From assembly GCF_004361065.1 (NCBI RefSeq), contig NZ_SELT01000005.1:1-64000 (forward strand): a DNA stretch of 64,000 bases. Reading direction: 5' to 3'. The position numbers were made by a program, and so were the translations under genes. This DNA comes from Cognatilysobacter terrigena. Lineage in GTDB: Bacteria > Pseudomonadota > Gammaproteobacteria > Xanthomonadales > Xanthomonadaceae. Below, one piece after another: positions 1 to 64,000 of the stretch. Every line of letters starts with the position of its first letter. The first letter of the stretch is position 1. Under the pieces are notes generated by a model. It ran no database searches. It was given only the letters and a program-made list of their open reading frames with translations, and had not been told where the DNA came from.

Positions 1-2
1 AC

Positions 3-311
3 GCTCGCCAGCACGACATCGCCGCGCGCTGGGGCGGCGACGAATTCGCCTTGCTGCTCGTCGATTGCACGCTCGAGCAGGCGCTCAGCGTGGCGGAGCG
101 CATCCGCAGTGCGGTGGAGGTGATCGACTGCGAGCCGTTCGCGCCGGGCTTCAACGTGACCGCGAGCGTGGGCGTCGCCTGGAGTCGCGGCCGTGCGCAC
201 AGCGCGAGCCTGCGTACGCTGGTGCCGCGCGCCGACGAGGCGCTCTATCGCGCGAAACGCGAGGGCCGCAACCGCGTGCGGGCGGCGGTCGAACCCGAAC
301 CCGCGGCCTGA
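3..311 (+). CDS. GGDEF-domain diguanylate cyclase, C-terminal fragment
   Basis: This is the 3' end of a gene that begins before the window. The reading frame is open from base 3 and stops at 309-311. The translated start holds an intact GGDEF signature (RWGGDEFALL, bases 27-59), preceded five residues upstream by RQHD (bases 6-17), which fits the RxxD product-inhibition site. The rest matches the end of the fold, including the SVGVAW strand and the final DEALYRAKREGRNRV helix. Members of the family make cyclic di-GMP from two GTP. Active-site and inhibitory-site residues both look intact, so this end is probably catalytically competent and feedback-inhibited. Sensor domains, if any, lie outside the window. 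Confidence 0.93.
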   Translation, partial: ARQHDIAARWGGDEFALLLVDCTLEQALSVAERIRSAVEVIDCEPFAPGFNVTASVGVAWSRGRAHSASLRTLVPRADEALYRAKREGRNRVRAAVEPEPAA

Positions 312-357
312 GCACGGCGTCGCCACGATGCTCACGGCCCTTCGCTAGGCTGCACGC

Positions 358-918
358 ATGAAGACGCTGATCGCCCTCCTCCTCGTCGCCGTTCTCGCCC
401 TCGCCGGTTATGTGGCCGCGGGGCCGTTCCTCACCGCACGTTCGATCAGCGACGCCGTGCAGCGGGGCGACATGCGAACGCTGGAGCAGGACGTCGATTT
501 CCCGATGGTGCGCGCGAGCGTCAAGGCGCAGCTGGAGGATTACCTAGCCCGCAAGATGGGCGACCCCTCGACGGACAGCCGACTGAAGGAGCTTGGACGC
601 CAGGTCACTGCGACGATGACGGGCGGCGTGGTCGATGCGCTGGCGACGCCCGCGGGCATCGGCGCGATCCTGCAGGGCCGCAGCGTCGTCCGTCGCGCGA
701 TGGGCTACCCCGTCGAGCATTCGAGCGAACCGGGCGGCAAGTTCGACCCGCTGCAGGGTGCGGCCTACCACTACGAATCGGCATCCCGCTTCACCGCGAC
801 CGTGCAGAACGCGGACGGTGTGCCGGTGGTCTTCGTGTTCACCCGCGACGGCCTCAAATGGCGCGTCACCGACGTGCGCCTGCCCGTCGACGACCTCGTC
901 AGGTCGCTGACCGGCTGA
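358..918 (+). CDS. DUF2939 family membrane-anchored protein
   Basis: A 186-residue protein with an N-terminal hydrophobic segment (residues 4-24) that should act as a signal anchor or uncleaved signal peptide, followed by a soluble domain. The pattern, with a RSISDAVQRGDMRTLEQDVDFP stretch just after the membrane segment and a late YHYESASRF and GLKWRVTDVRLP region, resembles the DUF2939 family. No enzymatic function is established for it. The start ATG at 358 follows the cyclase stop by 46 bases, so co-transcription is possible. It is convergent with the nucleotidase-like gene, with only 15 bases between the two stops. Function is unknown and the family call rests on resemblance alone. Confidence 0.75.
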   Translation: MKTLIALLLVAVLALAGYVAAGPFLTARSISDAVQRGDMRTLEQDVDFPMVRASVKAQLEDYLARKMGDPSTDSRLKELGRQVTATMTGGVVDALATPAGIGAILQGRSVVRRAMGYPVEHSSEPGGKFDPLQGAAYHYESASRFTATVQNADGVPVVFVFTRDGLKWRVTDVRLPVDDLVRSLTG

Positions 919-933
919 CGCCCAACACCGAGA

Positions 934-1866
934 TCAGGCGCGCGGCGTGTTCGCGACGCCGTGCGGAACGTGGCCCGCCGCGACGTGATCGCGCGCCGAC
1001 ACGATGTTGTGTTCGGAATCGTCGAAGAAGATGTCCGCACCGAAGGCTTCGAGGAACGGGCCTTTCGGGCGGCCGCCAAGGAACAGCGCTTCGTCCAGTC
1101 GGATGCCCCACTCGCGCAGCGTGCGGATTACGCGCTCGTGCGCGGGGACGCTGCGCGCGGTGACGAGCGCCGTGCGGATCGGTGCGTCGTCGCCGGTCGG
1201 GAATGCCTGCTGCAGGCGATGCAGCGCATCAAGGAACCCGCGGAACGGGCCGCCGGACAGCGGCTCGCCCGCATGTTGCAGCTCGTGTTCGGTGAACGCC
1301 GCCAGTCCGCCCTCACGCGACACGCGCTCACCTTCGTCGTCGAAGATCACCGCGTCGCCGTCGAACGCGATGCGCAGCTGATCCGGATTGCGTGCGGCCG
1401 CGGAATGCGCGGAACGCGAGGTCGACGGCAGCAACATCGCCGCGGCGATGCCGGCGTCGAGCGCGGCGCGCACATCTTCGCCATGCGCGGACAGAAAGAG
1501 ATCCGTATTGAACGGGCGGATGTACGGATACGGCGGTGCGCCGTTACTGAAGGCAGCACGTCGGATCGACAGGCCGTGGTGCGCGATCGAGTTGAAGATG
1601 CGCAGGCCCGTGTCCGCCGAGTTGCGCGAGATCAGGATGACCTCGACGCGCGGCGCTTCCGGCGGTGCGCCTTCGTTGAGGCGCAGCAGCTTGCGCACCA
1701 GCGGGAATGCGATGCCCGGCGCGAGCACGTCGTTCTCGCGGCTGCGCTGGTAGTCGGCGTAGGCCTCGAGGCCCTCGCGTTCGAACAGGTCGTGCCCTTC
1801 CTCCAGATCGAACAGCGTCCTGGAGGAAATGGCGACGATCAGGGGGTCGGCATCGCGGTCGGGCAT
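934..1866 (-). CDS. 5'-nucleotidase (cytosolic type I-like family)
   Basis: About 310 residues, starting at the ATG at 1866 (MPDRDADPL). A longer in-frame ATG at 1911 exists, but its extra 15 residues are basic and low in complexity. The N-terminal AISSRTLFDLEEGHDLFE, the VILISRNSADTGLRIF block, the IRPFNTDLFLSA segment, a DGDAVIFDDEGE stretch and a late ADIFFDDSEHNI resemble the bacterial 5'-nucleotidase family related to cytosolic 5'-nucleotidase I. These are HAD-like phosphatases that act on nucleoside monophosphates with Mg2+. The acidic clusters are candidate metal ligands. Substrate cannot be read from the sequence. The protein should be cytoplasmic, since no signal peptide is visible. 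Confidence 0.82.
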   Translation of the reverse strand: MPDRDADPLIVAISSRTLFDLEEGHDLFEREGLEAYADYQRSRENDVLAPGIAFPLVRKLLRLNEGAPPEAPRVEVILISRNSADTGLRIFNSIAHHGLSIRRAAFSNGAPPYPYIRPFNTDLFLSAHGEDVRAALDAGIAAAMLLPSTSRSAHSAAARNPDQLRIAFDGDAVIFDDEGERVSREGGLAAFTEHELQHAGEPLSGGPFRGFLDALHRLQQAFPTGDDAPIRTALVTARSVPAHERVIRTLREWGIRLDEALFLGGRPKGPFLEAFGADIFFDDSEHNIVSARDHVAAGHVPHGVANTPRA

Positions 1867-1926
1867 GCGCCTATTCTGCACGCGCCCGCGTCGGCCGGCC
1901 GCACCTGACAACCGGCCGACGTTCGA

Positions 1927-2133
1927 TCAGTGCAGCTTCCCGTAGCCCTTCATGACGTCCTGCGGGCCGCCGAACTCGTCCATCTCGATGTCGTTGATGA
2001 GCTGCATGATGTCCCGCGGCGCACCGTTGGCCTGTGCCGCCTGCAGCAGGTCGCCCTTGGTCGCCGGGTACTTCACGCCGGCCAGGTAGCGCTCCACGTT
2101 CGACGGCGATTCGCCGCCCAGTCCACGCGTCAT
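1927..2133 (-). CDS. DUF2795 domain small protein
   Basis: A 68-residue cytoplasmic protein. The core (residues 11-58), with NVERYLAGVKYPATKGDLLQ followed by a helix ending in a DIEMDEFGGPQDVMKGYG segment, matches the small DUF2795 family, whose members are compact helical proteins of unknown role found alone or in stress-related loci. It sits between the nucleotidase-like gene and the SDR gene on the same strand, 19 bases after the SDR stop, so it is likely co-transcribed with the SDR. A purine-rich GAGGAGAT lies about 6 bases before its ATG and gives a good ribosome binding site. No function should be assigned. Confidence 0.82.
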   Translation of the reverse strand: MTRGLGGESPSNVERYLAGVKYPATKGDLLQAAQANGAPRDIMQLINDIEMDEFGGPQDVMKGYGKLH

Positions 2134-2152
2134 ATCGATCTCCTCTCTTCGG

Positions 2153-3046
2153 TCAGGTATTCGGTGTGCCGTGCGTGCGGCCGTCCTCGCTGGCGCGATA
2201 CAGCGCGCCTTCGCGATCGCGCGATGCCGGTTCGTCGCGTTGCTGGCGGTCGGCCTGCATGGCGGACATGCGGTCGCCCACGCTCGGCATGAGCTTCGCC
2301 GTCATCGTGTTCATCTTCGACATGGCGCCGACCTTGACGTCGCGCCCGCCCTCCGTCGCCGCCTTGAGGATGGCTTCCGCGACGTCCTCGGGTTCGATCA
2401 TCGGCGTCGGCAGTTTCGGCTCTTCTGCCATGTAGTTCGCGGCATGCTGCGGATACGGCGTGTCGACAGCGGTCGGCTGGATCAGCACGACTTCGACCGG
2501 CGCCTTGTCGATCAGCTCGAGTTCGACGCGCAGCGCATCGGTGAAACCTTTCACCGCGTGCTTGCTCGCCGAGTACATGCCCTGCAGCGGGATCACGGCG
2601 TCGGAGACTTCGCTGCCGACGTTGATGAGCGCCCCGCCCTGTCGCTTGAGGTACGGCAGCGCGACGAGCGAACCGTTCACCACGCCCCAGAAGTTCGTTT
2701 CGAACAGACGGCGGCTGTCCTCGTCGCTCACCTCGTCGAGGCGGCCGTAGATCGACACGCCGGCGTCGTTGATCCATGTATCGATGCGGCCCCAGCGTTC
2801 GATCCCCTTCTGCGCCGCTTCTTCCAGTGCGCCGCGATCGGCTACATCGGCCGGGCACACGATCGCGTCGCCGCCGGTGTCGGCCAGGCCCATGCGGACT
2901 TCTTCGAGTGTTTCGCCGCTACGCGCCACGAGGACGAGCTTCGCGCCCCGTTGCGCTGCCATGAGTGCAGTGGTGAGACCGATGCCGCTGCTGGCACCGG
3001 TGATGACGATCACCTGATCGGAAACGGGTTTGAGCTGCGCCTTCAT
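2153..3046 (-). CDS. SDR family oxidoreductase
   Basis: A 297-residue short-chain dehydrogenase/reductase. The nucleotide-binding TGASSGIG is at residues 16-23, an NDAG motif (usual NNAG with one change) lies near residue 92, and the catalytic YSASK (Tyr and Lys) lies near residue 160. The last 50 residues after the Rossmann core are a charged tail that probably lies outside the fold. The glycine-rich loop and the following basic residues would suit NADP(H), but cofactor and substrate cannot be fixed. Proteins of this type often act on lipids or xenobiotic carbonyls. The gene is followed by the DUF2795 gene and preceded by nadK on the same strand. Confidence 0.9.
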   Translation of the reverse strand: MKAQLKPVSDQVIVITGASSGIGLTTALMAAQRGAKLVLVARSGETLEEVRMGLADTGGDAIVCPADVADRGALEEAAQKGIERWGRIDTWINDAGVSIYGRLDEVSDEDSRRLFETNFWGVVNGSLVALPYLKRQGGALINVGSEVSDAVIPLQGMYSASKHAVKGFTDALRVELELIDKAPVEVVLIQPTAVDTPYPQHAANYMAEEPKLPTPMIEPEDVAEAILKAATEGGRDVKVGAMSKMNTMTAKLMPSVGDRMSAMQADRQQRDEPASRDREGALYRASEDGRTHGTPNT

Positions 3047-3129
3047 CGAGACCTCCGGATCGAGGTCTTACATCCTTGCGATGCGCGCGTTAGCGATCCG
3101 GCAAGCCGGCGTCGAGATTCGCGAAGAAC

Positions 3130-3921
3130 TCAGCCGCTGGTGAACTGTTCGGCAAGCATGCGCTCCTCGAGATTGTGTTCGGGATCGAACAGCAACGTCA
3201 CCGTGCGATCGCGGGACTCGCGAATGGTGACTTCGACAGCGTCGCGCACTTCGTGCGAATCCGCGGTGGCACTGACCGGCCGCTTCAACGGATCGAGCAC
3301 GCGGAAACAGACTTCCGTGTCGGCCTTGAGCACCGCGCCGCGCCAACGACGCGGCCGGAACGCGGCGATCGGCGTGAGCGCGATGACGTTCGCGCCGAGC
3401 GGCAGGATTGGCCCGTGCGCGGAGAAGTTGTACGCGGTGCTGCCTGCGGGCGTCGCGACCAACACGCCGTCGCAGATGAGTTCTTCCAGTCGAGTCTGCC
3501 CGTTGAGATCGATGCTGAGATGCGCGGCCTGGCGCGTCTGTCGCAGCAACGACACTTCGTTGTAAGCGAGCGAGCCCACCGTTGCACCGGATTCGCTCTG
3601 CACGATCATCTCGAGCGGCCGCAGCACCGCGGGCTCGGCCTTGTGGATGCGCTCGACCAGCGCGTCCACGCGCTGATGATTCATCAAGAAGCCGACGGTG
3701 CCGAGCTTCATGCCGTACACGGGCTTGCACAAGGCCGCGTGGCGATGGAGCGTCTGCAGCATGAAGCCGTCGCCCCCCAGCGCGACGAGCACGTCCGCTT
3801 CCGCCGGCGGCGTGTCGCCGTGCACGTCGACCAGCGCCGCGCGCGCAGCCTGGGCCTCGGGGGTCGGCGCGGCGAGAAAGGCCAGCCGGGGGTTCGCTTT
3901 CAGGAGCGTGTCGGTCGCCAT
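3130..3921 (-). CDS. nadK: NAD kinase
   Basis: A 263-residue enzyme that phosphorylates NAD to NADP. The family signature [12 protein letters not shown] is at residues 48-59. The conserved second block, [24 protein letters not shown], differs from the usual TPTGSTAY by an Ala in place of Thr. The length is within the range for proteobacterial NadK (about 260-300). The protein is cytoplasmic. The gene lies just after the terminator of the glutamate dehydrogenase gene, so its own promoter must lie in the roughly 50-base stretch 3922-3970 or overlap that terminator. The SDR gene starts 83 bases beyond its stop. Confidence 0.96.
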
Positions 3922-3970
3922 GACCGCAGCATAGCGGCTCGAACGTGGAGGCGTGCGAGCGCCGCAAACG

Positions 3971-3998
3971 AAAAGCCCGCCGCGGATGCGGCGGGCTT
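3971..3998 (-). terminator. Rho-independent terminator after NAD-GDH
   Basis: A perfect 11-base-pair stem (3973-3983 with 3988-3998) and a four-base loop. On the minus strand it is followed by TTTT, then C and further T residues. It lies 42 bases beyond the stop of the glutamate dehydrogenase gene and before nadK, so it separates the two transcripts. Confidence 0.85.
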
Positions 3999-4039
3999 CG
4001 TGACAGCCTCGGCGCGGGCGAGCCGCGCCGGCACTCCCG

Positions 4040-7000
4040 TTACGCGGCCTGCGCGAGCTGCGCGAGACGACGGACGGCCACCGACACCGTCGGGTAATCG
4101 AGCGACTTCTGCGACGCCAGCTCCGACAGCATCGTCAGAGTGAAGCGCAGGCTCGAGTCGTCGCGCTGCAGCCAAGCCTCGACCTTGCCGTCGGCCGGCT
4201 TGCGGCCGCCTTCGGCGAGGATGTGGCCGACCAGCGCACGCTGCTGCGCGCCCAGTTCGTCACGCAGCGAACCACGGGCCAGCGCCTGCCAGCGGCTATC
4301 GACCGGCAGCGCCTCGATCTGGTCGTACAGCCACGACAAGTGCAGCGCGCTGCTGAAGGCGAAGTAGGCCTTGGTGACCTCGGCCGCCGGCAGCTTGCGG
4401 GCGTGCGCGATCTCGACGATGTCGGTGACGGCGTCGAGCAGCGGCAGCGCGGCGAGCTGCTGCGCGAGCGCCGCCGGAATGCCACGACCGCGCCAATCCG
4501 CATCGCGCTTGTCGAACGCGGCCCGCAGGTCCTTCGTCATCGCGGTCGGCAGCGCAGCACGCACCGCGCGGATACCGTCGCCGTAGCGGGCAACCGCAGC
4601 CTCGATGGCGGGAATCGCACCCGGACGCGACAGCAGCCAGCGCGTGATCGAACGCATCAGGTGCCAGATCGCCATCAGCGCATCGACCTGCGCGGCCTCG
4701 GCGACCTTGCCGTCGAGCGCGTCGATCTGCGCCCACATGTCGCGCGCTTCCAGCGCCTCGCGGGCGATGGTGTAGGCCTTCGCGATCTCCGCCGGCGTGC
4801 GGCCGGTGTCTTCCTGCATGCGCAGCACGAACGTCGCGCCCATGCGGTTGACCATCGAGTTCGTCACCGCCGTTGCGATGATTTCGCGCTTGAGGCGATG
4901 GCCGTCCATCTGCTTGGTGTACTTCTCCTGCAGCGGCTTCGGGAAGTAGCGCACCAGCTCCTTGGAGAGGTACGCATCTTCCGGCACGTCCGACTGCACG
5001 AGCTGCGGGAACAGCACCAGCTTGCTGTACGACAGCAGCACCGACAGCTCAGGACGCGTCAGGCCCTGGCCGCGCGCCTTGCGCTCCGCGAACTCGGCGT
5101 CGCTAGGCAGGAACTCGATCTGGCGATCGAGCAGGCCCTGCGATTCGAGCGTGCGGATGAAGTGCTGCTTCGAACCGAGGCGCGACACGGACATGCGCTC
5201 CATCATCGACAGCGCCTGGTTCTGGCGGTAGTTGTCGGTGAGCACCAGCGCGCCGACCTCGTCCGTCATCGACGCGAGCAGCTTGTTGCGGTCGTCGAAC
5301 GTGAGCTTCCTCTGCTGCACGGCGGCGTTGAGCAGGATCTTGATGTTGACCTCGTGATCCGAGGTGTCGACGCCCGCCGAGTTGTCGATGAAGTCGGTGT
5401 TGAGCAGCACGCCATGCTGCGCCGCTTCGATGCGGCCCAACTGCGTGAAGCCGAGGTTGCCGCCCTCGCCCACCACGCGGCAGCGCAGGTCGCGACCGTC
5501 GACGCGCAACGCGTTGTTGGCGCGATCGCCGACGTCCGCATGCGTCTCGCGGCTGGACTTCACGTACGTGCCGATGCCGCCATTCCACAGCAGGTCGACC
5601 GGCGCCTTGAGGATCGCGCTCATCAGCTCGGTCGGGCTCATCGACTCGACGGCCGCATCGATGCCCAGCGCCGCCTTGATCTGCGGGCTCAGCGCGATCG
5701 ACTTCGCGCTGCGCGGGAAGATTCCGCCGCCCTTGCTGATCAGCTTGGTGTCGTAGTCCTCCCAGCTCGAACGGGGCAGCTTGAACATGCGTGCGCGCTC
5801 CTTGAAGGAGATCGCGGCGTCCGGCGTCGGGTCGAGGAAGATGTGGCGGTGGTCGAACGCGGCGACCAGCAGGATGTGCTTCGACAGCAGCATGCCGTTG
5901 CCGAACACGTCGCCGGACATGTCGCCGATGCCGACGCAGGTGAAGTCGTCCTTCTGCGAATCGCGGCCCATCGCGCGGAAATGGCGCTTGACCGACTCCC
6001 ACGCGCCCTTGGCGGTGATGCCCATGCCCTTGTGGTCGTAGCCGACCGAGCCGCCCGACGCGAACGCATCGTCGAGCCAGAAGCCATGCTCGCGCGCGAT
6101 GCCGTTGGCGATGTCGGAGAACGTGGCCGTGCCCTTGTCCGCCGCGACGACGAGGTACGGATCGTCGTTGTCGTAACGAACCACCTCGTTCGGCGGGACG
6201 ATCTTGCCGTCGACGATGTTGTCGGTGATGTCCAGCAGGCCGTTGATGAACATCTTGTAGCAGGCGATGCCTTCCGCCTGGATCGCATCGCGATCGCCAC
6301 CCGCCGGCGGACGCTTCACGAAGAAGCCGCCCTTCGAGCCGACCGGCACGATCACGGTGTTCTTCACCATCTGCGCCTTCACGAGGCCGAGCACTTCCGT
6401 GCGGAAGTCCTCGCGGCGATCCGACCAGCGCAGGCCACCGCGCGCGACCGGACCGAAACGCAGATGCACGCCTTCGACGCGCGGGCCGTAGACGAAGATC
6501 TCGCGATACGGACGCGGCTTCGGCAGGTCCGGCACCTTGGCCGAGTCGAACTTGTAGCTGACGTATCCGGTATCGGCGCCGCCGCGGGCGCCCTGATAGA
6601 AGCTGGTGCGCAGCGTGGCTTCGATGACGCCCATGAAGCTGCGCAGGATGCGGTCCTCGTCGAGGCTGGACACGCGGTCCATCAGACCGAAGATGCCTTC
6701 GCGCGTCGCCTGGACCTGGCCGTCGCGCTTGCCGGCGCGGGCTTCGATTACCGGCTTCACCGCTGCCGACAGCGCGGCGTCGTCACCGGCGAGGCGCTCG
6801 AGCTGCGCCTGGAACTTCTGCATGCCGGCGCGGATCTCGGCCTTGCTCTCCTTGCCGGTGCTCGGATCGAAACGCGCTTCGAACAGCTCGACGAGCAGGC
6901 GTGCGAGCAACGGATAACGCGCGAGCGTCTGCTCCATGTAGGCCTGCGAGAACGTCACGCCGACCTGCAGCAGGTACTTGCAGTACGCGCGCAGCATCGC

Positions 7001-8995
7001 GACCTGACGCCACGAGAGACCCGCAGCGAGGATGAGTCGATTGAACCCGTCGTTCTCGGCCTGGCCGCGCCAGATGGCGGCGAAGGCTTCCTCGAAGTCC
7101 TGGTCGATCTCGGTGACTTCGAGCGCGCGCGGATATTCGACTTCGAAGTCCTGGATGAAGAAGACCTTGCCCGCCGCCTCGATCCGGTACGGGTGCTCCG
7201 CGATCACGCGCAGGCCCATGTTCTCCATCATCGGCAGCGCGTCGGACAGCGGGATGTCGTCGCCTTCGCGATAGAACTTGAAGCGCAGGCCACCTTCGCC
7301 CTGATGCGAGCGATACAGGCTCAGGCGCAGATCGTCGGCGCCCTGCAATGCCGCCAGATGCTCGACGTCGTTGGCAGCCACTTCCGCCGACACGTTCTCG
7401 ATGTAACCCGCCGGCAGCGCGCGTCCATAGGCGTTCGCGAGCGGCAAGCCGGTGTTTTCGCCGTGGCGCGCGATCAGCGCATCGCGCAGGTCGTCGGCCC
7501 AGTTGCGCACGATCTCGGCGAGACGCGATTCGATCGCCGCGACATCGACGTCCGGCACGGTGCCGGAATGCCCGTCCGACGGCTTCGGACGCACCATGAT
7601 GTGCAGCTGCGCCAGCGGCGATTCGCCGAGCTGCACCGACGAATCCACGTGCTCCGCGTTGAGCATCTCCTTGAGCATCGACTCGATGCGCAGGCGCACT
7701 TCGGTGTTGAAGCGATCGCGCGGGATGTAGACCAGCGCGGAATAGAAACGCCCGTACTTGTCGCGACGCAGGAAGATGCGGCTGCGCACGCGTTCCTGCA
7801 GGCCGAGGACGCCCATCGACGTGCGGAACAGCTCGTCTTCGCCTGACTGGAACAGCTCGTCGCGCGGCATCGATTCGAGGATGTGTCGCAGCGCCTTGCC
7901 GCTGTGGCCATCGGTCGGCAGGCCCGACTTCTCCATCACGTGTTCGTAGCGGCGACGCACGAGCGGGATGTCCCACGGGCGACGGCTGTACGCGCTCGAG
8001 GTGAACAGGCCGAGGAAACGATCCTCACGCACCGGCTTGCCGTTCTTGTCGAAGCTCAGGACGCCGATGTAGTCCATGTAGCCGCGACGGTGCACGGTGG
8101 CGCGCGCGTTGGTCTTCGTCAGGATCAGTGCGTCGACCGAACCCGAGTGCTCCATATAGTGCGCGGCCAGCGTCGACAGCGCGCGCGGCTTGCCGCGCTC
8201 CTCGCCGTGCAGCAGGCCGAGGCCCGTACCCGGCACCGCCTGCAGCACTTCCTCCTTGCCCTGCTTCGCGACTTCGTACTCGCGGAAGCCGAGGAAGGTG
8301 AAGTGGTTGTCCGCCGCCCAGCGCAGGAATTCCTGCGCTTCCTTGACGATTTCGGCCTTCAGCGGCGACTTGCGCTTGCCGAGGTCGTCGGCGACCTCGA
8401 GCATCTTCGCCTGCATCGCCTGCCAGTCGCCGACCATCGCACGCACGTCTTCGAGCACGCGACGCACCGCGCCCTCGATCTCGCTCATCGACTCCGCACT
8501 CTGGCGATCGATTTCGAGATGCATCAGCGACTCGCGCTCACCCTCGCCCACGCCGGTCACGCGGCCCGCGCGATCGCGCGCGACCTTGACCACCGGATGC
8601 CCCATCACGTGCACGGCGATGCCGCGCTCGGCCAGCGCGAGCGTCACCGAGTCGACGAGGAACGGCATGTCGTCGTTGGCGACCTGCAGCACCGTGTGCG
8701 CGGATTCCCAGCCGTTCGCCTTGAGCGTCGGGTTGAACAGGCGCACCAGCGCCGTGCCCGGCTTGCGCGTGCGCATGAAATCGAGGAAGCCGGCGGCCAG
8801 CGAGGCCCAGGCCTCCGGCGAGTGCTGCGGAAATTCGTCCGAGCTCATGCGCTTGTAGAAGACGCGCGCGAAGGCTTCGGCGAGGCCCTGCTGCGTCTTC
8901 GGCAGCGTCGCGGTCAGCGCGTTGGCGATCTGGTCGACGGCGCCGACGTCGTTGGTGCGTTTGGTGGTGCGAGTGGCGGTGCGTTTCGTGGTCAT
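4040..8995 (-). CDS. NAD-dependent glutamate dehydrogenase, large (180 kDa) type
   Basis: A 1651-residue protein of the L_180 class (about 1600 residues, as first described in Streptomyces and Pseudomonas). It oxidatively deaminates glutamate to 2-oxoglutarate and ammonium with NAD+. The long N-terminal half (about 1-700) carries regulatory ACT-like regions. The catalytic core (about 770-1250) includes [14 protein letters not shown], a [15 protein letters not shown] nucleotide-binding stretch and [19 protein letters not shown]. The C-terminal third is helical. The start ATG at 8995 has an AGGGAG ribosome site nine bases upstream. The gene stands alone with its own terminator. Its product feeds the 2-oxoglutarate dehydrogenase genes further along. 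Several ORFs longer than 1 kb on the opposite strand are GC-driven shadows. Confidence 0.97.
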
Positions 8996-9049
8996 GTGAG
9001 GCGACTCCCTGTGCCGGCATCCGTACGCCGGCGTTCGGATCCTTCAAAA

Positions 9050-9093
9050 AGGAAACGCCGGCGCCGGCATCGCGCCCGGATGTGCATCCGGGC
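9050..9093 (-). terminator. Candidate terminator or hairpin pair after the acyl-CoA dehydrogenase
   Basis: Two inverted structures follow the acyl-CoA dehydrogenase on the minus strand. The first is an 8-base-pair stem with a GTGC/GCAC loop (9074-9093). The second is a 12-base GC-only palindrome (9057-9068), followed on the minus strand by GTTTCCTTTTT. The T-rich tail makes the second a plausible terminator, but the palindrome leaves little room for a loop. This region also holds the upstream leader of the glutamate dehydrogenase gene. Confidence 0.45.
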
Positions 9094-9131
9094 ATCGACG
9101 CCGATTCGCCGGCGAGCTGCTCATCGCGGGC

Positions 9132-10292
9132 TCAGCGCAGGCCCGTCTCGTTGCGTGCGATCACGAGGCGCTGGATCTCGCTCGTGCCTTCGTAGATCTC
9201 GGTGATCTTCGCGTCGCGGAAATAACGCTCGATCGGCATCTCCTTCGAATAGCCCATGCCGCCGTGGATCTGAAGCGCCTGGTGCGTGATCCACATGGCG
9301 GCTTCCGATGCGGTGAGCTTGGCGATGGCGGCTTCATTGCTGAAGCGCGCGCCGCCCTTGTCGAACTCGCCCTTCTGCCACGCGGCGCGCAGCGTGAGCA
9401 GCAGCGCGGCGTCGAGCTTGCACTTCATGTCCGCGATCTTGGCCTGCGTCATCTGGAACGTGCCGATCGGCGCACCGAACGCCTTGCGCTCCTTGACGTA
9501 GGCGAGCGTCGCCTCATACGCGGCGCGTGCAATGCCGATGGCCTGCGACGCGATGCCGATGCGGCCGGCGTCGAGCACGCTCATCGCAATCTTGAAGCCT
9601 TCGCCTTCGGCGCCCAGCACTTCATCGGCCTGCACGACGTAGTCGTTGAACTCGATCTCGCACGTCGCCGACGCACGGATGCCCAGCTTCGGCTCGGTCT
9701 TGCCGCGGCCGAAACCGGCGCGGGTGGTGTCGATCATGAACGCGGTGATGCCGCGCGCCCCCTTGTCCGGGTCGGTCATCGCGAACAGCACGATGTACTT
9801 GGCGACCGGGCCGGACGTGATCCAGCTCTTCTTGCCGTTGACGATGTACGTGCCGTCGGTCTGCTTCGTCGCCTTGCAGCGCATCGCGGTGGCGTCGGAA
9901 CCCGACTGCGGTTCCGTCAGCGCAAACGCGCCGATCTCACGGCCTTCTGCAATCGCGCGGACGTAAAGCTGCTTCTGCGCCTCGGTGCCGTACTTCAGGA
10001 TGCCGTTGCAGAACAGCGAGTTGTTGACCGACATGATCGTGGAGTGCGCGGCGTCGCCGGCCGCAATCTCAATCATCGCGAGCACGTAGCTGATGGGGTC
10101 CATGCCGGCGCCGCCGTACTCGGCCGGCACCTCGATGCCCATCAGGCCGTTCTCGCCCAGCGTGCGGATGTTGTCGAGGGGGAACTCGCCCGTGCGGTCG
10201 AAGTGCTCGGCGCTCGGCGCGATCTTGTCCTGCGCGATGCGCCGCGCCACGTCCTGGATCATCAACTGCTCTTCGGTGAAGCGGAAATCCAC
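9132..10292 (-). CDS. Acyl-CoA dehydrogenase
   Basis: 386 residues from a GTG start at 10292 (VDFRFTEEQL), which has a GAGG ribosome site seven bases upstream. A longer in-frame start at 10397 would add 35 non-homologous residues and run into the ArsR operator, so I rejected it. FAD-linked enzymes of this family oxidise acyl-CoA thioesters at the alpha-beta position and pass electrons to electron-transfer flavoprotein. Family signatures are ALTEPQSGSDA (near residue 125) and the C-terminal EIYEGTSEIQRLVIARN, whose Glu is the usual catalytic base of short- and medium-chain members. Chain-length preference is not readable. The gene is divergent from the methionine regulator, with about 140 bases between starts. 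Confidence 0.95.
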   Translation of the reverse strand: MDFRFTEEQLMIQDVARRIAQDKIAPSAEHFDRTGEFPLDNIRTLGENGLMGIEVPAEYGGAGMDPISYVLAMIEIAAGDAAHSTIMSVNNSLFCNGILKYGTEAQKQLYVRAIAEGREIGAFALTEPQSGSDATAMRCKATKQTDGTYIVNGKKSWITSGPVAKYIVLFAMTDPDKGARGITAFMIDTTRAGFGRGKTEPKLGIRASATCEIEFNDYVVQADEVLGAEGEGFKIAMSVLDAGRIGIASQAIGIARAAYEATLAYVKERKAFGAPIGTFQMTQAKIADMKCKLDAALLLTLRAAWQKGEFDKGGARFSNEAAIAKLTASEAAMWITHQALQIHGGMGYSKEMPIERYFRDAKITEIYEGTSEIQRLVIARNETGLR

Positions 10293-10397
10293 GTCGGCAC
10301 CTCGAATTGGGCGAATGACAGCAAAGCCCGCGAATTGTACCGGGATGGACGTTCCGGCCGCCTCCCCGCTTGACCCCCGCGGCCCCGCAGCCGACAC

Positions 10398-10425
10398 TTA
10401 TCGCTCTATCGCGATACGTTGATAA
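10398..10425. promoter_or_regulatory. Putative operator of the ArsR-methyltransferase regulator (28-bp inverted repeat)
   Basis: An inverted repeat with one axis at 10411/10412. The outer arms are TTATC (10398-10402) and GATAA (10421-10425). The inner arms form the perfect 10-base palindrome TATCGCGATA (10407-10416). Ten of 14 positions per half are symmetric. It ends nine bases before the ATG of the ArsR-type gene and lies between it and the divergent acyl-CoA dehydrogenase. ArsR-family proteins bind such interrupted palindromes as dimers, so autoregulation and control of metH are expected. The symmetry is seen directly; the binding protein is inferred. Confidence 0.65.
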
Positions 10426-10433
10426 ATAGCCCC

Positions 10434-11393
10434 ATGGACCTCGAAGCCTGGTCGGGCCAGCTCAAGACCTTCGCCGATGCCACGCGCGTTCGCCTGCTGG
10501 CGCTGCTCGAGCACGAGGAGCTCACGGTGGCGGAGCTGTCCTCGATCACCCGCCTCGCCCAGCCGCGCGTCTCGACCCACCTCGCGCGGTTGAAGGACGC
10601 AGGCCTCGTGCGCGACCGCCGCGCCGGCGTGTCGGCCTACTACCGGTTCGACGATGAAGCGCTCGACCCGGCGCAGGCGTCGCTCTGGCGCATGCTGCGC
10701 GATGGCAGCGACGACCCCCTGCTGCGGCAGGACGCCGAACGCGTTCCGGGCGTCCTCGCGGCGCGCGCGGTCGAGCAGAACTGGGCGGACACCGTAGCCG
10801 GCGACATGGAGCGCCACTACTCGCCGGGCCGCACGTGGGAGGCGCTGGCGCGATCGGCGTTGCCCCTGATGGAGACGGGCGACGTGCTCGACATCGCGTC
10901 GGGCGACGGCGTTCTTGCCGAACTGATCGCTCCTCATTCGCGCCGTTACGTCTGCCTCGATGCGAGCAGCAAGGTCGTAATGGCCGCCTCCGAGCGCCTG
11001 CGTCGCCTCGGCAACGTCGAGGTGCACGAAGGTGACATGCATGCGCTGGCGTTCGACGACGGAACGTTCGACCTCGTCGTCCTGATGCACGCGCTGACCT
11101 ACGCGGACGAGCCGGCCAAGGCCGTCGCCGAAGCCGCGCGCGTGTTGCGGCCGGGCGGTCGCCTTCTGCTCAGCAGCCTCGCGAGGCACGAGCATCGCGC
11201 GGTCGTCGAGGCCTATGGCCACGTCAATCTCGGCTTCACCGAAAAGGATCTTCAGCGTTTTGCGACCAAGGCCGGTCTGGACGTTCTCAGTAGCGGCGTC
11301 GTCACGCGCGAGCGTCGACCGCCGCATTTCGAGGTGCTTTCGATCATCGCGCGCAAGCCGGATGCGGCCGCGCGCGCAAGGAGCGCACGATGA
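10434..11393 (+). CDS. ArsR-family regulator fused to SAM-dependent methyltransferase domain (SahR-like)
   Basis: 319 residues from the ATG at 10434 (MDLEAWSG). A TTG at 10419 would overlap the operator. Residues 10-75 form a winged helix-turn-helix ([23 protein letters not shown] and [17 protein letters not shown]) of the ArsR/SmtB class, without the metal-binding cysteines. Residues 140-310 are a class I methyltransferase fold, with [14 protein letters not shown] as the SAM-binding motif and [15 protein letters not shown] later. ArsR proteins of this architecture beside metH match SahR, described as an S-adenosylhomocysteine-responsive repressor of methionine-cycle genes in Proteobacteria. 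That would explain a methyltransferase fold used as a sensor. The gene overlaps metH by ATGA, so the two are translationally coupled. Confidence 0.88.
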
Positions 11394-12484
11394 AGACCCT
11401 GCCCTGGCTCAACCCGCAACGCGCCGAAACGCTGCAGGCACTGCTCGCCGAGCGCATCCTCGTGCTCGACGGCGCGATGGGCACGATGATCCAGCGGCAC
11501 GAGCTGTCGGAAGCCGACTACCGCGGCACCCGGTTCGCGGGCGGCTTCGACGACGCACGCACGGTTGACGGTCACACGCACGGCGCCTCGTGCGGCTGCG
11601 CGCACGACCAACGCGGCAACAACGATCTGCTGAGCCTCACGCGCCCCGACATCATCGCCGGCATCCACCGCGAGTACCTGCTCGCCGGTGCGGATCTCGT
11701 GGAGACCAATACGTTCAACTCGACGTCGATCTCCCTCGCCGACTACGGCCTGTCGCATCTGGCGCGCGAGCTCAACGAAGCCGGTGCCCGCCTCGCCCGT
11801 GAGGTTTGCGACGAGGTCGAACGTACCGACGGCCGCCCGCGTTTCGTGATCGGCGTACTCGGCCCGACCAACCGCACCGCCTCGCTGAGCCCGGACGTCA
11901 ATCGCCCCGGCTATCGCGCCGTCACCTTCGATGATCTGCGGAACGCCTATCGCGAAGCCGCCGATGGCCTGATCGACGGGGGCGCCGACGTGCTCATGGT
12001 CGAAACCATCTTCGACACGCTCAACGCGAAGGCCGCGCTGTTCGCGATCGAAGAAGCGTTCGACGCGCGCGGCGCGCGCCTGCCGGTGATGATCTCCGGC
12101 ACGATCACCGACGCCTCGGGCCGCACGCTCTCGGGCCAGACCGCGGAAGCCTTCTGGTACTCGGTACGCCATTCGCGCCCGCTCGCGATCGGCCTGAACT
12201 GCGCGCTGGGCGCGAAGGATCTGCGTCAGCACGTCGACGTGCTCGCCCAGGTGGCCGACGCCTACGTCAGCGCGCATCCGAACGCCGGCCTGCCGAACGC
12301 GTTCGGCGGCTATGACGAGACGCCCGAGGACATGGCCGAGGTGATCGGCGAGTTCGCGCGCTCGGGCCTCGTCAATCTCGTCGGCGGTTGCTGCGGCACG
12401 ACGCCCGCGCACATCGCCGCAATCGCCGCCGTCGTGCGCGCTCTCGCGCCTCGCGCGCGCCCGCAGCTGGCGAACGCCGCCTGA
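11390..12484 (+). CDS. metH: Methionine synthase MetH, homocysteine-binding module (split gene, part 1)
   Basis: 364 residues covering only the N-terminal homocysteine methyltransferase barrel of cobalamin-dependent methionine synthase. Signatures are [23 protein letters not shown] and [16 protein letters not shown]. The zinc ligands are Cys271 (GLNCALG) and Cys334/Cys335 (GGCCGTTP). Stop codons follow and the remaining modules are in the next gene, 55 bases on. Such a two-gene MetH is known in Xanthomonads, so this is not read as a frameshift. Compared with E. coli MetH, about 15 extra residues (roughly 58-75) rich in His and Cys ([11 protein letters not shown]) replace a short loop. The two products must act together to methylate homocysteine from methyltetrahydrofolate. 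Confidence 0.94.
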
Positions 12485-12539
12485 TCGCAGGCACCTGATT
12501 CACGCGATGCCCGCCGGGCGTCGCCCGCATTGCAGACCG

Positions 12540-15284
<2,745 letters not shown>

Positions 15285-15315
15285 CGGCGCGGGGGCGCCC
15301 GACTTTCCGATCCGC

Positions 15316-15978
15316 ATGGACAACGCCCAGTTCCTTCTTGAGCACGCCGGTCCCGGCCGTATCGGCCTGTGCGGCGGGCGCGATGCGATCAGCCGCCTGA
15401 TCCGCAAGGCGCAGGCGCCGCTGACCGAGGACGGCCATCGAAGCCTGTGGTCGCATGCCTTCCTGTTCACCGAGCGTCGCATCGACGGACGCTGGTGGGT
15501 CATCGAATCGGACCTCGACGTGCGCTATCGCCAGGTGCGTCTCGGCGCGCAGGAAAACCGGCTCGATCGCTATTTCGACGTCGAGGCGTTTCCGAACGTG
15601 GCGGTACTCGATTTCGGCCTTGACGCCGCGCAGATCGCCGCCTGCCAGACGGCCGCGCTCGACGTCGTCTCGGGCCTCGCGCACTACTCGCTACGCGAAC
15701 TCGTCGGCACCCTGCTCGGCATGCACAGCACGCGCTTGCGTCGCCGCGACAACCTGCTGGCGCGCGAAGGCGCGCTGTACTGCTCGGCGCTGGTGCAGCA
15801 CTGCTACGCCGCGGCGGGCATCGAACTTCTTCCGCAGGTGACCGGGAAGAACGTCACGCCGCACGATCTCGCGCAGTCGCCGCTGCCGCACAAGGCGCAT
15901 CGCATCGTCCGCGATCTCGGCGTGTCGAAGATGCGGCGCGTGACGCACGAGTTGGCCGACGCGCTCGGCGTCGACTGA
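15316..15978 (+). CDS. Permuted NlpC/P60-like (YiiX/YebB-type) putative cysteine hydrolase
   Basis: 220 residues, no signal peptide. A His in WSHAFLF (His47), a Glu in WVIESD (Glu64) and a Cys in LYCSALVQHCY (Cys156) come in the order expected for the circularly permuted NlpC/P60 families (YaeF/YiiX group), where the His precedes the Cys. Such proteins cleave or form amide or ester bonds in cell-wall peptides or lipids, but substrates differ widely. The gene starts 31 bases after metH and is convergent with the DUF2058 gene, with 3 bases between. It may share the metH transcript by position only. The family call is from motif order and I would not assign a substrate. Confidence 0.62.
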   Translation: MDNAQFLLEHAGPGRIGLCGGRDAISRLIRKAQAPLTEDGHRSLWSHAFLFTERRIDGRWWVIESDLDVRYRQVRLGAQENRLDRYFDVEAFPNVAVLDFGLDAAQIAACQTAALDVVSGLAHYSLRELVGTLLGMHSTRLRRRDNLLAREGALYCSALVQHCYAAAGIELLPQVTGKNVTPHDLAQSPLPHKAHRIVRDLGVSKMRRVTHELADALGVD

Positions 15979-15981
15979 TCG

Positions 15982-16605
15982 TTACCAGACGAGGTCGTCG
16001 GGCACCTGGTACTGCGGATCGCTGTACGGGTCGTCGCCGGCCGGCGCATTCGGATCGATCTTCAACGCGACCGACTGCTCGAAGATCGCTTCGGCCTGCG
16101 CGAGAACCTCGGCCGTCACGAGCACATAGCGACCGTCCAGCTGCACCACGCCGAGCTCGCCCGCGTTCAACGCGCGGAGCTGCTCGGCATTGACGTAGAT
16201 GCGCTTGATCTTGCCGCCGTACGGGAAGTGACGCGCGATGTCGGCGTCCTTGTCGTTGAGCGACTTGTCCTTCAGGAATTCGGCGAGCTTGACGCGCGCC
16301 TCGCGGCGCTTGCGCGCCTCTTCCTGGCGCGCGGCTTCCGCGGCGATGCGCTCGTCCTTCTCCTTCTGCGCACGCAGCGCGTAGGCCTTGCCGAGATCGA
16401 TTTCTTCCTGCGAACGCGGCTTGCGCGGCGCGTTGCCGCGATGCTCCGGCTTGCGGGCATCGGGGCGACCGCCCTTCCCCGCCGGTCGACGATCGTCGCG
16501 ACGCGGCGCGCCCGGCTTGTTCGCCGGCCGGTCGTTGCGCTTTTCGGGCTTGGGGGCCGGCTTGAAGCCAAGGCCGAGGAGCTGGTCGCGAAGGCTGTCG
16601 CTCAT
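15982..16605 (-). CDS. DUF2058 family protein
   Basis: 207 residues. It opens with MSDSLRDQLLGLGFKP, then a long basic, proline- and arginine-rich linker (about 18-75), then a helical, highly charged segment (DLGKAYALRAQKEKDERIAAE...) and a compact C-terminal domain with FPYGGKIKRIYV and a VPDDLVW end. This layout is that of DUF2058 proteins (E. coli YaiL), annotated in places as nucleoprotein or polynucleotide-associated. The basic tail suggests RNA or DNA binding, but no activity is established. It follows slyX by 9 bases, and the two are likely co-transcribed with ugd. Confidence 0.85.
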   Translation of the reverse strand: MSDSLRDQLLGLGFKPAPKPEKRNDRPANKPGAPRRDDRRPAGKGGRPDARKPEHRGNAPRKPRSQEEIDLGKAYALRAQKEKDERIAAEAARQEEARKRREARVKLAEFLKDKSLNDKDADIARHFPYGGKIKRIYVNAEQLRALNAGELGVVQLDGRYVLVTAEVLAQAEAIFEQSVALKIDPNAPAGDDPYSDPQYQVPDDLVW

Positions 16606-16614
16606 GACGGTCGA

Positions 16615-16845
16615 TCAGTAGTGCGGGGGCGGCGGTTCGAGGCTCGGATCGCCCGTGAGGTCCGACGCGAGGCCGGCGCGGATCTGGCGCAGTTCGTCGA
16701 GCGCGCGCTGCAGCATCATCACCAGGCGCGCGTTTTCGGCGCGCAGGTCGGCGAGCGCATCGCTCAGTTCGACCAGCGAGTGTTCCTGGAAGGCGAGCCG
16801 CGTTTCCAGTTCGACGAGACGGTCGTCGAGCGTCGATTCACTCAT
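16615..16845 (-). CDS. slyX: SlyX family coiled-coil protein
   Basis: 76 residues from the ATG at 16845, whose ATGA overlaps the ugd stop and so fixes the start. A longer frame upstream overlaps ugd and is a shadow. Residues 1-50 ([30 protein letters not shown]) form a heptad coiled coil. The end is the typical proline-rich PPPPHY tail of SlyX. In enterobacteria slyX lies beside slyD, an FKBP-type isomerase, and its role is unknown. Two FKBP genes stand just upstream here as well, which may or may not be meaningful. Confidence 0.9.
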
Positions 16846-18179
16846 GCGATGACCGAGCGCCCGCGACCGATGCCGTAGTACGCGAGGCCCGCGGCTTCGA
16901 CTTCGTCCGGGTGGTAGAGGTTGCGGCCATCGAACAGCACGGCGTCGGCAAGACCGGCGCGCAGGCGGCTGAAGTCGGGGCTGCGGAACTGTTTCCACTC
17001 GGTGACGACGACGAGCGCATCCGCGCCGGCAAGCGCTGCATTCGCACTGTCACACAGGACGAAATCCTCGCGATCGCCGACGATGCGGCGCGTTTCCTCG
17101 CGCGCTTCGGGGTCGTAGGCGCGAACCGTCGCGCCGGCGTCCCAGAGCTGCTGCAGCAACACGAGGCTCGACGCCTCGCGCATGTCGTCGGTATTCGGCT
17201 TGAACGCGAGGCCCCACACCGCGAACGTCTTACCGGCGACGTTGCCGCCGTAGTGACGCTCGATCAGCTCGAACAGATGCTGCTTCTGGCGCTGGTTGAC
17301 CGCTTCGACGGCGTGCAGCAGTTCGGCTTCGTAGCCGACGCCATGCGCCGTGCGCGCGAGCGCCTGCACGTCCTTCGGGAAACACGAGCCGCCGTAGCCG
17401 GCGCCCGGATAGATGAAGTGCCAGCCGATGCGCGGATCGGAACCGATGCCCTGTCGCACCGCTTCGATGTCCGCGCCGACGCGCTCCGCGATGTTCGCCA
17501 TTTCGTTCATGAACGAAATCTTGGTGGCGAGCATCGCGTTCGCGGCGTACTTCGTCAGCTCGGCCGAGCGCACGTCCATGACGACGATGCGTTCGTGGTT
17601 GCGATTGAACGGCGCATACAGGCGCTTCAGGCGATCGATGACGTGCGTATCGCTCGCACCGATGACGATGCGATCCGGACGCATGAAGTCGTTGACCGCG
17701 TCGCCTTCCTTGAGGAACTCCGGATTCGACGCGACGCCGAATTCGATGTCGACGCCACGTGCCTTCAGTTCACCGGCAATCGCCTTGTGCACCTTGTCGG
17801 CGGTGCCGACCGGCACCGTCGACTTGTTGACGATGATGCCGGGGCGATCCAGGTGCTGGCCGATCGTGCGCGCAACGGCGAGCACGTATTGGAGATCCGC
17901 ACTGCCGTCCTCACCCGGCGGCGTGCCGACGGCGATGAAGATCACTTCGCCGCGGACGATGGCGTCCGCGGCGTCGGTGGTGAACTGCAGGCGGCCCGCG
18001 GCGTGGTTCGCACGCACCATCGGTGCCAGGCCCGGCTCGAAGATCGGGATCTCGCCGCGTTGCAGCGCGGCGACCTTGCCCGCATCGATGTCGACGCAGA
18101 CGACGTCGTGGCCGACATCCGCAAGGCAGGTGCCGGTGACGAGACCGACGTAGCCGGTACCGAAGATGGTGACGCGCAT
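16842..18179 (-). CDS. ugd: UDP-glucose 6-dehydrogenase
   Basis: 445 residues. It converts UDP-glucose to UDP-glucuronate with two NAD+, supplying exopolysaccharide and lipid A-modification precursors. An N-terminal Rossmann motif [16 protein letters not shown] (1-16), the [16 protein letters not shown] block, the [14 protein letters not shown] segment and the catalytic Cys in [14 protein letters not shown] (about residue 260) are all present. A C-terminal UDP-binding domain follows ([18 protein letters not shown], and YDPEA). Length is normal for the single-domain bacterial enzyme. Its stop overlaps slyX. It is the only polysaccharide precursor gene in the window, so the target polymer is not visible. 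Confidence 0.97.
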
Positions 18180-18204
18180 CAGGCGCTCCGTTCCGCGCTA
18201 GCGA

Positions 18205-18999
18205 TCAATGCGCGGGCGACGTGCCGGCGCCGTTCGCATTCGCGATGCCGACGAGCTCGACGTCGAACACCAGCGTCGCGTTCGGCGGGATCGGGCCACC
18301 CGGCGTACCGGTTTCGCCGTAGCCCTGCGACGCCGGAATCCACAGACGGTACTTGCTGCCGACCGGCATCAGCTGGATGCCTTCGCGCCAGCCCGGCACG
18401 ACCTGCTGCAGCGGGAGCGTCGCGGCGCCACCGTGGTCTTCCGAGCTGTCGAACTTGGTGCCGTCGAGCAGCTTGCCGGTGTAGTTCACGGTCACCTGGT
18501 CGTCGGCCTTCGGCTTCGGGCCGGTGCCCTGCGTCAGCACCTGGTACTGCAGGCCGCTCGCGGTGGTCTGCACGCCGGGCGCCTTCGCGTTCTTCGCGAA
18601 GAAGGCCTGGCCTTCCTTCGCGTTCTTGCTGGCCGCCTGCATCTGATCGGCGATGCGCTTGGCCTGCAGCTTCTGCGCGAACGCTTCACGCACCTGCTGC
18701 GCCTGCTGCTCGTTCATCAGCGGCTTGCTGCCGTCAAGCGCCGCCTTCAGGCCCTTCTCGAGCGTCGGAAGATCGATTTCGTCCTTCACCTGCTTGAGCG
18801 TGTTGCCCATGTCGAGACCGATCATGTAGCTCACGCGCGCCTTTTCGTCCTTCAGACCGGGAATGGCGTTCGGGTCCTTGCTGTTGGCCGCGGCGGTGTC
18901 GGCCTTCGGCGCGTTGGCGTCCTTGTTGCAGCCGACAGCGGTGAGCAGCGCGACGGACAGCGTGCCCAGCGCCACGAGGCGCATCGGAGAAACGTTCAT
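18205..18999 (-). CDS. Mip-like FKBP-type peptidyl-prolyl isomerase, putative lipoprotein
   Basis: 264 residues. The hydrophobic N-terminus (residues 5-23) ends at a Cys (LLTAVGC, Cys24), a lipobox-like site, so an envelope lipoprotein is likely. Residues 50-140 form the helical dimerisation region of the Mip/FkpA type, and residues 145-255 the FKBP domain (TASGLQYQVLTQGTG, VTVNYTGKLLDGTKFDSS, VVPGWREGIQLMPVGSKYRLWIP, FDVELVGI). The enzyme isomerises prolyl bonds during folding of exported proteins. A second, related FKBP gene lies 33 bases upstream on the same strand. The pair looks like an old tandem duplication. Confidence 0.94.
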   Translation of the reverse strand: MNVSPMRLVALGTLSVALLTAVGCNKDANAPKADTAAANSKDPNAIPGLKDEKARVSYMIGLDMGNTLKQVKDEIDLPTLEKGLKAALDGSKPLMNEQQAQQVREAFAQKLQAKRIADQMQAASKNAKEGQAFFAKNAKAPGVQTTASGLQYQVLTQGTGPKPKADDQVTVNYTGKLLDGTKFDSSEDHGGAATLPLQQVVPGWREGIQLMPVGSKYRLWIPASQGYGETGTPGGPIPPNATLVFDVELVGIANANGAGTSPAH

Positions 19000-19032
19000 T
19001 CGGAATCCTCTTGGAAGCGGCGCGAGCCGCGG

Positions 19033-20016
19033 TCAGGGCGAGATCGAGAGCAGTTCGACATCGAAAGTGAGTGCGGAGTTCGGACCGATCTGCTCGCCCG
19101 CACCCTTCTCACCGTACGCCAACTGCGACGGAATCCAGAAACGGTACTTCGCGCCGACCGGCATCATCGACAGGCCTTCGGTCCAGCCCGGAATCACCTG
19201 GTTGAGCATGAACTCCACCGGCTGGCCGTTCTTGTACGAGCTGTCGAACACGGTGCCGTCGAGCAGCTTGCCTTCGTAGTTCACACGGACGCGGTCGGTC
19301 GTCTTCGGACGCGCGCCCGAACCCTGGCGCAGCACCATGTACTGCAGGCCGGACGGCGTCGTGAACACGCCCTTCTTCGTCTTGTTCTCGATGAGGAATT
19401 TCTCGCCCGCTTCCTTGTTGGTGCCGGCCTGCGCCGCGCGCTTGGCTTCGATCTTCTGCTTCATCGCCGTGGTGAACTCGGTGCGCACGGCATTGCGCGT
19501 GGCTTCGTCGAGCACCGGCTCCTGACCGGCGAGAAGACCGGCAAGCGCCTGGAACACCAGCGGGAAATCGACTTCGTTCTTGATCGACGTCAGCGACGGG
19601 CCGAGGTCGGCGGCGACGAGGCGCGACACTTCGACCTTCGACACTTCCGGCACCGGGCCCTGCGTCGGCTGGCCGCGACGCGCGGCGATGCGCTGCATCA
19701 GCGCCTGGTTGAGCTTGGCAGCCTTCTCGCGATCGACCTGCGGGATCTTGCCGGCGTTGAGTTCCTCGACGCCCGCGCGGAACGCGTTGATGTCGAAGTC
19801 CGGCGCGATCGGCTTGAGCATCTGCGACAGATCGAACGCAACGACATAGCTCGCCTTCTGGCGCGGGGTGACCAGCGACTGCGCGCTGATGGTCGACGTC
19901 GACGCCGCAGCGGCCGGAGCGGGCTTGGCCGAGGCCTTCGGCGCTGGAGGAGCCGCGAACGCGACGGTGGCGGTCGAGGCGAGCAGCGCGGCGAGGCCGC
20001 GTGCGAACAGGTTCAT
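19033..20016 (-). CDS. Mip-like FKBP-type peptidyl-prolyl isomerase, periplasmic
   Basis: 327 residues. It has a cleavable signal peptide ([24 protein letters not shown]) and no lipobox, unlike its neighbour. The long helical region (about 45-220) contains two weakly related FKBP_N-type segments ([14 protein letters not shown], and [20 protein letters not shown]), so the N-terminal dimerisation part may be duplicated. The FKBP domain is about 225-325 ([56 protein letters not shown]). It should act on prolyl bonds of exported proteins. It is divergent from the YtrA operon. Confidence 0.93.
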
Positions 20017-20130
20017 TGCACGACTCCAGGTGCGGGCGCCGGATCGGCGCGAGGGGCCGTATTGTCACGGCCCGTCCTGAACCGGGCAAATCGGAGAGCG
20101 GCCGTATGCCATCAGTTGGGCATGGGGTTG

Positions 20131-20158
20131 TTGACGCTGGCCGAATCGGTGTTATAGT
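20131..20158 (+). promoter_or_regulatory. Sigma-70 promoter of the YtrA/ABC operon
   Basis: TTGACG (20131-20136), a 16-base spacer and TATAGT (20153-20158) give a near-consensus vegetative promoter about 40 bases before the small-peptide gene. It is one of the best promoter matches I found in the window. The operator below covers its -10 element. Confidence 0.78.
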
Positions 20159-20172
20159 TGCCTACAACACCG
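20147..20172. promoter_or_regulatory. YtrA-type operator, GGTG-N16-CACC
   Basis: A perfect 7-base inverted repeat, CGGTGTT (20147-20153) and AACACCG (20166-20172), with a 12-base gap. Its core reads GGTG at 20148-20151 and CACC at 20168-20171, exactly 16 bases apart. From memory, this is the palindrome reported for the YtrA GntR regulator in Xanthomonas citri. It sits over the -10 element, so repression by blocking RNA polymerase is likely. The YtrA gene is second in the operon, implying autoregulation. Confidence 0.72.
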
Positions 20173-20195
20173 GTCTACCAACGAGGAGGTTTGCC

Positions 20196-20420
20196 ATGTA
20201 CCGCAGGCTCCGTACTAGCCTGAACGCGCTCGTGGTCACGGCGGCCCTGTGCGCGACCGGCGCATTCGCCGCCGCGTCGATGCCGTTCGCGCCCGCCGCC
20301 CAAGCGGTGACTGCCCCGGCTGTCGCCGCCGCGGTCAGCGTTCCCCACAAGATCAGCCACACCAACCGCATCCGCCACGCGCTGGCGATGCCCTATTTCT
20401 CCTTCCTGCCGAGGGGCTGA
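20196..20420 (+). CDS. Small secreted or membrane peptide of the YtrA operon
   Basis: 74 residues from the ATG at 20196, which has a strong GAGGAGG site six bases upstream. A longer reading frame from 20001 lies over the promoter and is not used. The N-terminus is a convincing signal peptide (basic MYRRLR, then hydrophobic LNALVVTAALCATGAFAAAS). The mature part is Ala- and Val-rich and ends in a basic HKISHTNRIRHAL stretch and AMPYFSFLPRG. No known domain is visible. It stands first in the operon, 3 bases before the regulator gene, so it should share the same inducing signal. It could be a substrate, sensor or modulator of the ABC transporter, but this is open. Confidence 0.7.
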   Translation: MYRRLRTSLNALVVTAALCATGAFAAASMPFAPAAQAVTAPAVAAAVSVPHKISHTNRIRHALAMPYFSFLPRG

Positions 20421-20423
20421 TCC

Positions 20424-20795
20424 ATGGCCGCCATCCAATGGAGCGACGGCGCTCCCATCTACCGCCAGCTGAAGGAGCGAGTCATCGCGATGATGCTCGA
20501 CGGACTTCTCAAGCCGGGCGATCCGCTGCCCTCCGTGCGCCAGGTCGCCGCGGAGTACCAGCTCAACCCCATCACCGTGTCGCGGGCCTACCAGGAGCTC
20601 GCCGACGAATCTCTGGTCGAAAAACGCCGAGGACTGGGCATGTACGTCACCGAAGAAGCCGCGAGGAAGCTGCTGGTCAACGAACGCGACCGTTTCCTCA
20701 ATGAGGAATGGCCCCAGGTGATGGAACGCATTGCTCGCCTCGGGCTGAAGCTCGAGGAACTCATGGCCGCCGGCCGTAAGGAAGGCACGCAATGA
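20424..20795 (+). CDS. GntR-family transcriptional regulator, YtrA subfamily
   Basis: 123 residues, the short length typical of the YtrA subfamily (a DNA-binding domain plus a small helical dimerisation tail, no ligand domain). Residues 10-75 carry the winged helix: APIYRQLKERVIAMMLDG, the recognition region LPSVRQVAAEYQLNPITVSRAYQEL, and the wing LVEKRRGLGMYVTE. The last 45 residues are helical. Such proteins regulate ABC transporter operons that contain their own gene. It overlaps the ATP-binding protein gene by ATGA. Its predicted target is the GGTG-N16-CACC repeat upstream. Confidence 0.93.
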   Translation: MAAIQWSDGAPIYRQLKERVIAMMLDGLLKPGDPLPSVRQVAAEYQLNPITVSRAYQELADESLVEKRRGLGMYVTEEAARKLLVNERDRFLNEEWPQVMERIARLGLKLEELMAAGRKEGTQ

Positions 20796-21679
20796 ACGCC
20801 CAGGTTGCTCCGTCCTCTCCTGCCCCGGTGGTGCGTGCCCGCAACCTCCGCAAGGGCTACAAGAACAAGCTGGCCCTCGACGGCGCGACGTTCGAGATCC
20901 CGGCGGGCCGCATCGTCGGCCTGATCGGTCCGAACGGCGCCGGCAAGACCACCGCCCTCAAGGCGATGCTCGGCCTGATCCCGTTCGACGGCGAACTCAG
21001 CGTGCTCGGCCGCAACCCCTGCACGCAGCGCGACGACCTGATGCAGGACGTCTGCTTCATCGCCGACGTCGCCGTGCTGCCGCGCTGGATCCGCGTCAAG
21101 GAAGCGATCGAGTTCGTCGCCGGCGTGCATCCGCGCTTCGACATGGCCAAGTGCGAGCGTTTCCTCGCCGGCACGCAGCTCAAGCCGAACCTCAAGGTTC
21201 GCGAGATGTCGAAGGGCATGATCGTGCAGCTGCATCTCGCACTGGTCATGGCCATCGACGCCAAGCTGCTGGTGCTCGACGAACCGACGCTCGGCCTCGA
21301 CATCCTCTACCGCAAGCAGTTCTACCAGCGCCTGCTGGAGGACTACTTCGACGAGGAGAAGACGATCATCGTCACCACCCACCAGGTCGAAGAGATCGAG
21401 CACATCCTCACCGACGTGCTGTTCATCCGCGACGGCAAGATCACGCTCGACGCCGCCATGGACACGCTCGGCGAGCGCTACACCGAAGTGCTGGTCGACG
21501 GTGCGCATCTCGACGCCGCCCGCGCACTGAAGCCGATCGATGAACGTGCACTTCCGTTCGGCAAGACCGTGATGCTGTTCGACGGCGTTCCGGAAGCCCA
21601 GCTCGCCACGTTCGGGGAAACCCGCACGCCCGGCCTGGCCGACCTGTTCGTCGCCACGATGAAGGGGACCTACGCATGA
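20792..21679 (+). CDS. ABC transporter ATP-binding protein
   Basis: 295 residues. Walker A GPNGAGKT (about residues 47-54), a signature motif that is degenerate (VREMSKGMIVQLHLAL in place of LSGGQ), Walker B LLVLDEPTLGLD and the switch His in TTHQVEEIE are all present. The C-terminal 60 residues form a small extra domain. The degenerate signature is common in the YtrA/YtrB-type systems. It should hydrolyse ATP for the permease encoded next, which it overlaps by ATGA. Direction of transport and substrate are unknown; related systems are induced by cell-wall stress in Bacillus. Confidence 0.93.
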   Translation: MNAQVAPSSPAPVVRARNLRKGYKNKLALDGATFEIPAGRIVGLIGPNGAGKTTALKAMLGLIPFDGELSVLGRNPCTQRDDLMQDVCFIADVAVLPRWIRVKEAIEFVAGVHPRFDMAKCERFLAGTQLKPNLKVREMSKGMIVQLHLALVMAIDAKLLVLDEPTLGLDILYRKQFYQRLLEDYFDEEKTIIVTTHQVEEIEHILTDVLFIRDGKITLDAAMDTLGERYTEVLVDGAHLDAARALKPIDERALPFGKTVMLFDGVPEAQLATFGETRTPGLADLFVATMKGTYA

Positions 21680-22722
21680 ACGCCATGACCGACACGATGC
21701 CGCGCGCGAAAGTCGCCGCGCCGCATGCCACGCACAAGTTCAAGCTGCTGCTCAAGCGCGAGTTCTGGGAGCACAAGGGCGGGTTCTTCTGGGCGCCCTT
21801 CATTGCCGGCGGCGTGTTCCTGCTGCTGTCGCTGATGGGCATGATCACGGCCGAGGTCGCCAAGAGCCGCGCCGCGGGTCAGGACATCGACATCAACGGC
21901 GCACACGTGCAGGTCGGCGCGCTGGATCTCTCGAAGCTGACGCAGCATCTCAGCGCCGAGGATCTCCGCCAGTTCGGCGGCGCCATCGACCTCACGTTGC
22001 TGATGTCGGCCGGCATCCCCTTCATCGTGCTGGGGTTCGTCGTCTTCTTCTACGCGCTCGGCTCGCTGTACGACGATCGCCGCGACCGCAGCGTGCTGTT
22101 CTGGAAGTCGATGCCGCTGTCTGATTCGCAGACGGTGCTGTCCAAGCTCGCCAGTGCCACGCTGGTCGCGCCGGGCCTTGCCGCCCTCGCCGGCATCGCG
22201 ACGATGCTCGTCCTGATGGTGATGCTCAGCCTGTTCGTGCTGATCCACGGTGGCAACCCGAGCACGCTGCTGTGGGGTCCTGCGAGTCCGCTGTCGGTCG
22301 CCGCGACGTTCGTCGCCGGCATCCCGGTCTACGCGGCTTGGGCGATGCCGACCGTGGGCTGGCTGATGCTCTGCTCGGCCTGGGCGCGCAGCAAGCCGTT
22401 CCTCTGGGCGCTGGTCGTGCCGGTCTTCGTGGGCATCTTCGTCAGCTGGTTCGATCTGCTGCACATGTTCAACCTGGACACCGCGTGGTACTGGCAGCAC
22501 ATCTTCCTGCGCCTGCTGGGCAGCACGTTCCCGACCATGCTCGGCGCGGCGGCGAACCTGGACACGATGCAGGTGCACGGCCCTGAAGACATCGCTGGCC
22601 TGGCCTCCGTCCGCTCGCTCTACTCGCTGTTTGCCACACCGTCGATGTGGGTGGGCATCGTTGCAGGCCTGGCGATGATCGTGGCCTCCATCCGCCTCCG
22701 CCGGTGGAGGGATGAGGGGTGA
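21676..22722 (+). CDS. ABC transporter permease
   Basis: 348 residues with about six membrane segments, in the regions FIAGGVFLLLSLMGMI, GIPFIVLGFVVFFYAL, LAALAGIATMLVLMVMLSLFVL, PVYAAWAMPTVGWLML, LWALVVPVFVGIFV and WVGIVAGLAMIVASI. A large periplasmic loop follows the first segment. The cytoplasmic motif YDDRRDRSVLFWKSMPLSD is the hallmark of the permeases paired with YtrA/YtrB-type ATPases. It forms the transmembrane part of the transporter and overlaps the ATPase gene by ATGA. Substrate unknown. Confidence 0.9.
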   Translation: MNAMTDTMPRAKVAAPHATHKFKLLLKREFWEHKGGFFWAPFIAGGVFLLLSLMGMITAEVAKSRAAGQDIDINGAHVQVGALDLSKLTQHLSAEDLRQFGGAIDLTLLMSAGIPFIVLGFVVFFYALGSLYDDRRDRSVLFWKSMPLSDSQTVLSKLASATLVAPGLAALAGIATMLVLMVMLSLFVLIHGGNPSTLLWGPASPLSVAATFVAGIPVYAAWAMPTVGWLMLCSAWARSKPFLWALVVPVFVGIFVSWFDLLHMFNLDTAWYWQHIFLRLLGSTFPTMLGAAANLDTMQVHGPEDIAGLASVRSLYSLFATPSMWVGIVAGLAMIVASIRLRRWRDEG

Positions 22723-22786
22723 GAGCGGCCCGCTCACGCGGCACTGCCGCGTGGGCCGCTCGAACGCCCGGCGCACTGCGCCGGGC
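22723..22786 (+). repeat. Two tandem GC-rich hairpins with matching ACT loops
   Basis: Hairpin one (22723-22761) has an 8-base lower stem and a 7-base upper stem, GCGGC-act-GCCGC at its tip. Hairpin two (22766-22786) is a perfect 9-base stem with the same act loop. They begin immediately after the permease stop. Neither is followed by a T-run, so they look more like a REP-type or RNA-stabilising pair than a standard terminator, although they could end transcription of the ABC operon. Confidence 0.55.
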
Positions 22787-22850
22787 CGGGCGACGAAACT
22801 CCCGCCACCCGCCTCATTTTCCAACCCGCATGTCTCCCGAGGACCCCGTC

Positions 22851-23564
22851 ATGAAGACTCTCCACAGCGCCCTCCTCGCCACCGCGCTCGTCGCCAGCCT
22901 CACCGCCTGCCAGCAGCAGAACCCGCAGCCCGCGACGAAGTCGACCTCGACCACCGGCGTCGGCGACGGCATCGGCGACGGCATCGGCGACGGCGTCGGC
23001 GATTCGGTGGACCGTGCGATGGACCAGGCACGCGTCAAGCTCGAGAAGGAGAACGTCAAGCTCACCGAGAACGGTCGCCATGCGGAGATCACGCCGCAGG
23101 GCGACCTGATCATCGACGGCAAGACGATCACGGTGAACGCCGAGCAGCGTCGCTTGCTGCTCGAGCACCGCGCCCACATCCTCGAGATCGCCGGCGCTGG
23201 CATGGATATCGGCAAGGAAGGCGCCCGCATGGCCGGCCGTGCCGTGACCGAGGCGATCACCGGCATCTTCAGTGGTGACACCGACCGCATCCATGATCGT
23301 GTGGAAGCGCAGGCGCAGGGCATGAAGAAGGCGGCCGCCGCCCTCTGCGACAAGCTGCCGGCGATGTACGCATCGCAGCAGCGTCTCGCCGCCGCGATTC
23401 CGGAATTCGCACCGTTCGCGAAGATGAAGTCGACCGAGCAGGACAAGTGCCACGCCGACATCAATTCGGATGACGAGTCGGACTCCGACACGGATGCCGG
23501 TTCGAAGGGCGATTCGGGGAACGAGGCGGAAACCGCAGCCAATGCGGCCGCGAAGCCGGCCTGA
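22851..23564 (+). CDS. DUF2884 (YggN-like) lipoprotein
   Basis: 237 residues from the ATG at 22851 (MKTLHSALL). The signal sequence ends in a lipobox LTAC (Cys20), so an envelope lipoprotein is expected. Residues 34-46 are a Gly-Asp repeat (GDGIGDGIGDGVG) made of near-identical codons. The DUF2884 core (about 60-200) includes EITPQGDLIIDGKTITVNAEQRRLLLEHRAHI, typical of the YggN family of unknown function. The C-terminus is very acidic (SDDESDSDTD) and then Ala-rich. The gene follows the tandem hairpins of the ABC operon and ends in its own terminator. Confidence 0.86.
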   Translation: MKTLHSALLATALVASLTACQQQNPQPATKSTSTTGVGDGIGDGIGDGVGDSVDRAMDQARVKLEKENVKLTENGRHAEITPQGDLIIDGKTITVNAEQRRLLLEHRAHILEIAGAGMDIGKEGARMAGRAVTEAITGIFSGDTDRIHDRVEAQAQGMKKAAAALCDKLPAMYASQQRLAAAIPEFAPFAKMKSTEQDKCHADINSDDESDSDTDAGSKGDSGNEAETAANAAAKPA

Positions 23565-23590
23565 TCCTCAACGATCGCTTGGATACCTCA

Positions 23591-23622
23591 ACGCGCCGTC
23601 ATTGACGGCGCGGTGTTGTTTT
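23591..23622 (+). terminator. Rho-independent terminator after the DUF2884 gene
   Basis: A 9-base-pair GC-rich stem (23592-23600 with 23604-23612), a three-base ATT loop, and GTGTTGTTTT downstream. It lies 27 bases after the DUF2884 stop. The following 170 bases before fumC show nothing I can support. Confidence 0.8.
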
Positions 23623-23795
23623 CGGGGCTGAAAAGTTTCGCGCGAGGAAGTGGCCGCGACGAGCTAGTCGGGTGAGTCGGCAACGGCTCTGGTGGCCGCG
23701 CGGGTTGCCGGGCGATGCAGCGTGACCACGCTGTGCGACTTGGCCGAACCAAGCTCTCGCGTCGTCAGGTGCCATTGCTGAGGCAACACGTTCCC

Positions 23796-25205
23796 TCACC
23801 CGCCGCCCGACATCCCCTCGCGAATCCCGCCTTGCGTCAATGACGCAGGGTCGAGGAGTCGGCGCAACTGCTCGCGCGACATGCCCGTCGCCTCGACCGC
23901 GACATCCAGCACCGGGCGCCCATCCTTGTACGCCTGCTTGGCGATCGCAGCGGCCTTCTCGTAACCGATGACCGGATTCAGTGCGGTCACGAGGATCGGA
24001 TTGCGATCCAGCGCCTCGCGCACGCGCTCGTTGCGCACCTTCAGGCCTGCGATGGTGCGGTCCGCGAGCAGGCGCGACACGTTGGACAGCAACGCGATCG
24101 AATCGAGCAGGTCGTACGCGATCAGCGGCAGCATGACATTGAGCTGGAAGTTGCCGCTCTGGCCGGCGACGGTGATCGCCACGTGGTGGCCCATCACCTG
24201 TGCGCAGACCATCGCCGTCGCTTCGGGAATCACCGGATTCACCTTGCCGGGCATGATCGAGCTGCCCGGCTGCAACGCCGGCAGTTCGATCTCGCCGAGC
24301 CCCGCCAGCGGTCCGGAATTCATCCAACGCAGGTCGTTCGCGATCTTCATGAGCGCCACGGCCAGCGTATTGAGCTGACCCGACAGTTCGACCGCGTCGT
24401 CCTGCGATGCGATGCCTTCGAAGCGATCCGCGGCGGCCTCGAACTTCACACCGGTGCGTTTCGCCAGCGCCTTCGACACCTGATCGCCGAAGCGCGGATG
24501 CGCGTTGATTCCCGTGCCGACCGCCGTGCCACCAATCGGCAGGCGGCGCAGCCGCACCAGCGCGTCCTCGATGCGCATGCGCGCCGAATCGAGCTGCGAC
24601 GCCCACGCGCCGAACTCCTGTGCGAACGTCACCGGCATGGCGTCCATCAGGTGCGTACGGCCGGTCTTCGTGACCTTGCCGAGCGAGCGGCCTTTCTTCG
24701 CGATCGTCGTCTGCAGCTGCTTGATGGCCGGCAGCAGATCGCGTGTGCAGGCGACGGCCGCCGAGACGCGGATCGCGGTCGGGATGACGTCGTTCGAGCT
24801 CTGTCCGAGATTGACGTGGTCGTTCGGATGCACGCGACGGCGCGTGTTCGACGCCACGTGCGCGATGACCTCGTTCGCATTCATGTTGCTCGACGTGCCG
24901 GAGCCGGTCTGGAACACGTCGATCGGGAAGTGCGCATTGAACTCGCCGTCGGCGACGCGTTCGGCGGCCGACGCGATCGCCTTGGCCACGGCCGGATCGA
25001 GCAGCTTCAGCCGGCCATTGACCTCCGCGGCGGACGCCTTGATCAGCCCCAACGCCTCGATGAAACCGCGCGGCATGGGGCGTCCGGAGATCGGGAAGTT
25101 GTCGACCGCCCGCTGCGTCTGCGCGCCCCAGAGCGCATCGGCCGGGACCTGCAGCTCGCCCATGCTGTCGTGCTCGATGCGGACGTTCTCGTCGTTCCGG
25201 GCCAT
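23796..25205 (-). CDS. fumC: Fumarate hydratase, class II
   Basis: 469 residues from the ATG at 25205 (MARNDENV), with an AGGAG site about 8 bases upstream. An extra 15-residue extension is possible but unlikely. It interconverts fumarate and malate in the TCA cycle without an iron-sulphur cluster. Signatures are GSGTSSNMNANEV (about residues 100-112), a THLMDAMPV block, and the family signature GSSIMPGKVNPVIPEA (about residue 317), which carries the catalytic Ser loop. Length is normal (460-470). It is divergent from purB, which belongs to the same aspartase/fumarase superfamily; the two starts are 108 bases apart. Confidence 0.97.
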   Translation of the reverse strand: MARNDENVRIEHDSMGELQVPADALWGAQTQRAVDNFPISGRPMPRGFIEALGLIKASAAEVNGRLKLLDPAVAKAIASAAERVADGEFNAHFPIDVFQTGSGTSSNMNANEVIAHVASNTRRRVHPNDHVNLGQSSNDVIPTAIRVSAAVACTRDLLPAIKQLQTTIAKKGRSLGKVTKTGRTHLMDAMPVTFAQEFGAWASQLDSARMRIEDALVRLRRLPIGGTAVGTGINAHPRFGDQVSKALAKRTGVKFEAAADRFEGIASQDDAVELSGQLNTLAVALMKIANDLRWMNSGPLAGLGEIELPALQPGSSIMPGKVNPVIPEATAMVCAQVMGHHVAITVAGQSGNFQLNVMLPLIAYDLLDSIALLSNVSRLLADRTIAGLKVRNERVREALDRNPILVTALNPVIGYEKAAAIAKQAYKDGRPVLDVAVEATGMSREQLRRLLDPASLTQGGIREGMSGGG

Positions 25206-25282
25206 CGTCGTCTCCTGTCGAAGCGGCGAGCGTACGACGCGCGGCGTCAACGCGCGTCGGGCCTGGCGGCCGCGACGGGTAA

Positions 25283-26689
<1,407 letters not shown>

Positions 26690-26690
26690 C

Positions 26691-27563
26691 GTGCGCGTCC
26701 TCGCCGTCGCGCTGCTCCTGGCCTTCGTCATGGCGCCCGCGAGCGCGGCGACAAAGGCGAAACCGAACCGCTGTGCAGACGACGCCGGCTGGAACGATCG
26801 CGCCGTGCCGCGCCACGTGTACGGCAACACGTGGTACGTCGGCACCTGCGGCATCAGCGCACTGCTCGTGACGTCGAAGGCCGGCCATGTCCTCATCGAT
26901 GCCGGGACCGAGGACGCCGCGTCGCAGGTGGAAGCGAACATCCGCACGCTCGGCTTCCGCGTGCAGGACATCCGCGCGATCGTCGGCTCGCACGCGCATG
27001 GCGACCACGCGGGCGGGCTGGCACAGCTGCAGAAGGCCTCGAGCGCGCCCGTGTATGCACGTGCGGCGGCGCTGTCCGTGCTGTCGACGGGCAAAGCCGA
27101 CCGCAGCGATCCGCAGCTGCTCGCACTCAAGCCGTTTCCGGCGGTCGCGAAGCTCGAACCCATCGAGGACGGCGGCCACGTCCGCGGTGGTCCGATCGAC
27201 CTTGTCGCCCACGCCACGCCCGGGCACACGCCGGGTGGCAGCAGCTGGACGTGGCGCGAATGCGAGAACGGTCGCTGCGTCGACATGGCGTACGTCGACA
27301 GCCTCACCGCGGTGTCGGACGACGTCTACCGCTATTCCGACGATGCGGCGTACCTCGCGACATTCCGCAACACGCTCGACGCCGTCGCAAAACTGCCTTG
27401 CGACGTACTGGTTACGCCCCATCCGTCCGCAAGCGATCTGTGGGCGCGCCTGCCGCCCGAGTCGTCCAAGCCGCTGATCGACGCGACTGCATGCCGCGCT
27501 TACGCCGAGTCCGCCACGCTGCGCCTCGACGCGCGCCTCGCGAAGGAGGCGAAAGCCAAATGA
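26691..27563 (+). CDS. Subclass B3 metallo-beta-lactamase
   Basis: 290 residues from a GTG at 26691, one base after purB. The signal peptide is [19 protein letters not shown] (cleavage near residue 19), so the enzyme is periplasmic. Zinc ligands are His101, His103, Asp105 and His106 ([10 protein letters not shown]), His179 (TPGHTPGG) and His244 (TPHPSASD). This is the B3 set: Asp120 and His121 present, and a Ser where B1 enzymes have Cys221 ([11 protein letters not shown]). Such enzymes hydrolyse penicillins, cephalosporins and carbapenems, and chromosomal copies are common in Lysobacter and Stenotrophomonas relatives. Activity and spectrum cannot be read from sequence. No mobile element flanks it. 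Its stop overlaps roxA by ATGA. Confidence 0.9.
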
Positions 27564-28735
27564 TCGAGATCGACGCACGCGGCAAGCCGCCGCTCGGCAT
27601 GACGCCGGCGCGTTTCCTGCGCGAGTTCTGGCAGAAGAAGCCTCTGCTGATCCGCAACGCGTTCCCGGATTTCGTCACGCCGATCGAGGCCGAGGATCTT
27701 GCGGGACTCGCCTGCGAGGAGTTCGCGCTGTCGCGCATCATCGAACACGACCGCGCCACCGACCGCTACACGCTGCGCACCGGACCGTTCGCCGAGGACG
27801 AGTTTCCCGGCATGCCGGACCACGACTGGACACTGCTCGTGCAGGACGTCGACAAATGGGATGCGGACGTCGCGGCGATCCTGCCGCGCTTCGACTTCCT
27901 GCCGCGCTGGCGCGTCGACGACGTCATGATCTCCTTCGCGGCCACCGGCGGCTCCGTCGGTGCGCATGTCGACCAGTACGACGTGTTCCTGCTGCAGGCC
28001 AAGGGCCACCGCCGCTGGCAGATCGACGCGTCGGCGAATCCACCGCTCGCGTTCCGCGCCGACGCTGAGATCAAGCTGCTGCGCGAGTTCACGCCGACGC
28101 ACGACTGGGTGCTCGGACCGGGCGACATGCTGTATCTCCCGCCCGGCGTGCCGCATCACGGCGTGGCGGAAGATCCGTGCCTCACGTTTTCGATCGGCAT
28201 GCGCGCACCGTCTGCGGCCGAACTGCTCGGCGATTTCGTCGACACGCTGGCCGCCGATGCGGACGAGGCGATGCGCTATGCCGATCCCGATCTGGCGCCG
28301 GCGAAAGACACGTTCGAGATCGACGACGCCGCGATGTCGCGCGCGATCGAGGCGCTGAACGCGCTGCGCATGAACGATGCAGACCGCCTGTCCCACTGGT
28401 TCGGCCGTTTCATCACGGCGTATCGCAGCAGCGGAATCGTGGCCGCGCCCGGCACCGTCATCGACCGCGCGACGATCGAGCAGGCGCTCAACGAAGGCCA
28501 GACGCTGCATCGCAATCCGTTCTCGCGCATCGCATGGCGCAAGGTCACGCGCGGCGCGCTGCTGTTCATCGCCGGGCAGTCGTTCGCGATGACAGTCGCG
28601 GACGCGAAGCGCGTCGCTGCGTCGGCGGAAATCGATATCGGCGTCTACGCACGACTGGGCGACGCCGCTCGCGAAGCGGTCGCCGAGCTCGCGGCGGGCG
28701 GCCACTATCAGCTGGCTGGAGACGAAGAGGAATGA
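27560..28735 (+). CDS. roxA: RoxA-type ribosomal protein oxygenase (JmjC/cupin, YcfD family)
   Basis: 391 residues from the ATG at 27560, inside the ATGA overlap with the lactamase gene. It belongs to the 2-oxoglutarate- and Fe(II)-dependent oxygenases that hydroxylate an arginine of 50S protein L16 in E. coli. Visible features are [13 protein letters not shown] (24-36), the iron ligands His136 and Asp138 ([10 protein letters not shown]) and a C-terminal His in PGVPHHG (199/200), and GHRRWQID as the co-substrate region. A winged-helix dimerisation part follows (about 270-390). Length and motif spacing match YcfD. It overlaps the GNAT gene by ATGA. Confidence 0.92.
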
Positions 28736-29628
28736 GCGACTTCCGCGTCGAACGCGTCGACTACGGCACCGCCCTGCCCGACCTGCGGGCGATACGCGAC
28801 GTGGTGTTCGTGCAGGAACAGCGCGTACCCGTCGAGATCGAACGCGACGCGCTCGACGCGGCCTGCACGCACGTCCTCGCACGCGACGCCGAAGGCCGGC
28901 CGATCGGCACGGGCCGTCTCGCGCCGAACGGCAAGATCGGGCGCATGGCCGTGCTGGGCGACTGGCGCGGACGCGGCGTCGGGCGCGCGATGTTGCTGCA
29001 ACTGCTCGACGCCGCGCGCGAGTCGGGCCTGAGCGACGTCATGCTGCACGCGCAGGTCGACGCCGAACGCTTCTACGCCGCCGATGGCTTCCTGCCCATC
29101 GGCGAGCGGTTCGAGGAAGCGGGCATCGTCCATCAGGAAATGCATCGCACGCTCGACCGGCCGGCGCCGGTCGACAACGCCGCGCAGGCGATCGCGGCGG
29201 TCGTGGGCATCGCGACGAACACGCGTCGCGCCATGGTGGTCTACAGCCGCGAGATGGATCCGGGCCTGCTGGACCAGACCGACGTCATCACCGCCCTGCG
29301 TCGCGTAGCGACGCGCGGCGGGGAGATCCGCCTGCTGCTGCAGGACGTCGAAGCGCCGCAGCGCGCGCATGCGCCGCTGATCGCGATCGCCCAGCGGCTG
29401 TCGTCGGCCTTCTCGATCCGCGTGATCGACGAGCCGGTCGACCTCACCTACCCGTCCGCCTTCGTCGCCAACGATACGGGCGGCTGGTACTTCCGCCCGC
29501 TGGGCCATCGCGTCGACGGCGAAACGCAGCTCGATGGCGCCGCCCGCGTCCGGCAGCTGCGGACCGTGTTCGACAGCGCGTGGGAGCGCGCGCGACCGGC
29601 GACCGAGCTCCGGGCGCTCGGGATCTGA
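28732..29628 (+). CDS. GNAT N-acetyltransferase with an additional C-terminal domain
   Basis: 298 residues from the ATG at 28732. Residues 1-145 form a GNAT domain: RDVVFVQEQRVPVEIERD, GRLAPNGKIGRMAVLGDWRGRGVGRAML (acetyl-CoA loop), and FYAADGFLPIGERFEEAGI. Residues 160-290 form a second domain (ATNTRRAMVVYSREMDPGLLD, IRLLLQDVEAPQRAHAPLI, WYFRPLGHRVDGETQLD) that resembles phospholipase D-fold proteins but lacks a clear HKD motif. Acceptor unknown. The ATGA overlap ties it to roxA, so a joint role is possible but unproven. Confidence 0.82.
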   Translation: MSDFRVERVDYGTALPDLRAIRDVVFVQEQRVPVEIERDALDAACTHVLARDAEGRPIGTGRLAPNGKIGRMAVLGDWRGRGVGRAMLLQLLDAARESGLSDVMLHAQVDAERFYAADGFLPIGERFEEAGIVHQEMHRTLDRPAPVDNAAQAIAAVVGIATNTRRAMVVYSREMDPGLLDQTDVITALRRVATRGGEIRLLLQDVEAPQRAHAPLIAIAQRLSSAFSIRVIDEPVDLTYPSAFVANDTGGWYFRPLGHRVDGETQLDGAARVRQLRTVFDSAWERARPATELRALGI

Positions 29629-29782
29629 CGCCCCACGCCGCCGCAATCCTCGAGCAGCCGGCCTCGCAAGTGGCACCAGGAATGTCCGCGCTTCTGCAGC
29701 GATCTGCGCCCATTCGATGCGGAAGCCATCCGCAAGGGCCGATTCACCACACCGTTTCGGGCGCGATGCGCCCCCGTCCGGC

Positions 29783-29788
29783 TATAAT
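29783..29788 (+). promoter_or_regulatory. -10 element of the sucA operon
   Basis: A perfect TATAAT in a GC-rich setting, 84 bases before the GTG start of sucA. No -35 at a standard 16-18-base spacing is convincing, so strength or dependence on an activator is open. Confidence 0.6.
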
Positions 29789-29866
29789 CCCGCGTCTTTC
29801 GCGCCCGATCGCGATATGCGGCGCGACACCCCCAATTTCCCCGCCGAGCCAGACGCCACCGCCATC

Positions 29867-32698
29867 GTGGACAGCCTTCTGAAGCAGTTTGCCCAGACCT
29901 CCCAACTCGGCGCGAACGCCGCCTACGTCGAGGATCTGTACGAGCAGTACCTGGTCGCACCGGACAGCGTCGACCCGAAATGGAAGGCCTACTTCGATGG
30001 CGTGAAGAGCGGCTCGACGAACGAGGTGCCGCATTCCGCGGTGCTCGAGTCGATCGCCGAGGCCGGTCGCCAGGCCGCACGCGGCCTCGTGGCGGGCGGC
30101 GGCACCGAAGCCGGTGACGAGCGTCAGCGCGCCGTCGGCAAGCTGATCATCGCCTACCGCTCGCGTGGTCATCTGGCCGCCAATCTCGACCCGCTCGGCC
30201 TCGAGAAGATGCCGCCGGCGCCCGACCTCGAACTCGCCTTCCACGGTCTGTCCGAGAAGGACCTGTCCGTCGAATTCAGCACCGGCGGCGTGGGCGGCAA
30301 GGACCGCATGAAGCTCGGCGACCTCGTCGACCTGCTCAAGCGCACCTACACCGGCACCGTCGGCGCCGAGTTCATGCACATCGCCGAGTCGGACCAGCGC
30401 CGCTGGATCTACGAGCGCATGGAAAAGGCCGGCGGCCGTTACGCGCGGAGCGAGGACGACCGCAAGCGCGTTCTCGAACGCCTCACCGCCGCAGACGGCC
30501 TGGAGCGCTACCTCGGCACCAAGTACGTCGGCCAGAAGCGCTTCTCGCTCGAAGGCGGCGACTCGCTGATCCCGCTGCTCGACGACATGGTCCGTCGCGC
30601 CGGCACGCAGGACGCCAAGGAAGTCGTGATGGGCATGGCCCACCGCGGCCGCCTCAACGTGCTGGTCAACACGCTCGGCAAGCCGCCGCGGGACCTGTTC
30701 AACGAGTTCGAAGGCAAGTTCGAACACGTGCACAGCGACCTCGCCCACCAGGGCGACGTGAAGTACCACATGGGCTTCTCCGCCGACGTCGCCACGCCCG
30801 GCGGCCCGGTGCACCTTGCGCTCGCGTTCAATCCGTCGCACCTCGAGATCGTCGATCCGGTGGTCGCGGGCAGCGCGCGTTCGCGCCAGACGCGTCGCGG
30901 CGACGAAGGCCGTCGCCAGGTGCTGCCGGTGCTGATGCACGGCGACGCCGCGTTCGCCGGCCAGGGCGTGGTGATGGAGCTGTTCCAGATGTCGCAGGCC
31001 CGCGGTTTCGCGGTCGGCGGCACGGTGCACATCGTCATCAACAACCAGGTCGGCTTCACGACGAGCGAGCGCCAGGACGCGCGTTCGACGCTGTACTGCA
31101 CCGACGTCTCGAAGATGGTCGGCGCGCCGGTGCTGCACGTGAACGGCGACGACCCGGATGCCGTGCTGTTCTGCGGCGAGCTCGCGCTCGATTTCCGCAA
31201 TACGTTCAACAAAGACGTCGTCATCGACCTCGTCTGCTACCGCCGCCACGGCCACAACGAGGCCGACGAGCCGGCGGCGACGCAGCCGCTGATGTACCAG
31301 GTGATCCGCAAGCACGCGACGCCGCGCGAGCTGTACGCCAAGCGCCTCGTCGCCGAGAACGTGATCACCGAGGCCGACGCGCAGGCGATGGTCGACGCCT
31401 ACCGCGCGAAGATGGATGCGGGCGAAGTCACCGCGGACGTCGTCGAGGTCAAGCCCGACGCGTTCACGCCGGACTGGTCGCCCTTCCTCACCGGCAAGCT
31501 GTCGGATCCGGTGGACACGAGGTTCGATCGCACCAAGCTCGTCGAGCTCGCGAAGTCGATCAACAGCGTGCCGGATCGCATCACTCTGCATCCGCGCGTC
31601 GCCAAGATCTACGAAGACCGCCGCAAGATGACCGCTGGCGAGCAGCCGGGCGACTGGGGCTTCGCGGAGAACCTCGCCTACGCCACGCTGCTGAGCGAAG
31701 GCTACAAGTTGCGCCTGGTCGGCCAGGACTGTGGCCGCGGCACGTTCTTCCACCGCCACGCGATCCTCCACGACCAGAAGACGGACGAGTACTACCTGCC
31801 GCTGCGAGAGCTGGTACCGAATCCAGCGGACGTCGCCGTGATCGACTCGCTGCTCAGCGAGGAAGCGGTGATGGCGTTCGAGTACGGCTATTCCACGGCC
31901 GATCCAATGACGCTCGACATCTGGGAAGGCCAGTTCGGCGACTTCGCGAACGGCGCGCAGGTGGTGATCGACCAGTTCCTGTCGTCGGGCGAAGCGAAGT
32001 GGGGCCGCCTCTGCGGTCTCGCGCTGTACCTGCCGCATGGTTACGAAGGCCAGGGCCCGGAGCACAGCTCGGCGCGCCTGGAGCGCTACCTGCAGTTGTG
32101 CGCGCTCGACAACATGATCGTCTGCACGCCGACGACGCCGGCGCAGGACTACCACATGATCCGCCGGCAGATGCGCATGACCACGCGCAAGCCGCTGGTG
32201 GTGATGACGCCGAAGTCGCTGCTGCGCCACAAGCTCGCGGTGTCGACGCTGGACGAACTCGCGAACGGCGAATTCCAGAAGCTGATCCCGGACAGCGTGA
32301 CCACGCCGAAGAAGGCGAAGCGCGTCGTCGTCTGCGGCGGCAAGGTCTACTACGACCTGCTGGAAGACATGCAGAAGCGCGGCGCCGACGATGTCGCGCT
32401 CATCCGCGTGGAGCAGCTCTATCCGTTCCCGCGCGCCGAGCTGAAGGCCGAACTCGCGAAGTATTCGACCAAGGACGTGGTGTGGTGCCAGGAAGAGCCC
32501 ATGAACCAGGGCGCGTGGTACCAGATCCGTCATCACCTCGTTGCCTGCCTCGGCGCGAAGCAGTCGATCCACTACGCGGGTCGTTCGCGCTCGCCGTCGC
32601 CGGCCGCCGGCCACTTCGCCGACCACGTGCGCGAACAGCAGCAGCTGATCGCCGACGCATTGGTCAATCCGCTCAATGGCGAGGTGTCGGAGGAGTAA
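29867..32698 (+). CDS. sucA: 2-oxoglutarate dehydrogenase E1 component
   Basis: 943 residues from the GTG at 29867 ([15 protein letters not shown]). Xanthomonad SucA proteins are of about this length and start at the equivalent position; an ATG at 29816 in the same frame is the alternative. The thiamine-dependent enzyme decarboxylates 2-oxoglutarate and reductively succinylates the E2 lipoyl group. Signatures include [32 protein letters not shown], the thiamine-binding [33 protein letters not shown], and the transketolase-like [13 protein letters not shown] and [21 protein letters not shown]. It heads the sucA-sucB-lpd operon. Confidence 0.96.
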
Positions 32699-32756
32699 TC
32701 CCCGACGCCGCGCCGAACGCCTGCTGCACCCTTCCATTTCTCAAGGACGCTTTTCC

Positions 32757-33986
32757 ATGAGCACCGAAATCAAGGTTCCCGTGCTGCCGGAGTCGGTCTC
32801 CGACGCCACCATCGCCACCTGGCACAAGAAGCCCGGCGACGCGGTCAAGCGCGACGAGAACCTCGTCGACCTCGAGACCGACAAGGTCGTGCTCGAAGTG
32901 CCCTCGCCCGTCGACGGCGTGCTCAAGGAAATCAAGTTCGACACCGGCGCGACGGTCAACAGCGAGCAGGTGATCGCGATCGTCGAAGCGGGCGCCGCGG
33001 CTGCGGCCCCGGCCGCGCCGGCCGCCGAATCGAAGGCCGACAAGGTCATCGACGCGAAGAACGACGCCGCGACGACGAATGAAGCGCAGCCGGTGCTGCC
33101 GAAGTCGGCGCCGCAGCAGCCCGCGCCGGGCGCGAATGCGCAGCTGCCGCCGGGCGCGCGCTTCGCCGCCGAAACGTCGGGCGTCAACGCCGCCGACGTG
33201 GCCGGCACCGGTCGCCGCGGCGCGGTGACCAAGGAAGACATCGTCAACTACGCCAAGTCCGGTGGCGTCGGCGCCGCGGGTGGCGCGCGTCCGGAAGAGC
33301 GCGTGCCGATGACGCGCATGCGCGCGCGCATCGCCGAGCGCCTGATGCAGTCGAAGAACTCCATCGCGATGCTGACCTCGTTCAACGAGGTCAACCTCGG
33401 CAAGGTCATGGCGATGCGTTCGGAGCTGCAGGACGACTTCGTCAAGGCCAACGGCATCAAGCTCGGCTTCATGAGCTTCTTCGCGAAGGCCGCGGCGAAC
33501 GCGCTGCAGCGCCATCCGATCATCAATGCGTCGGTCGACGGCAATGACGTGATCTATCACGGCTACGCCGACATCTCGATCGCGGTGTCGACCGACAAGG
33601 GCCTGGTGACGCCGGTGCTGCGCAACGTCGAGCGCATGTCGTTCGCCGACATCGAGAAGGGCATTGCCGACTACGCCAAGAAGGCGCGCGACGGCAAGCT
33701 CGGCCTCGACGATCTGCAGGGCGGCACGTTCACGATCACCAACGGCGGCACCTTCGGCTCGCTGATGTCGACCCCGATCGTCAACCCGCCGCAGAGCGCG
33801 ATCCTCGGCATGCACGCGATCAAGGAGCGCGCGATCGTCGAGAACGGCCAGGTCGTCGCGGCGCCGATGATGTACATCGCGCTGTCCTACGACCACCGCA
33901 TCATCGATGGTAAGGATGCCGTCCTCTTCTTGGTCGACATCAAGAACCAGCTCGAGAACCCGCACCGCATGCTGCTGGGCATGTAA
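32757..33986 (+). CDS. sucB: Dihydrolipoyllysine-residue succinyltransferase (2-oxoglutarate dehydrogenase E2)
   Basis: 409 residues from the ATG at 32757. An N-terminal lipoyl domain has the lipoylated Lys in ETDKVVLE (near residue 44). A 70-residue Ala/Pro linker follows. The E1/E3-binding domain is about residues 130-172 ([30 protein letters not shown]). The catalytic domain (about 185-409) ends in the active-site [13 protein letters not shown], with its His and Asp. The long acidic, AAAP-rich linker is typical. It forms the core of the complex, transfers succinyl groups to CoA, and lies between sucA and lpd. Confidence 0.97.
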
Positions 33987-33994
33987 TGCCCGAC

Positions 33995-34019
33995 GGCCCC
34001 GCCACCGCGCGGGGCCTTT
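33995..34019 (+). terminator. Hairpin between sucB and lpd (attenuator or partial terminator)
   Basis: A perfect 8-base GC stem (33995-34002 with 34009-34016), a six-base loop, and TTTGCATT after it. It lies between sucB and lpd, which share strand and function. It probably reduces lpd transcription relative to sucAB but might be a true terminator with lpd driven separately. Confidence 0.6.
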
Positions 34020-34046
34020 GCATTAGGCGAACAAGGAATATCTGAG

Positions 34047-35477
34047 ATGAGCGAACAGCAGCAATTCGACGTCGTCGTCATCGGCGCCGGCCCCGCGGGC
34101 TACCACGCCGCGATCCGTGCCGCGCAGCTCGGCCTCAAGACCGCGTGCATCGACGCGGCGCTCGGCAAGGACGGCCAGCCGGCGCTCGGCGGCACCTGCC
34201 TGCGCGTGGGCTGCATTCCGTCCAAGGCGCTGCTCGATTCGTCGCGCCAGTTCTGGAACATGCACCACATCTTCGACCAGCACGGCATCAAGTTCTCGAA
34301 CGAGAGCATCGACGTGCCGACGATGGTTGGTCGCAAGGACAAGATCGTCAAGCAGTTCACCGGCGGCATCGCGCAGCTGTTCAAGGCGAACAAGGTGGCT
34401 GCGTTCTACGGCTTCGGCCAGCTGCAGCCGGGTAACGTCGTCGTGGTGAAGCAGCACGACGGTTCGACCGTCGAGCTCAAGGGCACGAACGTGATCATCG
34501 CCGCGGGCTCGGATTCGATCGAGCTGCCGTTCGCGAAGTTCGGCGAGCACGTCGTCGACAACGTCGGCGCGCTCGATTTCACCGAAGTGCCGAAGCGGCT
34601 TGGCGTCATCGGCGCCGGCGTCATCGGCCTCGAACTCGGCAGCGTGTGGAACCGTCTCGGCTCGCAGGTCACGATCCTCGAAGGCATGCCGACGTTCCTG
34701 TCGGCCGCCGATGGCGAGGCGTCGAAGGTCGCCGCACGCGAGTTCAAGAAGCAGGGCCTCGACATCCGCCTCGGCTGCAAGGTGTCGAACACCGAGATCA
34801 AGGCCGACGGCGTGCACGTCAGCTACACCGACGACAAGGGCGCGACGCAGGAACTCGTCGTCGACAAGCTGCTGGTGGCCGTCGGCCGCCGCGCGGCGAC
34901 GAAGGGCCTGCTCGCGGACGGCACCGGCGTGCAGGTCAACGAGCGCGGCCAGATCGTGGTCGACGAGCACTGCCACACCGGCGTCGACGGCGTGTGGGCC
35001 GTCGGCGACTGCGTGCGCGGCCCGATGCTCGCGCACAAGGGTTTCGAGGAAGGCATCGCGGTGGCCGAGCTCATCGCGGGCCTGCCGGGCCACGTCAACT
35101 TCGACACGATTCCGTGGGTGATCTACACCGAGCCGGAGATCGCCTGGGTCGGCAAGACCGAGGAACAGCTCAAGGCGGAAGGCGTGCCGTACAAGGCCGG
35201 CAGCTTTCCGTTCGCGGCGGTCGGTCGCGCGGTCGCGATGGCCGAGCCGGCGGGCTTCGTGAAGGTGATCGCACACGCGGAAACCGACACGGTGCTCGGC
35301 ATGCATCTCGTCGGCGCGAACGTGTCCGAACTCGTGCACGAAGGCGTGCTGACGATGGAGTTCAAGGGTTCGGCCGACGACCTCGCCCGCATCTGCCACG
35401 CGCATCCGTCGCTGTCGGAAGCCGTGCACGACGCCGCCATGGCCGTCCACAAGCGCGCGATCCACAAGGCGAACTGA
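34047..35477 (+). CDS. lpd: Dihydrolipoyl dehydrogenase
   Basis: 476 residues. The FAD-binding motif GAGPAGYHAAIRAAQLG is near the N-terminus. The redox-active disulfide lies in GGTCLRVGCIPSKALL (about residues 48-63). The NAD-binding motif GVIGAGVIGLELGSVW is about residue 190, and AVGDCVRGPMLAHKGFEEG and the catalytic His in ICHAHPSLSEAVHDA are in the C-terminal part. It reoxidises the lipoyl group of SucB with NAD+. The position after sucB makes it the E3 of the 2-oxoglutarate complex; it may also serve pyruvate dehydrogenase. Confidence 0.97.
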   Translation: MSEQQQFDVVVIGAGPAGYHAAIRAAQLGLKTACIDAALGKDGQPALGGTCLRVGCIPSKALLDSSRQFWNMHHIFDQHGIKFSNESIDVPTMVGRKDKIVKQFTGGIAQLFKANKVAAFYGFGQLQPGNVVVVKQHDGSTVELKGTNVIIAAGSDSIELPFAKFGEHVVDNVGALDFTEVPKRLGVIGAGVIGLELGSVWNRLGSQVTILEGMPTFLSAADGEASKVAAREFKKQGLDIRLGCKVSNTEIKADGVHVSYTDDKGATQELVVDKLLVAVGRRAATKGLLADGTGVQVNERGQIVVDEHCHTGVDGVWAVGDCVRGPMLAHKGFEEGIAVAELIAGLPGHVNFDTIPWVIYTEPEIAWVGKTEEQLKAEGVPYKAGSFPFAAVGRAVAMAEPAGFVKVIAHAETDTVLGMHLVGANVSELVHEGVLTMEFKGSADDLARICHAHPSLSEAVHDAAMAVHKRAIHKAN

Positions 35478-35501
35478 TCGCCCCACGCGTGTCACGCGAG
35501 G

Positions 35502-35529
35502 CCGCCGTCATCCTGCGATGATGGCGGCT
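35502..35529 (+). terminator. Hairpin after lpd
   Basis: An 11-base stem with one G-T pair (35502-35512 with 35519-35529) and a six-base loop, followed by TTCGTCGTTTC. It lies 24 bases after the lpd stop. The weak T-tract makes it a moderate terminator candidate. Confidence 0.55.
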
Positions 35530-35550
35530 TCGTCGTTTCGGGAGACCGCA

Positions 35551-36411
35551 ATGTCCGACGCAACGCCCGTCCGCAACGTGTCCGACACCGCCCGCTGGGT
35601 CGCGATCTATCGCGCGATGGAGAGCGAGCGCAGCGACGCGATCTTCAACGATCCGCACGCGCGACGCCTCGGTGGCGAGCGCGGCGAACGCATCGTGCGC
35701 GAGATGCCGCGCGGCCGCTCGATGGCGTGGCCGATGATCGTGCGCACCGCCGTGATGGACGAGATCGTGATGCGCTGCATCCACGAGGGTGCGCGCACCG
35801 TGCTCAACCTTGCCGCCGGCCTCGATGCGCGGCCGTACCGTCTCGATCTACCCGCCGACCTGCGCTGGATGCACGTCGACCTGCCGGAGATGCTTGCGTA
35901 TTTCCGCGACGCCATGGCGCGCGAAACGCCGCAATGCAAGGTCGAGTTCCATGCGGTCGACCTGCGCGAAGCCGATGCACGTCGCGCGCTGTTCGCTGAC
36001 GCCGCGACGACCGGCCCGGTGCTCGTCATCACGGAAGGTCTGTTGATCTACCTGGAACCCGATGACGTCGCCGCCCTCGCCCGCGACCTGCATGACGTCG
36101 CACGTGCACGCTGGTGGCTGAGCGACCTCGCCTCCCCGCTGCTCATCAAGCGATTCACGAAGCAATGGAACAAGAACCTCGCGGCCGGCAACGCGCCGTT
36201 CCGCTTCGCGCCGGCGGAAGGCACGTCGTGGTTCTCGCCGATGGGCTGGCGCGAGCGTGAGTTCCGCTCGATGTGGGATGAATCGCTGCGCCTGCAACGC
36301 ACGGTGCCGCTCGCGCCGTTGTGGGTGCTGCTGTCGAAACTGCAACCGCGCGAGAAGCGCGACGCGATGCGCCGGATGTCGGGCATCGTGCTGATGGAGA
36401 GTGTGGACTGA
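35551..36411 (+). CDS. Class I SAM-dependent methyltransferase (leucine carboxyl methyltransferase-like family)
   Basis: 286 residues from the ATG at 35551 (MSDATPVRN), with a GGGAGA site nine bases upstream. Residues 75-130 (MRCIHEGARTVLNLAAGLDARPYRLDLP) hold the SAM-binding motif typical of the PPM/LCM-like family, in which AAGLDARPYRL is the hallmark. A VLVITEGLLIYLEPDDVAALARDL segment gives the second signature. Members methylate carboxylates or small molecules in bacteria; most have no known substrate. The stop TGA shares its last base with the ATG of the next gene, so translation is coupled. Confidence 0.85.
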   Translation: MSDATPVRNVSDTARWVAIYRAMESERSDAIFNDPHARRLGGERGERIVREMPRGRSMAWPMIVRTAVMDEIVMRCIHEGARTVLNLAAGLDARPYRLDLPADLRWMHVDLPEMLAYFRDAMARETPQCKVEFHAVDLREADARRALFADAATTGPVLVITEGLLIYLEPDDVAALARDLHDVARARWWLSDLASPLLIKRFTKQWNKNLAAGNAPFRFAPAEGTSWFSPMGWREREFRSMWDESLRLQRTVPLAPLWVLLSKLQPREKRDAMRRMSGIVLMESVD

Positions 36412-37013
36412 TGCGTGAGATCCGTTCCGTTGCCGTGTACTGCGGCTCCAATTCGGGCAGCCGCCCGATCTATGCCGAGCGCGCGGGTGCGCTGGCGCGT
36501 CGCCTCGCGAAGGACGGCGTGAGCATCGTCTACGGCGGTGGCAACGTCGGGCTGATGGGCATCGTCGCGGACGCCGCGCTCGAAGCCGGCGGCGAAGTCG
36601 TCGGCGTGATTCCCGAGCAGCTGGTGAACTGGGAGGTCGCGCATCGCGGCCTGACGCGGCTGGAAGTCGTCGCCGACATGCACACGCGCAAGGCGCGCAT
36701 GTTCGATCTGTCGGACGCGTTCGTCGCGCTGCCTGGCGGCTTCGGCACGCTCGACGAAATGTTCGAGATGCTGACGTGGCGGCAGCTCGGCCTGGGCGAC
36801 CGTCCCTGCGCGTTCCTCGACATCGACGGCTTCTATTCGCCGCTGATGTCGATGCTCGATCGCATGGTCGCCGAGCGCTTCCTGCATCCCGAGCAGCGCA
36901 CCGATCTGTGGCACGGCGACGACATCGACGCGATGCTCGCATGGATGCGTGCCTACCGCCCGGCACAGGCGGACAAGTGGATGGACGAGAAGCGCCGACG
37001 CGAAATCCGCTGA
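36411..37013 (+). CDS. LOG family protein (TIGR00730, cytokinin riboside 5'-monophosphate phosphoribohydrolase-like)
   Basis: 200 residues from the ATG at 36411. The Rossmann-like YGGGNVGLMG and the family signature PGGFGTLDEMFEMLTW are both intact. Enzymes of this family cleave the N-glycosidic bond of nucleoside 5'-monophosphates (AMP or cytokinin monophosphates). In non-plant-associated bacteria the role is uncertain. The protein is cytoplasmic. The gene is coupled to the methyltransferase gene and precedes the AcuI-type gene by 12 bases. Confidence 0.93.
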   Translation: MREIRSVAVYCGSNSGSRPIYAERAGALARRLAKDGVSIVYGGGNVGLMGIVADAALEAGGEVVGVIPEQLVNWEVAHRGLTRLEVVADMHTRKARMFDLSDAFVALPGGFGTLDEMFEMLTWRQLGLGDRPCAFLDIDGFYSPLMSMLDRMVAERFLHPEQRTDLWHGDDIDAMLAWMRAYRPAQADKWMDEKRRREIR

Positions 37014-37025
37014 GCGCAGGAGATC

Positions 37026-38018
37026 ATGATGAGCCCGAGCAGCTTCCGCGCCTTCCGCATCCACGACGACGAACGCGGTTATCGCAGCGGCGTCGAGTCG
37101 ATTTCGGTCGACGACCTGTCGCCCGGCGAAGTCGTCATTCGCACCGCGTATTCGTCGGTGAACTACAAGGACGCGCTCGCAGGAACCGGCAAGGGAAAGA
37201 TCCTGCGCAGGGTCCCGCTCGTGGGCGGCATCGACGTCGCGGGCCATGTCGTCGAAAGCCGCGACCCGCGGTACCGCGAAGGCGATGCGGTGCTGGTCAC
37301 CGGCAGCGGGTTGTCGGAAACGCGCGACGGCGGCTACGGCGAATATGCGCGCCTTGAAGCCGAATGGACGATTCCCCTTCCCGCCGGTCTCGACCTGCGC
37401 GAAGCGATGATCCTCGGCACCGCGGGTTTCACCGCTGCGCTCGCGCTGTACCGGATGCTCGAGAACGGGCAGACGCCCGAACATGGCCCGCTGGCGGTCA
37501 CCGGCGCGACCGGCGGCGTCGGTTCGCTGGCGGTCGACATCTTCACCCGCGCCGGTTTCGAGGTGCATGCGGTCAGTGGCAAGCCCGAGCACGCCGACTA
37601 CCTGCGCGCGCTCGGCGCGACCGACGTGCTGCCGCGCGCTGCGCTCGCGACCAAGCGTCCGATGGAGAGCGCGCGCTTCGGCGGCGGCCTCGACAACGTC
37701 GGCGGCGCCATGCTCGCCAGCCTGCTCGCGCAGACCGCGCCCTACGGCAACGTCGCGTCGGCCGGCCTCGCGGCCACGCCCGACCTGCCCGCCACCGTCA
37801 TGCCGTTCATCATCCGCGGCGTGTCGCTGCTGGGGGTCGCCTCGGCGGGCACGGCGCGGGCGATCCGCGAACGCGTCTGGCAACACCTCGCGTCGGACTG
37901 GAAGCCCGCCCATCTGGACCGGATCCTGACGCGGGAGGTCGACCTCGTCGGCCTGCCCGCCGTGTTCGACGGCATGCTCGCGGGTGGATCACTGGGTCGC
38001 ACCCTGGTGCGCCTCTGA
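37026..38018 (+). CDS. YhdH/AcuI family acrylyl-CoA reductase-like oxidoreductase
   Basis: 330 residues of the zinc-independent medium-chain dehydrogenase/reductase family. Features are SSVNYKDALAGTGKGKILRRVP, the GIDVAGHVVES strand, the NADP-binding VTGATGGVGSLAVDI (about residue 155) and KRPMESARFGGGLDNVGG. The pattern around SSVNYKD and GYGEYARLEA is that of the YhdH/YhfP/AcuI group, which reduce acrylyl-CoA to propionyl-CoA with NADPH. The organism's need for that step is not visible here, so treat acrylyl-CoA as the likely but not certain substrate. Confidence 0.9.
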   Translation: MMSPSSFRAFRIHDDERGYRSGVESISVDDLSPGEVVIRTAYSSVNYKDALAGTGKGKILRRVPLVGGIDVAGHVVESRDPRYREGDAVLVTGSGLSETRDGGYGEYARLEAEWTIPLPAGLDLREAMILGTAGFTAALALYRMLENGQTPEHGPLAVTGATGGVGSLAVDIFTRAGFEVHAVSGKPEHADYLRALGATDVLPRAALATKRPMESARFGGGLDNVGGAMLASLLAQTAPYGNVASAGLAATPDLPATVMPFIIRGVSLLGVASAGTARAIRERVWQHLASDWKPAHLDRILTREVDLVGLPAVFDGMLAGGSLGRTLVRL

Positions 38019-38020
38019 GC

Positions 38021-38051
38021 TTGCCGTCCTGAGACGTCGCCCCGTTAGAAT
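38021..38051 (+). promoter_or_regulatory. Possible promoter of the response regulator gene
   Basis: TTGCCG (38021-38026) and TAGAAT (38046-38051) are separated by 19 bases, slightly longer than ideal, and lie 25 bases before the ATG. The gene needs its own start of transcription because its neighbour's product is unrelated. Confidence 0.4.
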
Positions 38052-38075
38052 CGCGTCAACCTCCGAGAGCGCACC

Positions 38076-38441
38076 ATGGCCCGAATCCTGATCGTCGACG
38101 ACTCGCCCTCCCAGCTGATGGGCATCCGCCGCCTCGTCGAGAAGCTCGGGCATGAAGCCCTCACCGCCGAAGACGGCGCGGCCGGCGTGGAAGCCGCCAA
38201 GCGCGAGCTGCCCGACCTCATCCTCATGGACGTGGTGATGCCGAACCTCAACGGCTTCCAGGCCACGCGCGCGATCACGCGCGAAGCGACGACGAAGCAC
38301 ATCCCGATCGTGCTCGTGACGACGAAGGACCAGGACACCGACCGCATGTGGGGCCTGCGCCAGGGCGCGAAGGCGTACATCACCAAGCCGTTCAACGACA
38401 ACGACCTGGCCGAAGTGATCGGCCAGCTGATGCCGGGCTGA
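38076..38441 (+). CDS. Single-domain CheY/PilH-like response regulator
   Basis: 121 residues, a bare receiver domain. Acidic pocket Asp8-Asp9 (ILIVDDSPS), phosphoacceptor Asp52 (LILMDVVMP), a Thr in IVLVTTKD, and the conserved Lys in AYITKPFND are all present. The family includes CheY and the twitching-motility regulators PilG/PilH. No kinase, chemoreceptor or pilus gene is nearby, so its partner cannot be told. It sits alone, followed by a bidirectional terminator. Confidence 0.92.
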   Translation: MARILIVDDSPSQLMGIRRLVEKLGHEALTAEDGAAGVEAAKRELPDLILMDVVMPNLNGFQATRAITREATTKHIPIVLVTTKDQDTDRMWGLRQGAKAYITKPFNDNDLAEVIGQLMPG

Positions 38442-38456
38442 TCGCGCCGCGCATCG

Positions 38457-38487
38457 AAAAAAAGGCCGCGCAATGCGGCCTTTTTTT
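38457..38487. terminator. Bidirectional rho-independent terminator
   Basis: Seven A, a GGCCGC stem with a five-base loop, and seven T (38457-38463, 38464-38469, 38475-38480, 38481-38487). It lies between the convergent response regulator (plus) and the cbpA-type gene (minus) and should stop transcription from both. Confidence 0.95.
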
Positions 38488-38505
38488 ATGCGCGTGGTGG
38501 ACCGC

Positions 38506-39399
38506 TTACACCCGCTCACCGGCGAACGCATCGCGCAGTGCTTCGTACGCCTGGATCTGCCCGACGGAATGCGCACGCGGCGCGGTGATCTCCAGTTCGA
38601 CGATCTGATCACCCGGCGGATCACCCGGCAGTCCACGGCCGCGCAGGCGCAGTTTGCGGCCCGCGTCGGAGTTGGGCGGAATCCGCAGCTCGACGTTGCC
38701 ACCGAGCGTGGGCACGCTGAGCGTTGCGCCCAGCGCCGCATCCCACGGCGTCACCTGCAGCACGTGGATGATGTTGCGACCGTCGACCTCGAACTGCGGA
38801 TGCGCGGCGTATTCGACTTCGAGCAGCAGATCACCGCCCGTCGCCCCCTGCCCCGCGAGCCGGATCACCTGCCCCTCGCGCACGCCCTTGGGTACGCGCA
38901 CGTCGAGCGTTCGGCCGTTGATGCCGATACGCACCGACTTGCCTTCGTAGACCGCCTCGAGCGGCACCGCGAGCTTCGCGCGGGTATCGCTGCGTGGCGG
39001 TGCGCTGCGACCCGGACCGGGGCGCGCACTGCCGCGACGCGCCTGGCCGAACAGGCTCTCGAAGAAGTCGCTGAAACCGCCGCCGGCGCCACCACCCGCA
39101 AAGATCTCCTCGAAGTCGACGCCGCCACCGGCGAAGTCGCCGTAATCCTGCGGCCCCGGGTGCACGTCGTCGCCGGGCCGGTAGCCGCGCGAGCGCAGCT
39201 GGTCGTAGGCCTTGCGCTTGGCAGGATCGCGCAGCGCTTCGTAGGCCTCGTTGACGGCCTTGAAGTGGTCTTCCGCGTCCTTTTCCTTGCTGACGTCCGG
39301 GTGGTACTTGCGGGCGAGGCGACGATAGGCCGTCTTGATCTCCGCATCGCCCGCGGTGGGCTCGACGCCGAGGATCTCGTAGTAGTCCTTGAACTGCAT
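38506..39399 (-). CDS. cbpA: DnaJ-family co-chaperone (CbpA-like)
   Basis: 297 residues from the ATG at 39399 (MQFKDYYEIL). A J domain with the HPD motif (KYHPDVSKE, about residues 29-37), a Gly/Phe-rich linker (about 75-110) with FFESLFG, and two C-terminal beta domains. There is no Cys-rich zinc finger, so this is the class II type (CbpA) rather than DnaJ itself. It stimulates DnaK ATPase and delivers substrates. It lies downstream of hsp20 on the same strand, with a terminator between. Confidence 0.92.
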   Translation of the reverse strand: MQFKDYYEILGVEPTAGDAEIKTAYRRLARKYHPDVSKEKDAEDHFKAVNEAYEALRDPAKRKAYDQLRSRGYRPGDDVHPGPQDYGDFAGGGVDFEEIFAGGGAGGGFSDFFESLFGQARRGSARPGPGRSAPPRSDTRAKLAVPLEAVYEGKSVRIGINGRTLDVRVPKGVREGQVIRLAGQGATGGDLLLEVEYAAHPQFEVDGRNIIHVLQVTPWDAALGATLSVPTLGGNVELRIPPNSDAGRKLRLRGRGLPGDPPGDQIVELEITAPRAHSVGQIQAYEALRDAFAGERV

Positions 39400-39420
39400 C
39401 CTGCGCTCCGCTGATCGATG

Positions 39421-39459
39421 GAAAACGAAAACGGCCCGCGGGCGATGCCGGCGGGCCGT
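39421..39459 (-). terminator. Rho-independent terminator after hsp20
   Basis: A 9-base stem (39431-39439 with 39451-39459) and an 11-base loop. On the minus strand it is followed by TTTCGTTTTC. It lies 65 bases after the hsp20 stop and before cbpA, so cbpA may be expressed by readthrough or from its own promoter. Confidence 0.8.
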
Positions 39460-39523
39460 CAGTGTAGTGGCCGCCATCGAACGACGCCGTGTGGTGGCGT
39501 CGTCCGGTGTCGAACCGTCGCGC

Positions 39524-39997
39524 TTACTGCCGCGTGGCGTCGCCCTGTGCGCCCGCTCCCACCTGGATGCGGCGCGGCGTCGTTTCCGGACGCTTGGGAA
39601 TGCTGATTTCCAGCACACCGTTGCGACCGTTCGCGGTGATGCCCTCGGGGTCGGCGCTGTCGGGCAGTGCGAAGCGGCGGTGGAAGACGCCATAGCGACG
39701 CTCGACGCGCGAATAGCGGCCGGTCTGCGCGTTGATCTCGCTCTTGCGCTCGCCGCGGATCGACAGGATGCCCTTGTCCATCAGCACCTCGACGTCCTGC
39801 GGGTCGACGCCGGGCAGGTCCGCGAAGATCGTGAAGCGGTTCGGCTCCTCGACGATGTCCACGCGCGGCGCCCACTGGCTGGTCACCACCGACGACTCGT
39901 CGTTCGCGGTCTCGTTGAGGTTGAAGAAGCGCTCGAACATCTGCTTGAACTCGTCCTGGAGCTGCGGGCCCGGACGCTGCTGCGGAAACTGGTTCAT
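39524..39997 (-). CDS. Hsp20/alpha-crystallin family small heat shock protein
   Basis: 157 residues from the ATG at 39997 (MNQFPQQRP). The alpha-crystallin domain is about residues 43-140: APRVDIVEEPNRFTIFADLPGVDPQDVEVLMDKGILSIRGERK and the GVLEISIPKRPE motif (the conserved I-x-I/V-type tail). It holds unfolding proteins in a refoldable state for the DnaK system. A sigma-32-like promoter stands upstream, and the DnaJ-type gene follows. Length is standard. Confidence 0.94.
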   Translation of the reverse strand: MNQFPQQRPGPQLQDEFKQMFERFFNLNETANDESSVVTSQWAPRVDIVEEPNRFTIFADLPGVDPQDVEVLMDKGILSIRGERKSEINAQTGRYSRVERRYGVFHRRFALPDSADPEGITANGRNGVLEISIPKRPETTPRRIQVGAGAQGDATRQ

Positions 39998-40045
39998 TGC
40001 GGTGTCCTCATCGTGGAATCGCGGCCATGCCGCTCTGCCGCGATA

Positions 40046-40072
40046 CGTAGTGGCCGGCCGCGCGCTTTCAAG
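40046..40072 (-). promoter_or_regulatory. Sigma-32 (heat shock)-like promoter of hsp20
   Basis: On the minus strand CTTGAAA (40072-40066) matches the sigma-32 -35 exactly. After 12 bases comes CCACTACG (40053-40046), a partial match to the -10 CCCCATnT. The ATG follows about 50 bases later. The -35 match is strong, the -10 weak. Confidence 0.55.
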
Positions 40073-40137
40073 AGCCGACCCGCGCGCCTGCCGACGGCCG
40101 TACACTGCCTTCAGACATCAGACAGGAGCTCCCCCCC

Positions 40138-40617
40138 ATGGTCCAGCCCGGCGACCGCATTCCCGAAGTCGTGGTCCAGCAGATCACCTCGAACGGGATC
40201 GAGAAGACCGACACGCTCTCGCTGTTCGGCACCGGCAAGTCCGTGGTGTTCGCCGTGCCCGGCGCATTCACGCCGACGTGCTCGGAGCGCCACCTGCCCG
40301 GCTTCATCGAGAAGTTCGACGAGTTCCGTCGCCGCGGTTACGACGTCGCGTGCATGGCGGTGAACGATCCGTTCGTCATGCAGGCGTGGATGCGCAGCGC
40401 AGGCGTGCCCGACGGCATGAAGATGGTCGCCGACGGCAACGCGGAGCTGTCGCGTGCGCTCGGTCTCGATCTCGACGCCTCGGCATACGGCATGGGCATC
40501 CGCTCCAAGCGCTTCGCGATGGTCGTCGCCGACGGCGTGATCGCGCAGTTGTTCGTCGAAGCGCCCGGCGAGTTCCGCGTGTCGACCGCCGAGAACCTTC
40601 TCGACGCGACGGCGTAA
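40138..40617 (+). CDS. Peroxiredoxin, Prx5/AhpE-like
   Basis: 159 residues. The N-terminal active site is GAFTPTCSERHLPGF (peroxidatic Cys near residue 48), with no resolving Cys at the usual Prx5 distance; the only other Cys is in YDVACMAVND (about residue 71). It reduces hydroperoxides, with glutathione or glutaredoxin as probable reductant. Length and motif fit single-domain Prx5. It has an AGGAG site and is convergent with pbpC, with three bases between stops. Confidence 0.93.
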   Translation: MVQPGDRIPEVVVQQITSNGIEKTDTLSLFGTGKSVVFAVPGAFTPTCSERHLPGFIEKFDEFRRRGYDVACMAVNDPFVMQAWMRSAGVPDGMKMVADGNAELSRALGLDLDASAYGMGIRSKRFAMVVADGVIAQLFVEAPGEFRVSTAENLLDATA

Positions 40618-40620
40618 CGC

Positions 40621-43059
40621 TCAGCGCGACAGCACGTCGAACGAGATCCGCGCCCACGCCCCACCCTGCGCGAGCGCGGTGAGCACGTGGGCGCCGGGCT
40701 CGGCGAGTTGCAGGGGCAATGTCGCCGCACCCGTCGTCTGCGCGATGAAGCGGCCATCGAGCAGCCAGCGCACGTCGTCGGTCGTACCGAGCGCGCGCAC
40801 CTCGACGCGCACGGACGCGCCGTCGCCCGATGCGAGCCGCGCGTTGTCGCGAACGCCGTCGATGTGAAGCGTCGCCGCGGCGGCGCGTCCGTCGTCGGCG
40901 CAGTCGGGCGATAGCGCGGGCAACACCGACGCCTCGCGCTCGCGTTGCGTCAGCCACGGCGATGCAAGCACGGGCCATCGCGCGAGCGATACCGGTCGCG
41001 TGACGTGCGTCCGCGCGCAGTCGGCGGAAACACGCAGGCCCGTCGACGCATCGACGTCGACATCCTCGCGACCCGCATTCCACGCACGCGCCTGACGCTC
41101 CGGGAGCGTCGGCGGCACGGTTCCGTCGAGCACCCACGCCGTCATGCGGCGCTCGCACAGCGCGGCGGGCTGCGCGTCGGCCGGTGTGCCGAGCGGCCAG
41201 CAGATGTCGGTCTGCGAGACGGACGACGGCCGCCGCGGCGACGCCGCCGTTCGCGCGCGCGGCAGGCTGTCGACGATCTCGAACAGCAGCGGCAACGCGG
41301 TGACCGCGCCGTACTGGCCCGGCATTGGCGTTCCGTCGGGTCGACCGACCCACACGCCGACCGTGTACGCGGGCGTCGCGCCGAGCGCCCACGCGTCGCG
41401 ATAGCCGTAGCTCGTGCCCGTCTTCCACGCGAGTGGTGCACGGCCTCGCGCATCGAACAGGTCGCCGACGCTGCCGGGCCGCGGCGTGCGTTCGAGGATG
41501 TCGCGAATGATCCACGCGGCGCCTTCCGACATCACGCGCCGTTCGACATGCGGATCGTTCGGCGTGTAGCGCACGCGCCCCGCAACGCCGCCGCGCGCGA
41601 ACGATGCATACGCGCCGACGAGGTCTTCGAGCTTCGCCCCCGTGCCACCAAGGATCATGGACAGGTTCGGCTTTGCGCCGTCGGGCCACTTCAAGCGCAG
41701 GCCTGCATGCGCGAGGCGTGCATCGAAATGTGCCGGACCGACACGGTCGAGCACATCCACCGCCGGCACGTTGAGCGACTGCCGCAGCGCGTCCGCGACG
41801 CTGATCGGCCCGGTGAATGCCGCATCGAAATTGCCGGGGCGGTAGTCGCCAAAGGATTGCGGCGCGTCGACCAGCAGGCTTTCGGAATGCACGATGCCGT
41901 CGTCCAGCGCCATGCCGTAGAGGAAGGGCTTGAGCGTCGAACCCGGCGACCGCCACGCGCGCACCATGTCGACGTGGCCCAACCGCGCGGCGTCTTCGAT
42001 ATCGAGAGATCCGACGTAGGCGCGCGCTTCGAGCGTGGCGTTGTCGACGACGAGCAACGCGGCCGACGTGCGCTCCGGAAGCGTCGAAAAATACGCGGCG
42101 ATGCGATCCTCGACGACGCGTTGCAGGTCGCGATCGATGGTCGACGCGATGCGCGCCTGGCGCGGCGATGCACTGCGCAGGCGCTGGGCGAGCAACGGCG
42201 CGAGACGCGGCGCCTGCAGCGAACGCGCGACCACGGGTTCGATGCGCGCGTCGTGTGCGTCCGCATTCGTCCAGACGCCGAGCTGCGCCATGCGCGCGAG
42301 CACCTTGTCGCGCGCGGCGCGAGCGGCCTCGGGATGGCGATCAGGACGCAGCCGGCTCGGCGCCTGCGGCAGGACGGTGAGCAGTGCGGCTTCCGCGTGC
42401 GAGAGCCGCGACGCGGGCTTGCCGAGGTAGGCCCAGCTCGCGGCCTCCACGCCCTCGATGGCGCCACCGAACGGCGCGTGGTCGAGATAGAGCTGCAGGA
42501 TCCCGCGCTTGCCGACGTGCACTTCGAGCTGCAGCGCGCGGAACACCTGCCGGAGCTTGCCGCCGACGTCGCGCGGATGCGGGTCGAGGATGCGCGCGAC
42601 CTGCATCGTGAGCGTCGAACCGCCCGACACGACGTGGCGATACCGCAGCACCTGTGCGCCCGCCCGCGCGAGTGCATAGGGGTTGATGCCCGGATGCCGC
42701 CAGAACCAGCGGTCCTCGTAGCCGATCAGCGCCTGCAGGTAGAGCGGCGACACCGCTTCGGCGCGCACCGGATAGCGCCAGACACCACGACTGTCGGCGA
42801 ATGCACGCAGCGGTGCGCCGTCTCGCGCCAGCACCACTGCGCCGCCATCGCGTGCATCGGGCAAGGGCAGCGGGAACGCGAGGTCGAGCAGCATCGCGAG
42901 AACGAGGACGCTTTCGATCGCGAGCAGCGCCGCTAGCGCGCGGCGTGCGAGCGAGCGACGTCGCGTCGCGCGCGGCGACTCGACGTCCACGCGCGCGACC
43001 GGCGATGAGCCATCGCCATCCCGTCGCCGCCTCGCGCGTTTTGACCATCGAACCGCCAC
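40621..43059 (-). CDS. pbpC: Penicillin-binding protein 1C
   Basis: 812 residues from a GTG at 43059 with a GAGG site five bases upstream. The upstream in-frame extension overlaps the alpha-2-macroglobulin gene and is a shadow. A cytoplasmic basic tail is followed by one membrane segment (about 40-62). The glycosyltransferase domain has the catalytic Glu115 (YEDRWFWRHPG) and GGSTLTMQVARIL. The transpeptidase domain has Ser374-Lys377 (STLK), SLN and KTGTSYGYRD. The C-terminal BiPBP_C beta domain is about 700-812. It polymerises and may cross-link peptidoglycan. The alpha-2-macroglobulin gene ends 26 bases before it, as in E. coli (pbpC with yfhM). Confidence 0.95.
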   Translation of the reverse strand: MAVRWSKRARRRRDGDGSSPVARVDVESPRATRRRSLARRALAALLAIESVLVLAMLLDLAFPLPLPDARDGGAVVLARDGAPLRAFADSRGVWRYPVRAEAVSPLYLQALIGYEDRWFWRHPGINPYALARAGAQVLRYRHVVSGGSTLTMQVARILDPHPRDVGGKLRQVFRALQLEVHVGKRGILQLYLDHAPFGGAIEGVEAASWAYLGKPASRLSHAEAALLTVLPQAPSRLRPDRHPEAARAARDKVLARMAQLGVWTNADAHDARIEPVVARSLQAPRLAPLLAQRLRSASPRQARIASTIDRDLQRVVEDRIAAYFSTLPERTSAALLVVDNATLEARAYVGSLDIEDAARLGHVDMVRAWRSPGSTLKPFLYGMALDDGIVHSESLLVDAPQSFGDYRPGNFDAAFTGPISVADALRQSLNVPAVDVLDRVGPAHFDARLAHAGLRLKWPDGAKPNLSMILGGTGAKLEDLVGAYASFARGGVAGRVRYTPNDPHVERRVMSEGAAWIIRDILERTPRPGSVGDLFDARGRAPLAWKTGTSYGYRDAWALGATPAYTVGVWVGRPDGTPMPGQYGAVTALPLLFEIVDSLPRARTAASPRRPSSVSQTDICWPLGTPADAQPAALCERRMTAWVLDGTVPPTLPERQARAWNAGREDVDVDASTGLRVSADCARTHVTRPVSLARWPVLASPWLTQREREASVLPALSPDCADDGRAAAATLHIDGVRDNARLASGDGASVRVEVRALGTTDDVRWLLDGRFIAQTTGAATLPLQLAEPGAHVLTALAQGGAWARISFDVLSR

Positions 43060-43085
43060 TGCAACCTCGTCGGATCGAGCCGGGC

Positions 43086-46000
43086 TCAGTGCCCCGGCTC
43101 GCCCACGTTGACCTTCGCCGGTGACGCCTTGCCGACGCCGCGGATCCACGGCCGGTACATGTCTTCCACGAGCGACGGCGGCACGGTGTACGTGCCCGGC
43201 GTCACCGCGCGCACCATGTAGAACACGCGCGACGTGCTGCCCGACGAGAGCTTGAGCGCCGCGACGTAGCGATCCTCGCGGAACTCCTCGTGCTTCACCT
43301 CGGCCGCGTCCTTGCGGTCGGCGAGTTCGATGCCGTCGATGCTGACGTCGGCCCACTGCTTCTCGTCGCCGAGATTGAAGTTCTCGATCTCGAGGCCGGC
43401 CGGCAGCAGGTCGGTGAGCAGCGCGTCGGGCACGTCGTCCTGCGGCGTGATCGCGACGGACACGATCAGCGCGTCGCCTTCCTCGAGCTTGCCGCCATCC
43501 CACGGCTGGCCGTCCGGCGTGTACCACTTGCGGACGATGCCGATCTTCGAATCGTCGAACGCCGGCGGATCGCGCGGAATGCCCGCAACGTCGACAGTGG
43601 CGTAGAGCGTGCCGGTACCCGTCGGCGCGAAGGAGATCCCGCCGCGCACGGCCGTGATGTCGAACAGACGCGCCTGCAGCTTCGCCGCCGGCGCCTCGCT
43701 CGCCGCGCCCGCAACGCGCCACGCGCCCGCGACCTGCCGCGACGTGTCCACCATCAGCTGCTTGCCGAGCCGCGCGAGTGCGACCTGCTCCTGCGTGCTG
43801 AGGTATATGCCGTAGGCCGAACGTCGCGCATCGATTTCACGCACCAGCGCCATCAGGCGCGGATCGAACGCCTTGGGCGCGAGGCCGTGGCGCCGCGTGA
43901 GCGCGAGCATGAGGGCATCATCGCGAACGCGGCTGCCGTAATCGCCGAAGTAGCCGGTGCGCGCGTCGGGATCGCGATCGAAGCCGTCCTGGATCGCACG
44001 CACGCCACGCGCACGGTCGCCCTGCAGCGCGAGCGCGAGGCCGAGGTGCACGAGCGGCAGGCCGGTGATGCTCTGCTTGCGATCGTTGTCGTACAGGCCG
44101 CGGAGCGTGCCGAGCGGCGCACGGTTCACGCGCGCGAGCACGTAGCCGGCATACGCCTGGTACGCGAAGCGCAGGTGCTCGCGACGATCGTAGCCGTAGA
44201 AGCCGCTGCTGCCGCCGAGCAGGTCCTCGCTCATCGCCTTGAGCGCCTTCTGCAGCACGGTGTCCGGAATCGCGAAGCCGGCGTCGCGCGCGTCGAGCAG
44301 GAACTCGGCGACGTACGGCGTCAGCAGCGGATTCACGGAATCGTCGTCATCGCCCCACATCGAGAAATGGCCTGATGCGACCTGCATGCCCGAGATGCGT
44401 GCGAACGCGCCGTTCATGCGCGCAAGGCGCTTCTTCGCGTCGAGGCCCTTGACGCCGAGCGTGCGCGCCGTCGCGTCGTCGAGCAGCAGGCCCGCATAAC
44501 CCTTGCTGGTCGTTTGCTCGATGCAGCCGTACGGGTAGTCGAGCGCGCCCTGCAGCGCGGCCGCGAACGGGATCGGCGGATTCGGGCTGACGGTCAAACG
44601 GGCGGCGACCGAGTCCGCGATCAGGCCGTCGACGATGTCCGCCGGCAGCGTCGTAGACGCGGGCGCATCGAAGGTCGACGTGCGCGTGCGCACGACCTGC
44701 GGCCACGCCGGGCGAACAGGAAGATCGAAACCGCGATCGACACGTGACGCATTGCCGTCGATCCGGATACGCACACGCCCGGTGCCGAAGCCTTCCTTCG
44801 CCGTGAGCGGGAACGTGAGCGAGACCTTCTGCTCCGGCGCCAGTGTCAGCGTTCGGGCGCCGTCGGCCAGCGCGAGCGGGCCCGTCGTGTCGACGTTGAC
44901 CTTGAAGCTGCCGGCGCGGCCCGTGAAGTTCTGCACGTCGAGCGTGACGCGACTGCTGTCGCCCGGCGCGAGCACGCGCGGCATGCTGGGTTCGGCGAGG
45001 ATCGGCGCGCGAATCGTGCTTTCCTTCGCGACGCTGCCGAAGCGTCCGCCCGAGTACACCACGGCCGACACGCGCAACGTGCCGTTGAAATCGGGCACCG
45101 CCACCTTCAGCCGCGCGATCCCCTTAGCGTCCAGCGCGACAGGACCGGCGAACAGGTCGACGGTCTGCACATGGGCGGTCGGCCGACGCGCCTGCGGCAG
45201 CGCGGGGAGCGCCATGTCGCCGCCGAACTTCAGGCGCGCGGTGCCGCCGTCGAAACTCTCGATCACGCGGCCGTAGATGTCGTACGCATCGACGCCGAGC
45301 CGGCGCTGCGCGAAGAAGTGCTTCGCCGGATCCGGCACCGGGAACTGCGTGATGTTGAGGATGCCGACGTCGACCGCCGACACGACGACGTGCGCGCGTT
45401 GGCCCGCGAGCTGCGGCGCCGCGATCGTCACCGGCAGGTCGCGCTCCGGTCGCGTCTTCGCCGGCACCGAGATGCCGACGGCGACGCGCCGATCTCGACG
45501 GTCCATCGGCACGTGCGCGACGCCGACCGCGCGCGCGGGCGTGACCTTGCTGGTCGCGCTGCCGCCGCGGAATACGAGCGCACTGACGTACACGTCGTGG
45601 CGTTCCCAGTCCTTGGTCACCGGAATCTCGAAGGTGCTGCCGGCTTTCACGTCCACCGACTGCACGTACAGCATGCGATCGGATTCGACGATCAGCAGGC
45701 CACGACCCGGATTGGGCGGTGTCACCGTCACCTTCAACGTGTCGCCAGCGCGATAACCCGTCTTGTCGAGCGCGAGCTTGACCTTGTCGGGGCGCGCGTC
45801 GAGGCCACGGTTTTCGTCGTTCCAGCTCCAGCCCGCGGTAAACGGATAGCGCGACGTGAGCTTCGTGACCGGGTCGTACACGTCGACCCGGTAGTCGCCC
45901 CACTCCACCGGGAAGTCGAACGGCACGGCGTCGTTGCCCGCATCGACGTTGAGCGTCTGCACGTTCTCGAAGCGACGGGTAAAGGCGTAATCCCAGCCGC

Positions 46001-48047
46001 TGTCTTCGTCGTAATCCCAGTGGTAGTCGCGACGCTCGCGCACCAGCGTGATGCGCAGGCCCTTCGCGGGGCGCGGGCGGCCCTGCGCGTCGACGCGCAT
46101 GAGCTGGAAGCGCGCATTCGTGTTCGCGTCCGCGCCGTCGGTGGCGTCGAACAGCGGGCGTACGCCGACGAGCGCGTCGGCCGGCCACATCACGCGCTTC
46201 ACGCTGCGATTCACGCTGCGGCCGCCGGTCTCGTACACGCTGCCGCTCAGCATGAGCGCGATCGGCGAAACCGGTTTCGCGTCCTTCGGTAGCGGCACGT
46301 CGACGTCGAGGCGACCGTTCGGGTCGAGCACGGTGTCCAGCACGTCCTCGGCCTTGTCCGGCAGCGCGAGCGTGGCGTCGCCGAAGAAGTAGCCGGGCAG
46401 CTGCTGCGCTTCGAACGGATGCTGTTCGACCGCGATCGCGAGGCGCGCCGTGAAGCGGTTGCCGGCGGCCGGCGCGCCGTACAGGTAGTCGCCCTGCACG
46501 TGCAGCTTGAGCGGCTGCCCCGGGGTGACGACGGGCTGTGCCGAGAGGTCGAGCTTGAGACGTTCCGGCAGGAACTCCTCGACCCGCAGCGTCATGCCTT
46601 CGACGGCGTCCTTGCTGCCGGGGTCGGTGCGGAACTCGACGCGCCAACGGCCCGTCGGTGCCTCGGACGGGATGACCTGGTCCTGACGCACGTAACCCTG
46701 CGCGTCGGGCTGCAGACGCGACTCGATCAGCGTTTTGCCGTCGGGCTGCACGTAGCGCACGTAGATCGGCTGCGGCGCTTTGCCGGCCGCGGTCGCGATG
46801 GGATTGCCGTCGTGATCCCGTAGCAGCGCCGAGAGATGGACCGTCTCGCCGGGGCGATAGAGATCGCGGCCGGCCCACGCGAACACATCGAACCACGCTT
46901 CCTCGCGCCCGGCGACGGCGAACTCGGAGAGATCGAGCGCCGGCGGGTTGAACGGCAGCATCGTGACGTCGCTGCCGCGGCGCGCGACCAGCACGTGGCT
47001 GGCGTCGAGCGTGTAGTCGAGCAGCGCGTTGCCGTTGCTGTCCGTCGTGCTCTTGAAGACGGGCTCGCCCTTGGCGTCGAGCACGCGCAAATCCACACCG
47101 CCCGTGCCCGAGCCGTCGAGCAGCGACGCGGTGTGGACGAACAACTTGTCCTTGTATGCACGCACGTGCACGCCGAGGTCGCTGACGGTGAAGAACGCGG
47201 TCTCGAAGTCGTCGCTGAAGGTCCCGGCCTTCTTCATCACCGCGAAGTACAGGCCGGGTTCCTGCAGCTCCTTGATGTCCTGGATCGGCAGGTAGGTCAG
47301 CACGCGCTCGTTGGCCTTGCCGCCGAGCACGAAGCGGTTGACGTAGACGGCGTCGGCGATCTTCGTGAGCGCGCGATGTTCCTCGCCGTTGTTGTCGAGG
47401 TCCCAGCTGCCGCGACGCCCGCCGCGCTGGTACTCGGCGAAGAACTTCGGCAGTTCGCTGTCCCGCACGCGCAGGAATTCGACGTCGACTTCCGGCACGT
47501 TGATCGACACCACCGGCAGGCCGCGCGTTTCGCGCGCCGGCAGCACGCTGCCCTGCGAGGCGAAGCCGACGACCGGATCGAGCGGACCGGTGTAGACCTT
47601 GCGCTCGAGTTCCTTGCCGATGCGGCTGCCGTCCGCCGCCGTCAGCCCGGGATAGGCGACGACGACGTAGTTCTTGCTCGGCTCGACATGGCGGAACCGG
47701 AGCACCTTGGCGCCGTCGTCGAGTACCCAACCGCCGTCGACGTGGCCGCCCTTGTCGTCGCGCACGACGATGAGCTTGTCGAACTCCTGCGTGGCGGCGA
47801 GCGGCCGACTGAATTCCACCGCGATGGCGAGTTCGTCGTCTGCCTTGTCGGGGTACGCCGACGCGATGGTGAACTCACCCGGGGCGACGCGCTTCGCGTG
47901 GATGGCCTCCCCGCTCGGTGCCGGCAGTTCGCCGTCGGTGTCCCGCTTGCAGCCACCGAGACCGAGGGTGAGTGCGAGGATGAAAACGATCAACGCGCCG
48001 ACGCGGCGCGAGGCTGCGGATCCGTCCGCCCGATGCATGCCGTGCAT
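43086..48047 (-). CDS. Bacterial alpha-2-macroglobulin lipoprotein
   Basis: 1653 residues from the ATG at 48047 with a GGGGG site about 6 bases upstream. A hydrophobic signal ends in a lipobox LGGC (about residue 33), so it is a lipoprotein, probably periplasm-facing. Macroglobulin-like beta domains fill the N-terminal 1100 residues. The thioester motif GCIEQ (Cys1175, Gln1178) is intact and followed by the helical thioester domain and the receptor-binding-like C-terminus. Family members trap attacking proteases through the thioester. The linkage with pbpC suggests guarding the periplasm when the wall is breached. Confidence 0.95.
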   Translation of the reverse strand: MHGMHRADGSAASRRVGALIVFILALTLGLGGCKRDTDGELPAPSGEAIHAKRVAPGEFTIASAYPDKADDELAIAVEFSRPLAATQEFDKLIVVRDDKGGHVDGGWVLDDGAKVLRFRHVEPSKNYVVVAYPGLTAADGSRIGKELERKVYTGPLDPVVGFASQGSVLPARETRGLPVVSINVPEVDVEFLRVRDSELPKFFAEYQRGGRRGSWDLDNNGEEHRALTKIADAVYVNRFVLGGKANERVLTYLPIQDIKELQEPGLYFAVMKKAGTFSDDFETAFFTVSDLGVHVRAYKDKLFVHTASLLDGSGTGGVDLRVLDAKGEPVFKSTTDSNGNALLDYTLDASHVLVARRGSDVTMLPFNPPALDLSEFAVAGREEAWFDVFAWAGRDLYRPGETVHLSALLRDHDGNPIATAAGKAPQPIYVRYVQPDGKTLIESRLQPDAQGYVRQDQVIPSEAPTGRWRVEFRTDPGSKDAVEGMTLRVEEFLPERLKLDLSAQPVVTPGQPLKLHVQGDYLYGAPAAGNRFTARLAIAVEQHPFEAQQLPGYFFGDATLALPDKAEDVLDTVLDPNGRLDVDVPLPKDAKPVSPIALMLSGSVYETGGRSVNRSVKRVMWPADALVGVRPLFDATDGADANTNARFQLMRVDAQGRPRPAKGLRITLVRERRDYHWDYDEDSGWDYAFTRRFENVQTLNVDAGNDAVPFDFPVEWGDYRVDVYDPVTKLTSRYPFTAGWSWNDENRGLDARPDKVKLALDKTGYRAGDTLKVTVTPPNPGRGLLIVESDRMLYVQSVDVKAGSTFEIPVTKDWERHDVYVSALVFRGGSATSKVTPARAVGVAHVPMDRRDRRVAVGISVPAKTRPERDLPVTIAAPQLAGQRAHVVVSAVDVGILNITQFPVPDPAKHFFAQRRLGVDAYDIYGRVIESFDGGTARLKFGGDMALPALPQARRPTAHVQTVDLFAGPVALDAKGIARLKVAVPDFNGTLRVSAVVYSGGRFGSVAKESTIRAPILAEPSMPRVLAPGDSSRVTLDVQNFTGRAGSFKVNVDTTGPLALADGARTLTLAPEQKVSLTFPLTAKEGFGTGRVRIRIDGNASRVDRGFDLPVRPAWPQVVRTRTSTFDAPASTTLPADIVDGLIADSVAARLTVSPNPPIPFAAALQGALDYPYGCIEQTTSKGYAGLLLDDATARTLGVKGLDAKKRLARMNGAFARISGMQVASGHFSMWGDDDDSVNPLLTPYVAEFLLDARDAGFAIPDTVLQKALKAMSEDLLGGSSGFYGYDRREHLRFAYQAYAGYVLARVNRAPLGTLRGLYDNDRKQSITGLPLVHLGLALALQGDRARGVRAIQDGFDRDPDARTGYFGDYGSRVRDDALMLALTRRHGLAPKAFDPRLMALVREIDARRSAYGIYLSTQEQVALARLGKQLMVDTSRQVAGAWRVAGAASEAPAAKLQARLFDITAVRGGISFAPTGTGTLYATVDVAGIPRDPPAFDDSKIGIVRKWYTPDGQPWDGGKLEEGDALIVSVAITPQDDVPDALLTDLLPAGLEIENFNLGDEKQWADVSIDGIELADRKDAAEVKHEEFREDRYVAALKLSSGSTSRVFYMVRAVTPGTYTVPPSLVEDMYRPWIRGVGKASPAKVNVGEPGH

Positions 48048-48127
48048 GCGCGCCCCCTTAGTGATTGCGCGAAGTATTGGGCATCCACCAACGCGCGCAA
48101 TCGCGTCCCGACGGACGGTGAAACGCG

Positions 48128-49432
48128 TCAGACGATGGACGTTTCGACCGCCGTCCGACGTTCGTCCAGCCAGCGCACCAGGTCGGCGGCGGGCATGGGT
48201 TTGGCGAACAGGTAACCCTGCAGGACGTCGCAGCCGAGCGCCATCAGGCGATCACGCGTCGCGACGTCTTCGATGCCTTCGGCGGCGACCGTCAGGTTGA
48301 ACCGGTGCGCGAGGTCGACGACGAAGCGGATGATGTCGGCGCACGAGGGATCCGTCGCGAGTTCGGTGACGAAGGAGCGATCGATCTTGAGCTCGTCGGC
48401 CGGGATGTTGCGGAAGTACGAGAGGCAGGAGTAGCCCGTGCCGAAGTCGTCGATCGAGATCTGCGCACCGAGCGCGCGGATGCGCTCCAGCACCGGGAAC
48501 GCCGCGCGTGCGTCCATGAGCGAGCTCTCCGTGATCTCGACGACCAACTGCACGCCCTCGCCCCAGAGGCGCAGTGCGTCCTCGACGAGCTCGGGCAGGT
48601 CCGGCTCGGTCGCGAGCATGCCGGGAATGTTGATCGACACCGACGGCGGGCCTGACGGGAAGCGCCATTGCGAGGCCTGCCGCAGCGCCGTGTTGAGCGC
48701 CCACACCGTCAGCTTCTTGATATGGCCGATGCGCTCGGCGACAGGAATGAACACCGCCGGCGACACGAAACCGCGCGTCGGGCTGTACCAGCGCATCAGT
48801 GCTTCGGCGCCGATCGGCTGCAACGGTCCGGCGGCGAGCTTGGGCTGGAACGCGAGCGACAGTTCGCCGCGCTCGATCGCGCCGCCGAGCTGGACCTCGA
48901 GGTCCCACTGATCGGAGATGTCGACGTCGCCCGCGGTGTCGGGCGCGAACATGTGGCGCACGCCGGCACGACGCGCACGCGACAGGGCCGCTTCCGCGCG
49001 GCGCAACAGGAACTCGGAGTGCGTGGCATGGCGCGGCGCCATCGCGATGCCCACCGTCACCGGCACGTGCAGTTCCGCCTGCCCTTCCCGCATCGGACGC
49101 GCGAGCAGCCGGAACAGCTTCTGCACCGCGAGTTCGACATGCCCGGCATTCATCATGCCGGTGAGGATGAGCGCGAAGCGGTTGTCGCCCAGCCGCGCAG
49201 CGTAGTCCTGCGGACGCGTCACGAACTCGAGCTGTCGCGCGAGATGCGACAGCAGGCGATCGCCCGTGGCGAAGCCGTGGATGCCGTTGACCTGGGCGAA
49301 GCCATCGATGTCGATGACGAGCAGCGCCATCGGGACGCGCTTGTCGGCCGCGAGCACGACCTGGCGGCCGAGCAACGACAGGAACGTGCGGCGGTCGCGA
49401 AGACCGGTCAGTTCGTCCTGGCCGGGCTGCAT
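48128..49432 (-). CDS. EAL phosphodiesterase with degenerate GGDEF domain
   Basis: 434 residues, without N-terminal sensor. Residues 6-160 form a GGDEF domain whose active-site signature is changed to GDNRF (82-86), while the RxxD inhibitory site RPQD (73-76) is kept at the exact spacing. Residues 185-430 are an EAL domain with EALMRW (210-215), EITES (Glu299), IDDFGTGYS (Asp328/329), KIDRSF (Lys349), AEGIED (Glu385, Glu388) and QGYLFAKP. All expected catalytic positions for cyclic di-GMP hydrolysis are present. The GGDEF half is probably a regulatory binding site. It ends 4 bases from the HD-GYP gene, so the two are co-transcribed. Confidence 0.93.
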   Translation of the reverse strand: MQPGQDELTGLRDRRTFLSLLGRQVVLAADKRVPMALLVIDIDGFAQVNGIHGFATGDRLLSHLARQLEFVTRPQDYAARLGDNRFALILTGMMNAGHVELAVQKLFRLLARPMREGQAELHVPVTVGIAMAPRHATHSEFLLRRAEAALSRARRAGVRHMFAPDTAGDVDISDQWDLEVQLGGAIERGELSLAFQPKLAAGPLQPIGAEALMRWYSPTRGFVSPAVFIPVAERIGHIKKLTVWALNTALRQASQWRFPSGPPSVSINIPGMLATEPDLPELVEDALRLWGEGVQLVVEITESSLMDARAAFPVLERIRALGAQISIDDFGTGYSCLSYFRNIPADELKIDRSFVTELATDPSCADIIRFVVDLAHRFNLTVAAEGIEDVATRDRLMALGCDVLQGYLFAKPMPAADLVRWLDERRTAVETSIV

Positions 49433-49436
49433 CGCG

Positions 49437-50702
49437 TCAGTCCAGGAACAGCGCGGCGCGATCGATGCCGTACGCGCCCGCGGGCAGGCCGCCGCGCACG
49501 TTCAGCGGTTCGCCGTCGGCATCCGTGGTGACCTCGGCGAGATCGATCAGCCTGAACTCGGCAAGCGGGCTCTTGTCCGCACCGAGCAGGAGCATTACCG
49601 ACGGCCGCAGACGCTTGAGCGTGTTCACCGACATCACCACGCCGACGCTGCCGTCGGTGAGTTCGACCAGCGTGCCGGTCGGATACACGCCGCAGGTGCG
49701 AATGAACTGCTCGACAAGTTCGGCCTGGAACAGCCGATCGCGCGTCTGGTAGAGCTCCATCACCGCTTCGTGCGGCGAGCGCGACGCGGCGTACGGGCGC
49801 TGGCTCACCATGGCGTCGTAGCTGTCGACCAGGCCGGCGATGCGCGCGTACATCGGGATCGCGCTGCCGGCCAGGCCGTGCGGATAGCCCGAACCGTCAT
49901 GACGTTCGTGGTGGCAGTCGACCACCTGATGCACGACCGGCGACAGACCCGGCGTGTCGGCGAGGATGCGCCGACTTTCTTCGACGTGCGCACGCACCAG
50001 ACGCAGGTCTTCGGCATCGAGCGGACCGGGCTTGGACAGCAGGCCGTCCGGCATGCGCACCTTGCCGACGTCGCACAGGAGCGCGCCAAGCGCGAGGTCG
50101 CGCAGATCGTCGCGTTCGAGACCGAGGTGACGGCCGAATGCGGCCGCCCAGATCGAACAGGCGATGCCGTGCTGGTAGACGTAGTCGCCTTTGCGACGCA
50201 TCTCCATCACCCACGGCAACGCCATCGGGTTGCGGGTGATCGAATCGAGCATCGTGTCGACGCCCACGCGCAGCTTCTCGGCGTCGAGCTTGCCGCCCGT
50301 GCGCAGCCCGTCGATGACGTCGCGCACGCCGGCCTCGAGCGTCTCCTGCGCCTTCTCCGCGGCGGCGACTTCGTTGCCGAACACGCGCGACAGGATGCTG
50401 CGTACGGGTCCGTGCGATGCTGGCGGAGGCGCCGCGGGTGCCGACAGCGAATCGTCGTCATCGAATACGACGAACTGCGGCGACGGCGACTTGCCGCGCG
50501 CGATGTCGACGACGACGTGCTTGCACATGACCTGGAGACGCCGCAGGTCGTCGTCCGTCTCGACCATCACGCCTTCGAACGCGAAGCCGCTGCCGAGCCA
50601 CGGGCGATCGAGTTCGCTGACGAACATGCCGCGCTCGAGCCCGGCCGTGCTGATGCGCAGTTCCTGGCGGAACTCGGTCATCGTCGCGTTCACCGCGCGC
50701 AT
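49437..50702 (-). CDS. HD-GYP domain protein with Cys in place of the HD-motif His
   Basis: 421 residues from the ATG at 50702; an ATG at 50681 is also possible. The N-terminal 135 residues match the DUF3391 domain common in this family. The HD-GYP domain is about 150-340: His178 (YQHGIACS), then LLCDVGKV, where Cys210 replaces the His of the HD pair before Asp211, then His239, His258, HHERHDGSGYP (264-274) and Asp293 (LVDSYD). A true HD-GYP enzyme needs the replaced His for its metal centre. A linker (about 76-110) is acidic and Ala/Pro-rich. It is next to the EAL gene with 4 bases between. It may be a receptor or scaffold rather than a phosphodiesterase. Confidence 0.93.
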   Translation of the reverse strand: MRAVNATMTEFRQELRISTAGLERGMFVSELDRPWLGSGFAFEGVMVETDDDLRRLQVMCKHVVVDIARGKSPSPQFVVFDDDDSLSAPAAPPPASHGPVRSILSRVFGNEVAAAEKAQETLEAGVRDVIDGLRTGGKLDAEKLRVGVDTMLDSITRNPMALPWVMEMRRKGDYVYQHGIACSIWAAAFGRHLGLERDDLRDLALGALLCDVGKVRMPDGLLSKPGPLDAEDLRLVRAHVEESRRILADTPGLSPVVHQVVDCHHERHDGSGYPHGLAGSAIPMYARIAGLVDSYDAMVSQRPYAASRSPHEAVMELYQTRDRLFQAELVEQFIRTCGVYPTGTLVELTDGSVGVVMSVNTLKRLRPSVMLLLGADKSPLAEFRLIDLAEVTTDADGEPLNVRGGLPAGAYGIDRAALFLD

Positions 50703-50891
50703 CCCCGGCCACGGCCACGAACGGCGGGCGACGCGCCGTGCGCGACTGCGATGCTCGTTCGGCTGTGGGCTGGGCGCTTCATGCGACGGTCCGACGTCTC
50801 CCCTCTCCGCTCGCTAACGGCCGCCCGGCGGGAAGCTTGAAGCGGCCGTTGGCCGGCCCGTACGGCTTGATGAATGGCGGGCCCGGAAACG

Positions 50892-50919
50892 ACAACGCCG
50901 ACCCGGAGGTCGGCGTTGT
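50892..50919 (-). terminator. Terminator-like hairpin after gyrA
   Basis: A perfect 12-base-pair stem (50892-50903 with 50908-50919) and a CGGA loop. On the minus strand it is followed by CGTTTCCGGG, a weak T-tract. It lies 19 bases after the gyrA stop and before the HD-GYP gene. The rest of 50703-50891 shows nothing supported. Confidence 0.7.
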
Positions 50920-50937
50920 ACGTGGAGCGATGGAGGC

Positions 50938-53646
<2,709 letters not shown>

Positions 53647-53898
53647 CGGGATTCCGTGTGGGCCTGGGACGCACCCGTCGAAGCGGCCGTGCGACACGCG
53701 CTCTCGCGCCCGTCGAACCGCGTCCTCGGAAGGGTGTCCTGAAGAGGTGAAATCCTACCACGCGAGGCGGCCGGAAGCACGCGATTTCCAGCCTCAAAAC
53801 AAGGACTTACGCGTGGAACCAAGGCGTGATTCAGACCGGTCGCAGGCGCTGCGACATGCGCCGCCGGAACGGCGCATCGCCAGGCGTTGGAAGCGGCG

Positions 53899-54960
53899 CT
53901 ACACCGTCCCGAACGCCGCGCGCATGGCGGCTTCGTCCGGGCGCTCGATCACGCCCCGCTCGGTCACGATCACGTCGATCAGCTCGTGCGGCGTCACGTC
54001 GAACACCGGGTTCCAGGCTTCGACCCGCTCCGCCGCCGTGCGCACGCCGCCGAGCGAGAAGAGCTCGGTCGCTTCGCGTTCTTCGATGTGGATGGCATCG
54101 CCATTGGGCGTGTCCAGGTCGACGGTCGACGACGGCGCGGCCACCATGAACTTGACGCCGTGGTGGCGGGCCGCGATCGCGAGCTGGTACGTGCCGATCT
54201 TGTTCGCGGTGTCGCCGTTCGCGCAGATGCGGTCGGCGCCGACGACTACCCATTGCACGGCGCCGGTGCGCATCAGGTGCGCAGCCGCCGCATCGGCAAT
54301 GAGCGTCGGGACGATGCCGTCCTGCTCGAGCTCCCACACCGTCAGGCGCGCGCCCTGCAGCCACGGGCGGGTCTCGCCCGCGTAGACCTTGTCGATGCGC
54401 CCCTGCGCGACACCCGCGCGGATCACGCCGAGCGCGGTGCCGAAGCCGGCCGTCGCGAGCGAGCCCGTGTTGCAGTGCGTGAGCACCTGGCTGCCCGGCT
54501 CGATCATCGCGGCGCCGAGCGCGCCCATGCGGCGATTGGCGGCCAGGTCTTCGGTGGCGATCGCTTCGGCTTCGCGCAGTAGCACGTCGCGCCACTCCGC
54601 GCCTGCGGACTGCACGGCGCGACGCAGGCGCGCGAGCGCCCATGCGAGGTTCACCGCCGTTGGCCGTGCTGCATTGAGCCGCACGAACGCGGGCTCCAGC
54701 TTCGCCATCGCGTCGGCGCCGTTGGCGGACTCGACGTCACGTGCCGCGAGCACTGCGCCCCACGCCGCCGCGATGCCGATTGCGGGTGCTCCGCGAACAG
54801 TCAGGTTCGCGATCGCATCGGCAACGGACGCGTAGTCGTCGCAACGCACGTATTCGACGGCGAACGGCAGCTTGCGCTGGTCGAGAAGTTCGAGGGCATC
54901 GCCCGTCCAGCGAATGGGACGGACGCGGTCGTAACGGTCGAAATCGAAAGTGGCATCCAT
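53899..54960 (-). CDS. mtnA: S-methyl-5-thioribose-1-phosphate isomerase
   Basis: 353 residues. It isomerises methylthioribose-1-phosphate to methylthioribulose-1-phosphate in methionine salvage. Motifs are [14 protein letters not shown] (about residues 55-68), the catalytic Cys in [14 protein letters not shown] (about residue 165), [12 protein letters not shown], and the catalytic Asp in [21 protein letters not shown]. Length is normal for the family. No other salvage gene is close by, so this is an isolated member of the pathway. It precedes gyrA on the same strand. Confidence 0.97.
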
Positions 54961-55004
54961 CGCCGCATTCTACGGCGCAGTGCGCAAGGCGCCGTCGACG
55001 CGGA

Positions 55005-55751
55005 TCAGCGACCGCTCGCGAACGCGCCGCCGCCGACTTCGAACTCGGCGCGACAGCCGTGGTCGACCCACAGGCCGCGTGCGTCGACGCCCCAGGTGTC
55101 GCCTTCGATACAGGCCGTATGCGAGAGCTGCTTCACGAGGCGCACGCTGCCCTCGGTCGAAATCGCACAGCTGTGCCGGCGCCCCTTGTCGGATTCGCAA
55201 CGCAGGCGAGCTGCGGCCGGCGGCGCGGGCCGCTGCCATGTGCTGCCGACGACGCGGAACTCCGCGCGGCAGCCGCCGCTCACCCACACGCCTTCGCTGT
55301 CGAGGCCCCACGACTGGCCGCGGATGCATTGCGAACGCGACAGCTGACGAACGATTTCGATCTGCGCGCCGCGATGCGTCGGGCAGTGCGTCCAGCGACC
55401 GCTGTTGGAGCCGCAGCGGAACAGGCGGTCGCCGCTGCCCATCGAACCGACCACGCCGCCGGCGTCGCCGTTCGACAGCGCGAGGAACTCGCCGCGACAG
55501 CCTTCCGTCACCCAGATCGATCGACGCGTGCGGCCCCACGTTTCGCCTTCGATGCACGGCGACTTCGACAGCTGCTTCAGCAGCCGCGCACCGCCGGTCG
55601 CGTCGACCGGACATTCCGTCGTGTGGCTGTCCGTGGATTCGCAGCGCAGCGTGCGGCCGTCGGGCGGCTCACGCCAGGCGTGCGCACGCGGTATCGCGAC
55701 GATGCAGGCACCGACGCCGATCAGTAGTCCGATCGTCCCGCGCGTCACCAT
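55005..55751 (-). CDS. DUF3011 protein with three tandem cysteine-rich repeats
   Basis: 248 residues. A signal peptide (about 1-25: VTRGTIGLLIGVGACIVAIPRAHA) directs export. The mature part is three repeats of about 54 residues (36-89, 112-165, 184-237), each with the frame RCxS...C...QLSxSxCIxGxxWG...W..xGCRxEF and four cysteines, twelve in all. Two disulfides per repeat are likely. This is the DUF3011 domain, whose members are small exported proteins of unknown role, often with one or two copies. It may bind carbohydrate or metal, but this is speculation. It lies between mtnA and epmA on the same strand. Confidence 0.88.
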   Translation of the reverse strand: MVTRGTIGLLIGVGACIVAIPRAHAWREPPDGRTLRCESTDSHTTECPVDATGGARLLKQLSKSPCIEGETWGRTRRSIWVTEGCRGEFLALSNGDAGGVVGSMGSGDRLFRCGSNSGRWTHCPTHRGAQIEIVRQLSRSQCIRGQSWGLDSEGVWVSGGCRAEFRVVGSTWQRPAPPAAARLRCESDKGRRHSCAISTEGSVRLVKQLSHTACIEGDTWGVDARGLWVDHGCRAEFEVGGGAFASGR

Positions 55752-55847
55752 GCCGGTTCTCCAACAGCCCCTTCGCGCCGACTGTAGCGCGGCCGCGTGA
55801 ACGTTGCTCGGATTCCAACCCCGCGGTCGTCGTTCATTTACCTGCCG

Positions 55848-60268
<4,421 letters not shown>

Positions 60269-60269
<1 letters not shown>

Positions 60270-61198
60270 CAGCGCTTACCCGTCTTGGGTGGCGCGGCCT
60301 TCGCGGCGCGCGGCTTGGGTGATTCGGCCTGGTCGGGCTTTGGTGTCTCGGGCGCTCGTGGCGTACCCATCGCCTCGAAGGCTTCGCGCAGGCGACGCAG
60401 TTCACGCTCGAGCTGCGCGACCTTGCGATGCGCGGCGTCGACCTCGGCACGCCCCGGAATACCCCATTGCGCGCAGGCGACTTCGACTTCCTTCTGCATG
60501 GCGGCGCGCACGCGCATCTGCGCGTTGACGTAGTCACCGAACGCGGACTGGAAGCGGTCGCCGAGCGCGATGTCGGCGTAGGCGTCTTCCGCGGCGTCGA
60601 TCCAGAGATCGAACAGGCCGCGCGCGCTGTCGACCGGCTTGCCGTCGCTGCCGCGCTTGGCGAGCAGTGATTCGAAACGCGCGAACGCGTCCTGGCCTGC
60701 TTCCGCGATGATCGCGTTGAACGCCTGCGACGCCTGCTGGAACTCCGCCGTCGCCTTCGCGAACGACTGCATGCGTTCCTGGTGTTCGCGCGTGTAGCCG
60801 AACGCCGGCAGATCGAACGGACCGCGAGGCGCACCGTTCGCGCCCGCACCGAAAAACGCCGCGGGCATGAACGCATTCGCGAACCCGGCCTGCGCGAACG
60901 GGTTGTCGCCGAGCATCGATCGCCATGCACGCGCGATGTCCGCGGCGTTCGTCTCGACACCGCCGCCGAACTGGGCGGCGAGCTGCTGCATCTGCGTCAT
61001 CCACTGACCGGCGAGCGCGGTCGGATCGAACGACGACGCTCGCGGCACGGCCGGCTTCCACCAGCCGAACGGATCGCTCGGTGCTGGCGCGGGCGCGGCG
61101 CCCATTGCGCTGAACCACTGCCGGCTCATGCGCTCGAACGCGGCGGGATCGAATGCGGGAAATCCGAAGCCCGCGGCTCCGAACGGGGATGTCGACAT
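60269..61198 (-). CDS. phaE: Class III PHA synthase, subunit PhaE
   Basis: 309 residues from the ATG at 61198 with a GGAGG site. A Pro/Ala/Phe-rich N-terminus (GFGFPAFDPAAFERM) is followed by a helical core with AFERMSRQWF, QSFAKATAEFQQASQAFN and LWIDAAEDAYADIALGDRFQSAFGDYVNAQM, typical of PhaE. The end has a coiled coil (VAQLERELRRLREAFEAM) and a Lys/Pro/Ala-rich tail. PhaE activates and stabilises PhaC dimers. It overlaps phaC and starts 51 bases after the pssA stop. Confidence 0.95.
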
Positions 61199-61248
61199 GG
61201 TGGCCTCCGATCGAACGCCGATGATAACGAACGCGGCCTGTGCGGCGG

Positions 61249-61866
61249 TTACGGCTTGGGAATGTGCAGCGTCTTGCTGATCATCAGCGAGCCCGACAGC
61301 GCGAACATCAGCACCAGCGGATGCAGCTGCCACGGGCCGAGGTGCACCACCCCGCCCCACACCGCCGGCCCGATCGCCCCGCGCATCGCAGCGATCGCAA
61401 GCACGATCACGAGCACGAGGCTGGTTGGAATCGGCGTGCCCTCGAAATACTTCACCTTGCCTTCGGTGCCCGACAGCTGTTCCGCCGTGACGTTGTAGCG
61501 CGCGAGTCGGCTCACGCCGCAGCCGACGAAGTAGCTGAGCACCACCCAGTCCCATCCGCCCTGCAGGCCGCAGGCGTAGGCGAGCGACGCGGGCGCGACG
61601 CCGAACGAGATCACGTCGGCGAGCGAATCGAGCTCGCGACCGAGCGTCGACGCCGACTGCCTCCAGCGCGCGATGCGGCCATCCAGCGCGTCGAATACGA
61701 ACGCCAGCGGGATCAGCGCCATGCCGACGAGCAGGTCGCGCACCACGCCCTCCTGCAGGAAGCGCATGGCCGCGAAGATCGCGCCCGAGCCGCAGAAGGC
61801 GTTGCCGAGGGTGAACCAGTCCGCGAGCTGGAAGTCGCGGAGCATCGAGAAGTGGCGTTGCTTCAT
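61249..61866 (-). CDS. pssA: CDP-diacylglycerol-serine O-phosphatidyltransferase
   Basis: 205 residues from the ATG at 61866 (MKQRHFSML). The CDP-alcohol phosphotransferase motif D-G-x2-A-R-x8-G-x3-D-x3-D is intact (DGRIARWRQSASTLGRELDSLAD, about residues 60-82). About six membrane segments surround it. It forms phosphatidylserine from CDP-diacylglycerol and serine, the first step toward phosphatidylethanolamine. It is the small integral-membrane type (Bacillus/Sinorhizobium-like), not the E. coli peripheral enzyme. Other CDP-alcohol substrates cannot be ruled out. Confidence 0.85.
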   Translation of the reverse strand: MKQRHFSMLRDFQLADWFTLGNAFCGSGAIFAAMRFLQEGVVRDLLVGMALIPLAFVFDALDGRIARWRQSASTLGRELDSLADVISFGVAPASLAYACGLQGGWDWVVLSYFVGCGVSRLARYNVTAEQLSGTEGKVKYFEGTPIPTSLVLVIVLAIAAMRGAIGPAVWGGVVHLGPWQLHPLVLMFALSGSLMISKTLHIPKP

Positions 61867-62047
61867 CGGGTGCCTGTCCGGTGTTTCGCGGCAGGGTGCC
61901 AAACCGAGTGTGACGCCGGCAACACCAATTCACTTTGCCAAGCGGCGGCTGCCAATCTTTTGACGTCCAGCCGTGACGGGACTCCCGGTTCCGCATGTCA
62001 CTGATTTCTATAGTCCCTCGCACTGGAGGGGGATCCAGGGACAGGAC

Positions 62048-63844
62048 ATGAAGCGAACCATCTATCCGATGCGGGCCAACCGCGTTGCCCGCCGCGGTGC
62101 GTTCTGGACGGTCACCCGCCGGGCCCCGGCCGCGGGCATGAGCCTCGCGCAGAAGTACGGCGACGGCCAGCGTATCCGCAGCCAGCCCTTCGTGGGCAGC
62201 GTGACGCCCGACGTCGGCGCCGGTGCGTCCGCTCTGCCTGCCGACGTGCTCACCCTCGCCCGCGCGCCGTTCGCGGTGCGCATGCTGCGCAACCTCAGCT
62301 TCGGCCCGACCAAGGCGTCGATCGCCGAATTCCAGGGTCTGGGCTCGACCGACACGCAGCGCCTCGCGAACTGGATCGACTGGCAACTCGACTACACGTC
62401 GATCGACGACAGCGCCGTCGACGCGCGCCTGTCGCGCGCCGGCTACACCACGCTCGGCAAGTCGCTCACGCAGCTGTGGGCCGACCACGTCGTGCCGAAT
62501 CCCGCGTACGAAGTGCGCATGCTTCCGGCACTCGAGATGCAGCGCGCCGCATTCGTGCGCGCGACGTACTCGCGTCGCCAGTTGCTGGAGATGACGGTCG
62601 ACTTCTGGCACGACCACTTCAGCATCTACGGCTACGACTACTCCGCCGGCCCGGTGTCGCCGAGTTACGACCGCGACGTCATCCGCAAGAACGCGTTCGG
62701 CAATTTCCGCACGATGCTCGAGGACGTGGCGAAGCATCCGTCGATGCTTTATTTCCTCGACAACTACTCGAACACCAAGGCCGGCCAGAACGAGAACTGG
62801 GCGCGCGAGCTGATGGAGCTGCACACGCTCGGCACCGAGAACTACTACGGCTTCCAGGACCCGTCGACGCTGCCGCGCGATCCCGCCGACTCGACGTATC
62901 CCGCCGGTTACACCGACATCGACGTCTACGAAGTCGCTGCCGCATTCACCGGCTGGACGCTGCGCGACGGCAACTGGCAGTACCCGAACGAGAACGACGG
63001 CACGTTCGTCTACCGCGCCGCATGGCACGACACGAACCCGAAGACCATCCTCGGCAAGCAGTATTTCCCCGAGCAGCCCGACATGAAGGACGGGCGCGAC
63101 GTCCTCGACCGGCTCGCGTCGCATCCGGCGGTCGCGCGCCACATCTGCGCCAAGATCATTCGCCGCTTCATCAACGACGTGCCCTCGCAGTCGCTGATCT
63201 GGAGCGCCGCGAAGGTGTTCCGCGACAACTGGCAGGCGCCGGACCAGATCGCGAAGGTGCTGCGCCACATCCTCAACTCCACCGAGATGTTCAACGCGTG
63301 GGGCAACAAGACGCGCAAGCCGTTCACCGCGATCGTCGCCGCGATGCGCGCGGGTGGCTCCGACTGGACGCTCGCGACCACCGGCGATCGCAGCAACGAG
63401 TTCGCGTGGCGCTTCGGGTTCACCGGCCACACGCCGTTCGGCTGGCCGGCGCCGAACGGCTATCCCGACGTCACCGCGCCGTGGTCGGGCTCGAACAGCT
63501 ACGGCCAGACGTGGCGCATGCTCGACTGGCTGACCGACACCACCGACGGCGGCTTTCCGCTCATCCCGGTGCTCGCGAACACGCGCGCGGACATCGCGGC
63601 AGGCTCGTGGACCGCGAACAACCTCGTCGACTACTGGTGCAACCGGTTGCTCGGTTACATCCCGGACGCGACGCGCCGCCAGGTGCTCGCCAAGGTCCTC
63701 GCGCAGAACGGTGACCCGGCGACGTACGTCATTACCGACACCGAAGCGTGGTCGGGCAACGACCTCAAGAAGCACTACAACCAGTCGCGGCTGAAGAGCA
63801 TGGTCTCGTTGATCCTGCTCTCGCCCGAGTTCCTGAGCCGCTGA
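62048..63844 (+). CDS. DUF1800 family exported protein
   Basis: 598 residues from the ATG at 62048 with an AGGGACAGGAC stretch before it. The DUF1800 frame is visible: LARAPFAVRMLRNLSFGPT, MTVDFWHDHFSIYG, MLYFLDNYSNTKAGQNENWARELMELHTLGTE, FTGWTLRDG, and NAWGNKTRKPFT. Function of the family is unknown; it nearly always precedes a Tat-exported DUF1501 gene, and the two are thought to work together. No standard signal peptide is clear, although a basic N-terminus (KRTIYPMRANRVARRGAF) could direct membrane association. A TATAGT at 62009-62014 may be its -10, without a good -35. Confidence 0.92.
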   Translation: MKRTIYPMRANRVARRGAFWTVTRRAPAAGMSLAQKYGDGQRIRSQPFVGSVTPDVGAGASALPADVLTLARAPFAVRMLRNLSFGPTKASIAEFQGLGSTDTQRLANWIDWQLDYTSIDDSAVDARLSRAGYTTLGKSLTQLWADHVVPNPAYEVRMLPALEMQRAAFVRATYSRRQLLEMTVDFWHDHFSIYGYDYSAGPVSPSYDRDVIRKNAFGNFRTMLEDVAKHPSMLYFLDNYSNTKAGQNENWARELMELHTLGTENYYGFQDPSTLPRDPADSTYPAGYTDIDVYEVAAAFTGWTLRDGNWQYPNENDGTFVYRAAWHDTNPKTILGKQYFPEQPDMKDGRDVLDRLASHPAVARHICAKIIRRFINDVPSQSLIWSAAKVFRDNWQAPDQIAKVLRHILNSTEMFNAWGNKTRKPFTAIVAAMRAGGSDWTLATTGDRSNEFAWRFGFTGHTPFGWPAPNGYPDVTAPWSGSNSYGQTWRMLDWLTDTTDGGFPLIPVLANTRADIAAGSWTANNLVDYWCNRLLGYIPDATRRQVLAKVLAQNGDPATYVITDTEAWSGNDLKKHYNQSRLKSMVSLILLSPEFLSR

Positions 63845-63854
63845 GGGCGACGCC

Positions 63855-64000
63855 ATGCACACCACACGATTCAGCCGTCGTCAGTTCCTCAAGGGCGTCT
63901 GCGCGACCGCCGCGGCCACCGCGATCGGCCCGCGCCTCATGTTCGGCAACGAAGCGCATGCCGCGGGCACGGATGGCGATGTCGTCGTCATGCTGTTCCT
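63855..64000 (+). CDS. DUF1501 family protein, N-terminal fragment
   Basis: The gene runs past the window end and 48 codons are visible, starting at the ATG at 63855, 10 bases after the DUF1800 stop. The N-terminus has a twin-arginine signal (SRRQFLKGVCA, with RR at residues 8-9), an Ala-rich hydrophobic stretch and then DGDVVVMLF. Position after DUF1800 and the Tat signal both fit DUF1501, a family of alkaline phosphatase-fold proteins of unknown substrate. The assignment is from context and the short visible part. Confidence 0.75.
   Translation, partial: MHTTRFSRRQFLKGVCATAAATAIGPRLMFGNEAHAAGTDGDVVVMLF

Follow-up and report, generated by a model that had tools for sequence, protein, structure and literature searches.

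The window, which is the whole 64,000-nt stretch of Cognatilysobacter terrigena DNA that was analysed, contains a closely packed row of four genes on the plus strand in which a subclass B3 metallo-beta-lactamase gene lies between purB and roxA. The likely head of the row is purB, and a gene on either side marks its limits. The features were as follows.

23796..25250, minus strand: fumC-like lyase, left flank (PF00206, PF10415)
25313..26689, plus strand: purB, adenylosuccinate lyase (NF006764, 726.9 bits against a cut-off of 446)
26691..27563, plus strand: subclass B3 metallo-beta-lactamase, AIM/PJM-like, 290 aa, GTG start (NF033105)
26691..26747, plus strand: putative Sec signal peptide, residues 1-19, without a lipobox (N-terminus read by eye)
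26991..27008, plus strand: zinc-ligand motif HAHGDH (H101, H103, D105, H106), conserved in all 62 site proteins aligned
27225..27227, plus strand: zinc ligand H179, conserved in all 62 site proteins aligned
27420..27422, plus strand: zinc ligand H244, conserved in all 62 site proteins aligned
27543..27549, plus strand: Shine-Dalgarno-like AAGGAGG of roxA, inside the lactamase gene and 10 nt before the roxA ATG
27560..28735, plus strand: roxA, JmjC ribosomal-oxygenase-like (PF08007, 139.7 bits; PF20514, 59.2 bits)
28732..29628, plus strand: GNAT acetyltransferase with C-terminal DUF7931 (PF25559, 175.4 bits; PF13673, 64.1 bits)
29816..32698, plus strand: sucA-like protein, right flank

NCBIfam and Pfam profile matches agreed with the purB, B3 lactamase, roxA and GNAT domains that a sequence-only reading of this DNA had named, and the roxA product had both the JmjC domain and the ROXA-like winged helix of RoxA/YcfD proteins in Pfam. 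The same reading had described a single base between purB and the lactamase gene followed by two ATGA overlaps, which the coordinates and the junction letters bore out (TGA-C-GTG at purB/lactamase, ATGA at lactamase/roxA and again at roxA/GNAT). No Shine-Dalgarno match was found by scan within 20 nt upstream of the lactamase GTG. Among site loci in named genomes, where "site" means that purB lies upstream on the same strand within the stretch examined, the opposite-strand fumC-like neighbour beside purB was matched in 58 of 59. The gene at 29816..32698, which we take to be sucA-like, had a downstream match in 55 of the 59, and in the remaining four the stretch or contig may end earlier. Elsewhere in the window, two genes for FKBP-type peptidyl-prolyl isomerases stand in tandem at 18205-20016.

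The lactamase scored 301.1 bits against the subclass B3 model NF033105, above its cut-off of 240. The best named NCBIfam family was PJM (NF040874) at 381.7 bits, below the cut-off of 630, and the AIM model (NF000439) gave 373.3 bits, below its cut-off of 675; by NCBIfam cut-offs the protein is thus a member of neither family. AIM-1 was the top PDB sequence match (2.3e-109) and also the top Foldseek match of a predicted model with a mean pLDDT of 92.7 (TM 0.96 on target, rmsd 1.1 A), with SMB-1, MIM-1 and L1 also among the top matches, which places the predicted model in the B3 fold. All six zinc ligands claimed by the earlier reading were present in the window protein as in each of the 62 aligned site proteins, and form the HHH/DHH arrangement by which B3 sites are named in the part of PMC10318434 available. 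Residues H101, H103, D105, H106, H179 and H244 presumably correspond to BBL positions 116, 118, 120, 121, 196 and 263. Six cysteines were likewise invariant in 62 of 62 site proteins. Hydrolysis of beta-lactams by the window enzyme would be expected from these features.

The N-terminus appeared Sec-like by eye, in keeping with the signal peptide proposed earlier, which is retained as putative, and the lipobox pattern had no match in the window lactamase. A lipobox-like N-terminal pattern was found, as a pattern only, in 17 of the 62 site lactamases (L031, L032, L040, L065, L071, L073, L074, L079, L082, L083, L090, L091, L092, L096, L100, L101 and L103), which suggests that B3 enzymes at these loci may be membrane-anchored. 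In comparisons with four congeners dN/dS was 0.17-0.32 for the lactamase, 0.08-0.15 for purB and 0.09-0.25 for roxA, values that indicate a lactamase under purifying selection and less constrained than purB and roxA.

The surroundings of the gene in relatives had been proposed as a check, and the purB-lactamase-roxA order recurred in several genera. A match to the lactamase at E <= 0.001 was present in 50 of 60 related genomes; eight of the 60, the source genome included, encoded an AIM-like protein (55-100% identity), and in all eight the gene lay between purB and roxA. Within the window's genus, G002, G005, G006 and G007 carried a lactamase gene between purB and roxA, G001 and G004 had purB and roxA without it, and a purB or roxA match was not found in G003. 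A scan of named genomes retained 80 of 246 relatives. In 59 of the 80 a same-strand purB lay at most 2.2 kb upstream; roxA was present as well in 57 of them, and the genera of the 59 included Lysobacter, Pseudoxanthomonas, Luteimonas, Thermomonas, Silanimonas and Dokdonella. The other 21 had no purB in the examined stretch, six of them being from Stenotrophomonas or Xanthomonas. In a sample of 198 genomes from the family (completeness at least 95), AIM-like copies were separated from other B3 lactamases at a boundary of 47% identity set in this analysis, all AIM-like copies having at least 48%. Forty-six of the 198 genomes carried an AIM-like copy, at least 41 of the 46 downstream of purB, which amounts to all 41 that could be checked. 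The neighbourhood of purB and roxA itself is older than the family, as the arrangement was seen in several families of the order. No title or abstract describing this locus was found in a literature search of partial coverage, with subscription journals mostly outside it. Outside the family, Azospirillum and Nitrospirillum loci (L050, L051, L053 and L064) encoded AIM-like enzymes of 56-57% identity without purB nearby, and in the tree these were grouped together with site copies from Lysobacter, a placement that would suit horizontal transfer.

Three gene orders were distinguished among 60 loci that had purB, a lactamase and roxA, namely purB-MBL-roxA (27), purB-VOC-MBL-roxA (24) and purB-MBL-VOC-roxA (9), where MBL is the lactamase. 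The coupling to a ribosomal oxygenase, which had been called unusual, did not prove so, since the lactamase and roxA genes overlapped by exactly 4 nt in 34 of the 60 loci (ATGA in 32 and GTGA in two). By order the overlap was present in 22 of 27, 12 of 24 and none of nine loci, respectively. Overlaps of 4 nt are common in bacterial operons, and that between lactamase and roxA is not singular because the roxA/GNAT pair overlaps likewise in 38 of 46 loci, the 14 of 60 without a GNAT match near its start being omitted from this measurement. Coupling to roxA is therefore a trait of the family. The upstream side was more variable. No gap from purB to the lactamase exceeded 60 nt in 35 of 60 loci, a gap above 60 nt occurred somewhere in the remaining 25, and in 23 of the 60 no gap from purB through to roxA exceeded that length. 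The window and its four congeners were uniformly tight, with -1 to +1 nt between purB and lactamase and -4 nt between lactamase and roxA. Starts were chosen by rule, which may make some junction distances wrong by a few codons; two distance measurements disagree for loci without a lactamase. Loci L001 and L003-L007, which repeat the window or named genomes, were omitted from the trees, the Shine-Dalgarno scan, the alignment counts and the junction distances.

The VOC gene (glyoxalase/bleomycin-resistance fold) encodes 132 residues in Pseudoxanthomonas mexicana (L036:5597-5995; PF18029, 47.9 bits) and was also found in the purB-roxA interval of 39 other loci, on either side of the lactamase or alone. 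The source genome had no VOC match in a search made jointly with 13 other genomes; nine of the 14 were matched, eight of them strongly within the purB-roxA interval and the ninth weakly at another place. PF00144 had three matches in the source genome. Small ORFs for probably secreted proteins with an LTDPASG-type motif were observed in the purB-roxA junction of L042, L057, L077, L115 and L120. A clustering of the gap ORFs was dominated by shadow ORFs, and the ORFs were then listed interval by interval.

The same junction houses the P. mexicana relative of the hospital resistance enzyme AIM-1, and also PJM, a link absent from the earlier reading. The P. mexicana lactamase (L036) was 96.5% identical to AIM-1 over 283 aa and passed the blaAIM cut-off (699.4 bits against 675), and the P. 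japonensis protein (L038) passed that of blaPJM (644.6 bits against 630). AIM-1 and the window lactamase are alike in the B3 fold, the six ligands and the six cysteines, and are 61% identical over 284 aa. In P. mexicana the AIM gene occupies the purB-roxA junction as the window gene does, but the layout in strain DSM 17121 differs in that a VOC gene separates purB from the lactamase, and roxA follows the lactamase after 85 nt without overlap (purB, 20 nt, VOC, ATGA overlap, lactamase, 85 nt, roxA). PJM-1 of P. japonensis lies at the same locus as the window lactamase, L038 differing by a VOC gene. The L1-type enzymes of Lysobacteraceae share the B3 subclass and a chromosomal position with the window lactamase, although their identity to it is only 35-42% (L018-L030). 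More distant B3 copies, L1-type and others, were not beside purB in any of the 18 checked, and four of the six AIM cysteines were not conserved in 22 more distant B3 rows. Five of these other B3 proteins were tested against named families; three scored best with L1 (381-391 bits, below its cut-off of 560) and above the subclass B3 cut-off, THIN was the best family for a fourth, and CAU for the fifth.

AIM-1 has been traced to P. mexicana (Amsalu et al. 2021, PMC8767344). The portion of that paper available describes ISCR15 flanking AIM-1 in P. aeruginosa, a ribosome-binding site and 37 downstream nucleotides shared between AIM-1 and P. mexicana, and an almost sixfold rise of AIM-1 expression in P. 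aeruginosa with imipenem. A word search of its main text returned none of purB, adenylosuccinate and cupin. What the present analysis adds to that paper is the position of the native AIM gene inside a packed row, and a captured gene would therefore have needed a borrowed promoter.

Twenty-four family loci without an AIM-like copy had purB and roxA on one contig among 60 relatives, and 20 were examined, four with gaps below 80 nt (G016, G018, G025 and G029) being left out. Seven of the 20 were purB-VOC-roxA and 13 purB-roxA, several with other genes in between. On a host tree of purB plus roxA from 78 loci, which used 58 of the 60 lactamase loci after omission of two with a short purB or roxA, lactamase presence needed nine changes (shuffled mean 17.9), at least six of them forced by starred branches. 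On the lactamase tree the 62 site rows did not form one clade and needed seven changes (shuffled mean 34.0, none of 500 shuffles as low), at least four forced by starred branches. The starred group that holds the window lactamase consists of five site rows, all from its own genus; a 38-row group that also holds AIM-1 had a support of only 80, and all trees were quick trees. Distances in the lactamase and purB+roxA trees were correlated across 58 loci (rho 0.58, none of 500 shuffles as high). Presence is patchy and the site rows are not a clade, and therefore loss, re-gain or exchange has occurred. The pattern in these trees fits a gene that has long been resident, was lost repeatedly and was exchanged to some extent, and re-gain at the same site is possible.

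A recent acquisition that by chance landed tightly between purB and roxA is extremely unlikely. It could draw on the related genes without purB nearby, also in Alphaproteobacteria, and on the 152 of 198 family genomes without an AIM-like copy. Against it stand the recurrence of the site across several genera, a 4-nt overlap kept by 34 of the 60 loci, and junctions that the window shares with all four gene-carrying congeners despite proteins only 71-84% identical to the window lactamase. Composition also matched, with a lactamase GC3 of 0.859 against 0.859-0.909 in five neighbours. No transposase, integrase or phage family was found in a Pfam scan of 24 proteins from among those of the window (E <= 0.001), in line with the earlier claim that no mobile DNA lies near, and ARAGORN found no tRNA in the window. 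Recent acquisition was rejected on synteny, composition and divergence, and the window lactamase probably belongs, as a resident gene, to the AIM/PJM lineage at the chromosomal place typical of it. The view of a resident, non-acquired gene is thus upheld by conserved synteny, matching GC3, purifying selection and the same place in all 41 checkable family carriers. In a plasmid collection 16 records held a relative, all below 60% identity, the best being two LMB-1 plasmids at 46%.

The observations are probably best explained by an intrinsic chromosomal AIM/PJM-like B3 lactamase of the Lysobacteraceae purB-roxA junction, to which steps of expression, hydrolysis and capture may be added. A shared transcript of the row would begin upstream of purB or inside it, and translation of the lactamase would proceed by termination-reinitiation at a modest, steady rate, which is proposed because no Shine-Dalgarno site is visible and the start lies 1 nt past the purB stop. 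Housekeeping expression driven by purB is plausible for the window gene, but a fixed link to purB is weakened across the family because 25 of 60 loci have more than 60 nt between purB and the lactamase. That the lactamase and roxA are instead expressed from their own promoter, inside purB or just upstream, with purB contributing little, is somewhat unlikely. Such a promoter would suit six loci (L054, L062, L063, L067, L071 and L072) in which the lactamase/roxA overlap was kept with purB 0.9-2.1 kb distant, an opposite-strand GST-like ORF, recognised by eye, intervening in five of the six. The window and four congeners leave no intergenic space for it, and a sigma-70 promoter scan of 25000-30000 found no sites where 0.3 were expected, a result of little weight in GC-rich DNA. 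In the favoured explanation the exported di-zinc enzyme would hydrolyse beta-lactams from soil or water neighbours, and capture by ISCR15, as for AIM-1 in P. aeruginosa, would have left the operon promoter behind, so that a promoter would be needed from the new surroundings. The earlier description as not inducible is unsafe for the family because AIM-1 rises with imipenem, and AIM-like kinetics may not carry over to the window enzyme because it scores far below the AIM and PJM cut-offs.

A B3-fold hydrolase whose native task is something other than drug resistance, such as a cell-wall or another lactam/lactone reaction, would account for residence among housekeeping genes, and is in our judgement quite unlikely. 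The long residence speaks for it, as does the remark in the available part of PMC8767344 that the native function is hard to guess. The canonical HHH/DHH site speaks against it, as does the nearest characterised enzyme, AIM-1, a highly efficient beta-lactamase according to the part of PMC10318434 available. Further in its favour is the distribution in the family sample, where 46 of the 198 genomes had an AIM-like copy, 80 had only distant B3 copies (34-46% identity) and 72 had none at E <= 1e-20. AIM-like and other B3 lactamases seldom occurred in one genome, with both in only three of the 46 AIM-like carriers (G023, G112 and G179) against 19 expected if independent, a contrast that is inflated as kinship was ignored. 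Among the 20 genomes of genus g16, 15 had AIM-like copies, five had others, and none had both or neither; among the 44 of g28 the counts were eight AIM-like, 24 other, none both and 12 neither. A wider proposal, which we hold to be unlikely, is that AIM-type lactamases have long belonged to a housekeeping operon of the Lysobacteraceae, purB-[VOC]-bla-roxA-GNAT, with a constitutive native periplasmic task in which L1-type or other B3 enzymes can replace them, so that genomes would seldom keep both types. AIM-1 would then be an operon gene that ISCR15 excised from the VOC gene end onward and that now relies on a borrowed promoter for its expression.

The intrinsic lactamase of the purB-roxA junction is an ordinary enzyme; what is informative is the locus, where a lineage mobilised in the clinic has its conserved home. 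The lineage from which AIM-1, a very efficient carbapenemase, arose is thereby assigned to one conserved chromosomal locus, and this AIM/PJM home, common to many soil and water bacteria, offers a concrete place for finding further reservoir genes. The locus also gives a testable account of how the gene may be expressed natively and of what a capturing mobile element must supply.
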